In this document: positions 1-35,726 of the stretch, piece after piece
Position numbering within the stretch: the stretch's first letter is position 1
Layout: every line of letters starts with the position of its first letter
DNA from: Massilimicrobiota sp. An134
Lineage (GTDB): Bacteria; Bacillota_I; Bacilli_A; Erysipelotrichales; Coprobacillaceae
Assembly (NCBI RefSeq): GCF_002160815.1
Contig: NZ_NFLH01000025.1
Coordinates: 1-35,726, forward strand
DNA: 35,726 nucleotides
Reading direction: 5' to 3'
Notes under the pieces: generated by a model
What the model was told of the DNA's origin: nothing
Databases searched by the model: none
Seen by the model: only the letters and a program-made list of their open reading frames with translations
Position numbers and translations under genes: made by a program

Positions 1-2
1 AA

Positions 3-113
3 TTAAAACCTTATATTCCTACAAAAATGAAAATAGTCAAATGGCTGGGAACCATAGTTGGATTTGCAATAATTGCTTTAATTATTGCTTTAATAATGAG
101 TAAGATGGTTTGA
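3..113 (+). CDS. 3' end of a membrane protein (partial)
   Basis: The frame is open from the left edge of the window to a TGA at 111-113. The readable tail is a short charged stretch (PTKMKIVKW), then one strongly hydrophobic helix of about 22 residues rich in Ile, Ala and Leu, and a basic end. This suggests the last transmembrane segment of a membrane protein that begins outside the window. An ATG at 27 could start a small single-helix peptide instead, but I see no clear ribosome binding site before it. The family cannot be named. Confidence 0.4.
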   Translation, partial: LKPYIPTKMKIVKWLGTIVGFAIIALIIALIMSKMV

Positions 114-144
114 AAATTGTAATTTGAAAAGGAGATATACTGAA

Positions 145-882
145 TTGGATACTAAACGGTTAGCAAAATTTCTTATAATTACATTTGTTATTACAGGGAT
201 AGCCTGGTCTGGACTTGCTGTGTTAACAAGTTTAAATATTATCCCATTTTCGCATCCTTTAGGCACTATTTTACATATTATAGGAGGATTCGGACCGACA
301 ATAGCAACTTTCTGTGTCTTAGAAGAAAAAAACACGGTTAAATCTATATTAGATTTTATTTTTGGCTACAGAAAGAAATCATTGATTTTTTTGTTTTTAT
401 TTTCTATTTTTGAAATACTGACAATAGGTTTATCGTCAAGGGAATTTAATTCCGCATTACCATGGTATTTGATGCCTTTAATCTTTCTTCAAGCAACATT
501 TATATATGGCGGCGAAGAAGAATTGGGTTGGAGAGGTGTTATGCAGCCTTTATTAGAGGAAAAATTGAATTTCCCTATAGCCACAATCATTACGGGTGTT
601 GTGTGGGGAATTTGGCATATTCCCCTTTGGTTTGTAAATGGCTCATCGCAACAAAATATGCCATTTCTATTTTTCTTAGCGTTAGCTGTTATACTGAGCT
701 TTTGGCTGGCGACAATTTACAAAAAAACGAAATGTGTTTTTGCTTGTAGTGTTTTTCATGGATTGACAAATACTCTTTTGTCTGTATTTATAATTAAAGT
801 GAATGTTCTATTGGTAATAGGACTGATTGCTATGCTTGTATATTCAATATATTTATGGTATTGTGGAGAAGCAAAACAATAA
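145..882 (+). CDS. CPBP family intramembrane glutamic endopeptidase
   Basis: A multi-pass membrane protein of the CPBP (Abi/Rce1-like) protease family. The three family motifs are visible: GGEEELGWRG (the EExxxR motif, catalytic Glu pair and Arg), WGIWHIPLWF (second motif, His) and FHGLTN (third motif, His). Several hydrophobic helices lie before, between and after them. The frame is open from a TTG at 124, but AAAAGGAGA at 127-135 sits about 10 nt before a TTG at 145. I therefore take 145 as the start, giving about 245 residues. Family members process prenylated or peptide substrates, and some act in bacteriocin self-immunity; the substrate here is unknown. It follows the partial membrane gene by 31 nt and may share its operon. 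A strong hairpin terminator follows at 964. Confidence 0.85.
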   Translation: MDTKRLAKFLIITFVITGIAWSGLAVLTSLNIIPFSHPLGTILHIIGGFGPTIATFCVLEEKNTVKSILDFIFGYRKKSLIFLFLFSIFEILTIGLSSREFNSALPWYLMPLIFLQATFIYGGEEELGWRGVMQPLLEEKLNFPIATIITGVVWGIWHIPLWFVNGSSQQNMPFLFFLALAVILSFWLATIYKKTKCVFACSVFHGLTNTLLSVFIIKVNVLLVIGLIAMLVYSIYLWYCGEAKQ

Positions 883-908
883 ATTCCAATTTATCTATTC
901 AATCCTCT

Positions 909-929
909 ATAAACCCTGTATTTTCAAGG
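909..929 (+). repeat. Direct repeat A, left copy (candidate att site)
   Basis: A 21-nt stretch that matches 3992-4012 at 19 of 21 positions in the same orientation; the shared core is TATTTTCAAGG. It lies just outside the integrase fragment, where the end of an integrated element would be expected. Interpretation as attL is inference. Confidence 0.35.
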
Positions 930-963
930 CATACCGCCTATTAAATGTTCAAACCTTATGTAT

Positions 964-1009
964 TTTCCCTTGTTTTTGCCCTTATGAGCCGAAACAAGGG
1001 AAATTTTTT
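964..1009 (+). terminator. Rho-independent terminator after the CPBP gene
   Basis: Perfect 12-bp stem TTTCCCTTGTTT / AAACAAGGGAAA (964-975 and 992-1003) followed directly by six T (1004-1009). It is placed to end plus-strand transcription from the protease and also lies between that gene and the opposing integrase fragment. The loop includes part of repeat B (TTTGCCCTTATGA at 975-987), which recurs at 3917-3929. Confidence 0.75.
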
Positions 1010-1400
1010 ATTCTCCGCCGATTACCTTATCCAGCAGTCTTGCGGAAGTACGCTTCGCTTCCCTTGTAGCGTGAGCGTAAATGTTCATTGTGGTACTGAC
1101 ATCAGCGTGTCCGAGAAGTTCCTGCACATCTTTAGGTGCTGCACCGTTTGAAAGCAGATTGCTTGTATAAGTGTGTCTGAGCATATGGAAGTGAAAATCC
1201 TCCAATCCCTCCACCTTTTTTCTTGCTGTCCTGCACATAATCTCCACTGTACTCGGTGCTTCAAATGCCCCGTCAGGTCTAAGGCAGACAAAGGATAATT
1301 CCTTGTACCCCTCTGGGACTTCCTCCGACCTCGGCAGACTGTAAACCTCATAGTAGGTGCGGTCTTTTTCTTTAACCTCCAGCAGGACAAAGTTCTGCCG
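1008..1400 (-). pseudogene. Tyrosine integrase, C-terminal fragment (ICE/transposon type)
   Basis: The minus strand encodes the last ~130 residues of a Tn916-like tyrosine recombinase. The fragment contains HMLRHTYTS (HxxR), the LGHAD box and the Tyr of [10 protein letters not shown], which is the nucleophile, and ends [10 protein letters not shown]. The N-terminal arm-binding domain and the first catalytic Arg are missing. Upstream of about 1400 the frame runs antisense through the relaxase fragment, so the real gene is cut there. G+C is visibly higher than in the host genes further right, which supports horizontal origin. The surviving gene end points to the left edge of the element, as is usual when int lies next to att. 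It should not be active. Confidence 0.8.
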
Positions 1401-1403
1401 CAG

Positions 1404-1787
1404 TTGAAACAGCAGCTTGCCGATACAAAGGGGCTTTTCAAAGTCAAAGAGCGAAAAGCGTTGGAAGTAAAAATCAAAGAAACCGAAGCAGAGATTGCCG
1501 ACAGGCTGGATAAAATCCCCGACACGCTCAAAGAGGACGGTTATCCCGATGTACAAGTTTTTATGAGGACTTTCCGAGAAATGGAAAGCGTTGTAGAACA
1601 GTACAACCGTGACCTTGCCGAGTGGAAATATCAAGTCAGCAGGAAACCGACAGCCACCGCTAAAGAACAGCACAGACCGCCCGAAAAGCAAAGCGTGTTA
1701 AAACATCTGCGTGAGATACAGGAACGCAACAAGCAGAAGCCACCGCAAAAACAGCGTAAGAAATCCATTGACAGAGATAGCCGATAG
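1404..1787 (+). pseudogene. MobA/MobL-type relaxase, C-terminal fragment
   Basis: About 127 residues, highly charged and rich in Lys, Glu and Gln. They resemble the C-terminal tail of clostridial mobilization relaxases: a coiled-coil-like region ([20 protein letters not shown]), then [10 protein letters not shown] and a basic Lys/Gln tail. No N-terminal relaxase Tyr or His triad is present, and the TTG at 1404 has no convincing ribosome binding site. The left edge coincides with the point where the opposing integrase fragment loses its own sense, so a deletion or rearrangement probably fused the two genes tail-inward. Assignment to the Mob family is from recognition of the tail and is less secure than the integrase call. 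Confidence 0.6.
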
Positions 1788-1792
1788 GCATT

Positions 1793-1827
1793 GAAAAACC
1801 GCCGTTATGGTTTACCCATAGCGGCGG
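1793..1827 (-). terminator. Terminator for the KTR cargo operon
   Basis: GC-rich hairpin: CCGCCGTTATGG (1799-1810) pairs with CCATAGCGGCGG (1816-1827) with one G-T pair. On the minus strand it is followed by a T run (complement of AAAAA at 1794-1798). It lies just past the KTR stop codon and faces the relaxase fragment. Confidence 0.75.
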
Positions 1828-1836
1828 CATACATAG

Positions 1837-2016
1837 TTATTTACTGACTGCAAGCGTGATTTTCATATCTTGAACATTGATAAGTGTTTCTTTCTTGCAC
1901 TTCGGACAGTAGAGAGGAAAGTTTTTCATCTCGGTATCTTCTTGTATCTTTGTTCGGGTTTTATTGCCGCAGACAGGGCATAATACAAATTTACAATCAG
2001 TCTCTTTATTCTGCAC
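1837..2016 (-). CDS. Cysteine-rich KTR domain protein
   Basis: A small protein of 59 residues with two CxxC knuckles, CPVCGNKTR and CPKCKKETLI, which is the layout of the Cys_rich_KTR family found as cargo in Firmicute conjugative elements. The two knuckles probably bind one zinc; the function is unknown. The frame stays open to 2091, but that upstream part is antisense-free overlap with the hydrolase gene. A GTG at 2016 gives the family's usual length and has GGAGG 12 nt before it, so I choose it. The start overlaps the end of the upstream hydrolase by 11 nt, which suggests translational coupling in the padR-hydrolase-KTR operon. Confidence 0.75.
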   Translation of the reverse strand: MQNKETDCKFVLCPVCGNKTRTKIQEDTEMKNFPLYCPKCKKETLINVQDMKITLAVSK

Positions 2017-2794
2017 TTGTCCAAAAATCCTCCATAGTTTCATTAAACTCCCGTGGCACATCCATATTGACACAGTGCCCTGCATTTTCAAAAATAACTA
2101 CCCTACAATTTGGCTCACTTATTTTCCATTGTTTTACTGCCTCTAATTCCATTGGAATATCAAAGCTTCCACATCCAATCAACAAAGGGTAATTTCGTTT
2201 TCCAGTTTTATACTTATTTATCATACTATTGAGCGTTGCCAGAAACATAAATGACTTTTTTGGAAAAAGTATGTTCATATCAAAAAACTCATTTTGCGCC
2301 TCTAAAGTATGCGCAGAAATTTTCTTGTTTTCTTTTGCAAACCACTTGACCGAAAAGAGGGCTTTCAACATCATCGCCATCTGTTTCGCACCATTTTTCC
2401 TTTGCATTTTAATATCAAAATTATTGATGTCATATCCTCCAAAGCACGCCAATGAGCTTACTGAGTTTGGATGATGATTAGCAAAATCCTGTGCCAGTAC
2501 TGCTCCTAATGAAACGCCGACAATGTGTACTTTTTCAATATTTTCTACCTTTAAGATGTCGAATATCCATTCTGACATCTTATCTATGCCATCTCCTTTT
2601 TTGGTATCCGTTGACTGTCCATGACCAATAATGTCAATAGTCAAAATATTATATTTGTTGTGAAAATACTCAAACTGTGATTTGAACATATTATGATTGA
2701 CAAAAGCGGCGTGAATAAAAAGTATCCATTCGGTATGATCTATTCCACTGATAAAATATGTAATTGGCGAATTAGCTAACTTTATTGATTTCAT
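2006..2794 (-). CDS. Alpha/beta hydrolase
   Basis: A 262-residue soluble alpha/beta hydrolase. Visible features are the oxyanion-side HGQS segment after strand 3-4 (IDIIGHGQSTD), the nucleophile elbow GVSLG (Ser), an acid in the GSFDIP region, and the catalytic His in ENAGHCVNMD near the end. The full triad appears intact, so the enzyme is probably active on an ester or similar small molecule. GAGAGGA precedes the ATG. Its start overlaps the padR stop by 4 nt (ATGA), so it is the second gene of a PadR-controlled operon. PadR control suggests a detoxification or stress role, but the substrate cannot be read from the sequence. Confidence 0.85.
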   Translation of the reverse strand: MKSIKLANSPITYFISGIDHTEWILFIHAAFVNHNMFKSQFEYFHNKYNILTIDIIGHGQSTDTKKGDGIDKMSEWIFDILKVENIEKVHIVGVSLGAVLAQDFANHHPNSVSSLACFGGYDINNFDIKMQRKNGAKQMAMMLKALFSVKWFAKENKKISAHTLEAQNEFFDMNILFPKKSFMFLATLNSMINKYKTGKRNYPLLIGCGSFDIPMELEAVKQWKISEPNCRVVIFENAGHCVNMDVPREFNETMEDFWTSAE

Positions 2795-3330
2795 ATCTTG
2801 CTTCCTCTCATTTCATCAAGAAGTTTTTGATACCACTCAATATTGAATTTCATAAAATCTTTGCCATATCGAGCTGCGGTAAACTGATAATGGAGAATGT
2901 CCTTATTTTTATCAGGAACTTTGACATTTTCTGCTTCCTTACAAATTGCATTCAACACATCATACTGTTCCTTTAACTTTGAAATATACTCTTGTAATCC
3001 TGCCTCACGCTTTTCTTTTGTTGAAAAACCCATAAAATATAATTTAGCCAATTCAGGATTTTTGCTACTCTGTATTTCCATTGGCATGGATACCCACTCA
3101 ATAAAATGCTGTTTCCCACTATCGGTTATGGAATAAATCTTTTTATATTTTCCATTCTCAATGACCTCTTCATACTGAACATATCCACAATTAAGCAATT
3201 TCTTTATAGCAGCCTGTATACTGCCCATACTGCTGCTATACATCATATTAAGCCCTTTATCTATTCTTTCACGCAACTGATAAATTGTTCTGCTGCTCAA
3301 CAGTAAAAGACCGAGTATTATATTATCCAT
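2791..3330 (-). CDS. PadR family transcriptional regulator
   Basis: 179 residues. The N-terminal winged helix (about 1-75) has the typical PadR start MDNIILGLLLLSSRTIYQL and the wing YKKIYSITDSGKQHF. The C-terminal half (about 85-175) is a helical dimerization domain of the Vir/PadR-C type. PadR proteins are usually repressors that respond to small molecules and often repress their own gene. This one has a consensus promoter and an interlocking palindrome directly upstream (3354-3395), which supports autorepression of the padR-hydrolase-KTR operon. It overlaps the next gene by 4 nt. Confidence 0.9.
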   Translation of the reverse strand: MDNIILGLLLLSSRTIYQLRERIDKGLNMMYSSSMGSIQAAIKKLLNCGYVQYEEVIENGKYKKIYSITDSGKQHFIEWVSMPMEIQSSKNPELAKLYFMGFSTKEKREAGLQEYISKLKEQYDVLNAICKEAENVKVPDKNKDILHYQFTAARYGKDFMKFNIEWYQKLLDEMRGSKI

Positions 3331-3346
3331 ACACTTCTCCTATATA

Positions 3347-3395
3347 TTACTATTAGTAATATTACTATTATATCAAGTCCCTCTAATAGTGTCAA
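3347..3395 (-). promoter_or_regulatory. Consensus promoter and palindromic operator of padR
   Basis: Reading the minus strand, TTGACA (3395-3390) and TATAAT (3372-3367) are separated by exactly 17 bp, a perfect sigma-A promoter. A perfect 14-bp palindrome TAGTAATATTACTA (3354-3367) overlaps the 3' end of the -10 box, and another ATTACTA arm lies at 3347-3353, before the ribosome binding site. This is a good candidate PadR operator; binding is inferred from position only. Confidence 0.75.
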
Positions 3396-3400
3396 TAGAT

Positions 3401-3429
3401 AATAAAAGAGGCAGGAAATGTCATGCCTC
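3401..3429 (-). terminator. Terminator after tnpV
   Basis: Stem GAGGCA / TGCCTC (arms at 3408-3413 and 3424-3429) with a T-rich tail on the minus strand (complement of AATAAAA at 3401-3407). It separates tnpV from the padR promoter. Confidence 0.55.
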
Positions 3430-3437
3430 CAAAATAG

Positions 3438-3818
3438 TTATGCGTAGATTATCTCGTTATTTATAACCTCTATCGCACACGCCCGTATGTTATTCATTTT
3501 TTGTACCCATTCTAAGGCGTTTTCTGACTTTAACTGTTCTGTTATGTCTTGTGACTGTTTCATCTGTTCCACAAGCCTTTCAAAGCATTCCTCCGCCTGT
3601 TTATCGACATCGGCAAGATATTCATTTAACTTGCCACTTGTGAGCAGCGTAGTGTAAACCGCCCGTTTATGTTCCTGTAAATAGCGTTTATGTCGCTGTC
3701 CCCATAAGCCGATAGGCTTGTGTTCTTTTTCGGTTGGTAAAGTAAGGCAAGGAATATAATAATCTCCTTGCAGTTCATACCATAAACCATGGCTTTCATC
3801 AAAAATGTACTTGTCCAT
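3438..3818 (-). CDS. tnpV: TnpV family transposon protein
   Basis: A 126-residue soluble protein. It matches the TnpV family of clostridial transposons (Tn4451/Tn4453 group) in its start (a short acidic lead, then YELQGDYYIPCL), its central IGLWGQRHKRYLQEH segment, and a Glu/Gln/Lys-rich helical C-terminal half with WVQKMNNIRACA. The role of TnpV is not established; it travels with serine-recombinase transposons and other mobile elements. CGGAGGA sits 9 nt before the ATG. Here it is separated from any large resolvase, so it marks mobile DNA and does not indicate a working transposon. Confidence 0.75.
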   Translation of the reverse strand: MDKYIFDESHGLWYELQGDYYIPCLTLPTEKEHKPIGLWGQRHKRYLQEHKRAVYTTLLTSGKLNEYLADVDKQAEECFERLVEQMKQSQDITEQLKSENALEWVQKMNNIRACAIEVINNEIIYA

Positions 3819-3858
3819 ATAATAAATCCTCCGTTATAATATATTCGCACATATGTCA

Positions 3859-4204
3859 CAGTTCTCCGATTGCCACACTCTGTTATATCTTGTTATGAGA
3901 TTTTCTTGTCCTTGAATTTGCCCTTATGATTGTGCAGAACAAGGGTAACATTGTGTGAAATCATATAGAGAGATAAGTCGAACACATTGCGATAAATCCT
4001 TTATTTTCAAGGATTTTGGAGGATTTTATTGATAACCTATGGAGAGCAATAAACACTCATAATTTTATGGTTTTCAAATTCCAATTTGTAGAGTATGAAA
4101 ATCGAAATTATATCAATATAAAGAAAAACAGGTATTTCTTTGAGTTGAAAAGTAGTTATGAAACTATAAAATACTAGCTATAACGTAAATAGGTGTGATA
4201 TGTC
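3859..4204. other. Non-coding junction at the right edge of the mobile remnant
   Basis: No convincing gene. It holds the right copies of repeat B (TTTGCCCTTATGA at 3917-3929 and AACAAGGG at 3938-3945) and repeat A (3992-4012), followed by AT-rich sequence. These repeats mirror those near the integrase fragment and make this the likely right border of the inserted element. Confidence 0.45.
3992..4012 (+). repeat. Direct repeat A, right copy (candidate att site)
   Basis: Matches 909-929 at 19 of 21 positions in the same orientation, with core TATTTTCAAGG. It lies outside tnpV at the presumed right end of the element. The role as attR is inferred. Confidence 0.35.
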
Positions 4205-4208
4205 GTTT

Positions 4209-4284
4209 TGGCAATGCAACAAGTAAGCGACAAATAGACTTAAAAGCCTTTGTTTTATAAGGCTTCGGAGTTCTCAAAACGTTA
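4209..4284 (+). repeat. 76-nt repeat R, copy 1
   Basis: Matches 5458-5533 at 71 of 76 positions with no gaps. Ends are identical in both copies (TGGCAATGCAACAAG at the left, CGGAGTTCTCAAAACGTTA at the right). The centre forms a hairpin, AAGCCTT (4244-4250) with AAGGCTT (4259-4265). A terminator and then the DUF1016 gene follow. The sequence can be read as a short peptide frame on either strand, but most differences would change amino acids, whereas the base pairing is kept. Confidence 0.85.
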
Positions 4285-4287
4285 GTA

Positions 4288-4320
4288 ATAATTGTTGTGA
4301 GAAAATTAGAGAAGTATTTA
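4288..4320 (+). repeat. 33-nt repeat S, copy 1
   Basis: Directly follows repeat R and matches 6739-6771 at 29 of 33 positions. Similarity continues weakly to the left of both copies (AAAAC..TAGT), so S may be the right part of a longer R-S element. Confidence 0.6.
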
Positions 4321-4328
4321 GACTTTGT

Positions 4329-4353
4329 AAGAAGTTTAGATGCTTCTTTTTTT
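4329..4353 (+). terminator. Small terminator-like hairpin before the DUF1016 pseudogene
   Basis: AAGAAG (4329-4334) pairs with CTTCTT (4343-4348) across an 8-nt loop, followed by a T run to 4353. The stem is short and AT-rich, so it is weak. It lies between repeat R/S and the gene, as does the stronger one after copy 2 of R. Confidence 0.45.
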
Positions 4354-4408
4354 CTTTTTAAAATAAGGGTATAATAAGAATAATTAATATTGAAAGGAGT
4401 AGTTGATT

Positions 4409-5431
4409 GTGGAAAATAATTTGTTAAACAATGAAGCATTAGTAAATGAAATTGCTAGTATTATCACAAATGCTAGAAATAATGTCGCAAAACAAGTAAA
4501 TAATGAACTTTTAAATGCTTATTGGAATATTGGTCGTGTTATTGTTGAAGATGAATTGAAGAATAATCGTGGTGAATATGGGAAAAAACAATGACTTGCT
4601 ATTTCAAAAAATCTTACTAATAAATTTGGAAAAGGTTTTTCACAATCTAATTTATATAACACGAAAATGTTCTATACGAAATATCCAATTTTCCAGTCAG
4701 TGACTGGAAAATTGAGCTGGACTCATTATTGCGAATTATTATATATATCTGATGATGACAAACGTGGTTTCTATGAAAAAGAAGCAATTAATGCAAATTG
4801 GTCAGTAAGAGAGTTAAAAAGACAAATTAGCTCTTCATTATTCGAAAGGTTGTTATTATCAAATGGGGAGACTAATAAAAAGAAGGTTCTTGAATTAGCG
4901 CTAAAAGGAAATGAAATTGCCAAACCAGAAGATATAGTAAAAGATCCTTATGTTTTTGAATTTCTAGGTCTGCCAGAAAATAAACCAATGATGGAATCTG
5001 ATTTGGAAGAAGCTCTTGTTAGACAAATTGAAAAGTTTCTTTTGGAACTTGGAAAAGGATTTATGTTTGTAGGAACTCAGCAAAGAGTAACGTTCGGGAA
5101 TATTCATTATTATGTTGATATGGTTTTCTATAATAAAATTTTAAGATCTTATGTATTGATAGAATTAAAAACTATCAAATTAATGCCTGAAGCAGTTGGG
5201 CAACTTAATATGTACTTGAATTAGTATACAGCAGAAATTAATGACGAAAATGATAATCCACCAATTGGATTGATTTTATGCACTGATAAAGGCAATGTTG
5301 ATATGCAGTATGCATTAGGAGGCTTGAGTAATAATATTTTTGCTTCAAAATATGTAACATATATGCCTGATAAGGAACAATTTATTGCTCAGGTTGAAGC
5401 TGTATTATCATCTAATAATAATACAGAATAA
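4409..5431 (+). pseudogene. DUF1016/YhcG-like PD-(D/E)XK nuclease, broken by two stop codons
   Basis: A continuous frame of 341 codons from GTG 4409 (AAAGGAG 9 nt before it) to TAA 5429-5431. It is interrupted only by TGA at 4592-4594 (codon 62) and TAG at 5222-5224 (codon 272). The N-terminal domain (NNVAKQVNNELLNAYWNIGR) and the nuclease domain (about 200-330: ALVRQIEKFLLELGKGFMFVG, YYVDMVFYN, YVLIELK) both fit the DUF1016 family. The D..E.K active-site pattern is visible in VDMVFYN...LIELK. The family usually has a Tyr near the second stop (NYY), so TAT to TAG fits there. No frameshift is present. Family members are linked to type I restriction loci and DNA repair or defence. The central piece, 4667-5224, could still start at an internal ATG, but probably as a non-functional fragment. 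Confidence 0.85.
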
Positions 5432-5457
5432 GTGAATATAAGTTTTGTGAGTGGTTA

Positions 5458-5533
5458 TGGCAATGCAACAAGTAAGCGACAAATAGGCTTAAAAACCCTT
5501 ATTTTATAAGGTTTCGGAGTTCTCAAAACGTTA
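5458..5533 (+). repeat. 76-nt repeat R, copy 2
   Basis: Second copy of the R repeat. Relative to copy 1 the hairpin arms have changed together: G4246 is A5495 and its partner C4263 is T5512, which preserves a pair. One further arm position (5498 C) is now a mismatch or bulge. The copy sits directly after the DUF1016 pseudogene and before a terminator and the Fic gene. Confidence 0.85.
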
Positions 5534-5549
5534 ATCAAAACAAATACGG

Positions 5550-5584
5550 AAAAAGATTCAAGATTATATCTTGGGTCTTTTTTT
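5550..5584 (+). terminator. Terminator between repeat R copy 2 and the Fic gene
   Basis: AGATTCAAGAT (5554-5564) pairs with ATCTTGGGTCT (5568-5578), 11 pairs including two G-T, extended by flanking A and T runs. T run at 5578-5584. It separates transcription across R from the next gene. Confidence 0.65.
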
Positions 5585-5662
5585 GTGCTTGTTAATGAAA
5601 TAAATGTAAATAAATGATATAATAAATTAATTAATAAAATTTCAGATGAAGAAGGTGATATT

Positions 5663-6619
5663 ATGATTGATATAGTAGAAAGAAATGAAGTTGTACAATT
5701 TAAAAATGGAGATTTTGTATTAGATGTTACTATTGATTCTAATAAGGAAACAGTATGGTTAAATAGAGAACAATTATCACAATTGTTTGATAGGGATATC
5801 AAGACAATAGGGAGACATATTAATAATGCATTAAAAGAAGAATTAGATAATTCAACTGTCGCAAAATTTGCGACAGTTCAAAAAGAAGGCACTCGTCAAG
5901 TGACTCGACAAATTGAATATTATAACTTAGATATGATAATAAGTATTGGATATAGAGTAAAATCTAAAAATGGTATTCTTTTTAGAAAATGGGCTCATAA
6001 TATATTAAGAGAATACTTATTAAAAGGATATGTTATAAATGATAGACATTTTCAAGATATTGAATATGTTACAAAAATGCTGGATCAATATAAAGAAGCA
6101 GGTGGGAAATTACCATCGAGTGATGCTATGTTAGAATTTTTAAAAGCTTATCAAAGAGGTTTTAAAATATTAGATGATTATGATCATCATACTTTAGAAG
6201 TACCTGAAGGACAAAAAGATGTTTATGTTATTCAATATGATGAATGTATAAAATTGATACACAATACAATGTTTGCAAACCAAGGAGATCAATTTGCAAT
6301 TGAAAGAGATGATTCATTTAAAAGTAGTATATCAACCATATATCAAAGTTTTGGAGGAAATCACTTATATCCAACACTTGAAGACAAAGCAAGTGCATTA
6401 TTATATTTTATTGTTAAAAACCATAGCTTTATTGATGGTAATAAAAGAATAGGGGCAACAATATTTTTATATTTTTTAGAAAAGAACAATGCATTATATA
6501 AAAATGGAAAAGAAAGAATTAATAATGATGCTTTAGCGACTTTAACGATATTAGTCGCAACGTCAAGACCAGAAGATAAAGATATTATGATGCAACTTAT
6601 TAAGACAATTATCAAATAA
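5663..6619 (+). CDS. RhuM-like / Fic (death-on-curing) domain protein
   Basis: 318 residues in two parts. Residues about 1-150 resemble the RhuM/virulence family (VWLNREQLSQLFDRDIKTIGRH as a helix-turn-helix-like start, then RQIEYYNLDMIISIGYRVKS). The C-terminal part (about 180-310) is a Fic/Doc fold with the motif HSFIDGNKRIGA beginning at His254. The motif has Lys where AMP-transferring Fic enzymes have Gly/Arg (HPFxxGNGR), which is the Doc-like form associated with kinase activity. GGTGAT lies before the ATG. These proteins are common next to type I restriction genes and DUF1016 nucleases; none of the former are seen here. Whether it is a toxin, and what restrains it, is not visible. Confidence 0.85.
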   Translation: MIDIVERNEVVQFKNGDFVLDVTIDSNKETVWLNREQLSQLFDRDIKTIGRHINNALKEELDNSTVAKFATVQKEGTRQVTRQIEYYNLDMIISIGYRVKSKNGILFRKWAHNILREYLLKGYVINDRHFQDIEYVTKMLDQYKEAGGKLPSSDAMLEFLKAYQRGFKILDDYDHHTLEVPEGQKDVYVIQYDECIKLIHNTMFANQGDQFAIERDDSFKSSISTIYQSFGGNHLYPTLEDKASALLYFIVKNHSFIDGNKRIGATIFLYFLEKNNALYKNGKERINNDALATLTILVATSRPEDKDIMMQLIKTIIK

Positions 6620-6824
6620 GAGGAATATTCTTTAATAATGAAATGTTTTAACCATAATTCATTTTTGGCATCTTTTAGTTAATTGAAAGTGTTAATAAAA
6701 TCAATGAATTTGGGTGTTATTTGAGTAAAACAATAGTCATAATTGTTATGAGAGGATGAGAGAAGTATTTAAAATTGATGAAAGGCAAGAAAGTATATGA
6801 GTAAGAAAAAGAAAAAATCATACG
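6620..6824. other. Intergenic stretch with the S repeat
   Basis: Contains S copy 2 (6739-6771) and a tiny frame at 6797 (16 residues, Lys-rich) that I do not consider a gene. Nothing else recognizable. Confidence 0.4.
6739..6771 (+). repeat. 33-nt repeat S, copy 2
   Basis: Matches 4288-4320 at 29 of 33 positions, with three of four differences being transitions. It lies downstream of the Fic gene with no full R copy beside it; only a degraded AAAAC..TAGT trace is present. Confidence 0.6.
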
Positions 6825-6867
6825 AAGCAATGTCATTCAGTCCTTAACTTAATGACATTGCTTTTTT
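6825..6867 (+). terminator. Strong hairpin terminator between converging genes
   Basis: Perfect 13-bp stem AAGCAATGTCATT (6825-6837) and AATGACATTGCTT (6851-6863) with the T run continuing to 6867. It can end plus-strand transcripts from the Fic region and, less well, minus-strand transcripts leaving the redox cluster. Confidence 0.75.
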
Positions 6868-6874
6868 GGACTCC

Positions 6875-7585
6875 TTAATTTTTTTGATAGTGTAGCCAGA
6901 CACCAGAATATGGCAAAGCTTTGACATCCATCAATGAATATTGACTTAAGTAAAGCTGTTTTGTGTAACTGCTTTTTTGAAAGCATGTCATTTCATCATG
7001 GGAAACATCAAGATTTGGTGTAATGATTAAGCTGATTTCATCAACTAAGTCTTCACTAACCAAAGAGGCATTGATGATGCCACCACCTTGTAATAAGAGT
7101 TTTTGAATATGACATTGTGAATATAAAATGTCTAAGACATAGGGGAAATTGATTTCATGCTGACCACCTAAAATATAAGAAATATTCAATGATTTGAGAT
7201 GTTTTAAATAAGTATCAGATACATGATTGTTAACAATTACAACAATATTTTTATTTTGCGTTTTAGGATGCTGTAAGGATTGTTTATCCCAGCTAATGCT
7301 TCCCATAGGATCTAAAACAACAATCCATTGATTGATGTTATTTTCAACAATAAAATTTTGCGGTTGTGTATGAGTATCTAAAGTCTCTTGATTTTCAAAA
7401 TGTCCATGATGAAAAAATTCTTGAGCTGTTACACTTCCATAAATGATACCATCAGCCTGGAATTGTTCACTCATTTCTTTATATAAGCCAGCAAGTTTCA
7501 TTGTCTTTTCATCACTGAAATAAGCACCAGTGATTTTTCCATCAATAGATTGTAACATATGACAAATGATATAAGGTCTATTCAC
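6875..7585 (-). CDS. RibD C-terminal-like / dihydrofolate reductase family reductase
   Basis: 236 residues with the RibD_C fold: an N-terminal MNRPYIICHMLQSIDGKITG (S-x-D-G-K, substrate/nucleotide-site signature) and the Gly-rich LLQGGGIINASL that binds NADPH. It has no N-terminal deaminase domain, so it is not a full riboflavin-synthesis RibD, and no other rib genes are nearby. It is the last gene of the minus-strand redox cluster, separated from the DUF4405 gene by only 6 nt, which suggests a stand-alone NADPH reductase. The substrate is unknown. Confidence 0.8.
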   Translation of the reverse strand: MNRPYIICHMLQSIDGKITGAYFSDEKTMKLAGLYKEMSEQFQADGIIYGSVTAQEFFHHGHFENQETLDTHTQPQNFIVENNINQWIVVLDPMGSISWDKQSLQHPKTQNKNIVVIVNNHVSDTYLKHLKSLNISYILGGQHEINFPYVLDILYSQCHIQKLLLQGGGIINASLVSEDLVDEISLIITPNLDVSHDEMTCFQKSSYTKQLYLSQYSLMDVKALPYSGVWLHYQKN

Positions 7586-7591
7586 TATTGA

Positions 7592-8236
7592 TCACTTCCT
7601 CTTCATTAAGTATTTGATAAATATATATGTCAGGATTGTAAAAAATAGAAAAATAGAGAAGATGTCTAACATCATGCGAGGTAAGGTTATAGATGGATTG
7701 AAAAAGAGAAATTCATTGAGGATAAATAAGTAATCAACCCATTGATAATTGATAAACATGACGATACCATAAATGGCAAATACATAAGGAATATACATCA
7801 GAATATGGGGAAAATGAGATTTTTTTATTCTTTTTTGGATAGGAATAAGCATGCTTTGAAGATGTAATCCTAAATGAATAGCCATCAGTATAAAACTCCA
7901 ATGTGTCAGACTCATGTGTAATCTTCGTGCTGTACTTGCTCTTATAAAATTGAAAAAAGGGAAGATATCTGACATCGTTAATCCACTTATAAAAACCAAA
8001 ATCAAATCTATGAATAAAAGTGTATTGATGATGAGAATAATTTTTCGAAGAAGGGGATAATGACCTTTCAATAGTGAGTGATACCATTGCCTATTGAGAA
8101 CATGATGAATGATAAAGCATATCATCATCGTCACTCCTAAAATTTCATGAATTTGAGAATCCATAATAGGATAACACATTAAAAAGAGTAATAAAATTGT
8201 CATCATGATATCTAGTGTTCTTTTGATTTTTAACAT
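7592..8236 (-). CDS. DUF4405-like membrane protein (possible b-type heme)
   Basis: 214 residues with about six transmembrane helices. Histidines are placed within or beside helices (HEILG, FIIHHVLN, LHMSLTHWSF, IHLGLHL), the pattern of DUF4405 and related small cytochrome-b-like proteins. Heme binding is inferred from those paired histidines. It sits in a reductase cluster, where a membrane electron carrier would make sense. GGAAATG context and TTAAC precede the ATG; a clear ribosome binding site is GTAGGAAATG at about 8238-8247. Confidence 0.75.
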   Translation of the reverse strand: MLKIKRTLDIMMTILLLFLMCYPIMDSQIHEILGVTMMICFIIHHVLNRQWYHSLLKGHYPLLRKIILIINTLLFIDLILVFISGLTMSDIFPFFNFIRASTARRLHMSLTHWSFILMAIHLGLHLQSMLIPIQKRIKKSHFPHILMYIPYVFAIYGIVMFINYQWVDYLFILNEFLFFNPSITLPRMMLDIFSIFLFFTILTYIFIKYLMKRK

Positions 8237-8322
8237 TTCATTTCCTACTTTCTATTTTTGAATAAAAGAAAAGACAAACGCATAACAATCTGTTTACATT
8301 TGTCTATTCAATTTTATATGTT

Positions 8323-8940
8323 TTATCGAATAAATGGAGTAAAAACATGTTGTTCCTTTTCAGGAAGACCATATTTTTCTTTACCTAATTGAATACTTTT
8401 GATAAGAAAAGCCATATTCTTACCTAAAGTACGCATGATTTGCATACCTTCTTCATCTTTCATAACATCTTCAGGTGTATTGCCGTGCACCATATTCCAA
8501 TATTGACTGGAAACAACAGGCATTGAAGAAATTGTAAAGTATTTATTCAATTCATCAAAAGTAGCTGTTGTTCCAGCACGTCTGGCACTGACAACGGCTG
8601 CTCCAACTTTCATTGTTTTATCTGCCAAAGTACTATAGAATAAACGATCTAGAAAAGAAATCAGAGTTCCATTGGCACTGGCATAGTAAACAGGGGAACC
8701 AATGACTATGCCATCACATTCATTGAACTTAGGTGCAACTTCATTAACAAAATCATCAAAAATACATTGTCCACTTTCTTTACATTGACGACAACCAATA
8801 CATCCACGTATATCTTTTTGACCCACTTGGATGATTTCAGTTTCAATACCTTCCTGTTCTAATGTTTTTGCAACTTCATTTAATGCCGTATAAGTGCATC
8901 CTCTTGGGTTAGGACTACCATTGATTAAAAGGACTTTCAT
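8323..8940 (-). CDS. NADPH-dependent FMN reductase, iron-sulfur flavoprotein type
   Basis: 205 residues. N-terminal flavodoxin-like fold beginning MKVLLINGSPNPRGCT (FMN phosphate loop), then four cysteines, C47-x2-C50-x2-C53-x5-C59, that could hold a [4Fe-4S] cluster as in iron-sulfur flavoproteins. GSPVYYASANG matches the second FMN loop. The C-terminal helices end near the stop. It follows an aldo/keto reductase by 9 nt in the same operon. A flavin-dependent reductase of quinones, nitro or azo compounds is a reasonable guess; the true substrate is not visible. Confidence 0.85.
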   Translation of the reverse strand: MKVLLINGSPNPRGCTYTALNEVAKTLEQEGIETEIIQVGQKDIRGCIGCRQCKESGQCIFDDFVNEVAPKFNECDGIVIGSPVYYASANGTLISFLDRLFYSTLADKTMKVGAAVVSARRAGTTATFDELNKYFTISSMPVVSSQYWNMVHGNTPEDVMKDEEGMQIMRTLGKNMAFLIKSIQLGKEKYGLPEKEQHVFTPFIR

Positions 8941-8949
8941 AAATAACTT

Positions 8950-9798
<849 letters not shown>

Positions 9799-9814
9799 TT
9801 ATTCCTCCTATTTT

Positions 9815-10564
9815 TTAAAATGATCCATGTCCACCATCAACGGCATATACAGATCCAGTGACATAGCTTGCTTCATCACTTGCTAAAAACAAAGCGACAT
9901 TGGCAACTTCCTGCGCTTGACCAAATCTTTTCACTGGAATTGTATCTGTAATTCTTTTTTCATGAGCTCTTTCTTCTTCAGAAAGATTTGTTGAATTCCA
10001 AATATTGGTTCTAATGGCGCCAGGAGCAATTGCATTTACTCTGACACCATCTTGAGCTAAATCTAAAGCCCAAGCTCTTGTAAAGTTTTCAACAGCAGCT
10101 TTTGCACCTACATACATAGAAAGTTGATAATTTGTATGTTGTGCTCCTACTGAAGATAAATTAATAATATTTCCTTTTGTCTTTAATAACAATGGTAAAC
10201 TTTGGATAGTTAAATCAACCAATGCTCTGACATCAAGAGCAAAAGCCTGATCATAATCTTCAATTGTCATGTCTTTAATAGATTGGACAGGACACCATCC
10301 TGCATTATTCACAAGGATATCTAACTGCCCATCAAAACGATCTTTGATACAATTCATTATTTTATCAACATCCTGTGAATTTGTGATATCTCCTGCAACA
10401 TAAGAAATTTTTGAATCTGTAGAAGCTGTTTGTTTTAATGGTTCTTCACGTCTTCCAGTGATCACGACATAAGCACCCTCTTTTGCAAAACGCTAGGCAA
10501 TGGCTTGTCCAATACCAGAACCACCGCCTGTAATCAAAGCGACTTTCTTATCCAATTGACCCAT
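9815..10564 (-). pseudogene. SDR oxidoreductase broken by one TAG
   Basis: The frame from ATG 10564 to the stop at 9815 encodes a short-chain dehydrogenase/reductase of about 249 codons. It is interrupted only by TAG at 10495-10493 (codon 24), directly after the Rossmann motif GGGSGIGQAIA. Related proteins usually have Lys or Leu at this place. The rest is intact: NNAGW, the SSVGAQ Ser and the YVGAK Tyr/Lys pair, and the C-terminal SYVTGSVYAVDGG. A GTG at 10465 could restart translation, but it would lose the cofactor-binding strand. Probably inactive unless the stop is read through. Neighbours are intact and on the same strand. Confidence 0.85.
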
Positions 10565-10578
10565 TTTTATTCCTTCTT

Positions 10579-11136
10579 TCATTTTAATTGATTGCCATCT
10601 TCAAAAGCATTTCCAACTTTCTCTCCAATCACAACATAATCATTGTTGACGGGATCAAAAGAAATAGGTTGTAACTTTTGAATATCAATCATTCCTTTTT
10701 CATTTAAAATACTTTCATCTGCACTGATATTCACAATTTCACCAATAATATTGCCATCTTCTGTTGTTTTCACTAAACGACATTCTAAAGTCATTGGTAA
10801 TTCTTCAATGATAGGTGCATCTACAAAATCACTTTTTCTTGTTGTAAAACCAGCTTTTTCCATTTTATCAGGTGTATTGTTAGCAGAAACCATACCAACA
10901 TAGTCACAAGCTACAACATTTTTAGCATCTGCAAAACTAACAGTAAAAGCTTTCTTTTCTTTAATATTTTTTGTTGTCTTATGACCAGCACTTAAACAAA
11001 GTTCAATCAAATTGGCATCATATAAACCACCCCAGGCAGCATTCATAGCATCAGCTTGATTATTGCTGTCATATGTTCCAATAATTAAAACTGGTAAAGG
11101 ATAAAACCAAGGTTTTGTTCCAAAATTCTTTCTCAT
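10579..11136 (-). CDS. Flavin reductase family protein
   Basis: 185 residues of the FMN-binding split-barrel flavin reductase family (MRKNFGTKPWFYPLPV, MNAAWGG, CLSAGHKTTKNI, FTVSFAD). This group binds FMN and reduces flavin with NAD(P)H, or reduces flavin-linked substrates. The frame extends further upstream, but AAGGAGG lies 7 nt before the ATG at 11136, so this start is preferred. It is separated by 14 nt from the broken SDR downstream and probably shares its transcript. Upstream (11137-11314) is a hairpin-rich leader that could hold its own promoter. Confidence 0.85.
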   Translation of the reverse strand: MRKNFGTKPWFYPLPVLIIGTYDSNNQADAMNAAWGGLYDANLIELCLSAGHKTTKNIKEKKAFTVSFADAKNVVACDYVGMVSANNTPDKMEKAGFTTRKSDFVDAPIIEELPMTLECRLVKTTEDGNIIGEIVNISADESILNEKGMIDIQKLQPISFDPVNNDYVVIGEKVGNAFEDGNQLK

Positions 11137-11169
11137 TATTATTCCTCCTTGAAGTGATTTATGAAAGTT

Positions 11170-11237
11170 CTCCCCAAAACAACTGTTTTTCAATATGTCA
11201 TGAAGGTTTAGAAAGGCATAAATATGTTATTGGGGAG
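11170..11237 (-). promoter_or_regulatory. Inverted repeat in the flavin reductase leader
   Basis: CTCCCCAA (11170-11177) and TTGGGGAG (11230-11237) are perfect complements separated by 52 nt. It is a GC-rich pair in AT-rich sequence directly upstream of the flavin reductase, so it may be a leader structure or operator. No known riboswitch could be recognized. Confidence 0.35.
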
Positions 11238-11314
11238 GAAAAATATTGTATGGAAATGTGATACAAAAGAATGTTTGATTTTGGAATGTGTTGTTGAAAT
11301 AATGGGAAGTTGAA

Positions 11315-12277
11315 TTAATGATTCCAAAACCACAACAAACCATTGTATGTGTACTCATGAGAAGCCTTTGCATCATGTGAAGCTCCTTCTTTAATCAGAT
11401 AGTTTAAATTTCCTTTTGTTTCATCATTGGCGAAACGAAAGATGTTGTCATCTGCATTTTTCATAGCTTCAATCTGTGATGTGAATGACTGATAGGCAAA
11501 ATCATCAGTACCAGAAAAGGCAAAGATGAAGAAATCATTCCATGAATAACCAGCATTTTCCACAATGGAAGTCATATAATCTCCATCACTAGTTAAACTG
11601 CCACTCATAGGCATGAAATAACGAAAATAATCAAGACAGTATTCAAAAGTATGCCAAGTTGCGACTGAACCCATTGAGAAACCACCAAAACCTCTATGAT
11701 CTCGTGATTGACGTAAACCTTCAGGCGTTGTATCTTTGGCATACGTACTGTATTTACCTTCTACAGCTGGTATTAAATCATTGACTAGTTCATTATGATA
11801 GTTATCAGTTAATGTCAGAGCCAGACTATAGTTATCACTATCATCAGGATTTTCATTATTATAAGTTGGACATACAATAATGAGTGGATCCATCAATCCA
11901 TCTTCAATCGCATGGTCAATAGCATATTTTAATTCAGTTGGCTGCGAAGATGTTCCTAAAACAGTTGTTTCATTACTCCAGCCTCCATGCATTAAATAGA
12001 AAATGTTATAGGATTGATGGGGATCATATTGATAGGGAAGGTAGACATAAGCACTTTTCTGTAATGTTTTGTCATGGGATTCATAGCTTAAGGATTCATA
12101 TGTTGTATAATCCAGTTGAACGAGTTCACCTGAATGTGTTGCCGGTGATTTATAATTTTCTGGAATGCTTTGAATCTCTAAAGCTGTGTTTTCCTGCTTA
12201 GAAGTTTGATTTGAAGAACAGCCAGCCAGACATGTTGATAATATTGTCAATGTGAGTAAAGCTTTCTTGATAGACAT
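11315..12277 (-). CDS. Lipoprotein esterase (alpha/beta hydrolase, CE1-like)
   Basis: 320 residues. Signal peptide with lipobox LAGC (Cys20), then a low-complexity linker and an esterase D/CE1-like domain. Visible are FYLMHGGW (oxyanion loop), the nucleophile elbow GFSMGS, an Asp in GTDDFA and the His in GASHDAKASHEY. It should be anchored on the outer face of the membrane and act on extracellular esters such as feruloyl- or acetyl-decorated polysaccharides; the substrate is a guess. It ends 3 nt before the lipoflavodoxin gene begins its stop, so the two are one unit. The two lipoproteins stand together within a cluster of reductases. Confidence 0.85.
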   Translation of the reverse strand: MSIKKALLTLTILSTCLAGCSSNQTSKQENTALEIQSIPENYKSPATHSGELVQLDYTTYESLSYESHDKTLQKSAYVYLPYQYDPHQSYNIFYLMHGGWSNETTVLGTSSQPTELKYAIDHAIEDGLMDPLIIVCPTYNNENPDDSDNYSLALTLTDNYHNELVNDLIPAVEGKYSTYAKDTTPEGLRQSRDHRGFGGFSMGSVATWHTFEYCLDYFRYFMPMSGSLTSDGDYMTSIVENAGYSWNDFFIFAFSGTDDFAYQSFTSQIEAMKNADDNIFRFANDETKGNLNYLIKEGASHDAKASHEYTYNGLLWFWNH

Positions 12278-12280
12278 CGT

Positions 12281-12961
12281 TTATAATCCTAAACTTTCAA
12301 CCCAGTCAACAATTTCACTTTCTGCATCAGCAACATCATTTCTGGAAATCGTTAAACCATCTTCAATCACTGTTGCATTTGGCTGTAATTCTTCAATAGT
12401 ACTGATGGTACTTGAAAATCGGCTGCCACCATGAGTATTAAACGGAATAATCGTTTTATCACTGAAATCATATGCTTCTAAGAATGTATATAATGGCATT
12501 GGCATATCTCCCCACCAGTTTGGATAACCAAGAAAAATCACATCATAATCATCCAAATTGTCAATAGTTGTTTTTAATGCTGGACGTGCATTTTCATCCT
12601 GTTCATCTGCAGCCTGATCAACTAAAGGATCATGTGTTCCAGGATATGTCTGCTCTGTTTCAATCTGAAATAGATCACCACCAGTATTGTCTTGAATGAC
12701 TCTAGCGACATATTCAGTTGCACCCATCAGTTCATTATTATTGATAACACGACTGGCAGATGAAGACATATCTGTTCCATCAGTTTCAGGCATTGTGAAA
12801 TAAGCAATGAGTATTTTTCCATTATTTTGGATTTGACTTGTTTCTGGTGTAGAAGTTGTTTCGTTTTGAGATGTATTCTCTGGCGTTGATGGCTGACTTT
12901 GACAAGCTGTTAAACTCAATAGCGAGCCAGCGCATAATAGACTGATCCATAATTTTTTCAT
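12281..12961 (-). CDS. Lipoprotein flavodoxin
   Basis: 226 residues. Signal peptide MKKLWISLLCAGSLLSLTAC with lipobox LTAC (Cys20), a Ser/Thr/Gln/Asn-rich linker to about 45, then a flavodoxin fold beginning ILIAYFTMPETDGTD. GYPNWWGDMPMP is the second FMN loop and FNTHGGSRFSSTI the third, as in Flavodoxin_4 family proteins. It is therefore an exported, membrane-anchored flavin protein, which is uncommon relative to cytosolic flavodoxins. AGGAGG precedes the ATG. It may shuttle electrons at the cell surface. The neighbours are an esterase lipoprotein and two aldo/keto reductases. Confidence 0.85.
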   Translation of the reverse strand: MKKLWISLLCAGSLLSLTACQSQPSTPENTSQNETTSTPETSQIQNNGKILIAYFTMPETDGTDMSSSASRVINNNELMGATEYVARVIQDNTGGDLFQIETEQTYPGTHDPLVDQAADEQDENARPALKTTIDNLDDYDVIFLGYPNWWGDMPMPLYTFLEAYDFSDKTIIPFNTHGGSRFSSTISTIEELQPNATVIEDGLTISRNDVADAESEIVDWVESLGL

Positions 12962-12993
12962 ATGAAGACCTCCTTAATCTGATATCATGTTTT

Positions 12994-13842
12994 TTAATCG
13001 TGAATCTTTAATTGTGATAATCTGACTTCATTGGCAGGATCTTCAGGATTGTGTGTTGGTTTACCTGTATCTAAAGCACGCATTTTTTCCATTTCTTGGG
13101 CATTCAATTCGAAATCAAAAATATCAATATTTCCTTTCATTCTTTCAGGATTTGTAGATTTTGGTAAAGAAATAACACCTTCCTGATAAATCCAACGTAA
13201 GATAATCTGACCAGCATTTTTATGATATTTGTCAGCTAATTCACAAATAACAGGATTTTCTAATAATTCTTTATTACCATGTCCTAAAGGATACCATGCT
13301 TCTAAAAGAATATGATTTTCATCCATCACTTTTCTGAGTTCTCTTTGTTGAACAAATGGGTTAAATTCTACCTGATTGACTGCAGGCATGACTTTCATAC
13401 CATCCTTAAATTGATTCCATAAGTTGACAGTGATATTAGAAATACCAATAGATTTCAATTTTCCTTCTTCATAAGCTTCTTCTAAAGCTTTCCATGCTCC
13501 TAAATAATCACCATAGGGCTGATGTAATAAATAAAGATCAATGTAATCTACACCAAGCAGTCTTAATGAATTTTCAATCCCTTTTTTCGCATTTTCATAT
13601 CCATAATCCTGTAACCATAATTTAGAAGTAATAAAAATATCTTGACGATCAATACCACTATCTTTGATTGCTTTTCCAACATCGCTTTCATTCATATATC
13701 CAGCAGCTGTATCAATATGACGATATCCTGCTTTTAAAGCAGCTAATGTGGCATCGTAAGTTGGGCCATCGTTTGGAATCATAAAAACGCCAAAACCGAC
13801 GGCAGGAATGTGTTGTTTGTTGTTGAGTTCAAATGTTTTCAT
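12994..13842 (-). CDS. Aldo/keto reductase (second copy)
   Basis: 282 residues, AKR family. The tetrad is in place: DTAAGYMNES (Asp, Tyr), TSKLW (Lys) and LLHQPYGDY (His). NADPH-binding SLPKSTNPERMKGNIDIF is near the C-terminus. It shares the pattern and gene neighbourhood of the copy at 13839-14711, and overlaps it by 4 nt (ATGA), so the two are translated from one message. About 150 nt upstream of its far end the cluster continues with the lipoflavodoxin. Confidence 0.9.
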   Translation of the reverse strand: MKTFELNNKQHIPAVGFGVFMIPNDGPTYDATLAALKAGYRHIDTAAGYMNESDVGKAIKDSGIDRQDIFITSKLWLQDYGYENAKKGIENSLRLLGVDYIDLYLLHQPYGDYLGAWKALEEAYEEGKLKSIGISNITVNLWNQFKDGMKVMPAVNQVEFNPFVQQRELRKVMDENHILLEAWYPLGHGNKELLENPVICELADKYHKNAGQIILRWIYQEGVISLPKSTNPERMKGNIDIFDFELNAQEMEKMRALDTGKPTHNPEDPANEVRLSQLKIHD

Positions 13843-14711
13843 ATGTGTATCTCCTTTGTTGAATTTTCATGAATTTTAAATTTGTTTAAGTTTTTAGCAG
13901 TTGAATAACATTGATAATCAATGATTTCACTATGACCAAGATTGAGTTTATTCATTTCTATAAAATCATCCTGATCTAATTGAAAATCCCATATATCCAT
14001 ATTTTCAATCATGCGTTCTTGATGAATTGTTTTCGGAATCGCAATAATTCCTTGTTGGATTTGCCATCTTAATACAATTTGGGCAACTGTTTTATGATGT
14101 TTTTTTGCTATTTTTAATAATATTGGATTTTCAAAAATATGTCTTTGACCTTCATTCAATGGTCCCCATGCCTGTGTTATACATTGATATTGTTCAAACA
14201 GGTGATGAGCTTCTTTTTGTTGAAAGAATGGATGATATTCGATTTGATTAATCATCGGTTTAATAGAACAGTTCATATATAAATCTACAAATCTTTCCGG
14301 ACTAAAATTACAGACACCCAGTGCTCTGATTTTTCCTTTCATATATAATTCTTCCATGGCTCTATAAGATCCATAGTAATCACCATAAGGTTGATGAATC
14401 AGATACAAATCAATATAATCTAAACCTAAATTTTCTAAAGATGTCTGGAAAGCTTTCATTGTCTTTTCATAACCAGTATCTTGAACCCATACCTTGGTTG
14501 TGATAAAGAGTTCTTTTCTAGGAATTTGAGATTTTTGTAAAGCTTTACCAATTTCTTTTTCATTCAAATAAGCAGCCGCACTGTCAATAAGACGATAACC
14601 ACTTTCTAAGGCATGAAGAATACATTTTTCAGTCTGTAAAGGTGGAATCTGAAATGTTCCATAACCTAACATAGGCATCATGACACCATTATTGAGTTTT
14701 TGATATTGCAT
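13839..14711 (-). CDS. Aldo/keto reductase (first gene of the minus-strand cluster)
   Basis: 290 residues of an AKR TIM barrel. DSAAAYLNEKEIG gives Asp and Tyr, TTKVW the Lys and LIHQPYGDY the His; IPKTIHQERMIENM is the cofactor region. A ribosome binding site AAAGGAGGAAG lies before the ATG. It is the promoter-proximal gene of the redox cluster and is divergent from the LysR regulator, so it is the likely direct target. The C-terminal tail is longer than in the second copy. Confidence 0.9.
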   Translation of the reverse strand: MQYQKLNNGVMMPMLGYGTFQIPPLQTEKCILHALESGYRLIDSAAAYLNEKEIGKALQKSQIPRKELFITTKVWVQDTGYEKTMKAFQTSLENLGLDYIDLYLIHQPYGDYYGSYRAMEELYMKGKIRALGVCNFSPERFVDLYMNCSIKPMINQIEYHPFFQQKEAHHLFEQYQCITQAWGPLNEGQRHIFENPILLKIAKKHHKTVAQIVLRWQIQQGIIAIPKTIHQERMIENMDIWDFQLDQDDFIEMNKLNLGHSEIIDYQCYSTAKNLNKFKIHENSTKEIHI

Positions 14712-14733
14712 TGACTTCCTCCTTTCACTTGTT

Positions 14734-14788
14734 ATTTTAGAAAAAGAGTTGAAAAAAGTACAATATCAATATTTTATTGTGCTATAAT
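14734..14788. promoter_or_regulatory. Divergent LysR / aldo-keto reductase promoter region
   Basis: Plus strand: TATAAT at 14783-14788, then GGAGGTG before the LysR ATG. Minus strand: TTGTAC (14763-14758) and TAAAAT (14739-14734) with 18 bp spacing, for the reductase operon. Between them is an inverted repeat ACAATA / TATTGT (14760-14765 and 14775-14780, 9-bp spacer), suited to a LysR dimer. Binding is inferred. Confidence 0.55.
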
Positions 14789-14818
14789 TAAAATGCATAG
14801 TGAAATGGAGGTGTATTC

Positions 14819-15718
14819 ATGATTGAATTTTATCAGTTAGAACAGTTATTAACGATTGCGAAAGTGGGAACAATTTCTAAAGCGGCTGAAGTTTTACTTA
14901 TATCGCAACCAGCTTTAACACGTTCGATTCAACGTCTGGAAGATGAATTAGGTATTCAGCTTTTTGACCGTAAGAAAAATAAAGTTGAATTGAATGCAAA
15001 TGGGAAATTGGCTGTGGAACTTTTTGAGAAACTTTTAAATGATAAAGAAAAGATTGTGAATACTTTGCAGGCTTATAATCGCAGCCAATACGAAGTGAAA
15101 ATTGGGTCCTGTGCACCAGCACCCATCTGGGGATTACGTCATGTTTTCAAAAAATTATACCCTGAAATGCAAATTCATGATGTTCTTGATTCTCGAGAAG
15201 ACATTTTACTGCAAGGATTAAAAAACTATGAATTTTCTATTATTGTTTTTCATCATCCTATTGATGATCCTGATTATGAATGTGTGCCATTATTTGAAGA
15301 AAATCTCTTTTTATCTGTACCACCAGCACATCCTTTAGCTTTATTTCCAGAAATATCATTTGATGACTTAAATGGTGAAAGTGTTCTGTTGTTGTCAAAA
15401 ATAGGATTCTGGAATGAAATCTGTCAAAAAGTCATTCCTCAATCACATTTATTATTTCAGGAAGATGGGCAGGTTTTCAATGAATTGATTAAGGCATCGG
15501 CATTACCTCATTTTAGAAGTGATATTACAATGAAACAGGAAGGAAAATCAGAAAATCGCAAGGCTATTCCTATTAGTGATCCACAGGCACATGTGATGTA
15601 TTATGGGATTCATAGAAAAACAGATAAAAAAATATTTTCATCACTACTAACAGAAGTTCAAAACTTACATTGGGAAGATGTCAGTCAAGTCACGGAAAGT
15701 GTAGATAACAACAAATAA
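14819..15718 (+). CDS. LysR family transcriptional regulator
   Basis: 299 residues. The N-terminal winged helix-turn-helix is in KVGTISKAAEVLLISQPALT and the linker helix follows (RLEDELGIQLFDRKKN). The rest is the periplasmic-binding-like effector domain, with a conserved IGSCAPAP start. It is divergent from the minus-strand reductase operon with an inverted repeat in the shared intergenic region, so it probably controls that operon and itself. It is likely an activator in response to a small aromatic, aldehyde or oxidant; the inducer is not deducible. Confidence 0.9.
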   Translation: MIEFYQLEQLLTIAKVGTISKAAEVLLISQPALTRSIQRLEDELGIQLFDRKKNKVELNANGKLAVELFEKLLNDKEKIVNTLQAYNRSQYEVKIGSCAPAPIWGLRHVFKKLYPEMQIHDVLDSREDILLQGLKNYEFSIIVFHHPIDDPDYECVPLFEENLFLSVPPAHPLALFPEISFDDLNGESVLLLSKIGFWNEICQKVIPQSHLLFQEDGQVFNELIKASALPHFRSDITMKQEGKSENRKAIPISDPQAHVMYYGIHRKTDKKIFSSLLTEVQNLHWEDVSQVTESVDNNK

Positions 15719-15733
15719 GAAATGAGGAAAAAT

Positions 15734-17509
15734 ATGAAATATTTAAAAAAGTCAATCCAGTTTTTATTGTCCATAACATTATTCTTTTGCATGGTAGGAT
15801 GCCAGCAAGATGATGTGACAGTTCAAAAAGAGTTTGATCAATTTTTAAATCAGGAATTTGTAGAAATGATGGAAAACGATTATGTGACTTTACATACTTA
15901 TGTGACTCATCCAGAAGATTTTGGAATTGATATGAGTCAGGTAGAAGTTGGACTAGGCATGGGTGCATCTCAAGATGACCAGCAAAAACTCAAACAGGAG
16001 TTAAATGATACCTATGAACAATTAATGGAATTTGATTATGATGCTTTAACTGAAGATCAAAAAGATTCTTATGATATTTATAAAACACAATTATCAATTG
16101 ATCAAAAATTGAGTGATGAAAAATTTGATTATTATGGTTCTTTATTTGCCAGTATGACAGGATTACATTATCAATATCCAACTTTATTGACTGATTGGGA
16201 CATACGAAATGAAGAAGATTTAAAAAATATGATTGTCATGGTTAAAGATATTTTACCCTATACGCAAGAAGCTTTAGATTATACAAAAACACAAGCTCAA
16301 AAAGGTTTGTTAATGATTGATTTTGATTCAGTGTTAACTTATTGTCAAAGAATTTTAGATCAAAAAGATCATAGTCCTGTTTTACAGGCTGTTTATGAAA
16401 ATATTGAAAATCTAGATATCACAAAGCAAAAGAAAGAAGATTATAAACAACAAATGGAAGACGCTTTTCAAACATCTTTCTTTCCAGCTTATCAAGAAAT
16501 CATAACTACTTTATCTCATCTTAAAGATGGTACCAATAATGAGCAGGGACTCGCTCATTTCAAAGATGGTAAAGAATACTATGCTTTATTATTACAACAA
16601 AGCAGTGGAACTGATCAAACAGTAGAAGAAGTCAAAAATATGATGGAAGATGCTTTTCATCAGCATATGCAACGTCTGGTTGTATTAGCTATTCAAAATC
16701 CTGAGCTTTATGAAGATTATACAAATGGGAATTTCCCTCAAACAAATTTCCAGAGTTACGATGAAATTTTGAAGTTTATTAAACAGAATTTATCGCAAGA
16801 TTTTCCTGAAGTTGATCAACTGTCATATCAAATTCAAGATGTCAATGAAAATTTAGCTTCTGATTCAGGGGTAACAGCTTATTTTAATATTCCTACATTA
16901 GATGGAACACAGGTGAAACAGTTGCGAGTCAATCCTAAAACAAATGATGTCAAGACGATATCTACTTATGCAACAGTGGCACATGAAGGGCTAACAGGAC
17001 ACATGTATCAATATGCGTATATGTATGAAAATCAGACAAACAATTTTAGAAAAGCCATTGCCAGCTGTCAGGCTTATAGTGAAGGCTATGCGACATATGC
17101 ACAATATGAATGTTTAAAATATTTAGAAGATGAAATTGATGAAGATGTTTTGCAGTTATATAAAGAAGCAGAATTATTGAATAATAGTTTAACGATTTTG
17201 ATAGATATTGGTATTCATTATGAAGGATGGAGTCAAAGTGATGTTCTTGATTTTTTAGAAGACAATGGAATGCTTTTAGATGAAGAGTCTTTGTCAGCAT
17301 TATATAAACAGCTTCAAGCTAATCCAGCAGCATTTGTTTCTTATTATGTTGGATATGAAAAAATAGCACAAATGAAAGAAGAAGCTCAAGAAACGTTAGG
17401 GGACAATTTTGATCATAAGTTATTTCATGAAGCGTTATTAGAAACGGGAACAGTGCCATTTGATGTCGTAGAACGTCATATTGATCGCTATGTGGAGAAT
17501 AGCCAATGA
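15734..17509 (+). CDS. DUF885 family lipoprotein (probable zinc metallopeptidase)
   Basis: 591 residues. An ATG exists at 15722 but GAGGA at 15724-15728 sits just before the ATG at 15734, which gives a normal lipoprotein signal, MKYLKKSIQFLLSITLFFCM then VGC (Cys23). The C-terminal part carries VAHEGLTGHMYQY, the HEGxxGH zinc motif of DUF885/M32-like peptidases, and SEGYATYAQYE downstream that can supply the third ligand Glu. Role: extracytoplasmic peptidase or carboxypeptidase-like enzyme. It starts 15 nt after the LysR stop, and its stop overlaps the next start by 4 nt (ATGA). Confidence 0.85.
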   Translation: MKYLKKSIQFLLSITLFFCMVGCQQDDVTVQKEFDQFLNQEFVEMMENDYVTLHTYVTHPEDFGIDMSQVEVGLGMGASQDDQQKLKQELNDTYEQLMEFDYDALTEDQKDSYDIYKTQLSIDQKLSDEKFDYYGSLFASMTGLHYQYPTLLTDWDIRNEEDLKNMIVMVKDILPYTQEALDYTKTQAQKGLLMIDFDSVLTYCQRILDQKDHSPVLQAVYENIENLDITKQKKEDYKQQMEDAFQTSFFPAYQEIITTLSHLKDGTNNEQGLAHFKDGKEYYALLLQQSSGTDQTVEEVKNMMEDAFHQHMQRLVVLAIQNPELYEDYTNGNFPQTNFQSYDEILKFIKQNLSQDFPEVDQLSYQIQDVNENLASDSGVTAYFNIPTLDGTQVKQLRVNPKTNDVKTISTYATVAHEGLTGHMYQYAYMYENQTNNFRKAIASCQAYSEGYATYAQYECLKYLEDEIDEDVLQLYKEAELLNNSLTILIDIGIHYEGWSQSDVLDFLEDNGMLLDEESLSALYKQLQANPAAFVSYYVGYEKIAQMKEEAQETLGDNFDHKLFHEALLETGTVPFDVVERHIDRYVENSQ

Positions 17510-18108
17510 TGGACTATCTTATATCACCAGATTTGAGTTTAAAAGAGAATGTTTGCCAGTTCTTTGATACATATCAATGTATTCATACGAAAGAACATAG
17601 TCTGAAAGTTGCAAATGAGAGTCTGAAACTTGCTCATAGATTTGGAGTTGATCCTCAAAAATGTTATCAGGCAGCTTTATTACACGACATCAGTGCTGTG
17701 ATTTCTCACAATCAAATGATGGAAATAGCGTTACAAAATGCCTGGACAATAGATCCATCCGAAAAAAAGTATCCATTCCTGCTGCATTAAAGAGTTTCAG
17801 CGTTATTTGCACAAAACAGCTTTCAAATTGAAGATAAAGACGTTTAATCAGCTATCACATGTCATGCGACACTCAAAGCCCACCCTAGTCAAATAGATCT
17901 CGTTGTTTTTCTAGCTGATAAAATACAATGGGATCAACCAGGACTTCCTCCTTATTGAGATGTTATTGAAGAAGGAATGAAGATATCATTAGCATATAGT
18001 GCTTATTTATTTTTAAAAGAACAGTTACAACATAAACGTATTTTATATCCACATCAGTGGTTAAAAGAAGCTTATGAAGATTTATCAAGAGAGGAAAAAA
18101 AGATATGA
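17506..18108 (+). pseudogene. HD-domain hydrolase (YqeK-like), broken by three in-frame stops
   Basis: A 201-codon frame runs from ATG 17506 to TGA 18106-18108, both ends coupled by ATGA overlaps to the neighbouring genes. It resembles YqeK-like HD hydrolases (bis(5'-nucleosyl)-tetraphosphatase): HTKEHSLKVANES and LLHDISA give the His/Asp metal motif. Inside lie TAA 17788-17790, TAA 17845-17847 and TGA 17956-17958, all in frame, and no frameshift. The remainder (VVFLADKIQWDQPG, KISLAYSAYLFLKEQL) is recognizable across them. The first 94 codons contain the HD motif and could be translated, but the product is probably nonfunctional. Downstream HAD gene expression may depend on its own ribosome binding site. 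Confidence 0.8.
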
Positions 18109-18731
18109 AAAAGTATAAAGCAGTTATTTATGATATTGATGGAACAGTTTTAAATACATTAAATATGAATATGTATCCATTAATGAGAATTATTAAAGAA
18201 GAATTAAATGAAGATTGGAGTTTTGAAGACGTTTTAAAATTTGCGGCTTATCCTGGTATGAAAGTGATGGAAGAATTAAATATAAAAGATAAAGAAAAAA
18301 CATATGCCAGATGGGTTCAATATGTCAATGAATATGAAAAAGGAGCAACACTTTATGAAGGATTTGAAGAGGTTTTTATAAAACTGGAAGAAGCAAGGAT
18401 TATTCAAGCTGTGGTATCTGCCAAAACAAAGGCTCAATATCAAATTGATATGGTTGAAAAAGGGTTGGATAAGTATATGAAAGCTACAATATTAGCAGAA
18501 GATACTGATAAACATAAACCAGATCCAACACCTTTATTAGAATGTTTAAAAAGATTACAGCTTCAACCTGATGAAGTGATTTATATTGGTGATGCTCGTT
18601 CAGATGAATTGGCTTCTCAAAATGCTCATATAGATTTTGGATATGCTAAATGGGGTAATGTCGCTAAAGAAGAAATGAAAAATGCAACAATTGTTTTAGA
18701 AAAACCATTAGATTTATTACAGCTTATATAA
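18105..18731 (+). CDS. HAD family phosphatase
   Basis: 208 residues, HAD hydrolase of the phosphoglycolate phosphatase type. Motif I is YDIDGTVLNT (nucleophile Asp, with the general acid Asp two residues later), motif II Ser in VVSAKT, motif III Lys in DKHKPDPTP, motif IV YIGDARSDELAS. All catalytic residues are present. GAGAGG lies ahead of the ATG, so it can be translated independently of the broken HD gene. Its stop directly abuts the MATE start at 18732. Its physiological substrate is unknown. Confidence 0.85.
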   Translation: MKKYKAVIYDIDGTVLNTLNMNMYPLMRIIKEELNEDWSFEDVLKFAAYPGMKVMEELNIKDKEKTYARWVQYVNEYEKGATLYEGFEEVFIKLEEARIIQAVVSAKTKAQYQIDMVEKGLDKYMKATILAEDTDKHKPDPTPLLECLKRLQLQPDEVIYIGDARSDELASQNAHIDFGYAKWGNVAKEEMKNATIVLEKPLDLLQLI

Positions 18732-20099
18732 ATGCAGAATCAAAATAACTTTGCATTAGGAAATGTATCCCAGCATATTTTACATATTGCTGGACCAATG
18801 ATTGTTGCACAGTTTATCAATATTTTATATAACGTTGTTGATCGTATTTATATTGGAAGATTACCTGATGTAGCTACTCTTGCGATGAGTGGCTTAGGTT
18901 TATGTTTGCCATTAATTTCAATTATTATTGCTTTTGCGAATTTATTTGGTATGGGTGGTTCACCACTTTGTTCTATAGCGAGAGGAAGTGGAGATCATGA
19001 TTTGGCAGAAGAAATTATGGGGAATTCGTTTTCTTTACTGATTCTTTTTTCAGTTTTGATTATGATCATTGGACTGTTGTTTAAAGAACCGTTATTATGG
19101 GCTTTTGGAGCCAGTCAGAATACCATTACATATGCGAATGATTATATGAGCATTTATTTATTAGGAACGCCATTTGTTTTGATTGGTTTAGGCATGAATA
19201 GTTTTATTAATAGTCAAGGTTTTGCGAAAATAGGCATGATGACAGTTTTGTTAGGTGCTGTAACAAATATTATTTTGGATCCTATCTTTATTTTTGTTTT
19301 AGCAATGGGAGTCAAAGGTGCAGCGCTTGCAACTGTAATATCACAGTTTGTATCTGCCTTATGGACATTCCAATTTTTAACAGGTCAAAAAACGATATTG
19401 AAATTAAAAAAAGAAAGACTGAAATTAAAAATAAAACATGTGAAAAAAATATTTGCTTTAGGGATGGCTGGATTTATGATGGGATTGACAAATTCTGTTG
19501 TTACAATTGTTTGTAATGCCACACTTCAGACACATGGTGGAGATTTCTATATTGCGATTATGACAATTATTAATTCTATTAGAGAGGTTGTATCTTTACC
19601 AGGACAAGGCTTAGCTAATGCTTCACAACCAGTGCTTGGCTATAATTATGGAGCTAAACAATATCAAAGAGTTTTAAAAGCTATTCGTTTTACAACAATC
19701 ACTTGCTTCTTAACGAGTTTTCTTTTATGGCTCAGTATTACTTTGTTTCCTCAATTTTATATTCAGATCTTTAGTCATAATCCAGAAATCATAACACATG
19801 GAACGCAAGCTATTCATTTATACTTTTTTGGCTTTTTTATGATGGCTTTTCAAATGACGGGACAAGCTGTGGCGGTAGGATTAGGAAAGTCTAAACAGGC
19901 GGTTTTCTTTTCACTTTTTAGAAAAGTGATGATTGTTGTTCCATTGACTTTGATTTTGCCTATATATATGGGTATTGATGGTGTTTTTATTGCTGAAGCT
20001 ATCAGTAACTTTATTGGTGGAGGCGCATGTTATTTAACAATGATGTTGACAATTGGAAAAGATTTAAAGAAAAAACGCTTATCTGTCGCTAAAGGTTAA
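18732..20099 (+). CDS. MATE family efflux transporter
   Basis: 455 residues, 12 predicted transmembrane helices, with the MATE repeat beginning HILHIAGPMIVAQFINILYN and the second half at about 240 (LGMAGFMMGLTNSV). It exports drugs, cations or metabolites by Na+ or H+ antiport. The ATG immediately follows the HAD stop with no clear ribosome binding site, so translation is probably coupled. The preceding gene order suggests one transcript with DUF885, HD and HAD. Confidence 0.9.
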   Translation: MQNQNNFALGNVSQHILHIAGPMIVAQFINILYNVVDRIYIGRLPDVATLAMSGLGLCLPLISIIIAFANLFGMGGSPLCSIARGSGDHDLAEEIMGNSFSLLILFSVLIMIIGLLFKEPLLWAFGASQNTITYANDYMSIYLLGTPFVLIGLGMNSFINSQGFAKIGMMTVLLGAVTNIILDPIFIFVLAMGVKGAALATVISQFVSALWTFQFLTGQKTILKLKKERLKLKIKHVKKIFALGMAGFMMGLTNSVVTIVCNATLQTHGGDFYIAIMTIINSIREVVSLPGQGLANASQPVLGYNYGAKQYQRVLKAIRFTTITCFLTSFLLWLSITLFPQFYIQIFSHNPEIITHGTQAIHLYFFGFFMMAFQMTGQAVAVGLGKSKQAVFFSLFRKVMIVVPLTLILPIYMGIDGVFIAEAISNFIGGGACYLTMMLTIGKDLKKKRLSVAKG

Positions 20100-20167
20100 T
20101 ATAAGGAGAAAGACTCTAAGCATAAAGACATTTCTTTTTTCATATAAATAAACGGGTGATGATTCAT

Positions 20168-20836
20168 ATGAAAAAAATGATGTCTTTTATTATTCTTTTT
20201 GCTTTATGTACATGTTTATATAAACCAGTTATTCATGTTTCATCATCACAATTGTTAAATCAAAGAGTGATAGTTTTGGACCCTGGTCACGGGGGTTTAG
20301 ACAATGGAGCGAGTATTGCTGGAGTCGATGAAGATGAATTAAATTTGAAAATCAGTTTTGCATTGAAAGAAGAATTGGAATCACGTGGAGCAACGGTTTA
20401 TATGACAAGAACAGATGACCAGGATATGACAAGAAGAAATTATAACTATTCTAAACAGGATGATATGTATTTAAGAGCGTTAAAGATTGATGAATATCAG
20501 CCAGATTTATTTTTAAGTATTCATTTGAATTCTTCAAATTCTAGTGCCTGGGGATCACAAGTTTTTTATTATAAAAAAAGTGAGGATGGGAAAAGATTAG
20601 CTGATAGTATTCATAATCAAATGAAAACCTTAACGGGAACAAGGAAAAATATTTCATCAAGTAGTTTTTATATATTGCGTGCAACACAATCACTGGGAGT
20701 ATTGATTGAATGTGGCTTTTTATCTAATGCTAATGAAAGAGGACAGTTAAAAAGTCGCAGTTATCATAAAAAGCTGGCGACAGTGATTAGTGATGGAATA
20801 CAGGGTTACTTTCAGGCTTTATCTGCTCCATTATAA
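20168..20836 (+). CDS. N-acetylmuramoyl-L-alanine amidase (Amidase_3, CwlD-like)
   Basis: 222 residues. A signal/anchor helix (MKKMMSFIILFALCTCLYKP) is followed by the Amidase_3 domain. Zinc ligands are visible: His in DPGHGG, Glu in GVDEDELN, His in LSIHLN; the catalytic Glu is in LIECGFLSN. It cleaves the lactyl bond between peptidoglycan and the stem peptide outside the membrane. GTG 20156 and ATG 20159 are upstream in frame, but GGTGAT at 20155-20160 fits as the ribosome binding site for ATG 20168, with 7-8 nt spacing. CwlD-like size suggests sporulation cortex or general remodelling; the sporulation assignment is not proven. Confidence 0.85.
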   Translation: MKKMMSFIILFALCTCLYKPVIHVSSSQLLNQRVIVLDPGHGGLDNGASIAGVDEDELNLKISFALKEELESRGATVYMTRTDDQDMTRRNYNYSKQDDMYLRALKIDEYQPDLFLSIHLNSSNSSAWGSQVFYYKKSEDGKRLADSIHNQMKTLTGTRKNISSSSFYILRATQSLGVLIECGFLSNANERGQLKSRSYHKKLATVISDGIQGYFQALSAPL

Positions 20837-20864
20837 AAATATATCTTAAAAAATAAAAAAAGTA

Positions 20865-20893
20865 TTGACGAAAAAAGAAGCCTATGCTAATAT
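20865..20893 (+). promoter_or_regulatory. Promoter of the tRNA cluster
   Basis: TTGACG (20865-20870), 17 bp, TAATAT (20888-20893). The first tRNA begins 18 nt after the -10 box. Confidence 0.75.
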
Positions 20894-20911
20894 ATTAGGG
20901 CAGTCGTTAAT

Positions 20912-20988
<77 letters not shown>

Positions 20989-21012
20989 TTAATAACTGTT
21001 ATATATATACAT

Positions 21013-21089
<77 letters not shown>

Positions 21090-21105
21090 TGTATAATTGA
21101 ATAAT

Positions 21106-21181
21106 GGGGCTTTAGCTCAGCTGGGAGAGCGCCTGCTTTGCACGCAGGAGGTCAGCGGTTCGATCCCGCTAAGCTCCACCA
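21106..21181 (+). tRNA. tRNA-Ala(TGC)
   Basis: 76 nt with CCA. Acceptor GGGGCTT/AAGCTCC (one G-T pair), anticodon loop TTTGCAC (TGC, Ala), T loop GGTTCGATCCC. Last gene of the tRNA cluster. Confidence 0.97.
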
Positions 21182-21191
21182 TTATGTATGT

Positions 21192-21218
21192 AACCTATAT
21201 ATCAATATAGGTTTTTTT
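21192..21218 (+). terminator. Terminator of the tRNA cluster
   Basis: AACCTATAT (21192-21200) pairs with ATATAGGTT (21205-21213) around a 4-nt loop, with seven T at 21212-21218. Confidence 0.85.
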
Positions 21219-21265
21219 GTTATTTGATAGAAATTGGTCTATAATGGTAATGAGGTGATTTTGAT

Positions 21266-22222
21266 ATGTGTACAGCATTTCAATTAAATGGGTATTTTGG
21301 TAGAAATTTAGATCTGGAAACAACATTTGGTGAACAGGTTGTATTGACACCAAGACATTATTCTTTTCCATTAAAAAATGGAACATTATTTAAAAATCAA
21401 TATGCAATGATTGGTATGGCAACGGTTATGGAAAACTATCCATTATATGCTGAAGCTATGAATGAAAAGGGATTATGCATGGCTGGCTTATATTTTCCAG
21501 GGAATGCTCGTTATTTTCCTGAACAGGCCAACAAAACCAATATAACGCCTTATGAACTCATTCCCTATATTTTAGGGCAATATCAAAGCGTACAAGAGGT
21601 CAAAAAGGTTATTGATCGTTTTCATCTTTTGGATATTCCATTCCACGAAAAATTGCCTTTAGCACCTTTACATTGGATCATTGCCGATCAAAAAGAGAGT
21701 CTGATTCTAGAATCAACAGAATCAGGATTGCAGGTTTATCAAGATGCTTTTCATATTTTAACCAACAATCCACCTTATCCTTATCATCAATGGAATGTCC
21801 ATAACTATATGCATTTAACATCTTCTTATCCTCAAGATCATTTAACTGACCAATCATTGAAGCCTTATGGAAACGGATTTGGGACAATCGGTATTCCTGG
21901 TGATTTTTCACCTGCTTCACGTTTTGTGAAAACATTGTGGTTAAAGGAAAATGCTGTGATGAGTGAAAAAGAAGAAGAGAATATCAGTCAGATTTTTCAT
22001 ATTTTAGATGCTGTAGCAATGGTCAAAGGTTCAGTGAAAACAGCACAAAATCAAGAAGATTATACGGTTTATTCTTGTTGTATGAACATGAATGATGGGG
22101 CTTATTATTACAAGACATATGAAAATAATCAAATTCATTGTATTCAAATGAAAAATAAAGTTTCTGCTTCACAATTATCCATCTACCCATTAAATAGACA
22201 ACAAAATATTCAATATCAATGA
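21266..22222 (+). CDS. Choloylglycine hydrolase / penicillin acylase family enzyme
   Basis: 318 residues of the Ntn-hydrolase choloylglycine hydrolase family. Cys2 (MCTAF, exposed by Met removal) is the nucleophile; Arg13 and Asp16 (GRNLDLE), Asn167/168 (ILTNNPPYP) and Arg219 (SPASRFVK) match the family's catalytic set. Bile salt hydrolases usually have Asn in the AGLNFPG box; here Tyr76 replaces it (AGLYFPG), as in penicillin V acylases, so specificity is uncertain. Nearby BSH-like features remain: GRNLD, VLTPRHY, and NEKGL. The first loop is shorter than in typical BSH. GAGGTGAT precedes the ATG. A terminator follows directly. It may deconjugate bile salts or hydrolyse other N-acyl amides. 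Confidence 0.85.
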   Translation: MCTAFQLNGYFGRNLDLETTFGEQVVLTPRHYSFPLKNGTLFKNQYAMIGMATVMENYPLYAEAMNEKGLCMAGLYFPGNARYFPEQANKTNITPYELIPYILGQYQSVQEVKKVIDRFHLLDIPFHEKLPLAPLHWIIADQKESLILESTESGLQVYQDAFHILTNNPPYPYHQWNVHNYMHLTSSYPQDHLTDQSLKPYGNGFGTIGIPGDFSPASRFVKTLWLKENAVMSEKEEENISQIFHILDAVAMVKGSVKTAQNQEDYTVYSCCMNMNDGAYYYKTYENNQIHCIQMKNKVSASQLSIYPLNRQQNIQYQ

Positions 22223-22243
22223 AACTGCGTAAGCAGTTTTTTT
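22222..22243 (+). terminator. Terminator after the choloylglycine-hydrolase-family gene
   Basis: AAACTGC (22222-22228) and GCAGTTT (22233-22239), loop GTAA, T run to 22243. The stem begins within the stop codon. Confidence 0.8.
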
Positions 22244-22244
22244 C

Positions 22245-22272
22245 TTGCTTAATCATAAAAACGAAGTATAAT
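22245..22272 (+). promoter_or_regulatory. Promoter of the CmpB-EIIC_2-murE run
   Basis: TTGCTT (22245-22250), 16 bp, TATAAT (22267-22272), about 20 nt before the ribosome binding site of the CmpB-type gene. Confidence 0.55.
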
Positions 22273-22294
22273 ATTTCTAGATAAGGAGTTTATT

Positions 22295-23044
22295 ATGGAA
22301 AAATATATTAGTGCTTATATTGTAACTTTTTATATATATGGTTTTGCAGGATGGATTTGGGAATCTTTGATATGTCCAATTATGACGCGTCATAGAATTA
22401 AAAATAGTGGCTTTTTAAATGGACCTATTGTTCCAATATATGGTTTTGGAGCCATCACTGTCTCTCTTTTATTTTCTGCTAATGAAAGTTATTTATCTGT
22501 TTTTATTGAAGGAGCATTTGTGGCCTGTGTGATTGAATATATAACATCATGGGCTATGGAGAAACTTTATCATAGAAGATGGTGGGATTATTCTGATAAA
22601 GCTTTTCATGTTAATGGAAGAGTTTGTTTAGAAGGTTTTTTAGTTTTTGGTGTTTTTAGTGTTGTTGCAGTGAAATTTGTTCAACCTTATTTGTTAGAAA
22701 AAATCATGCAACATGGCTTAATTACATTGGTTGTGATTGCAACAATGTTAACGACAATATTTATTATTGATCTTATTTTTACAGTCATATCATTGACACA
22801 TTTGGATGAACGTTTAGATGAATTTATGAAGGATATAGAATCTTCAATGCAAAAATTGATTGATGATGTTGAACAAAGTAAACACAGTTTTAATGAATTA
22901 ATGGATTTATGGAAAGAAAATGATATCTCAAGTTATCGTCAATGGATACATGATAAATCTATGAGTGAGCGTCGTATTATGAAAGCTTTCCCTGCATTAA
23001 TGAATCATCAAAGAAAAGAGGAAAAACAGGATGGCAAGAAATAG
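22295..23044 (+). CDS. CmpB-type putative ABC transporter membrane protein
   Basis: 249 residues of the ABC_trans_CmpB family (type IV ABC-transporter-like). Early helices are followed by GFAGWIWESLICP, a loop SGFLNGPIVPIYGFGA and the histidine/Arg/Trp loop HRRWWDYSDKAFHVNGRVCLEG, all family features. Residues 180-249 form a charged, coiled-coil-like cytoplasmic tail. No ATPase is encoded beside it. AAGGAG lies before the ATG. It overlaps the next gene by 14 nt, so the two are co-translated and may act together. Function is unknown. Confidence 0.85.
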   Translation: MEKYISAYIVTFYIYGFAGWIWESLICPIMTRHRIKNSGFLNGPIVPIYGFGAITVSLLFSANESYLSVFIEGAFVACVIEYITSWAMEKLYHRRWWDYSDKAFHVNGRVCLEGFLVFGVFSVVAVKFVQPYLLEKIMQHGLITLVVIATMLTTIFIIDLIFTVISLTHLDERLDEFMKDIESSMQKLIDDVEQSKHSFNELMDLWKENDISSYRQWIHDKSMSERRIMKAFPALMNHQRKEEKQDGKK

Positions 23045-24047
23045 ACATGAAAATTATATTGTAAGAACATTGAATGGATTGGCATATGGCTATTTTGTGA
23101 GTGTTGTCTTTGGTATCATCTTGAAACAGATTGGGACGGCTATTCATATCAATATGCTTTATCAATGGGGAGTCATGCTTGGTTATTTAATGGGACCTGC
23201 CATTGGTATTGCAATGGGCTTATGTATTGATGCTAGAGGGATGAATTTGTTGACGGCATTGCTGGCTGGAACGATCGGTGCCGGAACAATTGTTGTAGAT
23301 GGCGGTCAGATATCGCTTGCGACGGGGAATCCATTGTTAGCTTATATAGCTGTCATTTTAGCAATTGAAGTAGGGCGTTTGGTACAGGGAAAAACACCTT
23401 TTGATATTTGGCTGGTACCAGTTATGTCAATTGGCTGTGCTGGTTTGGTTGTCTGGCTTATAGGACCATTTATGCATCAAATTTCTTTCTGGCTCAATAG
23501 TGTAATGAAACAATGTGCGACTATGCCTTCTGTTTTAATGGGAATGCTAGTTGCTTTATTAGCTGGTGTCATCACAACATCACCACTTTCATCTTTACTT
23601 TTAACAAGTATAATGGTTGATTTTAATGGTGTTGTTTTAGGAGCTGTACTGGCTGGAGTATGTAGTCAAATGATTGGATTTGCTGTGATGTCAATGAATG
23701 ATAATCGTTTTGGTGAAGTTTTGGCTATTGGTTTAGGGACAAGTCTTTTACAGTTTAAAAATATTGTCAAACGACCTGTTATATGGATACCACCACTACT
23801 TGCCAGTATGTTAAGTGGAATGATTTCAGTGCTTTTTTCTTTACGTTGCAATGTTCAAGGTTCAGCTATGGGACTAACAGGATTATTAGGATTAACGGAT
23901 TCATTTTCAATCATGGCAACAACTTATTGGATACCACTGTTTTTGATAGATGTTGTTTTGCCAATGGTTGTTTGTTATAGTATGTATAAAGCATTTAGAA
24001 AATTAAATTACATAAAAAATGGGGATTTACAAATATCTCAAATTTAA
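23031..24047 (+). CDS. EIIC_2 (PTS permease-like) membrane protein
   Basis: 338 residues, about ten transmembrane helices, of the PTS_EIIC_2 family (DUF-like EIIC without linked EIIA/EIIB). Family markers include MGPAIGIAMG, an ITTSPLSS segment and the QMIGFAVMS region. No phosphocarrier domains or sugar genes are adjacent, so transport by phosphorylation is doubtful; small sugar, acid or other solute transport is possible. The start lies inside the end of the upstream gene, with GAGG 8 nt before the ATG. Confidence 0.85.
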   Translation: MARNRHENYIVRTLNGLAYGYFVSVVFGIILKQIGTAIHINMLYQWGVMLGYLMGPAIGIAMGLCIDARGMNLLTALLAGTIGAGTIVVDGGQISLATGNPLLAYIAVILAIEVGRLVQGKTPFDIWLVPVMSIGCAGLVVWLIGPFMHQISFWLNSVMKQCATMPSVLMGMLVALLAGVITTSPLSSLLLTSIMVDFNGVVLGAVLAGVCSQMIGFAVMSMNDNRFGEVLAIGLGTSLLQFKNIVKRPVIWIPPLLASMLSGMISVLFSLRCNVQGSAMGLTGLLGLTDSFSIMATTYWIPLFLIDVVLPMVVCYSMYKAFRKLNYIKNGDLQISQI

Positions 24048-24079
24048 AGATAGATATCAAATGAGGAATGGTGAGGAAA

Positions 24080-25540
24080 ATGAAATTAAATGAATTACTA
24101 GATGAAATGAATTATCAGTTCATTCAAGGACATTTAGATGAGGAAGTTTCACAAATAGATTATGATTCCAGAACAGTTCAATCAGGCAGTCTATTTGTTT
24201 GTATTCCTGGCGCAAAGGTTGATGGACACTCTTTTATTGATCAGGTTATTCAAAAAGGTGCAAAGGTTATTGTGATTGAACATCCAGTGGAATATCAGGA
24301 AGGAATCACTTATTTATTAGTTGATAATGCAAGAAAGGCTTTAGCGTTACTTTCTTGTGCTTTCTTTCATCATCCAAGTCGTCAAATGAAAGTCATCGGG
24401 ATTACTGGAACTAAAGGGAAAACAACAACATCTTATATGGTGGCTTCTATTTTAGAAAAAGCTCATAAAAAAGTCGGCATTATTGGAACAATTGGTTCTA
24501 TTGTAAATGGTGAATTTAGGAAAACAAAGAATACCACACCTGAATCTTTTGAACTGCAAAAATTAATGCATGAAATGGTAGAAGCTGGTTGTGAATATTG
24601 TGTTATGGAAGTTTCATCACAGGGACTTATGTTAGACCGTGTAACAGGTATTGATTTTGATATAGGTGTTTTTACGAATTTATCACCTGATCATATTGGT
24701 GAAAATGAGCACCGCTCTTTTGAACATTATATGTCATGTAAAAAACAATTGTTTCAAATGTGTCGCATTGGTTTATTCAACAAGGATGATGAACATTATT
24801 TAGATATGATAGATCGTGCTCACTGTCAGATTCAAACTTATTCTATAGATCAGGAAAGTGATTTACAGGCTTGCAACATCAATCTTTATCGTCAAGATAA
24901 TATATTAGGTGTGACATTTGATACAAATGGTGTCATTTCAGCATCATTTCAAACGAATACACCTGGAAAATTTAGTGTCTATAATTCATTAGTCGCAATT
25001 ATGATATGTCATCTTTTAGATATAGATGTTCCTTATATCCAAGAAGCTTTAAAACAAGTCAGTGTAAAAGGACGTGTAGAAATGGTACCAGTTCCTCGTC
25101 CATATACAGTTTTTATTGATTATGCACATAATGCGTTATCTTTTGATAGTATCTTATCGACTATGAGTGAATATCATCCTCACCGTATTTATTGTGTCTA
25201 TGGATTAGGTGGACATAGAGATGTGCATAGACGTTATGGAGCTGGAGAAATTGTCGCAAAATATCATGCTTTCTCTATTTTAACAGCAGATAATCCACGC
25301 GGCGAATCAGTACAAAAAATCTGTCAGGATATTATTGAGGGGATCAATAAAGAAAATGGGGAATATATTGTTATAGAAGATCGTCAACAAGCCATTCATT
25401 ATGCTCTTGAGCATGCTGAAGCTCATGATATTATTTTGTGTCTAGGAAAAGGGCATGAAGATTATCAGATTTTGGATGAAGAACCATTACCTTTTAGTGA
25501 AAGACAAATCATTGAAGAATATTTTCAACAGGAGGACTAA
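24080..25540 (+). CDS. murE: UDP-N-acetylmuramoyl-tripeptide synthetase
   Basis: 486 residues, Mur ligase. N-terminal domain, then the P-loop GITGTKGKTTTSYM (ATP) and the conserved HIGENEHRSFEHYM, with the C-terminal domain near YGLGGHRDVHRR. The substrate motif reads DNPRGE, the form associated with meso-diaminopimelate addition in E. coli and B. subtilis; lysine-adding enzymes have a different residue at the Arg. So the third residue is predicted to be meso-DAP. In-frame ATG 24068 has a near-zero gap to its site; GGTGA before ATG 24080 is better, giving the usual MKLNELL start. Located in a run with EIIC_2 and a polysaccharide deacetylase. Confidence 0.9.
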   Translation: MKLNELLDEMNYQFIQGHLDEEVSQIDYDSRTVQSGSLFVCIPGAKVDGHSFIDQVIQKGAKVIVIEHPVEYQEGITYLLVDNARKALALLSCAFFHHPSRQMKVIGITGTKGKTTTSYMVASILEKAHKKVGIIGTIGSIVNGEFRKTKNTTPESFELQKLMHEMVEAGCEYCVMEVSSQGLMLDRVTGIDFDIGVFTNLSPDHIGENEHRSFEHYMSCKKQLFQMCRIGLFNKDDEHYLDMIDRAHCQIQTYSIDQESDLQACNINLYRQDNILGVTFDTNGVISASFQTNTPGKFSVYNSLVAIMICHLLDIDVPYIQEALKQVSVKGRVEMVPVPRPYTVFIDYAHNALSFDSILSTMSEYHPHRIYCVYGLGGHRDVHRRYGAGEIVAKYHAFSILTADNPRGESVQKICQDIIEGINKENGEYIVIEDRQQAIHYALEHAEAHDIILCLGKGHEDYQILDEEPLPFSERQIIEEYFQQED

Positions 25541-25597
25541 AAAAGACTTTTCATTCATATAGTATCTTGGTGATACATATGAAAAAAGTCTTTTTTT
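25539..25597 (+). terminator. Hairpin spanning the murE end and the next gene's start
   Basis: AAAAAAGACTTTT (25539-25551) is the exact reverse complement of AAAAGTCTTTTTT (25584-25596), with a T run to 25597. The right arm lies inside the deacetylase gene, just after its ATG. The loop holds the ribosome binding site, which is itself in a small stem (GTATC / GATAC, 25562-25566 and 25572-25576). Confidence 0.6.
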
Positions 25598-26973
25598 ATA
25601 CTTTTGTATTTTGTTTGATTGTCTTAATTGTTTATCTATTTTTACAGCCACGTATAACTTTTGTGGATAAAGAAATTCATTTAGCATTATATCAGGAAGT
25701 TGAACCGCTACAATATATTGAAAAACTTTCACATATCGAAGAAGATGAAATCAAGATTGATAATCAAGTTGATAATAGTCAACTTGGTCAATATAAAATA
25801 GTCTATTCTTATCATCAAAAAGTTTTTACTTTAATTGTTTATGTTGATGATATGTTACCTCCACAATTTGAAACACAAAATAAGACAATTTTGAAAGATG
25901 AAACAATATATGCAAAAGAATTGGTTAAAAACATTCGTGATGATTCTAAAACAGAAGTTTATTTTCAACAAAATTATACTTTTCATGAAGTGAAAACTTA
26001 TAAAGTTGTAGTTGTTGTGGAAGATAGTTATGGAAATAAATCAGAGAAAAGTGCCTATGTACAAGTTCAGGCAAAAGATGAACAGCCACCAGTAGTGAGT
26101 GGTTTGACACCCATTACATTATTGATTGGAGATGAAATTGATTTAAAAAAAGATGTCATTGTTAAAGATGATCATGATGATTCACCAGTATTAACCATTG
26201 ATGATTCTAAATTGAATATTCGTAAAATTGGTGAATATGAAGTTTATTATCATGTTAAGGATCAATCGGGTAATGAGGATACATTTATAAGAAAGATTGA
26301 AGTTTTAAGTCAATATGATAATCGTGAAGCTTTAAGTGATGGGAAGAAAACGTGTTATTTAACCTTTGATGATGGTCCATCATCAAATACCAAAGAAATT
26401 CTAGAAATTCTAGATCAATATCATATTAAAGCAACTTTTTTTGTGACAGGAACCTCCCCTAAAGATTTTCATTATATTAAAGAAGCATATCAAAAAGGGC
26501 ACACAATAGGATTGCACACATATAGTCATGATTATGAATATATTTATAGTTCTTTAAAAAATTATATAAGTGATTTAAATAAAATTAAGGATGTTGTTTA
26601 TCAACAAATTGGAATGAATGTGAATTTTATACGTTTTCCAGGTGGTTCCAGTAATCTTGTTTCTAAGAAATATAATGATGGTATCATGACACGTTTAACA
26701 AAAAAGGTTATTGATTTAGGATATCAATATTATGATTGGACTTCTATTAATGGTGATGGAGAAGGGATTAAAACGGTAGACGGTCTTAAAAAGAAAGCTA
26801 TTGAAGAAATTGGGAATCGAGAAGATATTATGTTTTTGATGCATGATAGTGGAACACAAGGAAATACTGTCAAGGCACTGCCAGATATTTTAGATTATCT
26901 CATTGAGCAGGGATATGTTTTTCAGGTATTGGATGAAACTTCTCCAACGTTTCATCATCATGTTCAAAATTAA
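25579..26973 (+). CDS. Polysaccharide deacetylase with Ig-like domains
   Basis: 464 residues. An N-terminal anchor helix (about 1-22), then two or more Ig-like/DUF5011-type segments (about 30-90 and 100-250, with repeated DxxxN, VYVDD and YYHVKDQSGNED features), then a NodB polysaccharide deacetylase domain (about 260-460). NodB motifs: TFDDGP, HTYSHD, RFPGGS, DW and LMHD. The His/His/Asp metal set is complete. It probably deacetylates peptidoglycan or another surface glycan outside the cell. The GGTGAT site at 25569-25574 fits ATG 25579. A TTG at 25567 is in frame but has no better site. Positioned after murE, consistent with cell-wall work. Confidence 0.85.
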   Translation: MKKVFFYTFVFCLIVLIVYLFLQPRITFVDKEIHLALYQEVEPLQYIEKLSHIEEDEIKIDNQVDNSQLGQYKIVYSYHQKVFTLIVYVDDMLPPQFETQNKTILKDETIYAKELVKNIRDDSKTEVYFQQNYTFHEVKTYKVVVVVEDSYGNKSEKSAYVQVQAKDEQPPVVSGLTPITLLIGDEIDLKKDVIVKDDHDDSPVLTIDDSKLNIRKIGEYEVYYHVKDQSGNEDTFIRKIEVLSQYDNREALSDGKKTCYLTFDDGPSSNTKEILEILDQYHIKATFFVTGTSPKDFHYIKEAYQKGHTIGLHTYSHDYEYIYSSLKNYISDLNKIKDVVYQQIGMNVNFIRFPGGSSNLVSKKYNDGIMTRLTKKVIDLGYQYYDWTSINGDGEGIKTVDGLKKKAIEEIGNREDIMFLMHDSGTQGNTVKALPDILDYLIEQGYVFQVLDETSPTFHHHVQN

Positions 26974-27071
26974 GAGATTTGTTTGTTATTATGTCAAAGA
27001 GTTTAGACTAAAAATAAATAAAATCGAGATAAAAACATCTCTTTGTTGTATAATAGACAAGAGGTGTTTTT

Positions 27072-27698
27072 ATGCTTTTAAATGAACAACAATATCAACA
27101 TGCATTCAATTTACTGTGTCATCCAGAACAGAAAAGTTTATTTTTATTAGAATTTGAACAATGGTTTGAGCAGGTTTTTCAATTAAAACTTTATGATTTT
27201 ATTTATGATCAGACACATGATAATCAATCCAGATTGAAACTCATATTATGGAATCATGATGATCAACAAAAAATGAAGAATGGTATAAATTTTGATGAAA
27301 CAAAGCAACAGAAAATTCGTGAACAATTCTTATTACTTTGTCAAAAACATCATATATCTACAAAGTGTCCTTCGATTATCAGTTATGATACATTGGAAGA
27401 TGAAATAAGAAAAAGAATTTTAAACCAGGTACAAAAAGAAATACAAAATATTCATAGACCATATATATGGAAAATCAAAATTATTTTTGATCAAGTTCAT
27501 GTTTTCTATAAAACAGATGAGCAATGTGAAGCTTGCCAGCAAACGGGTATATCTCAAGAAATCAATCAAAAAATCTTAGACATAGTCAAGCCATTGGATT
27601 CATTTCATGTTTTTCATGATAATTTTTCGTGTGTTTTTACCAGTCAACAGACATTGAATGAAAAATATGATGGGAAAATGTTTAATTATACAAGATAG
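27072..27698 (+). CDS. Hypothetical protein (208 aa)
   Basis: Not recognized. Soluble, acidic/Gln- and Asn-rich, with no signal or membrane helix. There are Cys residues in a CEACQQTG stretch, so one CxxC knuckle is present at about residue 152, but no partner pair is clear. A TATAAT sequence is at 27049-27054 and GAGGTG precedes the ATG. A small hairpin GAGAT/ATCTC at 27026-27041 could end the preceding transcript. It stands alone between the deacetylase and the GH1 enzyme. Confidence 0.7.
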   Translation: MLLNEQQYQHAFNLLCHPEQKSLFLLEFEQWFEQVFQLKLYDFIYDQTHDNQSRLKLILWNHDDQQKMKNGINFDETKQQKIREQFLLLCQKHHISTKCPSIISYDTLEDEIRKRILNQVQKEIQNIHRPYIWKIKIIFDQVHVFYKTDEQCEACQQTGISQEINQKILDIVKPLDSFHVFHDNFSCVFTSQQTLNEKYDGKMFNYTR

Positions 27699-27726
27699 TT
27701 TTATTAAAAATTCAAGTTATTTTTCA

Positions 27727-27737
27727 TTGAATTTCAA
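27727..27737 (+). promoter_or_regulatory. Small palindrome upstream of the GH1 gene
   Basis: TTGAATTTCAA (TTGAA-T-TTCAA) lies 44 nt before the start. It is a possible operator for the neighbouring LacI protein; short, so weak. Confidence 0.3.
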
Positions 27738-27781
27738 GTAAATTGATGAAAAAATAAAAGTAAAATAAAGGAGGATGAACG

Positions 27782-29125
27782 ATGTTAAGAAAAGATTTTT
27801 TATGGGGTGGGGCAGTCACTGCTCATCAAAGTGAAGGAGCTTATCAGGAAGGAGGAAAAGTTCCAGCTGTCTGTGATTTAACTGTAACAGGTGATTTCTC
27901 AGATTTTAAAGATGGTATTGATAGTTATCATAGATATAAAGAAGATTTTGACTTATTTCAAGAAATGGGATTTAATGCTTATCGTTTTTCTATAGACTGG
28001 TCTAGATTGATGAGTGATGAAAATACTTATAATGAAGCAGGTTTCCAATTTTATGATGAATTTATTGATGCCTTAAAAGAAAGAGGAATGGAACCTATTC
28101 CAACTTTATATCATTTTGAAATGCCAGTTTATTTACAAGAAAAATATAATGGTTTTGCAAGTCGAAAAGTTGTTGATATTTTTGTGGAATTATGCAAAAA
28201 AATTGTAGATCGATATAATGATAAAGTTAATTATTGGATTATTTTTAATGAACAAAATGGTATTCTTCAAAAAGGACCTAAAATGTTTTTTGGTGGAGTA
28301 TGTCCTGAAGGGATGAACCCACAAACATTTGATAATCAAATTATGCATAATACTTTGATTGCACATAGTTTAGTCAATGATTATATTCACCAAAAAGGTG
28401 GAAAAGTCATGGGAATGGCCACTGTTGTTCAAAGTTATCCTGAAACTTGTCATCCTTTAGATACACTTGAAAGTATGAAAGCACAAAGTGAAGCTTATGT
28501 TTTCTTAGATGTATTTGCAAGAGGACATTATAATTCTTATTACTATGCAAATATGAAAAATGAAGGAACAATGCCTGAAATTCTTGATGGTGATTTTGAT
28601 ATTTTAAAATTAGGAAAAACTGATTATTTATCTATTAGTTACTATATGTCTACAATTTCTCATTATGGAGAACAAAGTTTAACAAATGTCAATGATGTTG
28701 TAATTAAGAAAAATCCATATTTGGAAATGTCTGATTTTGGATGGTCAATTGATCCTGTTGGATTAAGAATTACTTTACGTCAATTATACGATCGTTATGA
28801 AATGCCTATCTATGTAGTTGAAAATGGCTTTGGTTGTGATGATGAAATCAATGAAAATGGTGAAATCATTGATGATTATCGTATAGATTATATGCGTAAG
28901 CATATTGAAGAAATGAAAAAAGCAGTTGAAGAAGGTGTAGATTGTCGAGGATATCTTGTCTGGGGACCAGTTGATATTTTAAGCAGCCGTGCTAATATGA
29001 ATAAAAGATATGGGATGATTTATGTCAATCGTAAAAATAATGATTTAAAAGATATGAAAAGAATGAAGAAAAAATCTTTTGATTGGTACAAACATGTCAT
29101 TGAAACAAATGGAGAAGAATTATAA
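27782..29125 (+). CDS. GH1 family 6-phospho-beta-glycosidase
   Basis: 447 residues of glycoside hydrolase family 1. Start LRKDFLWGGAVTAHQSEGA (GH1 signature). The acid/base Glu is in IIFNEQNGI, where many GH1 enzymes have NEP; the nucleophile Glu is in YVVENGFG. The C-terminal SSRANMNKRYGMIYVNR fits the S-x5-K-x-Y phosphate-binding signature of 6-phospho-beta-glycosidases. So the substrate is probably a beta-glucoside phosphate such as cellobiose- or salicin-phosphate, imported by a PTS encoded elsewhere. AAAGGAGG precedes the ATG. A LacI regulator follows. Confidence 0.9.
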   Translation: MLRKDFLWGGAVTAHQSEGAYQEGGKVPAVCDLTVTGDFSDFKDGIDSYHRYKEDFDLFQEMGFNAYRFSIDWSRLMSDENTYNEAGFQFYDEFIDALKERGMEPIPTLYHFEMPVYLQEKYNGFASRKVVDIFVELCKKIVDRYNDKVNYWIIFNEQNGILQKGPKMFFGGVCPEGMNPQTFDNQIMHNTLIAHSLVNDYIHQKGGKVMGMATVVQSYPETCHPLDTLESMKAQSEAYVFLDVFARGHYNSYYYANMKNEGTMPEILDGDFDILKLGKTDYLSISYYMSTISHYGEQSLTNVNDVVIKKNPYLEMSDFGWSIDPVGLRITLRQLYDRYEMPIYVVENGFGCDDEINENGEIIDDYRIDYMRKHIEEMKKAVEEGVDCRGYLVWGPVDILSSRANMNKRYGMIYVNRKNNDLKDMKRMKKKSFDWYKHVIETNGEEL

Positions 29126-29128
29126 AAA

Positions 29129-29212
29129 AGCCATGTTATAACTGATATGGTAACCGCCCTTAACAGTATTTTATTAAGGGCGGACATCATATCATAACGA
29201 CATGGTTTTTTC
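29129..29212 (+). terminator. Long composite hairpin terminator after GH1
   Basis: Three nested paired sections: CCATGT/ACATGG (29131-29136, 29200-29205), TGATATG/CATATCA (29143-29149, 29188-29194), and the GC-rich inner CCGCCCTTAA/TTAAGGGCGG (29154-29163, 29174-29183). A T run follows the outer stem. It is far longer than a usual terminator. Confidence 0.75.
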
Positions 29213-29308
29213 TATTTGATAATGATATACTATAAAAGATAAAAACAATTATAAAATATTTTTAAAAAGATATAATGAAAATAATAATGAGAATAAGAGG
29301 AATTAAAG

Positions 29309-30328
29309 ATGAAGGTAACAATGAGAGATATCGCTGAAAAATTGAATATTTCGATTAATGCTGTATCCATTGCTTTAAATGATAAACCAGGTGTGAGTGA
29401 TCAAATGCGTTTGCTTATTTTACGTACGGCTGATGAAATGGGATATATTAATGAAAAGCGAAAATATTTATCTGTTTTTTCTAGATCAAATATATGTATT
29501 ATGATGCAAAGTTATTATGCAGATGCAGGCCATTTTTATTCCATTGTTTTAAAATCTATTGTAGAAGAGGCTAAGATTTTAGGCTATTCTTCCATTATGC
29601 ACTATTTTGAAGATGCCAATATGGATATCCCTGAATGTATTTTAGAAAGAAAAGTAGCAGGTATTTTGATTGTTGGAAAAATCTCTTCTGGAAATCTAAA
29701 AACATTAAAAAATCCAGGAATACCAATTGTATTAGTTGATTTTACTTCATTGTATGATGCTTGTGATTGTATACTCACTCATAATAAACAAGGTGGGTAT
29801 ATGATTACAAACTATGTTATTCAAAAAGGATACAAAAAGATTGGCTTTTTTGGTGATTTGAACTATTCTTTGAGTTTTCAAGATCGCTTTATAGGATATA
29901 AGGAAGCGCTTATTCATCATCATTTGATCAATGGGTATTGTGATGAACAATATATTCATAAATATTCTTTTTTAGAAAATATTGAAAAGTACATTCTTCA
30001 CCATCAGATAGATTGTATTGTATCTCTTTTACAATCGAAAGAATTACCTGAAGTACTTATTTGTGCTAATGATTCAAATGCTTTTATAGTTATACAGGCC
30101 TTAACAAAATTAGGTTTGAAAGTTCCTGATGATATTGGAGTAACAGGATTTGATGACATACCTTTAGCACAAAAAATGATTCCCCCTTTAACAACATTAC
30201 AAGTTCAAAAAGAAAGTATGGGAAAAGAGGCTGTACACAGACTGGTTGATCGTATTCAAAGAAAGGATTATATTCCAACCACAGAGTTATTAAGTGTTCA
30301 TATTATTGAAAGATTATCTGTGAAGTAA
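29309..30328 (+). CDS. LacI family transcriptional regulator
   Basis: 339 residues. N-terminal helix-turn-helix with hinge (MKVTMRDIAEKLNISINAVS), then a periplasmic-binding-like sensor domain ending DIGVTGFDDIPLAQKMIPPL, a classic LacI/GalR feature. It lies downstream of the GH1 gene on the same strand, so it probably controls that gene in response to a beta-glucoside. AGAGGAATTAAAG lies before the ATG. Its stop is 15 nt from the converging end of gltX. Confidence 0.9.
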   Translation: MKVTMRDIAEKLNISINAVSIALNDKPGVSDQMRLLILRTADEMGYINEKRKYLSVFSRSNICIMMQSYYADAGHFYSIVLKSIVEEAKILGYSSIMHYFEDANMDIPECILERKVAGILIVGKISSGNLKTLKNPGIPIVLVDFTSLYDACDCILTHNKQGGYMITNYVIQKGYKKIGFFGDLNYSLSFQDRFIGYKEALIHHHLINGYCDEQYIHKYSFLENIEKYILHHQIDCIVSLLQSKELPEVLICANDSNAFIVIQALTKLGLKVPDDIGVTGFDDIPLAQKMIPPLTTLQVQKESMGKEAVHRLVDRIQRKDYIPTTELLSVHIIERLSVK

Positions 30329-30343
30329 ATGAATTATCTGTAT

Positions 30344-31753
30344 TTATAGAGAATCTTTAAGATTTTGAATAGCTTGATTCAGACGTTTCAATGTTTCTTC
30401 TTTTCCGAATATGTGGACTAGTTCAACGGCACCACCAGCACTAGAACGTTTATGAGTTAAGGCAGCTCTGACAGGTTCCATGATTTGACCATTTTTCATA
30501 CCATTTTCTTTAGCAAGATTGATAAAGAATTGAAGAATATTTTCATCATTTTGAAAATCTGATATTTCATGCAAATGGTTTTGTACTAATAAGAGAGCAT
30601 TGAGTGATTTTTCAGGATTTGTTTTAAATTTTTTATGAGAATAGACTTGAATATCAAATGGATATGCCTGATTGATAAAGTCTAATGTTTCTTGAATGAT
30701 TGCATCATTGACCTGAAGTAAACGAGGTTGTAGGACACGAGAGACTTCTAATAAATGAACAGATTGATGAATAAAAGAATAGTGTGGTAATAAAAGTTTA
30801 TGAAAATCCTGCAAAGGCATATTGCGTAAATACATACCATTGATCCATTTTAATTTTTCTATATCAAAAATAGCAGGAGCTTTAGAAATATGATGAATAT
30901 CAAATTGTTCAATCAATTCATTTAAAGATAAGATTTCACAACCTTCAGGAGCCCATCCTAAAAGTGCAATATAATTCATAATAGCTTCAGTTAAAAAACC
31001 CTGATTTTTTAAATCATAATAAGATGCATCACCATCACGTTTACTTAATTTATGTGTTTCATCTTTATTGACGGTAGGAAGGTGAATATAAGTGGGGATA
31101 TCCCAACCTAATGTCTGATAAATCAGATTATATTTAGGAGTACTGGAAAGATATTCGTTTCCTCGTACAACATGAGTGATGTTCATGAGATGATCATCAA
31201 TAACATTTGCAAAATTATATGTAGGATAGCCATCACTTTTAATGAGAATACCTTCATTTAAGGTTTTGTTTTCGACTTCAATATGTCCATAGACTTCATC
31301 ATCAAAACTCGTTATACTTGTTTGAGGAATGGTTTGTCTAATAACATAAGGAGTACCATTTTGAATCTTTTGTTGAATTTCTTCATCACTTAAATGAATA
31401 CAAGGATCTTGTTCTTTGATTTCATCTGAACAAAAACAATAATGAGCACCACCTTTACGAATTAATTCTTGAGCATAATGATGATAAATATCTAATCTTT
31501 GTGATTGGATATATGGTCCATAAGGACCACCCATTTGAGGACCTTCATCATAATGTAGACCTGTTTCTTCTAAAGTCTGATATATCAATTGACTGGCATT
31601 ACTGACTTCTCTTTTTTGATCAGTATCTTCAATTCTTAAAATAAAGTCCCCATTATTCTTTTTGGCGATTAAATAACAATATAAAGCTGTTCTTAAATTA
31701 CCAATATGCATGTAGCCAGTAGGACTAGGTGCAAAACGTGTGCGTATTTTCAT
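30344..31753 (-). CDS. gltX: Glutamyl-tRNA synthetase
   Basis: 469 residues, class I synthetase: RFAPSPTGYMHIGNLRTALY with HIGN (HIGH motif), WAPEG region and KLSKRDGD (KMSKS). The frame is open to 31846, but that stretch is the antisense of the tRNA-Gln gene; AAAGGAG before ATG 31753 gives the normal MKIRTRFAPS start, so I use it. In Firmicutes this enzyme usually also charges tRNA-Gln with glutamate, to be amidated by GatCAB. It is divergent from a tRNA-Gln gene 48 nt away. Confidence 0.95.
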   Translation of the reverse strand: MKIRTRFAPSPTGYMHIGNLRTALYCYLIAKKNNGDFILRIEDTDQKREVSNASQLIYQTLEETGLHYDEGPQMGGPYGPYIQSQRLDIYHHYAQELIRKGGAHYCFCSDEIKEQDPCIHLSDEEIQQKIQNGTPYVIRQTIPQTSITSFDDEVYGHIEVENKTLNEGILIKSDGYPTYNFANVIDDHLMNITHVVRGNEYLSSTPKYNLIYQTLGWDIPTYIHLPTVNKDETHKLSKRDGDASYYDLKNQGFLTEAIMNYIALLGWAPEGCEILSLNELIEQFDIHHISKAPAIFDIEKLKWINGMYLRNMPLQDFHKLLLPHYSFIHQSVHLLEVSRVLQPRLLQVNDAIIQETLDFINQAYPFDIQVYSHKKFKTNPEKSLNALLLVQNHLHEISDFQNDENILQFFINLAKENGMKNGQIMEPVRAALTHKRSSAGGAVELVHIFGKEETLKRLNQAIQNLKDSL

Positions 31754-31760
31754 TTTTTTC

Positions 31761-31815
31761 TTTACTCCTTTAAAAAAAAGATATATAATAGATTTTGTGA
31801 TTGGGGTATAGCCAA
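31761..31815. promoter_or_regulatory. Overlapping divergent promoters: tRNA-Gln and gltX
   Basis: Plus strand: TTTACT (31761-31766), 17 bp, TATAAT (31784-31789), tRNA starts at 31802. Minus strand: TTGGCT (31815-31810) inside the tRNA gene, 18 bp, TATTAT (31791-31786). The two -10 boxes overlap. The gltX promoter is inferred and weaker. Confidence 0.5.
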
Positions 31816-31877
31816 GTGGTAAGGCATCAGACTCTGAATCTGACATTTCCTTGGTTCGAATCCAAGTACCCCAGCCA
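31802..31877 (+). tRNA. tRNA-Gln(CTG)
   Basis: 76 nt with CCA. Acceptor TGGGGTA/TACCCCA, anticodon arm TCAGA-CTCTGAA-TCTGA (anticodon CTG, Gln, codon CAG), T arm CTTGG-TTCGAAT-CCAAG. An initial-T acceptor is usual for Gln tRNAs. Confidence 0.95.
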
Positions 31878-31887
31878 TAGAGTTATC

Positions 31888-31913
31888 AAAGAATCATTCG
31901 TGATTCTTTTTTT
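31888..31913 (+). terminator. Terminator of tRNA-Gln
   Basis: AAAGAATCA (31888-31896) and TGATTCTTT (31901-31909) with a TTCG tetraloop and a T run to 31913. Confidence 0.85.
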
Positions 31914-32597
31914 AATTTAAATTATAAATGATATGAGTGTCAAATCTCATTTCATATAGATTGATTTTATAATCTCTATTCTTTATTATATGAGCAAAAA
32001 ATTATTTTCGCAATGAAATATACATATTATCATTTTAGTATTTATAGATGTTTTAAAGGTCAATGATTAAAATCTGGACCCTTCAATTATTTAAAGTCCT
32101 ATTGGCGTAGTTCTCTTTCTCTTTGAGTATTTTTATTTACTCATATAGTTCCCACTTCTAGTGTGCCACAAAGAATGATAGTGTAAATTAAAAGAATGAT
32201 AAAATACGTCAATTGAAAAATGAAATTTTATTCCTAGACGACATTATGATTGGAGGAATATTTTTAATGTATTTTTGAACGTCAATTAAGTTGCTTTTAT
32301 ACTTATATAAATAATCATCATAAATAAGAAGTCATAAACTATGTTTTTTTAAATGAGTGTCGTAAATTAATATGTAAATTTTTAATTTTAACTACTTTTA
32401 ATATAGACTTAAAAATATTTTTTCAATTCTTTTTAATTTAATTGGATATATACTAATGATATTATAATAAATACAGTTTCTAAATATGTGGATAAAAAAA
32501 GATATTTCCTTGATATTCAATGTCATATGTTTTATCTCTAATTTAAGAGTATATTTTTCTTTGATATTATGGTATATTATAAGCAGAGGTGATATTC
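31914..32597. other. Long AT-rich stretch without a gene
   Basis: No intact gene. It contains a TGAGTA/TACTCA hairpin around 32136-32155, a repeated AAAGAATGATA at about 32169 and 32192, two copies of a GTCAATT stretch, and the left copy of the 45-bp direct repeat (32320-32364). The composition and scattered stop codons suggest a decayed insertion sequence or other mobile gene, which I cannot name. Confidence 0.45.
32320..32364 (+). repeat. Direct repeat D, left copy
   Basis: A 45-nt sequence from ATAAATAAGAAGTCATAAAC to AATGAGTGTCGTA. Identical to 33539-33585 except for a 2-nt insertion (CT) in the second copy. The pair brackets the toxin-antitoxin genes. Confidence 0.8.
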
Positions 32598-32816
32598 ATG
32601 GATTCTAAATTGAATGTAAATGATTTTCCAACTTCTAATGGTATTTCTAAAATACCTACAGATTTATTAACAAAAATGATAAAAATTTATAATGATAGTA
32701 TTGATGAAGAATTTGAGAATAGAACTTTAGAAAAATATAAGCTCATCAAAGAAGGAAAAATAAAAACACATACTGAAGAAGAATTTTTTACTATTTTGGA
32801 AGAATCAGGGCTTTAA
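32598..32816 (+). CDS. Putative type II antitoxin
   Basis: 72 residues, very acidic/charged, with no hydrophobic core beyond one helix. A GAGGTGAT site sits just before ATG 32598, so a GTG at 32589 is not needed. It is one nucleotide from a RelE/ParE-like gene and precedes it, the usual antitoxin-toxin order. The family cannot be named from the sequence alone; the call rests mostly on context. Confidence 0.55.
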   Translation: MDSKLNVNDFPTSNGISKIPTDLLTKMIKIYNDSIDEEFENRTLEKYKLIKEGKIKTHTEEEFFTILEESGL

Positions 32817-32817
32817 T

Positions 32818-33078
32818 GTGTATAAGGTTATTGTTTCTGCAGAAGTCAGTATGTTTTTATTAGAAAATAGAATGAGAATCAAAGATGAATTACAGGAAAA
32901 AATAAATGTTTTAAAAGAAAATCCTAGATTATATCCAGTTATTCATAACAATGATATTGTAAGGTCGTTTTATATACGTTCACTAGCTTTTTCGTATATT
33001 ATAGATGATAATAATAAACTAATAACAATTACTGAAGCTGTATTTATTAAATCATCATTAAAATTGAAAGTAAAATAA
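32818..33078 (+). CDS. RelE/ParE-like toxin
   Basis: 86 residues, starting at GTG 32818. MYKVIVSAEVSMFLLE opens as in RelE/ParE toxins, with a helical middle (RIKDELQEKINVLKENPRLYP) and beta strands RSFYIRSLAFSYIIDDNNKLITI that fit the family's sheet. RelE-type toxins cleave mRNA at the ribosome, ParE-type poison gyrase; which applies is not clear. One nucleotide separates it from the antitoxin gene. A weak terminator (GGGGTT/AACTCC, 33086-33105) follows. Confidence 0.65.
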   Translation: MYKVIVSAEVSMFLLENRMRIKDELQEKINVLKENPRLYPVIHNNDIVRSFYIRSLAFSYIIDDNNKLITITEAVFIKSSLKLKVK

Positions 33079-33085
33079 TATGTTA

Positions 33086-33112
33086 GGGGTTGTTTTTTTA
33101 ACTCCTTTTATT
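33086..33112 (+). terminator. Weak terminator after the toxin-antitoxin pair
   Basis: GGGGTT (33086-33091) and AACTCC (33100-33105, one G-T pair) with T-rich sequence after it. Confidence 0.4.
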
Positions 33113-33254
33113 TTTTCTTTTTATATTTAAAAATCAGTAGATATAAAAATATATTATTATTAAAATCAAGATAATAATATGTGAATATATCTGTATATAT
33201 TGAATATGTACGGACAAAAATGCATACTAGGGATAAAATGTGAGGAGATGTAAT

Positions 33255-33494
33255 ATGATGAAAAAAGAAAGAATTGAATTAAGAGTCAGTAAAGAAGAGA
33301 AAAAAATAATGAATGATGCATTAGAAAATGATATGAGCATGATTGATTATATATTGAGATGTGTTAATGCTCAAAGATGCTGTATAAATAATAATAGTAT
33401 AAAGTTAGATAACACAAAAGATATTACCGAATGCATAATGGATTTTGATGATATTGCTAGTAAAAAAATGATGAACGATCAAGACGCATGTTGA
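33255..33494 (+). CDS. Small ribbon-helix-helix-like protein
   Basis: 79 residues. MKKERIELRVSKEEKKIMND and the following hydrophobic helix (MSMIDYILRCV) look like a ribbon-helix-helix DNA-binding protein of the DUF1778/MobC kind. AGGAG sits 7 nt before ATG 33255. It has no partner toxin or mob gene beside it; it lies inside the direct repeats with the toxin-antitoxin pair. The C-terminal half is Asp/Asn/Lys-rich and may be degenerate. Family call is tentative. Confidence 0.5.
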   Translation: MMKKERIELRVSKEEKKIMNDALENDMSMIDYILRCVNAQRCCINNNSIKLDNTKDITECIMDFDDIASKKMMNDQDAC

Positions 33495-33538
33495 AAAGAT
33501 TGGGGGGATTTAGAATGTCTATTATAATTGTGATGAAT

Positions 33539-33585
33539 ATAAATAAGAAGTCATAAACTATGTTTTTTTCTAAATGAGTGTCGTA
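33539..33585 (+). repeat. Direct repeat D, right copy
   Basis: Right copy of the repeat at 32320-32364, with a CT insertion. It is followed by a second TGAGTGTCG, so part of the unit is in tandem here. Confidence 0.8.
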
Positions 33586-33611
33586 TGAGTGTCGCAGGTG
33601 CTTTTAAAATG

Positions 33612-33642
33612 AAAAAAAAGTCCATTTTATCAGACTTTTTTG
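33612..33642. terminator. Bidirectional terminator after tRNA-Glu
   Basis: AAAAGTC-type arm (to 33621) pairs with GACTTTT (from 33633), with runs of A on one side and T on the other, so it can terminate from both strands. It ends the minus-strand tRNA-Glu. Confidence 0.75.
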
Positions 33643-33650
33643 ATTTCTAC

Positions 33651-33726
33651 TGGTAGTCCGTAGGGGTTTCGAACCCCTGAATGCTAGGATGAGAACCTAG
33701 TGTGTTGACCACTTCACCAACGGACC
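33651..33726 (-). tRNA. tRNA-Glu(CTC)
   Basis: 76 nt with CCA on the minus strand. Acceptor GGTCCGT/ACGGACT, anticodon arm CTAGG-TTCTCAT-CCTAG (anticodon CTC, Glu codon GAG), T arm AGGGG-TTCGAAA-CCCCT. Confidence 0.9.
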
Positions 33727-33744
33727 ATTTTTGACTATACTATA

Positions 33745-33772
33745 AGTATAGCACTCTCAAATAAAGTGTAAA
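33745..33772 (-). promoter_or_regulatory. Promoter of tRNA-Glu
   Basis: Minus strand TTTACA (33772-33767), 16 bp, TATACT (33750-33745), 18 nt before the tRNA. Confidence 0.6.
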
Positions 33773-33915
33773 GATTTTTTTGAAATAAATGCAATAAAAT
33801 GATTTATAAAAGTATTAATATAATAGAGATATTTTATTAGAAATAAATATGAAATAAGATTGTGATATATCCATTTGAATGATATAATGAAGTCGAAAAA
33901 TTTTTTGAAATTGTT

Positions 33916-33944
33916 TTGATATTAACGATATAAATGTGTATAAT
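33916..33944 (+). promoter_or_regulatory. Promoter of murA
   Basis: TTGATA (33916-33921), 17 bp, TATAAT (33939-33944), preceded by TGTG (extended -10). The transcript would carry a leader of about 65 nt before the ATG at 34017. Confidence 0.75.
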
Positions 33945-34016
33945 CTCATTAAAAAGAAAAATAGTGTCATAAATATTGATTAGATATATATAAATAAGTA
34001 GAAAGGAAATAAACAC

Positions 34017-35282
34017 ATGGCAGAAGTAATTGCGATTGATGGTGGATATAAATTAAATGGAACAGTAAGAATTAGCGGAGCAAAGAATGCAACAGTAGCA
34101 TTGATTCCGGCAGCAGTTTTGTCAGATGGACCAGTAGAAATATTAGGAGTCCCAGAAATTTCAGATGTTGCAGCTCTAGCAACACTTTTAAGAGAATTAA
34201 AATGTGATGTAGAAATAGATGGAGAACGTATTAAAGTAGATCCAACTCATATGGAAGATATACCTTTAGTAAGTGATGCAGTGAACAAGTTAAGAGCTTC
34301 TTATTATTTTATGGGAGCATTACTAGGAAAATATAAAAGAGTCAAAATTAAAATGCCTGGAGGATGTTATTTAGGACCACGTCCTATTGATCTTCATTTA
34401 AAAGGATTTGAAGCTTTAGGAGCAAAAATCACATATGAAGATGATACGTATTTATTAGAAGCAGAAGAATTAGTAGGAAATTCTATTTATTTAGATTTTG
34501 CTTCTGTTGGAGCAACAATCAACATTATGTTGGCAGCAGTGCATGCTCAAGGAAAAACAGTCATTGAAAATGCAGCGAAAGAACCTGAAATTATTGATGT
34601 TGCCAATTTGCTTACAAAAATGGGAGCAAAAATCAGAGGTGTAGGAACGGATACAATTACGATTGATGGAGTTGATCATTTGAGTGGAACTTTTCATGAA
34701 ATCATTCCTGATCGTATTGAAGCTGGAACATTCTTGATTATTGCTGCAGCGGCGGGTGAAAAGGTTATTGTTCAAAATATTATTCCTCAACACTTAGAAG
34801 CTTTAATTTCAAAGTTAAAAGAAATGGGAATTAAAATGGATGTTGTAGGAGATAGTATTGTTGTTTATGGTCGAGATGATGCTTTAAAACCAGTTAATGT
34901 TAAAACGCAGATTTATCCTGGTTTTGCGACAGATTTACAACAACCTTTAACAACACTTTTAACACAGGCACAGGGTGATTCGCATGTGAAAGAAACAATC
35001 TATATTGAACGTTTTAAACATTGTCCACAGCTTAATAAAATGGGAGCTCATATTGATTTAGAAGAAGCTGCCAGTGTGATTCATGGTCCAACACCATTGC
35101 ATGGAACAAGAGTTGAGGCTACTGATTTAAGATGTGGTGCAGCTTTGGTTATTGCTGGACTTATTGCTGAGGGAAGAACTGAAATTACAAACGTTTATCA
35201 TATTGATCGAGGGTATGATAACATTGATCATAAATTAATTACATTAGGAGCACATATTACAAGATATCATATTGATGAATAA
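34017..35282 (+). CDS. murA: UDP-N-acetylglucosamine 1-carboxyvinyltransferase
   Basis: 421 residues, first committed step of peptidoglycan synthesis: transfer of enolpyruvate from PEP to UDP-GlcNAc. RISGAKNATVALIPAA has the conserved Lys23 and Asn24; MPGGCYLGPRPID has Cys117, the PEP-binding Cys that fosfomycin alkylates, so this copy is predicted sensitive. The later YPGFATDLQQPL and ERFKHCPQLNKMGAHI match the domain-2 active site. GAAAGGAAA precedes the ATG. Gram-positive bacteria commonly have two paralogs; which this is cannot be told. Confidence 0.97.
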   Translation: MAEVIAIDGGYKLNGTVRISGAKNATVALIPAAVLSDGPVEILGVPEISDVAALATLLRELKCDVEIDGERIKVDPTHMEDIPLVSDAVNKLRASYYFMGALLGKYKRVKIKMPGGCYLGPRPIDLHLKGFEALGAKITYEDDTYLLEAEELVGNSIYLDFASVGATINIMLAAVHAQGKTVIENAAKEPEIIDVANLLTKMGAKIRGVGTDTITIDGVDHLSGTFHEIIPDRIEAGTFLIIAAAAGEKVIVQNIIPQHLEALISKLKEMGIKMDVVGDSIVVYGRDDALKPVNVKTQIYPGFATDLQQPLTTLLTQAQGDSHVKETIYIERFKHCPQLNKMGAHIDLEEAASVIHGPTPLHGTRVEATDLRCGAALVIAGLIAEGRTEITNVYHIDRGYDNIDHKLITLGAHITRYHIDE

Positions 35283-35323
35283 AAAATAAAAAAACTATTG
35301 TTTTTATCGTCAAGAAATGATAT

Positions 35324-35329
35324 TATAAT
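35324..35329 (+). promoter_or_regulatory. Possible -10 box of rpmE
   Basis: TATAAT in the gap between murA and rpmE; a good -35 was not found at the right distance. A small hairpin TACTTTGAAGTA follows in the leader. Confidence 0.35.
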
Positions 35330-35383
35330 TGAGCAACTTACTTTGAAGTAGCAAATATTTCAAGGCGGAAGGAGAAATGAAAA

Positions 35384-35587
35384 ATGAAAAAAGGAATTCA
35401 TCCAGATTATAAAAAAGTAAAAGTCGTTTGTACTTCTTGTGGTGCTGAATTTGAAACTGGATCAGTATTAAACGAAATTCGTGTTGATACATGTTCAAAT
35501 TGTCATCCATTCTATACAGGAAAACAAAGATTTGCTAGTGCTGATGGACGTGTAAAAAAATTCAATAAAAAATACGGACTTAAATAA
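35384..35587 (+). CDS. rpmE: 50S ribosomal protein L31
   Basis: 67 residues, zinc-containing type: cysteines 16, 19, 37 and 40 form two CxxC pairs (CTSCG, CSNCH), and the HPFYTGKQ motif is present. It is the zinc-binding paralog, which in many bacteria is replaced by a Cys-less form in zinc starvation; no Zur box could be seen in the leader. AAGGAG lies ahead of the ATG. It is separate from murA. Confidence 0.97.
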
Positions 35588-35621
35588 AAAGAACCTGCTT
35601 ATGCAGGTCAGGCTGTTGACA

Positions 35622-35660
35622 AAGTGGTAGAATTTTTTATTAAATCTACCACTTCTTTTT
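35622..35660 (+). terminator. Terminator after rpmE
   Basis: AAGTGGTAGA (35622-35631) and TCTACCACTT (35645-35654), then a T-rich tail. A smaller ACCTGC/GCAGGT hairpin precedes it at 35593-35608. Confidence 0.8.
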
Positions 35661-35726
35661 ATTTTTTATGCAAATTGATAAATTTGTACTATTTTCCTTA
35701 TATGTCTTTCTTTTTTGTTCGGTGAG

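Follow-up and report, generated by a model that had tools for sequence, protein, structure and literature searches.

Putative attachment sites of small mobile cassettes stacked behind rpsI in Erysipelotrichales

Integrative elements inserted at the 3' end of rpsI are known from other bacteria. In Streptococcus salivarius, CIMEs (cis-mobilizable elements) of 1.2-13 kb are stacked at rpsI and at three other genes (PMC7563491). Those at rpsI (PMC7563491, PMC5704250) start at 1.2 kb, have attachment (att) sites at both ends, carry neither an integrase nor a relaxase, and are stacked at the 3' end of the gene together with an integrase-bearing element. In Macrococcus caseolyticus, McRImecD and McCI-IMD0819 are tandem islands with a tyrosine integrase at the 3' end of rpsI, and the integrase-less member, the 2,773-bp McCI-IMD0819, excises as a circle (PMC5341023). 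IMESag-rpsI of Streptococcus agalactiae inserts at the same end by a site-specific recombinase of the Phage_integrase family and carries RelBE as cargo (PMC5090054). Chromosomal integrons also hold small gene cassettes in tandem, and each cassette ends in a recombination site.

The locus described here shares traits with each of these systems. Its units resemble CIMEs in being flanked by att sites (42 units) and in mostly lacking a complete integrase of their own (39 of 42) and, in the small-unit cargo scanned, any relaxase. As in rpsI-specific integrative elements, a tyrosine integrase adjoins the 3' end of rpsI, and the core of the site is the 3' end of that gene. Unlike the streptococcal CIMEs, the arrays comprise up to five units, the small units are intact across genera and two families, much of the cargo consists of candidate defence genes, and an origin by decay is not evident. 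The Macrococcus case differs in that it involves one island by a large resistance island, repeats of 160-404 bp, no shared pool of small cassettes, and another host group, whereas IMESag-rpsI is a 9.5-kb mobilizable element with its own relaxase. Compared with chromosomal integrons, the integrase is of another type, the att site is presumably double-stranded with an rpsI core, and the cassettes bring their own terminator and promoter-like sequence. What appears to be new is that the stacked units are small and stable, mostly contain one or two genes, and remain intact across two families of Erysipelotrichales; our literature searches found no account of such arrays in this order.

The repeat and the array behind rpsI

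The window, i.e. the whole stretch of 35,726 nucleotides analysed here (Massilimicrobiota sp. An134, contig NZ_NFLH01000025.1), contains two copies of a repeat, at 4209-4284 and 5458-5533. As a sequence-only reading of this DNA had reported, they are identical at 71 of 76 positions without gaps, with five positions differing. The repeat extends 4 nt leftward to an 80-nt unit at 4205-4284 and 5454-5533 on the + strand (two-copy consensus GTTWTGGCAATGCAACAAGTAAGCGACAAATAGRCTTAAAARCCYTTRTTTTATAAGGYTTCGGAGTTCTCAAAACGTTA). Chance is ruled out as its source by the 56 copies recovered, with E-values down to 1e-24. We are highly confident that each copy is an attachment site marking the right end of a small mobile cassette, and that such cassettes integrate site-specifically at the 3' end of rpsI. 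The first copy, with arm repeats, an imperfect palindrome and an rpsI core, forms the right end of a CPBP-protease cassette (nhmmer E 1.3e-22, alignment A1), and the second forms that of a DUF1016 cassette (nhmmer E 9e-24).

The last 15 nt of the repeat, GTTCTCAAAACGTTA (4270-4284 and 5519-5533, + strand), are identical to the 3' end of rpsI (uS9, ...FSKR-stop). In this genome (G000) the gene closes with ...CACAGTTCTCAAAACGTTAG, a sequence in which the final part of the repeat is found exactly. Two 11-bp direct repeats, ATGCAACAAGT and AAGCGACAAAT (4214-4235, + strand), are conserved in 50 copies and are presumed to function as arm-type integrase sites; in a divergent class of sites they read ATGCAACACGT and ATGCAACAAAA. 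Among the 50 copies, these direct repeats, a TTTTAT block and the rpsI core are the best-conserved parts, and the arms of the palindrome are the most variable. Across the core from the repeat, only certain left-end types showed arm sites. When paired arm motifs on that side were sought by regular expression, the signal was weak (5 of 52 ends), and we therefore make no general claim for the left end.

The single rpsI gene of G000 is located on another contig (C25, locus L007). C25 also carries both of the further full repeat copies in this genome, in addition to a 16-nt match that is the end of rpsI itself. Behind rpsI, C25 holds a two-gene DUF3990/XRE unit, a site, a unit with a tyrosine integrase, an Xis-like gene and MazF, another site, and 474 nt up to the contig end. 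This final piece matches the start of a CPBP cassette in genome G017, and the first 892 nt of the window align with that cassette from a point 283 nt later, which leaves a gap of roughly 280 nt between the two contigs. From these matches, the window (contig C18) is very likely the direct continuation of C25; C25 ends inside the CPBP-protease cassette where the window begins, and the window would therefore be the right half of a tandem array. On this reading, the order is rpsI, DUF3990, integrase with Xis and MazF, CPBP, DUF1016, RhuM-Fic, a decayed site with a decayed native rpsI terminator, and chromosome. The chromosomal genes in the right part of the window lie 3' of rpsI in two genomes of the same genus (G001 and G002). 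In a third (G003) they lie behind a site on a separate contig, and the rpsI contig breaks 146 nt past the gene.

All cassette features of the window are on the + strand. The left part of the CPBP-protease cassette (1-881; CDS 124-882; Rce1-like in Pfam) is truncated by the contig start and is 99.3% identical to locus L068 of G017 over window positions 1-892. It is interrupted by a transposon-like, later insertion of 3.2 kb (882-4075; Pfam), which is flanked by 12-bp repeats AAATTCCAATTT at 882-893 and 4076-4087; the corresponding sequence in G017 is uninterrupted. The insertion carries TnpV, PadR, an abhydrolase and a fragment of another tyrosine integrase. The DUF1016 (YhcG/PDDEXK nuclease) cassette spans 4285-5533, or 1,249 bp from core to core, and has matches in G279, G035 and G131. 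It opens with a terminator (4285-4363) homologous to the native rpsI terminator (89.5% to L007:3358-3449). The DUF1016 frame (4403-5431) contains in-frame stops, TGA at 4592 and TAG at 5222, which mark the gene in the window as a pseudogene; intact copies of 342 aa are present elsewhere. The left end and terminator of the RhuM-Fic cassette (5534-5590, flank type C) follow, with the same post-att flank in L070, L071 and L118. The RhuM-Fic gene, cargo of the last cassette (5663-6619, 318 aa; Pfam RhuM and Fic; PADLOC PDC-S23/S05), has an 84% identical counterpart in a cassette of G015. A decayed attachment site at 6661-6735, which aligns partially to the att consensus, is the right edge of the array, and decayed native rpsI downstream and terminator sequence lies at 6727-6776 (repeat family D15; 87% to L007:3365-3409). 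As had been observed earlier, a terminator of its own and then a new gene come after each repeat copy.

Elsewhere in the window, three neighbouring aldo-keto reductase genes (8950-14711; repeat families D1, D6 and D8) are apparently diverged duplicates, and one tRNA gene is tandemly duplicated at 20910-21099 (97% over 89 nt).

Distribution of sites and exchange of units

The 80-nt query matched 28 of 316 genomes of the order Erysipelotrichales, which belong to 14 genera in two families. Among the carriers are Traorella massiliensis, Faecalibacillus faecis, [Clostridium] spiroforme An567, Erysipelatoclostridium sp. An173 and Massilimicrobiota MAGs. A profile search at E below 1e-6 yielded the 56 copies, in about 30 Erysipelotrichales genomes. 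Every one of the 28 copies on rpsI-bearing loci is downstream of rpsI and on the same strand, at a median distance of 2.5 kb. The remaining 28 come from loci that do not include a complete rpsI; many of these loci are short contigs or the ends of contigs. At least three arrays (L068, L115 and L119) are genuinely located elsewhere. In 395 genomes that belong to the class but not to the order, the only matches were partial ones of 24-29 nt. Plasmids gave remote matches to the DUF1016 gene only, none spanning the cassette, and a search of viral contigs found none.

In G001 and G009 (L058 and L069), rpsI ends ...AAGAGAT and not ...AAACGTT, and no array is found there; host range may depend on the core sequence. 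Elsewhere in the genus of G000, L080 and L081 (G001) and L079 (G002) have DUF1016 and RhuM-Fic genes that are 79-90% identical to the cassette genes and are without terminal att sites. In two other loci (L113:1-116 and, in reverse, about 380-492 of L115), some 45 nt of the rpsI 3' end follow a non-rpsI sequence that two genera share, an arrangement that looks as though part of rpsI travels with an element.

Closed units, measured from core to core (n = 42), range from 839 to 11,469 bp with a median of about 1.66 kb, and only three contain a complete or nearly complete integrase. Different genera and families have units in common, several at 94-99.7% identity, against 64-83% for rpsI between G000 and the genomes compared. 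For instance, the DUF1016 unit is found in a genome of another family (G279) with 98.9% identity over 1,249 bp, core to core and directly behind rpsI, while the rpsI there is only 72% identical to that of G000. Further matches to this unit occur in G035 (98.1%), G016 (97.7% over 979 bp) and G131 (91.8%). The 1,669-bp DUF3990 unit recurs in G017 (99.7%) and G245 (97.7%). The switch between neighbours falls exactly at the core, and identical left-end types are found behind rpsI or behind any att site. Terminator-like structures are present at 41 of 52 left ends, compared with 7.5 in shuffled sequences and 10% of random windows.

Cargo recognized by Pfam and PADLOC includes DUF1016 (PDC-S02), AAA_14/DUF4143 (PDC-S01), RhuM-Fic (PDC-S23/S05) and XRE-DUF3990 with a partner (PDC-M13/M42-like), as well as Abi_2 (AbiD), an HNH nuclease, Phd/ParE, CPBP protease and a few metabolic genes. 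Many of these are likely phage-defence genes, for which PADLOC assigns candidate status and not proof of function. No relaxase was found among the cargo of the small units scanned. The sequence-only reading had asked whether the repeat always lies beside DUF1016, RhuM-Fic or restriction genes. Copies are indeed adjacent to DUF1016, RhuM-Fic and similar genes, but this does not reflect regulation: the repeat adjoins such genes because they are the cargo.

An alternative is that the units are decayed ICEs or IMEs (classical CIMEs) that arrived separately and spread by homologous recombination of the rpsI region or by accretion with a neighbour, rather than by their own movement. Tandem CIMEs of 1.2-13 kb are known at rpsI in S. 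salivarius (PMC7563491), and some units (L076 and L110) contain integrase remnants. Against this, the DUF1016 unit has the same ends (1,249-1,250 bp) in at least three genera and two families and in differing neighbourhoods, and this constancy of length across families argues against recent decay. The divergence of rpsI noted above also indicates that the gene was not co-transferred. Finally, one unit lies inside an unrelated gene: in G050, an integrase-less DUF3990 cassette of 1,631 bp splits a gene with an AlbA_2 domain about 52 kb from rpsI, at the core-like sequence ATTCTTTAAACGTTA, and once its flanks are joined, the reading frame is restored, with a single open stretch of 324 codons running through the junction. 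The G050 cassette cannot be explained by homologous exchange of rpsI regions. Overall, we consider decayed CIMEs a fairly unlikely but still credible account.

Integrase and proposed mechanism

The integrase of L007 retains the tyrosine recombinase residues R, H-x-x-R, H and Y, belongs to Pfam Phage_integrase and has PDB matches to Tn1549 Int and XerA. The site at the right end of its unit is of the kind found in units that lack an integrase, and is 95-96% identical to the second copy in the window. The AlphaFold model is poor overall (pLDDT 55). Its first 70 residues are modelled, with moderate confidence (pLDDT 70-76), as three strands and a helix, a part that we take to resemble the arm-binding domains of this integrase class. 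Close relatives of the enzyme occur in only 15 of 311 genomes of the order, which leaves most arrays without a nearby enzyme at present. In ten of the 15 genomes they lie within about 2.4 kb behind rpsI; in the other five they are mostly on contigs separate from rpsI, and only the most distant one is clearly elsewhere.

In the scenario that we favour, cassettes inserting by an attachment site, an rpsI-specific tyrosine integrase of the Tn916/lambda type would bind the arm repeats ATGCAACAAGT-AAGCGACAAAT. The 15-nt core of a circular cassette would then recombine with its identical counterpart, either the one that closes rpsI or one that closes a resident cassette. In G000, one unit of the array itself carries a candidate for such an integrase. 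Most units have none and would rely on an enzyme provided by a neighbour or in trans, which would make them CIME-like but stacked like integron arrays. The circular intermediate, mobilisation in trans and the identity of the acting integrase are the steps that we infer. Insertion would leave rpsI intact because the core restores the last codons and the stop. The left end of the cassette would bring a terminator that replaces that of rpsI, and the displaced native terminator would be free to decay, as is seen at 6727-6776.

The sequence-only reading had offered two explanations for the repeat. Sequence comparison lends strong support to one of them, a site of recombination in a cassette array: the core is identical to the rpsI end, units with exact core-to-core boundaries have been transferred among genera and families, one cassette occupies a secondary site, and integrases are linked to rpsI. 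The other, a structured RNA or a leader that regulates the following gene in cis, is in our view very improbable. A hairpin can be drawn in both copies, and the compensated change between them (G to A in the 5' arm, C to T in the 3' arm) is confirmed; the remaining differences are one broken pair (T-A to C-A), one wobble (A-T to G-T) and one loop base. Over 50 copies, 72.8% of cells in this hairpin are paired, with a slight excess of covariation (0.168 versus 0.142 in shuffled and at most 0.138 in slid alignments) that an imperfect palindromic protein-binding site could also yield. In the same 50 copies, RNAalifold predicted no pair and several hairpin pairs fail in 10 to 29 copies, one of them in 29, so that the arms largely vary without pairing, the outcome named in advance as refuting the hairpin. 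Folding is near the level of shuffled sequences, weakly better for copy 1 (z -1.1) and no better for copy 2 (z +0.26). Conservation peaks at the arm repeats and the rpsI core, and the repeat precedes the transcript of the next gene, with the terminator coming after it. A search of the repeat against Rfam gave no match. We rejected a structured RNA on the Rfam, RNAalifold and pair-count results.

A true integron, with single-stranded attC cassettes recombined by IntI, would fit the layout of the array, its one- and two-gene cassettes and the imperfect palindrome of each site, but was rejected as exceedingly improbable on the type of integrase (Tn916/Xer general type by Pfam Phage_integrase and the PDB matches XerA and Tn1549 Int; 70 bits with the XerA/integron-integrase model against a cut-off of 220) and on the absence of a conserved hairpin in 50 copies, and the core is moreover a piece of rpsI and the cassettes open with their own terminator.

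Cassettes and the spread of defence-type genes

Beyond the nature of the repeat, the evidence raises the broader possibility that Erysipelotrichales gut bacteria draw on a common pool of one- and two-gene defence cassettes of 1.2-1.7 kb. These would move independently, relying in trans on rpsI-specific tyrosine integrases, and each would bring a replacement terminator for rpsI, a form of integron-like capture without an integron. We find the case for and against this broader reading evenly balanced. Defence-type genes would gather behind rpsI because the cassettes insert there, next to a highly expressed gene whose terminator is replaced by each cassette. Through such cassettes, individual genes of the phage-defence type (DUF1016, DUF4143, RhuM-Fic, DUF3990 and AbiD) may spread among gut genera without a visible mobility gene, a concrete route that can be tested, and the 80-nt signature could be used to find more such genes.

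Follow-up and report, generated by a model that had tools for sequence, protein, structure and literature searches.

Background

Hairpins that fold over the ribosome site guard the transposase genes of IS10 and IS50, as well as lacZ, against read-through transcription. The read-through hairpin of the Bacillus subtilis sporulation gene sigG reportedly goes back to proposals by Masuda in 1988 and Sun in 1991. In a more recent account, this hairpin of 20+ bp at sigG (spoIIIG) is proposed to block translation of RNA that reads through from spoIIG, and transcripts that start at the gene's own promoter are unable to form it (PMC5942855). Compact genomes often put sporulation genes right behind growth genes, and the means by which the sporulation genes are silenced are rarely clear. 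Our literature search found nothing on the insulation of sporulation genes by terminators or on sporulation in Massilimicrobiota.

Here, we describe a polysaccharide deacetylase gene of Massilimicrobiota sp. An134 whose layout would be of the sigG type, in that the 5' arm of a hairpin lies upstream of the predicted own transcription start and the 3' arm lies over the ribosome site and start codon. The window, i.e. the whole stretch of 35,726 nucleotides that was analysed, makes up contig 18 in the 94-contig assembly of a 2.56 Mb genome.

Structure of the start hairpin

The start hairpin over the deacetylase gene, located from the sequence and its RNA fold, occupies positions 25539–25596 between murE and the deacetylase gene (Table 1). 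The TAA of murE (25538–25540) and the ATG of the deacetylase (25579–25581) are separated by 38 nt. In the fold of RNA 25520–25620, a lower stem of 13 uninterrupted base pairs (25539–25551 with 25584–25596) carries an upper stem of 7 bp and 5 bp, in which GTATC and GATAC form a small stem (25562–25566 with 25572–25576), and a 5-nt loop; the fold additionally pairs 25527–25533 with sequence outside the hairpin. The original prediction of a 13-bp perfect stem running from the murE stop into the deacetylase gene is borne out at these positions, as is its placement of the ribosome-binding site (GGTGAT, 25569–25574) within the loop and the GTATC/GATAC stem. The predicted T run is also present (25591–25597), but it does not follow the stem: most of it forms the 3' arm, and a single T lies beyond. 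Therefore, this is an A-tract/U-tract hairpin and not a stem with a free T run after it. Whereas a terminator is expected to have a G+C-rich stem and then an unpaired T run, here the stem is A+T-rich and the T run is mostly paired.

Table 1. Features of the murE–deacetylase and cwlD regions (positions in the window).
Feature	Position	Strand	Evidence
murE, upstream co-directional gene; stop codon opens the hairpin	24068..25540	+	TIGR01085 E 3.5e-136; NF001126 above its cut-off
Membrane-anchored polysaccharide deacetylase with Ig-like region	25579..26973	+	PF01522 E 3.2e-27; PF16403 E 4.5e-11
Presumed -35 region GGACTAA, lacking the ATA core of sigma-E; AC 18 nt upstream of the -10 box	25534..25540	+	
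Lower stem, 5' arm, 13 bp	25539..25551	+	RNA fold; compensatory changes in orthologues
Upper stem, 5' arm, one bulged A (25561)	25554..25566	+	RNA fold
Putative -10 box, sigma-E/sigma-K type, CATATAGTA	25556..25564	+	CATA(T/C)AGTA in 13/13 aligned orthologues; same element upstream of sporulation genes
Shine-Dalgarno GGTGAT	25569..25574	+	Invariant in 13/13 aligned orthologues
Upper stem, 3' arm, over most of the Shine-Dalgarno and the start codon	25572..25583	+	RNA fold
Lower stem, 3' arm including the T run, deacetylase codons 2–6	25584..25596	+	RNA fold; codon 4 conservation
Second hairpin of the same design, over the cwlD start	20124..20187	+	Inverted-repeat scan: 26-nt arms, 85% complementary
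Putative cwlD promoter: -35 ATA core 20122–20124, 16 nt, -10 CATATAAA 20141–20148	20122..20148	+	
cwlD, spore-cortex N-acetylmuramoyl-L-alanine amidase homologue	20168..20836	+	TIGR02883 E 1.5e-53, 181.7 bits (below the 221.55 cut-off); PF01520

The fold energy of 25520–25620 is −30.7 kcal/mol, compared to a shuffle mean of −13.26 (z = −6.1; as good in 0 of 200 shuffles). Across 403 ORFs sampled with a simple ORF caller from 398 kb of the same genome, folds of positions −50 to +30 average −9.45 (standard deviation 4.18); that of the deacetylase, at −28.6, is the strongest start-region fold and the sole one at or below −25. Chance folding is ruled out by the shuffle z-score, by the rank among the 403 ORFs and by the covariation described below.

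A terminator scan of the window, limited to loops of 3–8 nt and requiring three G-C pairs, did not list the hairpin, and no Rfam family reached its gathering score at this position. Elsewhere in the window, an L31-Firmicutes ribosomal protein leader at 35341–35374 scores 36.1 bits (gathering score 33.3). When the hairpin was searched as DNA against its own genome, the sole matches were its own place and its own reverse complement. A repeated mobile element is ruled out by this single genomic place and by other genes that share the promoter module but not the arms.

By profile comparison, the deacetylase has no equivalog match to any sporulation deacetylase model; specifically, its scores against the PdaA/PdaB models are 64.0 bits for TIGR02884 (curated cut-off 298) and 86.1 bits for TIGR02764 (curated cut-off 237.4). 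Among the gene starts that were folded, paralogous deacetylases without the promoter module have no such hairpin. A third start-region hairpin (27029–27073, −20.0 kcal/mol) covers the ribosome site of an uncharacterised 208-aa ORF at 27072, and its loop holds a TATAAT-like element; among the regions read in 11 relatives, it occurs only in G000 and G002, in which the 208-aa ORF follows the deacetylase.

Conservation and covariation among orthologues

We found 14 orthologues of the deacetylase in 43 genomes of the family, each with a co-directional gene upstream, and the hairpin is kept in 13 of them. In the 13 aligned orthologues, the upstream frame reads as murE with its stop 34–47 nt before the ATG, whereas the hairpin is fixed relative to the ATG. 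In relative G018, the deacetylase lies behind murE without a recognisable module or start hairpin (helix 0, −10.8 kcal/mol), and the place is classed as having neither a hairpin nor a terminator.

The hairpin alignment (13 rows, 12 of them distinct) has 95.3 per cent of its cells paired, compared to a mean of 93.1 per cent in shuffled controls, which keep the column make-up but not the relatedness of the rows, and to 45–69 per cent for slid structures. Four pairs changed on both sides, against a shuffled mean of 1.4 (a count reached in 7 of 500 shuffles). These changes comprise seven cells, a number that was reached in 0 of 500 shuffles, as were the percentage paired and the covariation score. 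The compensatory changes sit in the lower stem, while the upper stem and loop hardly vary (CATATAGTAT..TTGGTGATACATATG), with the -10 box paired with the start codon region in all 13 orthologues. The coding sequence is constrained as well: codon 4 is GTC, ATC or TTC in 11 of 11 in-frame orthologues (without G004 and G011, in which the conserved ATG is out of frame), whereas C-ending codons make up 115 of the 1006 V/I/F codons beyond codon 10 of the same genes. Hence, the amino acid varies among V, I and F while the pairing C is retained. The hairpin is real and under selection.

In G004 (L010) and G011 (L012), a single-base shift within the 3'-arm homopolymers puts the conserved ATG out of frame; the cause may be an error in sequencing or slippage at the A/T tracts. 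Since G004 has other broken frames, sequencing error fits there; G011 offers no such explanation.

A promoter-like module in the hairpin core

The near-invariant core of the hairpin consists of CATATAGTA, then GGTGAT, then ATG. The -10 consensus for sigma-E and sigma-K is CATA.A.T / CATA...TA, which is matched in all 13 aligned deacetylase orthologues. The two sigma factors share very similar -10 boxes, and their -35 elements are ATA for sigma-E and AC for sigma-K (PMC3789822). Counted over 12 of the 13 deacetylase rows (G002, near-identical to G000, was left out), only 4 of the 12 deacetylase promoters have ATA at 14–16 nt from the -10 box, which is close to the mean of 2.4 in shuffled sequences, compared to 7 of 11 for cwlD and 10 of 11 for dacF. 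The remaining 8 deacetylase promoters have GGACT, with AC at 18 nt, and AC at 18 nt is found in G011 as well. An AC at 18 nt is 2 nt further out than expected for sigma-K.

The -10 box starts 22–27 nt before the start codon, so that the predicted transcription start falls on the ribosome site. In the window, judging by this spacing, transcription would begin at the first or second G of GGTGAT (25569–25570).

The same arrangement is found at other sporulation genes. The pattern CATAYAGTAN{2,8}GGTGAT occurs at 33 places in 60 genomes, and its reversed form at 6. Apart from the deacetylase, it stands ahead of genes for SleB/CwlJ-type hydrolases, CwlD, a SpoVD-like protein, SpoVIF, a Germane-domain protein and DacF, although the SleB-like, SpoVD-like and CwlD-like genes score below curated cut-offs and some of the places lie within genes or ahead of unrelated genes. 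In the window's own genome, a wider module pattern occurs at 21 places, compared to 1 for the reversed pattern; 14 of the 21 precede ORFs of at least 80 aa and the other 7 do not. The genes preceded include homologues of sigK, spoVD, cwlD, ytvI, yunB, spoVIF, ymxH and sleB, several of them below curated cut-offs. A search of the relatives for the exact core returned the deacetylase places and six looser matches, including three in G025 (L076–L078), L074 and L075; the exact core is absent in G001 and G003, where it is one T longer. We take L085–L087 in G025 to be a folylpolyglutamate-synthase-like coding frame, other coding sequence or unrelated DNA, and L079, L080 and L084 likewise, judging by reading frames rather than by a family scan.

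Of the 13 genomes with the hairpin, 12 have a sigma-E homologue that scores about 300 bits, and G034 (320 contigs) has weak matches only; the cut-off of the sigma-E model is reached by none of the 60 genomes. The core probably represents the deacetylase's own mother-cell promoter, of the sigma-E/K type and with a very short leader. With a sporulation-type promoter, Shine-Dalgarno and start codon as its conserved core, the hairpin would wrap a sporulation promoter.

Two further observations concern the same genome. On contigs 10 and 57 (L296, L310), the same 33-base string CATACAAT..GGTGAT..ATG occurs twice and is followed by a 4-codon frame only, which suggests a repeated element. On contig 24 (L288:14736–16522), spoIIGA-like, sigE, sigG-like and ymxH-like frames stand in tandem, and the ymxH-like frame has an unshielded sigma-E-type promoter of its own, 25 nt behind sigG.

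Other genes and dependence on an abutting neighbour

Within the window, a second gene, cwlD, has a hairpin of this design over its start; cwlD lies 68 nt behind a MATE transporter gene. Neither this hairpin nor the putative promoter in the core of the deacetylase hairpin was part of the original prediction. The cwlD hairpin has a 23-pair helix running through the start codon (−17.0), and its T run is broken (TCTTTTATTATTC). A start hairpin is also found at dacF in five genomes of the genus, where the upstream gene encodes DUF5662. Orthologues of cwlD and dacF are each present in 17 of the 38 genomes searched, the same 17, all of which have a sigma-E homologue of about 300 bits; the module occurs in both their hairpin and non-hairpin versions. 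Family-wide, the predicted transcription start of cwlD and dacF coincides with the Shine-Dalgarno GGTGAT and their predicted leaders are ~9–13 nt long, as estimated from the -10 spacing. The genes for CwlD and three polysaccharide deacetylases of C. difficile are under sigma-E and dacF is listed under sigma-G (PMC3789822), and dacF would thus be read differently in the genomes analysed here.

We compared the deacetylase, cwlD and dacF with respect to an abutting neighbour, meaning an upstream gene on the same strand that ends no more than 80 nt from the start codon; the start hairpin was defined by at least 10 pairs through the start codon and an energy of −14.5 kcal/mol or lower, thresholds that were set after the values had been seen. 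For cwlD, 13 of 18 places were used (left out were the contig-edge places of G016 and G005, that of G011 for its in-frame stops, that of G013 for its unclear start, and a weak second place in G004); of the 17 dacF places, all but that of G005, where the contig begins 335 nt upstream of the match, entered the count. With an abutting neighbour, 23 of 30 places have the start hairpin (2 of these also have an ordinary terminator), 4 have a terminator alone and 3 have neither. Without one, 0 of 13 have the start hairpin and 5 have a terminator. The P-value of this association is 2.1e-6 (4.1e-4 without the deacetylase rows); the rows come from related genomes, and the P-values therefore overstate independence.

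The contrast can be seen within one genus: in G001 and G003, the neighbour of cwlD is more than 220 nt away, an ordinary terminator stands between the two genes, and the stem has decayed to −12.9 kcal/mol, compared to −17.0 to −19.6 kcal/mol in intact stems. Ordinary terminators lie directly upstream of the -10 box at cwlD in G015 and G041, at dacF in G041, and at the spoVD and yunB homologues of the window's genome. One gene does not fit the neighbour rule: the ytvI homologue of the same genome has a hairpin over its Shine-Dalgarno, yet no close co-directional gene upstream. At this locus (contig 4, L293), a terminator-like hairpin and the Shine-Dalgarno-covering hairpin share one arm and are mutually exclusive.

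Proposed read-through insulation around a putative sporulation promoter

In the 11 deacetylase orthologues compared, opening the region from Shine-Dalgarno to ATG costs 7.7–14.5 kcal/mol in the read-through RNA, compared to 0.6–5.3 kcal/mol in the predicted own transcript. Corresponding values in five genus members are 8.6–11.0 versus 1.4–7.3 for dacF and 8.1–10.2 versus 3.1–4.0 for cwlD (deacetylase G004 and G011 and dacF G022 were left out of the set). In the species of the window, the opening cost is 14.5 versus 3.9 kcal/mol. There, the mean unpaired probability from Shine-Dalgarno to ATG is 0.25 in the own transcript and 0.23 in the read-through RNA, so that the case for a clamp rests on the strength of the block and not on a fully open site. 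Outside messages are probably clamped at the start and own messages not. The conservation, covariation and opening energies lend support to the suggestion, made in the original prediction, that a start-site clamp limits translation. At the deacetylase and dacF, where a long T run closes the 3' arm, termination may add to the clamp.

We propose, with a probability of about three in four, that the hairpin is a read-through insulator around the deacetylase's own sporulation promoter and separates the gene from murE. This proposal builds on the observed structure, its conservation and covariation, the promoter-like module common to sporulation genes, and the dependence on an abutting gene. The 5' arm would carry the end of murE, the -35 region and the -10 box of mother-cell type, and the loop and 3' arm would carry the Shine-Dalgarno, the start codon and deacetylase codons 2–6. 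RNA reading through from murE, which we infer to be made, would contain the two arms and, by folding, conceal the ribosome site and the start codon; some of the polymerases may also terminate at the U-rich 3' arm. During sporulation, RNA polymerase with sigma-E, or possibly sigma-K, would start in the loop ~9–10 nt before the ATG and yield a translatable transcript that lacks the 5' arm. The deacetylase would thus be off in growing cells, to an extent that we infer, despite a growth gene 38 nt upstream, and on in the mother cell. The original prediction held that the hairpin ties deacetylase output to murE. Most likely the reverse applies: since a transcript started in the loop would have no 5' arm, it would form no stem, and the hairpin would cut the link to murE.

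The hairpin could instead be a plain intrinsic terminator of the murE unit, with a U-rich arm that overlaps the next gene and an incidental effect on translation. The A-tract/U-tract stem with its seven T would suit such a role, and comparable sporulation genes have, in place of a start hairpin, an ordinary terminator just ahead of the -10 box, as is the case for 4 of the 30 places with an abutting neighbour (e.g. cwlD in G015 and G041). However, an ordinary terminator needs no reach over the start codon, and the pairing of the -10 box with the start codon region holds across the 13 orthologues. Because the T run of cwlD is broken, the property that the hairpins share is the covering of the start, i.e. 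the clamp, and not terminator quality. A terminator reading is possible but fits poorly at cwlD, and we consider it unlikely that it accounts for the hairpin. Translational coupling, in which ribosomes that finish murE melt the stem, permit translation of the deacetylase and so tie the two products together, is very unlikely: the murE stop does mark the base of the stem and precedes the ATG by 38 nt, but among orthologues it drifts relative to a hairpin that stays fixed to the ATG, the same design stands behind genes as unrelated as those for the MATE transporter (at cwlD) and DUF5662 (at dacF), and the promoter module is left unexplained.

The nearly symmetric and nearly invariant core, CATATAGTATC-TTGGT-GATACATATG, could also be viewed as a DNA operator for a repressor, with the RNA fold as a by-product. 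We reject this highly improbable reading, as dacF keeps only the left half of the palindrome and changes the right half (GATTATATG, GATACGATG), cwlD differs in both halves, and the covariation lies in the lower stem, where the sequence is free to change. An RNA thermosensor or a riboswitch on the deacetylase message is scarcely credible. A start-site hairpin with a strong lower stem would be in keeping with either; but the absence of a match to any Rfam family at its gathering score, on which we reject a riboswitch or known RNA family, speaks against them, the promoter and ribosome site explain the conserved core, and the predicted own transcript lacks the 5' arm.

If insulation of a sporulation promoter against read-through is the correct explanation, silencing becomes readable from sequence, as a hairpin formed by outside messages alone. 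It would also provide a marker for mother-cell genes in poorly studied gut bacteria and suggest a role for the deacetylase on the spore envelope. Under the same condition, what has been proposed for a single gene of B. subtilis would turn into a general rule open to test, for instance by comparing cwlD genes of a single genus that have kept or lost the stem. The ATATG of the start context reads, on the opposite strand, as the CATAT of the -10 box, and a sporulation gene with a short leader could therefore fold its promoter over its start codon simply by gaining complementary flanks. We put even odds on the broader claim that these gut Erysipelotrichales employ a portable insulator for mother-cell genes that has evolved repeatedly, with flanks that are selected if a growth gene stops just ahead and are left to decay once a spacer or an ordinary terminator has arisen, for which cwlD of G001 and G003 would be an example.

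Comparison with known systems

Ordinary terminators upstream of sporulation -10 boxes in the same family occupy the same position and presumably serve the same purpose, but they end before the -10 box and leave the ribosome site and start codon uncovered, whereas the deacetylase hairpin covers both. As at IS10, IS50 and lacZ, transcripts from outside would fold over the start, and those from inside would lack the 5' arm. There the arms are supplied by the ends of mobile elements or by an operator, whereas here they would be supplied by a sporulation promoter.

The likeness to sigG is that of a sporulation gene shielded from upstream read-through by a hairpin absent from its own transcript (PMC5942855). 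The principle thus has a precedent in a single gene; what is added here is that it recurs on several genes of mother-cell type, the covariation, the neighbour dependence, and the union of -10 box and start codon region in one stem. The sigG case involves one gene whose upstream operon is itself a sporulation operon, whereas the hairpins described here are found at several unlinked genes of mother-cell type behind growth genes. Additionally, and unlike in that account of sigG, the hairpins described here have compensatory changes and pair the -10 box with the start codon region, and their U-rich arm may also terminate transcription.
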